The notes under the pieces were generated by a model, which ran no database searches, was not told the DNA's origin, and was given only the letters and a program-made list of their open reading frames with translations. A DNA stretch of 12,605 nucleotides from the NCBI GenBank assembly GCA_013205525.1, contig JABMMR010000266.1, forward strand, positions 1-12,605. The letters are read 5' to 3'. Shown here piece by piece: positions 1-12,605 of the stretch. This stretch comes from Burkholderiales bacterium (lineage in GTDB: Bacteria > Pseudomonadota > Gammaproteobacteria > Burkholderiales > Burkholderiaceae_C). Made by a program: the position numbers and the translations under genes. Position 1 is the stretch's first letter, and each line of letters begins with the position of its first letter.

Positions 1-67
1 GGTCTTTGGGGATCACCGAATCTCGAGCTTCAAGGCATATCGCCACGACATTTTTAAGGCCCGATTG
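1..67 (+). other. Window edge: leader of ctaB and possible tail of an upstream gene
   Basis: One frame, starting at position 3, stays open to a TGA at 66-68 that overlaps the ctaB ATG as TGATG. This is the arrangement expected if an upstream gene of the same operon ends here. The roughly 21 visible residues are too few to identify it. In related bacteria the gene before ctaB is often ctaA/COX15 (heme A synthase), but that is expectation from context only. A Shine-Dalgarno-like AAGG lies at 56-59, 8 bases before the ctaB ATG. Confidence 0.25.
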
Positions 68-970
68 ATGAGAGCGCTTGCTAGTTTCATGCCCCTACGT
101 TGGCAGCAGTTCAATGCCCTCACCAAACCACGCGTGATTCAGTTGATCGTGTTTTGTGCACTCATCGGTATGGTGCTGGCCGTGCCCGGTGTGCCCTCAT
201 GGCCTGATGTGCGCTTGGGTGCCATTGCTTGTTTGGGTATTTGGTTGGTCTCGGGAGCTGCTGCCGCCTTTAACTGCATTGTGGAAAAAGCCATCGATGC
301 CCGCATGAAGCGCACCTCTTGGCGACCCACTGCCAAAGGCGAGTTAAGCGACCGCGAGACCTTGCTGTTTTCAGGCGTTTTATGCGTGTTGGGATCGGCC
401 ATTTTGTACATCTGGGTCAACCCCCTCACCATGTGGCTGACCTTCGCCACGTTTGTGGGCTACGCCATTGTTTACACCGTCATTTTGAAGCCGCTGACAC
501 CGCAAAACATCGTCATTGGCGGGGCATCGGGCGCCATGCCACCGGTGTTGGGCTGGGCGGCCATGACGGGCGAGGTCAGCCCTGAGTCATTAATCTTATG
601 CCTCATTATTTTCTTGTGGACTCCGCCGCATTTTTGGGCCTTGGCTTTGTACCGGGTGGAGGATTACCGCAAGTCGGGCCTGCCCATGCTGCCCGTTACC
701 CACGGCAACGAGTTCACCCGCTTGCAAATTTTGCTATACACCTTTGTGTTGTTGGCCGCTTGCTTGATGCCCTTTGTTTACGGCATGAGTGGCTTGTTTT
801 ACCTTGCAATCGCACTCATTCTCAGCGTGATGTTCTGTGCCTACGCATGGGCGCTGTGGCGCAACTATTCAGATGAACTCGCCAAAAAAACCTTCAAATT
901 TTCCCTATACCACCTGAGCCTGCTGTTTGCCGCTTTTTTGATTGATCACTATTTGCCGGGGTCTGTATGA
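68..970 (+). CDS. ctaB: Protoheme IX farnesyltransferase (heme O synthase), CtaB/CyoE
   Basis: Transfers a farnesyl group to heme b to make heme O, the precursor of heme A for terminal oxidases, in the inner membrane. It belongs to the UbiA prenyltransferase family. The 300-residue product is strongly hydrophobic with about eight or nine likely membrane helices. The first polyprenyl-diphosphate motif is N69-x3-E73-x3-D77 followed by RTSWRP (82-87); the first acidic residue is Glu rather than the more common Asp. The second conserved block is WTPPHFW (184-190) followed by [18 protein letters not shown] 68 was chosen because AAGG at 56-59 precedes it by 8 bases; a TTG at 65 and an ATG at 89 are alternatives. 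The gene ends in ATGA shared with the SCO gene, so the two are probably translationally coupled in an oxidase-assembly operon. Confidence 0.95.
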
Positions 971-1539
971 GGCGTTTTCTTAGCTGTTTCTTGGTGTTGC
1001 TGCTGCTGGCTTGTTCACCCGACAAGCCGCGTTTTCAGTCTATCGATTTGACTGGCGCAGGCTATGCCAAGGGCTTTTCTTTGCTCGACCACAAGGGTCA
1101 AACCCGCAGTTTGGCGGACTTCAAAGGCAAAGTGGTGATGGTGTTTTTTGGCTTCACCCAATGCCCCGATTTTTGTCCCACCACCATGAGTGAAATAGCA
1201 CAGGTCAAGCACAACTTAGGCGCCCAAGGCGACAAGCTGCAAGCCATTTTCATCAGCTTGGACCCCGAGCGAGACACCCCTGAATTACTGCAAACCTATA
1301 TGGGCAATTTCGACCCCAGTTTTGTGGCGCTGATTCCCTCTTTGGCCGAGCTGCCCGCCTTGGCCAAAGACTTCAAGATTTATTACAAAAAGGTGGAAGG
1401 CGCTAAGCCGGCCAATTACACCCTAGACCACTCGGCGGGTACTTATATATATGACACCGAGGGTCGCTTGCGACTGTATGCCCGCTATGGTCAGGGTGTA
1501 GCGGCTTTGACCGCCGACGTTGAACAACTGCTTAAGTAA
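967..1539 (+). CDS. SCO1/SenC/PrrC family copper-binding assembly lipoprotein
   Basis: A membrane-anchored thioredoxin-fold protein that helps deliver copper to, or reduces, the CuA site of cytochrome c oxidase on the outer face of the inner membrane. The 190-residue product begins with a lipoprotein signal peptide with lipobox LLAC, so Cys16 is the probable lipidated residue. The copper site is visible: CPDFC (Cys66 and Cys70) after FFGFTQ, and the distal His155 in LDHSAG. Length and motif spacing fit the SCO family. The ATG overlaps the ctaB stop (ATGA), which fits one oxidase-assembly transcript. The 3' end overlaps the end of convergent rpoH by 8 bases. All three metal-ligand residues are present, so I see no reason to doubt activity. 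No specific gene symbol is assigned because naming (sco, senC, prrC) varies between genomes. Confidence 0.94.
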
Positions 1540-2470
1540 ATTCCAGCAAAGCTGCTTTCATTTTTTTCATGGCAGCCGCTTCAATTTGGCGAATGCGCTC
1601 AGCGCTCACGCCATATTCGGCCGCCAATTCATGCAAGGTCATGCCGCCCGAGTTGTCATCGTTTACCTTCAGCCAGCGCTCTTCCACAATGCGACGGCTG
1701 CGGGCATCCAGCACCTCCAGCGCTTGGGTGATGCCGTCACTCGACAACCTATCGCGCTGGTGCGCTTCAAGCATGGCGGTGGGTTCGTGGTGAGCGTCAG
1801 CCAGGAAAGCGATGGGGCCGAAGGCGTCTTCGCCGTCGTCGCCAGACACCGGGTCTAGCAGCACATCACCGCCGGCCATGCGCGCTTCCATCTCCATCAC
1901 TTCTTCGCGTTTGACATTCAAGTCTTTGGCGATGCTGTCTATTTGCGCGTCATTCAGGCCATCGCGGCGTGAGGCCGCGTGGTCTTCACCGGCCTGTGCG
2001 CGAAAGCCTTGCTTCATGGAGCGCAGATTGAAAAACAATTTGCGCTGCGCCTTGGTGGTGGCGAGTTTGACCATACGCCAGTTTTTAATGATGTATTCGT
2101 GAATCTCGGCCTTGATCCAATGCATGGCGTAGCTGACCAAGCGCACGCCTTGATCGGGGTCAAAGCGCTTGACCGCCTTCATCAAGCCCACATTGCCTTC
2201 TTGTATGAGGTCGGCGTGGGGCAGGCCGTAGCCCAGGTATTGGCGGGAAATAGACACCACCAAGCGCAGGTGCGACAAAATCAGTTTTCCCGCGGCGTCG
2301 AGGTCGTTGTGGTCTTTGAGTTGACGCGCAAACGCTTTTTCTTGCTCCAAGGTGAGCATGGGCAAGCGGTTGGCTGCTGATATATAGGCTTCGATATTGC
2401 CTAAGGGTGGCACCAAGGCCCAAGGGTTGGTGCTGACTGAGGACTGGCTGGCTAAGCTTAATGATGTCAT
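1532..2470 (-). CDS. rpoH: RNA polymerase sigma-32 factor (heat-shock sigma factor)
   Basis: Directs RNA polymerase to heat-shock promoters controlling chaperones and proteases. The 312-residue product has the sigma-70-family regions: region 2 at about 65-135 (DLIQEGNVGLMKAV at 87-100, then VSYAMHWIKAEI) and region 4 at about 245-305 with the helix-turn-helix LHELAAEYGVSAERIRQIE. The RpoH box, diagnostic for sigma-32 and involved in its regulated instability, is QRKLFFNLR at 142-150. The N-terminal NPWALVPPLGNIEAYI supports the ATG at 2470; no good Shine-Dalgarno is visible before it. A perfect CIRCE operator and a likely promoter lie 31-60 bases upstream, so HrcA repression is probable. In gammaproteobacteria rpoH commonly follows ftsEX; here ftsY is on the same strand about 3.6 kb upstream, with other genes between. 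Confidence 0.97.
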   Translation of the reverse strand: MTSLSLASQSSVSTNPWALVPPLGNIEAYISAANRLPMLTLEQEKAFARQLKDHNDLDAAGKLILSHLRLVVSISRQYLGYGLPHADLIQEGNVGLMKAVKRFDPDQGVRLVSYAMHWIKAEIHEYIIKNWRMVKLATTKAQRKLFFNLRSMKQGFRAQAGEDHAASRRDGLNDAQIDSIAKDLNVKREEVMEMEARMAGGDVLLDPVSGDDGEDAFGPIAFLADAHHEPTAMLEAHQRDRLSSDGITQALEVLDARSRRIVEERWLKVNDDNSGGMTLHELAAEYGVSAERIRQIEAAAMKKMKAALLEFT

Positions 2471-2500
2471 TTGGGGTCTGGTAAGTGACGCGATGGATCT

Positions 2501-2530
2501 ATATTAGCACTCTCTAAGCTTGAGTGCTAA
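2501..2530 (-). promoter_or_regulatory. Likely sigma-70 promoter of rpoH, overlapping CIRCE
   Basis: Reading the minus strand, TTAGCA (2530-2525) could be the -35 box and TAATAT (2506-2501) the -10 box, with an 18-base spacer. The two boxes fall on the outer ends of the two CIRCE arms, so bound HrcA would block polymerase directly. Transcription would start near 2494, giving a leader of about 24 bases. The -35 match is only 4 of 6, so the call is moderate. Confidence 0.5.
2504..2530. promoter_or_regulatory. CIRCE operator (HrcA binding site) of rpoH
   Basis: TTAGCACTC at 2504-2512, a 9-base spacer, and GAGTGCTAA at 2522-2530 match the CIRCE consensus with no mismatch. CIRCE is the operator of the heat-shock repressor HrcA, normally found before groE, dnaK or hrcA. 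Here the only nearby gene it can plausibly serve is rpoH, whose ATG is 33 bases away on the minus strand; the secreted-protein gene on the other side begins 230 bases away. Confidence 0.93.
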
Positions 2531-2536
2531 ATGTCT

Positions 2537-2552
2537 CTCGGGTTAACCCGAG
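2537..2552. repeat. 16-bp perfect palindrome upstream of the rpoH promoter
   Basis: CTCGGGTTAACCCGAG is a perfect palindrome with no spacer, 6 bases beyond the CIRCE element and just upstream of the probable rpoH -35 box. The position suits an activator or a second repressor site. I do not recognise the motif as belonging to a known regulator. A hairpin is possible but would lack a loop of normal size and has no T-tract, so it is not a terminator. Confidence 0.6.
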
Positions 2553-2759
2553 CCAATCCAATCCCCTGTCAGTGGGTGGTCAAGCCATTCAGCATGTGAA
2601 GGGCAATTCTTTGTCTGCAACGACGCGGGTAGAGTTGACGTGAAATTATCTGGCGTGAGCTTTTCAAATAATTTCCCAGATTGGCTGAGGCATGCTGATA
2701 AACGGAAAATTCAAAACTTGCGTAAAGTTAATGCTGATGCCAAGTATCGGGAAATCACC

Positions 2760-3074
2760 ATGAAAAAACTGCTTTGGATCTTTATGTATTTTGTCTTGTG
2801 TTCAGTCACACAAGTTCATGCTGCACCCTATCCCCTTGGCAGCATGAGCTGTGATGACATCGGCGCTTTTGCCAGCCAAGCCATGCAGTGGCGTGAAGAT
2901 GGCGTTCAGTACAAAGAAGCCAAAACACGGCTTGATGCGCTCAGGCCTGATGAATCGGTTGAGAAAAAGAATATGCGCGTTGTCATGCAACTGGTTTTTG
3001 GAAACTACGGTGACAGCTGGACGGTGGAAAGTGCTGGTTCGACCATGAAAACGGATTGTGAAAGCGGCCGCTAA
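2760..3074 (+). CDS. Small secreted protein of unknown function with two cysteines
   Basis: I do not recognise this 104-residue protein with confidence. It starts with a clear Sec signal peptide: MKK, a hydrophobic core LLWIFMYFVLC, then TQVHA with likely cleavage after about residue 21-22. The mature part of about 83 residues is soluble and mixed-charge, with one Cys near each end (SCDDIG and TDCESG), which could form a disulfide in the periplasm. The frame is open further upstream to a GTG at 2640, but the ATG at 2760 puts the signal peptide at the N-terminus and has GGGA 7 bases upstream, so it is preferred. The DNA is unlike its neighbours: by my count lines 2701-2760 and 2761-2820 have about 38% and 33% G+C, against roughly 60-70% in the enolase-like gene. 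No clear promoter was found between 2553 and 2759. Confidence 0.65.
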   Translation: MKKLLWIFMYFVLCSVTQVHAAPYPLGSMSCDDIGAFASQAMQWREDGVQYKEAKTRLDALRPDESVEKKNMRVVMQLVFGNYGDSWTVESAGSTMKTDCESGR

Positions 3075-3120
3075 CACACGCAAAAGCGCAGCTAAGCTCT
3101 AGGCTTGGTTTTGAAGCACA

Positions 3121-3495
3121 TCAGTGGCCGCAAATATTAAAAACAGCGTCAAAGCGTTTCAGCGCGGCGTTCAACAGCTTGGTATGTCCAGTACCCCAAG
3201 GGTGCGGTCGTGCATTTCGTTGTCTCCAATCAAATGACTTGGGCTGGTGAGTAAGCAAGTAGCCCATCTCGCCTTTTGAGCCGTGGGCGGCGATCGCAAA
3301 TGGATTGTCAGCGTGTTGAGCGGAGTGAGTCATTGGGAAACCCATCACAACGCTGGTTTTCTCTGCAAACGACTGAGTTGAAATAACGAGCATCGGATGA
3401 TCATTGGGCATTTCAACGCCCACATGGGGGCTGTACTGAATGAAAATAATTTCAGCACGCTCGGGGACCCACAACGCAGATTTACGCGTGGCCAT
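3121..3495 (-). CDS. mazF: MazF/PemK-family toxin (endoribonuclease)
   Basis: Toxin half of a type II toxin-antitoxin pair; MazF-family proteins cut RNA at short sequences. The 124-residue protein fits the PemK/MazF fold: the early strands read ERAEIIFIQYSP (12-23), then HPMLVIS (33-39), FPMT (53-56) and the family block KSFDWRQR (86-93), corresponding to KSIDWRAR in E. coli MazF. The E. coli catalytic Arg29 in HRP aligns with His33 here (DHP), while the nearby Thr is retained at Thr56. From memory, a His-Pro at this point occurs in a proteobacterial MazF subfamily, so it need not mean inactivity. ATG 3495 was chosen because it overlaps the mazE stop as TGATG, giving translational coupling; an adjacent upstream TTG is less likely. 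It ends 46 bases from the secreted-protein gene, which is convergent. Confidence 0.88.
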   Translation of the reverse strand: MATRKSALWVPERAEIIFIQYSPHVGVEMPNDHPMLVISTQSFAEKTSVVMGFPMTHSAQHADNPFAIAAHGSKGEMGYLLTHQPKSFDWRQRNARPHPWGTGHTKLLNAALKRFDAVFNICGH

Positions 3496-3743
3496 CAAGC
3501 AAAGGCCTCAACGCCCCGTGGTGCATCAGCCATCAGCTCGCCACCGTGCTTTACGGGATCGAATGCCGCCAACATCTCGTCAAAAGTGGGCTCTGTTTCT
3601 GCCTCAATCACAATTCGACCGGGCTCAACTGTGACACGCACAGGCGTTCCTTCAACAACGCCTGCGGTCTTTGCCATCGGCTTTGTGAGTCGAAGAGCCA
3701 GACCATTGCCCCAAACGCTTATTTGACTGATGACAGAACTCAT
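3495..3743 (-). CDS. mazE: MazE-family antitoxin (AbrB/SpoVT-like DNA-binding)
   Basis: Antitoxin partner of the adjacent toxin. MazE proteins bind DNA through an N-terminal swapped-hairpin domain and neutralise MazF with a flexible C-terminal tail. The 82-residue product shows the family signature ISQISVWGNGLALRLTK at 5-21 (compare KRWGNSPAVRIP in E. coli MazE), followed by GTPVRVTVEPGRIVIE, and an acidic tail with EPTFDEMLAAFDP (50-62), the usual toxin-binding type. The start is decided by the ribosome site: AGGAG at 3751-3755 is 7 bases from the ATG at 3743 but only 1 base from the ATG at 3749. The stop overlaps the toxin ATG. A canonical promoter and an operator lie just upstream, consistent with autorepression by MazE alone or with MazF. 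Confidence 0.9.
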   Translation of the reverse strand: MSSVISQISVWGNGLALRLTKPMAKTAGVVEGTPVRVTVEPGRIVIEAETEPTFDEMLAAFDPVKHGGELMADAPRGVEAFA

Positions 3744-3765
3744 TTGCATGCTCCTAGTTGTTGGC

Positions 3766-3785
3766 ACAAGTGTATAAACACTTGT
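3766..3785. promoter_or_regulatory. Palindromic operator of mazEF
   Basis: Perfect inverted repeat: ACAAGTGT (3766-3773), spacer ATAA, ACACTTGT (3778-3785). It covers the -10 box and part of the spacer of the mazEF promoter, the expected place for an autorepression site bound by MazE or the MazE-MazF complex. A degenerate second set of TTGT/ACAA half-sites follows toward 3800. No T-tract follows, so it is not an intrinsic terminator for the gene upstream. Confidence 0.7.
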
Positions 3786-3797
3786 TTGTCGTGTCAA
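3769..3797 (-). promoter_or_regulatory. Sigma-70 promoter of mazEF
   Basis: On the minus strand a perfect -35 box TTGACA (3797-3792) is followed after exactly 17 bases by TACACT (3774-3769) as the -10 box. Transcription should start near 3762, about 19 bases before the mazE ATG, with AGGAG between. The -35 box covers the stop codon of the enolase-like gene (3796-3794), so the toxin-antitoxin promoter is embedded in the end of the gene ahead of it. Confidence 0.75.
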
Positions 3798-5077
3798 CAA
3801 ATGTGTCTACGTCCGAACATCTTCCCCGCAAACACCGCTTCCCCGCCCAAAGCCTCTTCAATCCGCAAGCCCTCATTCCATTTGGCCATGCGCTCAGACC
3901 GCGCAAACGAGCCCACCTTCAGCTGCCCCGTGTCCCAACCGACAGCTAAGTGAACGATGGCGGTGTCCTCGGTTTCGCCAGAACGGGCCGAGACCACCAT
4001 GCCCCAGCCGGCAGCGCGGGCCACCTCCATGGCTTGCACAGTCTCGGTGATGGTGCCAATTTGGTTGGGCTTGAGCAGTACCGCATTGCAGACTTTGTCT
4101 TGAATGGCCTGAGCCACCAAACTGGCTTGGGTCACCAAATAATCGTCGCCCACCACCTGAATTCGTTGGCCTACGGCGTTAGTGAACGCCTGCATTCCAG
4201 CCGTATCTCCTTCGGCAAACGGGTCTTCCACCGAGATGATGGGGTATTTGTTGACCCAGCCCAACAGCACTTGCAGCCAAGCTTCGCTGTCAAATTCTTG
4301 CTGCTCTAAACCCAGCTTGTAAGCGCCGGCACGGCCAAATTCGGAGGCGGCAATGTCCAGCGAAATAGCCACTTGGTCGTAGCGATAGCCCGCCGCGTCG
4401 ATGGCGCGTGTCAGGGTTTGCAGCGCTTCTTCATTGGAGTCAAACACCGGCCACCAGCCGCCTTCGTCGGCCACACCGGCGAGCTTGCCCGCCGCCGCCA
4501 TGAGCTTGCCCGCCGCGTGATAAACATTGGCCACCATCTCCAGCGCCTCACTGAAACTTTGGGCACCCACGGGCATGACCAAAAAATCTTGGATATCCAC
4601 CCGTCGACCGGCGTGGGCACCGCCGCCAAAAATTTGAATTTCTGGCAGGGGCAGGCGTACCGGTTTGCCGCCAGCCAAATAACGCCACAGCGGCTGGTGT
4701 TCGCTGGCTGCGGCAGATTGCAGCACCGCCAGCGAGGTGGCAATCGTGGCATTGGCGCCCAAGCGGCTTTTCAGCGGCGTGCCGTCAAGCGCGATCAATA
4801 CCTGGTCGACGCGAGCTTGGTCTGTGGCATCCATGCCTTGCAGGGCTTGGGCAATAGGCCCATTCACCTGCGCCACCGCTTGGCTGACATCCAAGCCGCC
4901 CAGCAGGGGGCCGCCGTCGCGCAACTCCAGGGCCTCGCGGCTGCCGCGTGAAGCGCCCGCAGGCGCTACGCCTCTCCCAAGGGCACCGTTGCTCAGTTGC
5001 ACATCCACTTCTATGGTGGGGCGACCACGCGAGTCCCAAATACGCCGTGCATGCAGGTGTTGAATCGTGGTGCTCAT
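3794..5077 (-). CDS. Divergent enolase (phosphopyruvate hydratase) family paralogue
   Basis: A full-length enolase-fold protein of 427 residues. Conserved features by analogy with yeast and E. coli enolase: metal ligands Asp241 (LDIAASEF), Glu284 (SVEDPF) and Asp311 (VVGDD); Glu205 in ADEGG; the catalytic-base lysine Lys336 in LLKPNQIG; Lys387 in LKVGS; and His155 in GGAHA. Differences from canonical enolase: the lid loop PSGASTG is PAGASRG (39-45); VDIQEF is VDIQDF, so Glu becomes Asp164; and SHRSGETED is SARSGETED, so the substrate-contact His (yeast His373) is Ala364. It may therefore be a slow enolase or act on a different phosphorylated hydroxy-acid. The main eno gene of these bacteria usually sits with pyrG and kdsA, so this is probably a second copy. 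The ATG at 5077 overlaps the kinase stop as TGATG; a TTG at 5080 is less likely. Confidence 0.85.
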   Translation of the reverse strand: MSTTIQHLHARRIWDSRGRPTIEVDVQLSNGALGRGVAPAGASRGSREALELRDGGPLLGGLDVSQAVAQVNGPIAQALQGMDATDQARVDQVLIALDGTPLKSRLGANATIATSLAVLQSAAASEHQPLWRYLAGGKPVRLPLPEIQIFGGGAHAGRRVDIQDFLVMPVGAQSFSEALEMVANVYHAAGKLMAAAGKLAGVADEGGWWPVFDSNEEALQTLTRAIDAAGYRYDQVAISLDIAASEFGRAGAYKLGLEQQEFDSEAWLQVLLGWVNKYPIISVEDPFAEGDTAGMQAFTNAVGQRIQVVGDDYLVTQASLVAQAIQDKVCNAVLLKPNQIGTITETVQAMEVARAAGWGMVVSARSGETEDTAIVHLAVGWDTGQLKVGSFARSERMAKWNEGLRIEEALGGEAVFAGKMFGRRHIC

Positions 5078-6096
5078 CAAGGTGTCCAGTGTTGTCGCAG
5101 GGTTTGCAAAAGGGCGGCGGGTTGCAGCAAAAACGCTTTGGCGAAGTGTCTGACCTGCTCGCGCTGGTGGTCGGTGGTAATGTATTCAACTGGCGACTTG
5201 CCATCCACCCGCGCCAACAACATGCCCGCCAGCAAAGCGCAGGTGCGCGCTTCAAGTGCGGCGCGGTCTTCCCAGTTGACCGCAGACAAGTAGCTGTTGG
5301 CCAGAGCATCAAAACAGTCAAGGTAGGCCGCGTGGTGAGCGGGTTTCCACAGGCATTTGAGCAGCAAATGGTTGAGCACAAACGCCAAGTCGAAAGCTGG
5401 GTCGCCGTACCAAGCGCATTCGGCGTCTAAAAACACCGGGCCGTGTGGGCCGACCAAAATATTTTTCGGGCTGACGTCGCCGTGCACCAAGGCATGTTTG
5501 TGCATCAGGGTTTGCTTGACCAAGCCATGCAAAGCCTCGGCGCAATCGGGGTGGCGCAGGGCCGTGGCATTGAAATAAGGGTCTAAGCGAATGGCGATGA
5601 AATCTGCATCATGGTCAAACGCTTGGGCTAAATAAGCTTGGCCGGCGCTGGCTGCATGCCAAGTGGCTAAACAGTGGGCAACTCGCTGCGCTGTCTGGCT
5701 GTTGACCACACCAGCCTGCAACTGGTTTTTCCACACAGGGTGTTGCTCGGATGGCAAAAAAGCCATGGCAAACACGCAGTCTTGCTCGTCTTCGCCCAAC
5801 AGCGCTGGAACCGCATGGGGCAGGTGCTGGGCAGCAAACCGCAACCATGCCACCTCGTCTCGGTTGCGCTTGACAGGCGCCTCCCACAGCGCGGCCACCT
5901 TCAGCTGCGGCAAAGCGCGTTTGAGGCAAAAGCTCTGCCTTGGCGTGTCGACTCGCACGATGAGGGAGGACACGCCGCCGGTCAAAGCTGTGAAAGTGGG
6001 CGTTTCATGGGGCAGCAGCAAACCCATGCGTTGCAAGGGCGGCAACAACGCTGCTAACTCTTGCGACGCGGATGGCTGGTCTGGTGAAGAGTTCAT
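5077..6096 (-). CDS. APH/choline-kinase-fold phosphotransferase, substrate unknown
   Basis: A 339-residue small-molecule kinase of the aminoglycoside phosphotransferase superfamily. Visible motifs: a nucleotide-loop region TGGVSS (39-44); a likely ATP-anchoring Lys59 in FCLKRAL; the catalytic loop HGDVSPKN (205-212) with base Asp207 and Asn212; and the metal-binding FLDAE (222-226) with Asp224, followed by WYGDPAFDLAF. The family phosphorylates aminoglycosides, choline, methylthioribose, homoserine and other hydroxyl compounds, and the substrate cannot be told from sequence. Antibiotic resistance is unlikely given the operon setting. It lies 15 bases after ftsY and overlaps the enolase-like start as TGATG, so the kinase product may feed the enolase-like enzyme. 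No Shine-Dalgarno is visible before the ATG at 6096, which suggests coupling to ftsY translation. Confidence 0.85.
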   Translation of the reverse strand: MNSSPDQPSASQELAALLPPLQRMGLLLPHETPTFTALTGGVSSLIVRVDTPRQSFCLKRALPQLKVAALWEAPVKRNRDEVAWLRFAAQHLPHAVPALLGEDEQDCVFAMAFLPSEQHPVWKNQLQAGVVNSQTAQRVAHCLATWHAASAGQAYLAQAFDHDADFIAIRLDPYFNATALRHPDCAEALHGLVKQTLMHKHALVHGDVSPKNILVGPHGPVFLDAECAWYGDPAFDLAFVLNHLLLKCLWKPAHHAAYLDCFDALANSYLSAVNWEDRAALEARTCALLAGMLLARVDGKSPVEYITTDHQREQVRHFAKAFLLQPAALLQTLRQHWTP

Positions 6097-6111
6097 GGGG
6101 TGTCTGAAAAC

Positions 6112-7113
6112 TCAGCTGATCAATGCGTGGGCAAACTCCTCGGCGTTGAAAGCCTGAAGGTCCTCCAGCTTTTCGCCTATGCCAATGAAATACACCTTCA
6201 AAGGCTTAGTCGCTTGGGTGTTGCGTTGCTGCGCCCACAAGGCAATGGCGGCCAGCACGCCGCCCTTGGCCGTGCCGTCGAGCTTGGTCACGATCAAGCC
6301 TGTCAGTCCCAGCGCTTCGTCAAAGGCTTTGACTTGTGCCAAGGCGTTTTGGCCGGTATTGCCGTCAATCACCAGCAACACCTCGTGGGGCGCTGAGGCA
6401 TCGGCTTTTTGGATGACACGCTGGACTTTTTTCAACTCATCCATCAAATGAATTTGCGTGGGCAGACGACCCGCGGTGTCGATCAAAACCACATCGCGGC
6501 CTCGGGCCATGCCGGCCGTGACCGCGTCAAAACTGACGGCAGCGGGGTCGCCTTGGTCTTGGCTGATGATGTCAACTTGGTTGCGGTCGGCCCAGACCAA
6601 CAACTGTTCTTTGGCGGCTGCGCGGAAGGTGTCAGCCGCTGCCAGCAGCACACTCAAACCCGCGTCACTCAGGTGGCGGGTGAGTTTGCCAATCGAGGTG
6701 GTCTTGCCCGCCCCATTCACGCCAGCCACCATGATGACCGTGGGTTTGTCAAGCGACAGCGTCAACTCCCCTTCAAGCGGCAGCAGCACTTGGGTCAGCA
6801 CCTCGGTCAGCAAGACTTTCACCTGATCGGGTTGGCTGCTGCCGGTGGCTTTGACGCGCACCTTCAAGGCTTGCAACACGGCTTGGGTGGCGGGCATGCC
6901 TGCGTCGGCCATCAACAAGGCAGATTCAAGCTCTTCATATAAAGCGTCATCGATGACTTTGCCGCCAAACACCCCCGCGATGCTGCTGCCCGTGCGTTGC
7001 AAACTGCTGCGTAGCCGACCCAGCCAGTTTTGGGCGGCGACCTGCGCGGGCGAGGTGCTGCTTTCGACCAAGGTTGGCGGCGCAGGGGTCTTTCGTTTGA
7101 ACAAACTGAACAT
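6112..7113 (-). CDS. ftsY: Signal recognition particle receptor FtsY
   Basis: GTPase receptor that brings SRP-ribosome complexes to the SecYEG translocon at the inner membrane. The 333-residue product has the helical N domain at about 25-115 and a complete SRP-GTPase G domain: P-loop GVNGAGKT (131-138), DTFRA (161-165), DTAGR (212-216), TKLD (276-279) and the closing GIGE (311-314). The acidic A domain of E. coli FtsY is missing; only about 25 residues precede the N domain, which is common outside enterics. The start is placed at MFSLFKRK (ATG 7113), the usual FtsY N-terminus and a basic membrane-binding patch. The frame is open to an ATG at 7164, but that would leave only 14 bases to the divergent peptidase gene. 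It is probably the first gene of ftsY-kinase-enolase-like. Confidence 0.96.
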   Translation of the reverse strand: MFSLFKRKTPAPPTLVESSTSPAQVAAQNWLGRLRSSLQRTGSSIAGVFGGKVIDDALYEELESALLMADAGMPATQAVLQALKVRVKATGSSQPDQVKVLLTEVLTQVLLPLEGELTLSLDKPTVIMVAGVNGAGKTTSIGKLTRHLSDAGLSVLLAAADTFRAAAKEQLLVWADRNQVDIISQDQGDPAAVSFDAVTAGMARGRDVVLIDTAGRLPTQIHLMDELKKVQRVIQKADASAPHEVLLVIDGNTGQNALAQVKAFDEALGLTGLIVTKLDGTAKGGVLAAIALWAQQRNTQATKPLKVYFIGIGEKLEDLQAFNAEEFAHALIS

Positions 7114-7178
7114 AAGGGCGAGGTTTCTAGAATATCGTCTGTCTTGCCAAAAGAGCAAGCACATACCCGAGTCATTCT
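7114..7178. promoter_or_regulatory. Divergent promoter region between ftsY and the M16 peptidase operon
   Basis: This 65-base gap must hold the start signals for both divergent units. Candidate -10 boxes overlap: TATTCT on the minus strand (about 18 bases after TTGCTC) and TAGAAT at 7128-7133 on the plus strand. Their -35 boxes are poor, so neither can be fixed. No strong inverted repeat is seen. Confidence 0.35.
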
Positions 7179-8606
7179 ATGAAACCCTTTTTTCTGCTGT
7201 TTTTTCGCTCCCCTGTTCGCTGCTTGTTGGGGCTGGCGCTGGCTTTGACGCAATTCTCAGCTCACGCACAAACTCCCCCTGACGCCCAACAATTCACTTT
7301 AAGCAACGGCATGACGCTGATTGTCAAGGTCGATAAACGCGCCCCCACGGCGGTGCATATGCTGTGGGTGCGGGTGGGTTCCATGGACGAGGTCGACGGC
7401 GTCTCGGGCGTGGCGCATGTGCTGGAGCACATGTTGTTCAAAGGCACGGCCACGGTCAAGCAAGGCGAGTTTTCGCGTCAGGTGGCAGCCTTGGGTGGGC
7501 GGGAAAACGCTTTCACCAACAAGGACTACACCGGTTACTACCAGCAAATTCCGGCCAAGCGCTTGGCCGAAGTCATGACACTCGAAGCCGATCGCTTTGC
7601 CCATAACCAGTGGCCTGACATTGAGTTCACCAAAGAAATCGAGGTGGTCAAGGAAGAGCGGCGCATGCGCACCGAAGACTCGCCGCGCATGCTGATGTAT
7701 GAGCAGCTCAGCGCCACCCAGTTTGTGGCCTCACCCTACCGACGCCCTGTGGTCGGTTGGATGAACGACCTAGACGCCATGACGCCGCAAGACGCTCGCG
7801 ACTTTTACCGCCGTTGGTATGTGCCGGCCAATGCCGCTGTGGTGGTGGTGGGCGACGTGGATGTGGCTGAGGTCAGGCGTCTGGCTGAAACCAGTTATGG
7901 GCAAATTCCCGCTGGGCTTGTTCCCGCGCGCAAGCCTCGCGAGGAGCCTGTACAAACCGGTACGCGCCGCGTGCTGGTCAAAGCGCCGGCCGATCAAGCC
8001 TATATTGCCTTGTCGTGGAAGGTGCCCAGCTTCTCCGGCTTTGAAGCCACCGACGACAACCGCGATGCGCTGGCCCTGACTTTGCTGTCTGCAGTTTTAG
8101 ATGGCTACAGTGGCGCCCGCTTAGACCGCGCTTTGGCGCAAGGTGAGGGCCGCTTGGCAGACAGCGTGGGCGCCTCCAACACCATGAGTGGGCGTGGCCC
8201 GCAGGTCTTCATGCTTGACGCGGTCCCCGCCAAGGGCAAAACCCCCGAACAACTCGAGACAGCTTTGCGGGCACAAATAGCGCGAATCGCCAAAGAGGGC
8301 GTGAGCGAGGCCGAGATGCGACGCGTCAAAGCGCAGTGGATGGCCTCCAACGTCTACCAGCGGGACTCCATCTTCAACCAAGCCCGTGAGTTGGGCAACG
8401 CTTGGATAGAAGGCATGCCTTTGGACAACGCCGAGCGGGTGCTGGAAAGCTTGAACACCATCACCCCAGCCCAAGTGCAGGCGGTGGCGGCCAAGTATTT
8501 TGGCGACGACACATTGACGGTGGCCACCTTGCTGCCGCAAACCGGCGCCAGGGCCTTCCCGCGCAAACCCAGCGCCGCCTCGCGTCATGGAGAGTCCACA
8601 CGATGA
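7179..8606 (+). CDS. M16 family zinc metallopeptidase, catalytic subunit (periplasmic)
   Basis: A pitrilysin/insulinase-type peptidase of the M16B group, probably degrading peptides in the periplasm. The 475-residue product has an N-terminal signal peptide ending SAHA (about residue 30), then the start of the M16 core (QFTLSNGMTLIV). The inverted zinc motif HVLEH (His80, Glu83, His84) and the downstream third ligand in KEERRMR (Glu159/Glu160) are both present, so this subunit should be active. A second M16 half-domain follows in the C-terminal part. It overlaps the next gene, a zinc-motif-less M16 protein, by ATGA. The two are expected to form the active/inactive heterodimer known for two-gene M16B systems. 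The start at 7179 is supported by the signal peptide; its ribosome site is weak (GAG about 8 bases upstream). Confidence 0.93.
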   Translation: MKPFFLLFFRSPVRCLLGLALALTQFSAHAQTPPDAQQFTLSNGMTLIVKVDKRAPTAVHMLWVRVGSMDEVDGVSGVAHVLEHMLFKGTATVKQGEFSRQVAALGGRENAFTNKDYTGYYQQIPAKRLAEVMTLEADRFAHNQWPDIEFTKEIEVVKEERRMRTEDSPRMLMYEQLSATQFVASPYRRPVVGWMNDLDAMTPQDARDFYRRWYVPANAAVVVVGDVDVAEVRRLAETSYGQIPAGLVPARKPREEPVQTGTRRVLVKAPADQAYIALSWKVPSFSGFEATDDNRDALALTLLSAVLDGYSGARLDRALAQGEGRLADSVGASNTMSGRGPQVFMLDAVPAKGKTPEQLETALRAQIARIAKEGVSEAEMRRVKAQWMASNVYQRDSIFNQARELGNAWIEGMPLDNAERVLESLNTITPAQVQAVAAKYFGDDTLTVATLLPQTGARAFPRKPSAASRHGESTR

Positions 8607-9922
8607 AACGCTTTGCTTGTGCAGTTGTATTACTTTTCCCCTTGGTTTCTTGGGCCGGCATTCCTATTCAACACTGGACCATGCCAACGGGCGCCAAGGT
8701 GTATTTGGTGGAGGCCCCAGGCATCCCCATGGTGGATGTGCAAATCGAGTTTGACGCGGGTTCCCGCCGCGACCCGGCGGGTCAAACCGGCTTGGCCGGG
8801 GCTACCGCCAGCATGATGGCCAAGGGGGTCAAGGCGTTCCAAGGCCAAGCGGCCATGGATGAAAACCAGTTGGGCGAGGCTTGGGCCGATTTGGGTGCCA
8901 TGGTAGGGGCCAACGCCAGCGCCGACCGCATGAGTTTTTCGCTGCGAAGCCTGACCCGCCCCGAGTTGTTGGACGCGGCTGTTGCCTTGGCCGCTAGGCA
9001 GTTGGCGGCGCCCAGTTTCCCCTCCGCGGTATGGCAAAGCGAGCGTCAGCGTTGGGTGGCGTCTATTGCCGAGTCCAACACCAAGCCCGCGACACAGGCC
9101 GGCAAAGCTTTCAATAAAGCCTTGTTTGGCACGCACCCGTATGGAGCGCAAGTAGATGAGGCCAGTTTGCGCCGTATTGATACCCCTGACATGGCGCAGT
9201 TTTTGTCGCGCTTCATGCTGCTGTGCCAAGCCAAGATCAGCGTGGTCGGCGCTGTCAATCGGGCGCAAACCGAGAGTTTGCTCACGCAGTTGCTCGGCGG
9301 CTTGCCACGCCAAAGTGCTTGCCCTGTCTTGCCAATGGTTGGCGAGGTTGCTCCGTTGAAGCAAGCCCAAAAACTGGAAATCCCTTTCGAATCCGCGCAA
9401 GCCCATGTGTTCATCGGGCAAGTTGGCATTGACCGCCAAAACCCCGACTTCTTTGCCTTGACACTGGGCAACTATGTGTTGGGCGGCGGCGGTTTTGTGT
9501 CGCGCCTGACAAATGAGGTGCGCGAAAAACGCGGACTGAGTTACAGCGTGTCCAGCTATTTTTCACCCGGCCGACACGCCGGTGCTTTCACGGTAGGACT
9601 GCAAACCCGACCCGACCAAGCTGCGCAAGCCGTGCAAGTTGCCAGCGATGTGTTGGCCGAATTTGTTCGCACTGGCCCCACCGAGCAAGAAGTGCAAGCC
9701 GCCAAAGACTTCTTGATTGGCGGCTTTGCCCTGCGTATAGACAGCAACCGAAAGCTGCTGGACAACCTCAGCAATATCGCTTGGTTCGATTTGCCTTTGG
9801 ACTACCTCGATACCTGGACGGCAGAAATGGACAAACTCACTGCCGCGCAAATCCAGCAAGCTTTTGCCCGCAATTTGCAACCCCAGCGCATGGTCAGCGT
9901 CATCTTGGGTGGCAAACCTTGA
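8603..9922 (+). CDS. M16 family peptidase-like protein, non-catalytic partner subunit (periplasmic)
   Basis: Second half of the M16 pair, 439 residues. A short signal peptide ends near SWA (residue 18). Where the partner has HVLEH, this protein has G66-A-T-A-S70, so all three motif residues are lost. It retains the C-terminal REKRGLSYS block (307-315), the Arg/Tyr motif that in known heterodimers comes from the inactive subunit and binds the substrate in the partner's active site. This fits a division of labour rather than decay. The start at ATG 8603 is set by GGAGAG at 8589-8594, 8 bases upstream, and by the ATGA overlap with the first subunit; the frame is open further upstream only as a shadow of that gene. 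The stop overlaps the rsmD start (TTGA). Confidence 0.92.
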   Translation: MKRFACAVVLLFPLVSWAGIPIQHWTMPTGAKVYLVEAPGIPMVDVQIEFDAGSRRDPAGQTGLAGATASMMAKGVKAFQGQAAMDENQLGEAWADLGAMVGANASADRMSFSLRSLTRPELLDAAVALAARQLAAPSFPSAVWQSERQRWVASIAESNTKPATQAGKAFNKALFGTHPYGAQVDEASLRRIDTPDMAQFLSRFMLLCQAKISVVGAVNRAQTESLLTQLLGGLPRQSACPVLPMVGEVAPLKQAQKLEIPFESAQAHVFIGQVGIDRQNPDFFALTLGNYVLGGGGFVSRLTNEVREKRGLSYSVSSYFSPGRHAGAFTVGLQTRPDQAAQAVQVASDVLAEFVRTGPTEQEVQAAKDFLIGGFALRIDSNRKLLDNLSNIAWFDLPLDYLDTWTAEMDKLTAAQIQQAFARNLQPQRMVSVILGGKP

Positions 9923-10476
9923 AACTTGGCGAGGTGCGCATCATTGGCGGCGAGTGGAAGCGCAGCAAATTGCCGCTGCCGCGCTCTGTCGATTTGCGCC
10001 CCACACCCGACAGGGTGCGCGAAACCTTGTTCAACTGGCTAGGCCAAGATTTGTCCGGCTGGCATTGTGTGGACGCATTTGCCGGTACCGGCGCTTTAGG
10101 TTTTGAAGCCGCGTCCCGCGGTGCGGCCAAGGTGCTGTTGTGCGATGCCAATTCGGTGTGCATAGAGGCCATGGCCAAAAGCCAGGCCAAGCTGGGGGCC
10201 AGTCAATTGCGATTGCTGCGCGGCGACGGCTTGTCGACGCTCAGACAACAAGCGCCGCACAGCGTTGACTTGGTGTTTTTAGACCCTCCCTACGACTTTG
10301 CGCATTACCCTTTGGCCTTGGCAGCCGCGGCGGCTTGCATCAAATCGACGGGGCAGATTTACCTTGAAGCGGCCAAAGCTTGGAGCGCAGATGAGCTGGG
10401 CGCTTTGGGCTTGCGCTTGGCGCGGCACTTGAAGGCTGGCGCGGTGCACGCCCACTTGCTGCAGCCAGCGGCATAA
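9919..10476 (+). CDS. rsmD: 16S rRNA (guanine966-N2)-methyltransferase RsmD
   Basis: Methylates G966 of 16S rRNA in the 30S subunit using S-adenosylmethionine. The 185-residue product starts with RIIGGEWKRSKLP, typical of RsmD, followed by RPTPDRVRETLFNWL. The AdoMet-binding motif is VDAFAGTGALGF (51-62) and the N2-methylating catalytic motif is DPPY (122-125). The start is not ATG: the best candidate is TTG at 9919, preceded by GGGTGG at 9907-9912 and sharing TTGA with the stop of the peptidase gene. GTG at 9934 would give a protein five residues shorter, and is the alternative. It lies 31 bases before coaD in what looks like one transcript. Confidence 0.94.
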   Translation: MKLGEVRIIGGEWKRSKLPLPRSVDLRPTPDRVRETLFNWLGQDLSGWHCVDAFAGTGALGFEAASRGAAKVLLCDANSVCIEAMAKSQAKLGASQLRLLRGDGLSTLRQQAPHSVDLVFLDPPYDFAHYPLALAAAAACIKSTGQIYLEAAKAWSADELGALGLRLARHLKAGAVHAHLLQPAA

Positions 10477-10507
10477 TGCCCCGACCCTTTGGCCGATAGG
10501 AGCGCTG

Positions 10508-11258
<751 letters not shown>

Positions 11259-11261
11259 AGC

Positions 11262-11561
11262 TTACTCAAGCACCGCTGGTTTGCGGGGCTTTTTTGCCTT
11301 GCTTTTTTTCTTTTTGGCCTTGGCTTTGAGCTTGGCTTTATCTGTTCCTTCGTCGCTGGCCAGTGCTTTGAAGGCACGCGGTTTGCCCTTGTCCGCCACC
11401 TTGTCCGATTGCGAGTCTTCGCAAGGCTTCATTTGGCCTTCTTGCTCGCAAAGCAATGCTGGTTTTTCTTTGGCCTTGGCGTGCAGGGCAGGGTGGGCCG
11501 CCAGCGTCAGGCTAAGCAGTGTCAGACCCAGCGTGCGGGTCAGTAGGGGGGTGGGTTTCAT
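11262..11561 (-). CDS. Small secreted Lys-rich protein of unknown function
   Basis: I do not recognise this 99-residue protein. It has a Sec-type signal peptide (basic MKPTPLLTR, hydrophobic [12 protein letters not shown], then HPALHA with likely cleavage near residue 28), two cysteines (Cys38, Cys47) that could pair in the periplasm, and a very Lys/Ala-rich tail with [14 protein letters not shown] at 81-94. The gene is likely real: GGAAGG lies at 11575-11570, 8 bases before the ATG, it begins with a plausible export signal, and it follows pth on the same strand. Its first 50 bases overlap the end of pth in another frame. The basic tail could bind nucleic acid or anionic cell-envelope polymers, but that is speculation from composition. 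Confidence 0.65.
11273..11296 (+). terminator. Possible weak intrinsic terminator after the ferredoxin gene
   Basis: CCGC (11273-11276), a six-base loop and GCGG (11283-11286) are followed by GGC and a run of seven T (11290-11296). The stem is only 4 bp, and the site lies inside the coding end of the convergent Lys-rich gene, whose Lys codons read as T-rich on this strand. It may therefore be coincidence. Confidence 0.25.
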
Positions 11562-12192
11562 GCGAATCGCCTTCCTTTAAGGGAGAGGCCGCCGCCGGAC
11601 GAGGCGGTTTGGGCCTGGGCGGTTTGCTGGTGTGCACCGTTTGCATGGCTTTTTCCATCTCACCGCTTACCAAGCAGGCTAAGGCTTGCAGGCTGCGCTC
11701 AATGGAAGTGTCAATCAATATTCGCTGTTCTGGTGCAGGCTTCTTCAAAACCCAGTGAACCACTTCCGACTTGACACCGGGGTGGCCAATGCCTAGGCGC
11801 AAGCGCCAGTAGGCGTCGGTGCCCATTTGCGCATGGATATCGCGCAAGCCGTTGTGACCGGCATGTCCGCCACCGAGTTTGAGCTTGGCCTCACCCGGCA
11901 CCAAGTCGAGTTCGTCGTGGGCGACCAGCATTTGCTCCGCCCCAATTTTGTAAAACCGCGCCAAAGCCGACACGGATTTGCCCGACAGGTTCATGAAGGT
12001 CACCGGCTTTAGCAGCCAAAGCGTGTTGCCTTGGTAATTGGCTCTGGCAACCCAGCCATGGAAATTTTTGTCGGGCAAGAGAGGCGCTTTAAGAAGTGCT
12101 GCCAATTGGTCTATCCACCAAAAACCAGCGTTGTGGCGGGTGTGCTCGTATTCCGTGCCAGGGTTACCTAGGCCAACAAACAATTTAATCAT
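11512..12192 (-). CDS. pth: Peptidyl-tRNA hydrolase with C-terminal extension
   Basis: Releases tRNA from peptidyl-tRNAs dropped by ribosomes. The 226-residue product begins [12 protein letters not shown], and the functional residues fall at the same numbers as in E. coli Pth: Asn10, catalytic His20, Asn68 (TFMNLSG), Asp93 ([10 protein letters not shown]) and Asn114 (GHNGLRD). The family core is about 190 residues; here about 38 extra Pro-, Ser- and His-rich residues follow (PPRPKPPRP onward). This tail overlaps the signal-peptide region of the next gene by 50 bases. The frame is open upstream to 12225, but the family N-terminus fixes ATG 12192. No Shine-Dalgarno is seen, and a candidate promoter (TTGTGC-N17-GATAAT, 12227-12199) would start transcription at about the ATG. 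Confidence 0.96.
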
Positions 12193-12198
12193 GTGCCG

Positions 12199-12227
12199 AT
12201 TATCTTGCTTGCGAATGGCTGGCACAA
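12199..12227 (-). promoter_or_regulatory. Candidate promoter of pth
   Basis: On the minus strand TTGTGC (12227-12222), a 17-base spacer and GATAAT (12204-12199, 5 of 6 to consensus) lie just after the rplY terminator and just before pth. The -35 box matches only 3 of 6. The predicted start falls at or within a base or two of the pth ATG, which would give a leaderless mRNA. Read-through from rplY is the alternative. Confidence 0.35.
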
Positions 12228-12251
12228 AAAAGCCCGCTTGAAGCGGGCTTT
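12226..12251 (-). terminator. Intrinsic terminator after rplY
   Basis: Arms AAAGCCCGCT (12229-12238) and AGCGGGCTTT (12242-12251) form a 10-bp GC-rich stem with a 3-base loop. Read on the minus strand the hairpin ends in a run of six T (12231-12226). It starts 21 bases after the rplY stop and lies between rplY and pth, so it should at least reduce transcription into pth. Confidence 0.85.
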
Positions 12252-12272
12252 AGAAAAGGCAGGCGCGAAGAA

Positions 12273-12605
12273 TTACTTCTTACCCTTGCCTTTGGCAGGC
12301 GCGGCAGCCGCAGGTGCGACTTCTGGCGCGACTTCTTCAACAACGGTGACCACGCTGACCACCACAGGGTTGTTTTTGCCGTGAACCACAGCTTTGACGC
12401 CCTTGGGCAAGCTGATGTCGTTGACATGCAAAGAGGTGCCTTTTTTCAATTCGCTCAAGTCCACCGCAATGAACTCGGGCAAATCAGCTGGCAAGCAGGT
12501 GATTTCCAGCTCGTTGATGACGGGGTTGACCAAACAAGCATCGGTTTTGACAGCGGGAGAGTTTTCTTGGCCGCTGAAGTGCATAGGCACTTTCATGTGC
12601 AACAC
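12273..12605 (-). CDS. rplY: 50S ribosomal protein L25 (CTC form), C-terminal part
   Basis: Binds 5S rRNA in the large ribosomal subunit. Only the last 110 residues are inside the window; the gene continues past position 12605, so the start is not visible. What is seen is the C-terminal beta domain of the long CTC/TL5 form: HMKVPMHFSGQENSPAVK, then CLPADLPEFIAVDLS and KKGTSLHVNDISLPKGV, followed by an Ala/Pro-rich linker and a basic KGKGKK end. Enteric L25 lacks this domain, so the organism has the long form typical of many other bacteria. A strong intrinsic terminator follows 21 bases after the stop. Confidence 0.93.
   Translation of the reverse strand: MLHMKVPMHFSGQENSPAVKTDACLVNPVINELEITCLPADLPEFIAVDLSELKKGTSLHVNDISLPKGVKAVVHGKNNPVVVSVVTVVEEVAPEVAPAAAAPAKGKGKK

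Follow-up and report, generated by a model that had tools for sequence, protein, structure and literature searches.

The enolase paralogue in the window (the whole stretch of 12,605 nucleotides that we analysed) has a kinase partner: a gene of the APH family lies directly upstream of it, and a homologue of this kinase is present at nearly all of the loci that encode the paralogue. Because the kinase is so constantly beside the paralogue, the product of the kinase is very probably the paralogue's substrate. We are reasonably confident that this kinase-coupled substrate is something other than 2-phospho-D-glycerate. Few known enzymes are as conserved as enolase, and databases label the paralogue family as enolase or phosphopyruvate hydratase. 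If the family does catalyse another reaction, then many genomes are wrongly annotated at a central step, and the pair is an unnamed new entry into central metabolism. The kinase also offers a handle on the question, as its phosphorylation target should be the paralogue's substrate.

The paralogue (427 amino acids; 3794–5077, minus strand) has an intact frame that begins with the ATG at 5077 and has no internal stop, and its relatives carry the annotation phosphopyruvate hydratase. It matches both enolase domains in Pfam (Enolase_N, 155.2 bits; Enolase_C, 317.2 bits) and scores 489.6 bits against the NCBIfam eno model, above the cut-off of 300. The original prediction was of an enolase with a rewired active site, with changes at three places, and all three (PAGASRG, QDF, and SARSGETED with its Ala364) are indeed present in this frame. 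The alignment bears out their correspondence to Ser36, Thr40, Glu168, and His373 of yeast enolase, with Ala364 at His373. (The yeast row of the alignment is what we take to be the yeast sequence and serves for residue numbering only.) In the lid loop PAGASRG (residues 39–45 of the paralogue; 4943–4963, minus strand), Ser36 is replaced by Ala and Thr40 by Arg, and Ser39 is kept. The loop FGGGAHAGRRVDIQDF (4583–4630, minus strand) has Gly for Asn155 and Asp for Glu168 and keeps His159; QDF is residues 163–165 of the paralogue. DEGGWW (4451–4468, minus strand) has Trp for Ala215 and keeps the catalytic Glu211, and SARSGE (3974–3991, minus strand) has Ala for His373 and keeps Arg374 and Ser375. 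The metal ligands (D246, E295, and D320 in yeast numbers) and the lysines (K345 and K396) are kept as well, as predicted. A predicted structure of the paralogue has a mean pLDDT of 85.2, with values below 50 at residues 153–156 and 204–206; these weak stretches are active-site loops.

The kinase (339 amino acids; 5077–6096, minus strand; PF01636, 67.3 bits) overlaps the paralogue by a single base, as its stop and the enolase start share position 5077 (TGATG). Its best curated match is S-methyl-5-thioribose kinase, which is also of the APH family, but the score of 59.6 bits is below that model's cut-off of 275. By tblastn, a kinase homologue is present at 121 of 125 paralogue loci, and in 97 it is directly upstream on the same strand. 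(The 125 loci represent 112 distinct genes, including the window's own, and 38 of the loci are shorter than 5 kb.) Three of the four loci without a kinase reach a contig edge upstream (L035, L054, and L070); the fourth, L049, has no kinase within the 10 kb covered. In longer neighbourhoods, the kinase is present in 33 of 33 (counted without self-queries) and directly upstream in 30 (a count for which the queries included the kinases of L161 and L162 themselves); nine of these neighbourhoods revisit genes of the 125-locus set. In contrast, none of 23 ordinary-enolase loci (4.2–7.3 kb each) has a homologue of the kinase. The motif HGD-x-SPKN is found in all 119 kinases of 300–380 amino acids that we took from the loci. 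Distances between kinases and between enolases are correlated across 54 loci (r = 0.59, with none of 2000 permutations as high), but common descent alone would give the same result. We found no paper on the pair or on the enolase-paralogue family in the literature searched, which covered few subscription journals and was queried partly with narrow terms.

The changes in the active site are shared by relatives of the paralogue. Among the best 120 homologues, PAGASRG is found in 118, SARSGE in 119, and QD followed by F or L in 119. We also compiled a set of 245, made up of loci with an identity of 54% or more, proteins from databases, and the window's own gene; these relatives were picked by identity and include near-copies. 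All 245 have Asp168 and Ala373, as well as Gln152, Gly155, Ala209, and Trp215, and 244 have Ala36; the metal ligands, Lys345, Lys396, Glu211, His159, Arg374, and Ser375 are unchanged in all 245. So, the changes at Ser36, Glu168, and His373 are conserved among these relatives, but the predicted change of Thr40 to Arg is not shared by the whole family: this position is R in 201 relatives, T in 38, M in 4, C in 1, and K in 1, in a set that is biased toward the window's order. Further fixed changes that the original prediction had missed include N152Q, N155G, L193A, G209A, A215W, and Y409W. When 253 distinct paralogues were compared with 56 ordinary enolases, 15 columns proved to be fixed for different residues (at least 95% in both), and 62 are common to both (at least 99%). 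(This comparison sorted its rows by residue 373, so it is circular for that column, for which the evidence is the set of 245, sorted by identity. It also left out two deep rows and P0053, a row of neither kind.) The paralogue is under purifying selection: dN/dS against six relatives is 0.07–0.11, and it is 0.12–0.17 for the kinase, with dS saturated for two of the relatives. In one carrier from the order sample (L116), a TAA lies inside the paralogue frame, and this copy may be a pseudogene. One database protein (P0017) has a front part with PAGASTG that is unlike the window's and a rear part that is nearly identical to it; recombination and an assembly chimera are candidate causes.

What the changed residues do can be read from the enolase of S. 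elongatus. According to the structural study, a water in the complex with phosphoenolpyruvate (PEP) lies 3.5 Å from C3 and is hydrogen-bonded to His367 and Glu168, and Lys339 takes the proton from the opposite side; another figure legend there names Glu209 and Glu168 for the C3 water (PMC8996150). By motif, we mapped His367, Glu168, Lys339, and Glu209 to His373, Glu168, Lys345, and Glu211 in yeast numbers; the mapping is our own. As His373 and Glu168 hold the C3 water in true enolase, the paralogue probably has another leaving group or other surroundings for it. And because these water-holding residues are replaced in every one of the 245 relatives while the core is kept, we infer that part of the C3 leaving-group site has been rebuilt, whereas binding of a 2-phospho carboxylate and removal of the C2 proton would, judging from the residues, have been retained.

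The paralogues also form a group of their own. In a maximum-likelihood tree, a single branch splits 45 paralogues from 28 ordinary enolases (support 100/99), and this split is found in all 200 bootstrap trees; a tree without the deep rows splits 60 paralogues from 21 ordinary enolases (100/100). Thus, paralogues and ordinary enolases do lie on opposite sides of one branch, and the window's gene does not group with the ordinary enolases. (The ordinary rows are mostly from Burkholderiales, three long rows are flagged in the 45-versus-28 tree, and some rows were labelled as paralogue or ordinary by residue 373.) The 45 include the deepest relatives with Ala373, which are on plasmids of Persicobacter (Bacteroidota) and Rhodococcus opacus. 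Both have Asp168, Ala209, Ala373, and Trp409, and both retain Ser36; the Rhodococcus protein has Gly215 and Ser155. Each has a kinase directly upstream, with an identity to the window's kinase of 37% in Persicobacter and 36% in Rhodococcus, so only those first four residues accompany the kinase throughout. Within the window's genus, two genomes (L204 and L205) carry another subtype of the paralogue, with PAGASKG, about 60% identity, its own kinase, and a different neighbourhood.

The window's gene is not the only enolase in its genome. An ordinary copy, with PSGASTG, QE, and SHRSGETED, is also found in the assembly (1.86 Mb in 356 contigs, 82.8% complete), on contig C309; it is cut by the contig end and sits behind a gene that we read as kdsA. 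In a sample of the order, the paralogue is present in 26 of 200 genomes, including the window's own (at least 58% identity and at least 459 bits, among the matches listed); the remaining listed matches reach at most 413 bits, at 46–51% identity. All 26 carriers have at least one further enolase among their listed matches. Carriers number 25 of 84 genomes in the window's genus (in some of them as fragments that lie at the ends of contigs), 10 of 397 in a sample of the phylum, and 12 of 199 in one family of the phylum. The paralogue belongs to the accessory genome. When a collection of species genomes was scanned, at least 542 relatives were found among at least 588 pattern matches, and titles among the best 80 of these include Burkholderiales, several alphaproteobacterial groups, Streptomyces, and bins called Vicinamibacterales and Phycisphaerales. 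Some public metagenome bins have doubtful-looking titles: Bordetella parapertussis for L003, L012, and L042, and Klebsiella pneumoniae for L030. The nearest matches are in the window's genus for the L003 gene, in a betaproteobacterial bin for L012, and in a Baikal bin for L030.

Overall, the paralogue is like enolase (EC 4.2.1.11) in having both Pfam domains, the metal ligands, the lysines, Glu211, His159, Arg374, and Ser375, and is 45–51% identical to it in the listed matches from the order and phylum samples. It differs in its supported branch, in five replacements (His373 to Ala, Glu168 to Asp, Ala215 to Trp, Ser36 to Ala, and Asn155 to Gly), and in its kinase partner and accessory distribution. 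The ordinary enolase in the same genome, the conservation of the changes, and the kinase partner support the idea that the enzyme was re-purposed for another substrate, but the accompanying analogy to phosphonate pathways is not supported. In phosphonate pathways, carboxyphosphonoenolpyruvate synthase and other relatives of enolase are paralogues that have turned to another phospho acid. By gene context, the window's paralogue would seem to differ from these: no phosphonate-biosynthesis gene, such as one for PEP mutase, is annotated in five annotated plasmid neighbourhoods. We also recognised none among the other neighbours that were read by eye or partly scanned.

On balance, we think that the two enzymes catalyse successive steps of a catabolic module, which would supply central metabolism by way of a 2-phospho three-carbon hydroxy acid. 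In the first step, the kinase would phosphorylate the 2-hydroxyl of X-CH2-CH(OH)-COOH. In the second, judging from the kept residues, two metals together with Lys396, Arg374, and Ser375 of the paralogue would hold the 2-phospho acid; Lys345 would take the C2 proton; and Glu211 would protonate the C3 leaving group, to give PEP and HX. Most probably, X is something other than D-glycerate's plain hydroxyl, or else its surroundings differ. That X is not OH at all and that the product is PEP itself is a more tentative proposal, which might well be wrong. Equally tentatively, the pair might open up 3-substituted lactates (such as 3-O-methylglycerate, 3-sulfolactate, or 3-aryl ethers) by phosphorylation at C2 and expulsion of the 3-substituent, which would yield PEP directly, in the Proteobacteria, Streptomyces, Rhodococcus, and the Bacteroidota plasmid where the pair is found.

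Judging from the neighbouring genes, the supply of the hydroxy acid may differ between bacteria: an X-pyruvate might be reduced by a D-2-hydroxyacid dehydrogenase, a 2,4-diketo-3-deoxy sugar acid might be hydrolysed, or an aldolase and an aldehyde dehydrogenase might act together. (Many of the neighbours were named by eye, and most family matches are below curated cut-offs.) A D-2-hydroxyacid dehydrogenase is present somewhere in 41 of the 125 loci, and in several it overlaps its neighbour. Other neighbours include LacI regulators and transporters of the sugar, TRAP, or branched-chain type. Sugar dehydrogenases, an IlvD-type dehydratase, and short-chain dehydrogenases lie beside the pair in Roseibium, Paracoccus, and another family, and galactonate-type dehydratases are found in some of the sugar-acid neighbourhoods. 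The same three groups have a hydrolase that is nearest the model for 2,4-didehydro-3-deoxy-L-rhamnonate hydrolase (346–362 bits in three loci, cut-off 500); such a hydrolase would release a three-carbon hydroxy acid along with pyruvate. In Persicobacter, the gene directly before the pair encodes an aldehyde dehydrogenase, and aldolase, isomerase, and sugar-kinase genes are further off on the other strand. PEP carboxylase is found in only 5 of the 125 loci, and on three annotated Rhizobium plasmids it adjoins the dehydrogenase and the kinase; PEP carboxylase points to PEP. The routes differ, and a three-carbon 2-hydroxy acid could be the end point of several; some of the neighbouring genes may serve other pathways. 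Among the closest relatives of the window, the pair lies between ftsY and rpoH. In the window, a PemK/MazF-like toxin gene (3121–3498, minus strand) and a probable antitoxin gene (3495–3800, minus strand) are directly 3' of the enolase, and this toxin/antitoxin pair looks inserted because five related loci (L003, L004, L005, L007, and L009) have a homologue of rpoH, instead of the toxin pair, after the enolase.

As to the identity of HX, no gene that would dispose of sulfite, methanol, or phenol was recurrent among the loci that had been collected when we checked (loci fetched later were left out). For sulfite there were suggestive single neighbourhoods: a sulfite-dehydrogenase-like pair at one Methylobacterium locus and TauE-like genes at two loci, all named by eye, and, in Persicobacter, a gene that distantly resembles the model for sulfoquinovose isomerase (159 of 700 bits). 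For methanol or methoxyl chemistry, the gene trio of the Rhodococcus locus has FolD and PurU beside it, together with a LigM/DesA-like protein (282 bits against a cut-off of 800 and 264 against 580), and L057 has one-carbon genes. (A second one-carbon match, L111, is the same gene as L057.) An aromatic substrate was suggested by a ring-cleavage set (an HpaD-like extradiol dioxygenase, a CMD protein, a Zn-alcohol dehydrogenase, an HpaG-like protein, and a cupin) in 21 of the 125 loci, from Paraburkholderia and relatives, rhizobia, and Streptomyces. This set is confined to one clade of the tree (100/99), where 7 of the 11 rows have it and four lack it. Neither the sulfite nor the methoxyl genes recurred among the loci checked, and all three ideas remain leads.

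Some known systems are similar in part. Phosphosulfolactate synthase (ComA) joins PEP and sulfite to give 2-phospho-3-sulfolactate, which is the chemical reverse of one candidate reaction of the paralogue. ComA belongs to another protein family, and use of a sulfonate by the paralogue family is a candidate only. In the diketo-hydrolase route of the L-rhamnose type, a sugar dehydrogenase and a dehydratase lead to a three-carbon product. In Paracoccus, the proposed end step of the sulfofucose route is the SuyAB sulfolyase, and a search of that paper's text finds no mention of enolase (PMC12421959). Like these two routes, several of our loci have a sugar dehydrogenase, a dehydratase, and a potential three-carbon hydroxy-acid or hydroxy-aldehyde product beside the pair.

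The fairest rival to the proposed module is a dedicated isozyme for D-glycerate, with the kinase as a new D-glycerate 2-kinase and the paralogue as a modified true enolase that converts 2-phospho-D-glycerate to PEP. Most neighbourhoods would fit plain D-glycerate equally well, and HMMER still scores the paralogue as an enolase equivalog, which argues against a change of substrate. The combination of hydroxyacid dehydrogenase, kinase, enolase, and PEP carboxylase resembles the lower limb of the serine cycle, and in one genome of the window's genus the pair is accompanied by an aldolase that is nearest the HpaI/GarL models and by a relative of tartronate-semialdehyde reductase (both below cut-offs). 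However, an ordinary enolase is already in the genome, and the replacement of both leaving-water residues in all 245 relatives, along with several of their neighbours, would be needless for a mere isozyme. So, this explanation seems unlikely to us. A related reading, which the original prediction gave as its alternative, is that the paralogue may be a slow enolase; the study of the S. elongatus enzyme puts the catalytic efficiency of ordinary enolase near 10^5 per M per s (PMC8996150). Another reading is a mirror-image enolase: the kinase would turn L-glycerate into 2-phospho-L-glycerate, which the paralogue would dehydrate to PEP. This would account for the pairing of a dedicated kinase with a dedicated enolase and for the fact that no gene is needed to handle HX, and the hydrolase of the sugar-acid loci is closest to an enzyme of the L-rhamnose route. 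But the kept Arg374, Ser375, Lys345, and Lys396 suggest that phosphate, carboxylate, and C2 proton are placed as in the D form, and Pfam names the family of the neighbouring dehydrogenase as D-specific, which makes the mirror-image reaction very improbable. (2-Phospho-L-glycerate is sold commercially, according to PMC13228409.)

The leaving group could also still be a hydroxyl if C3 carried an extra substituent, so that a 2-phospho aldonic acid of at least four carbons would give a substituted PEP. Replacement of His373 and Ser36 by Ala and of Glu168 by Asp could open room around C3, and there are sugar-acid genes in several neighbourhoods. We saw no recurrent enzyme for processing a substituted PEP, though, and the PEP carboxylase of some rhizobia hints at unsubstituted PEP as the product, so we consider this quite improbable. 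Finally, the replacement of two active-site residues might mean that the protein is catalytically dead or moonlighting and is kept for regulation or binding. This is hardly credible given that all 245 relatives retain the metal ligands, the two lysines, and Glu211, that dN/dS is low against the six relatives (including the two with saturated dS), and that the gene is linked to a kinase.

Ordinary-type enolases also have neighbours of their own on some plasmids. On Sinorhizobium pSinA (L155), such an enolase adjoins a universal-stress protein and the arsenic genes arsH and arsK, and an Agrobacterium plasmid match (H27) likewise adjoins a universal-stress protein. On the p2 plasmid of Cupriavidus pinatubonensis (L160), PEP carboxylase is followed by an ordinary-type enolase and then by otnK and otnC.
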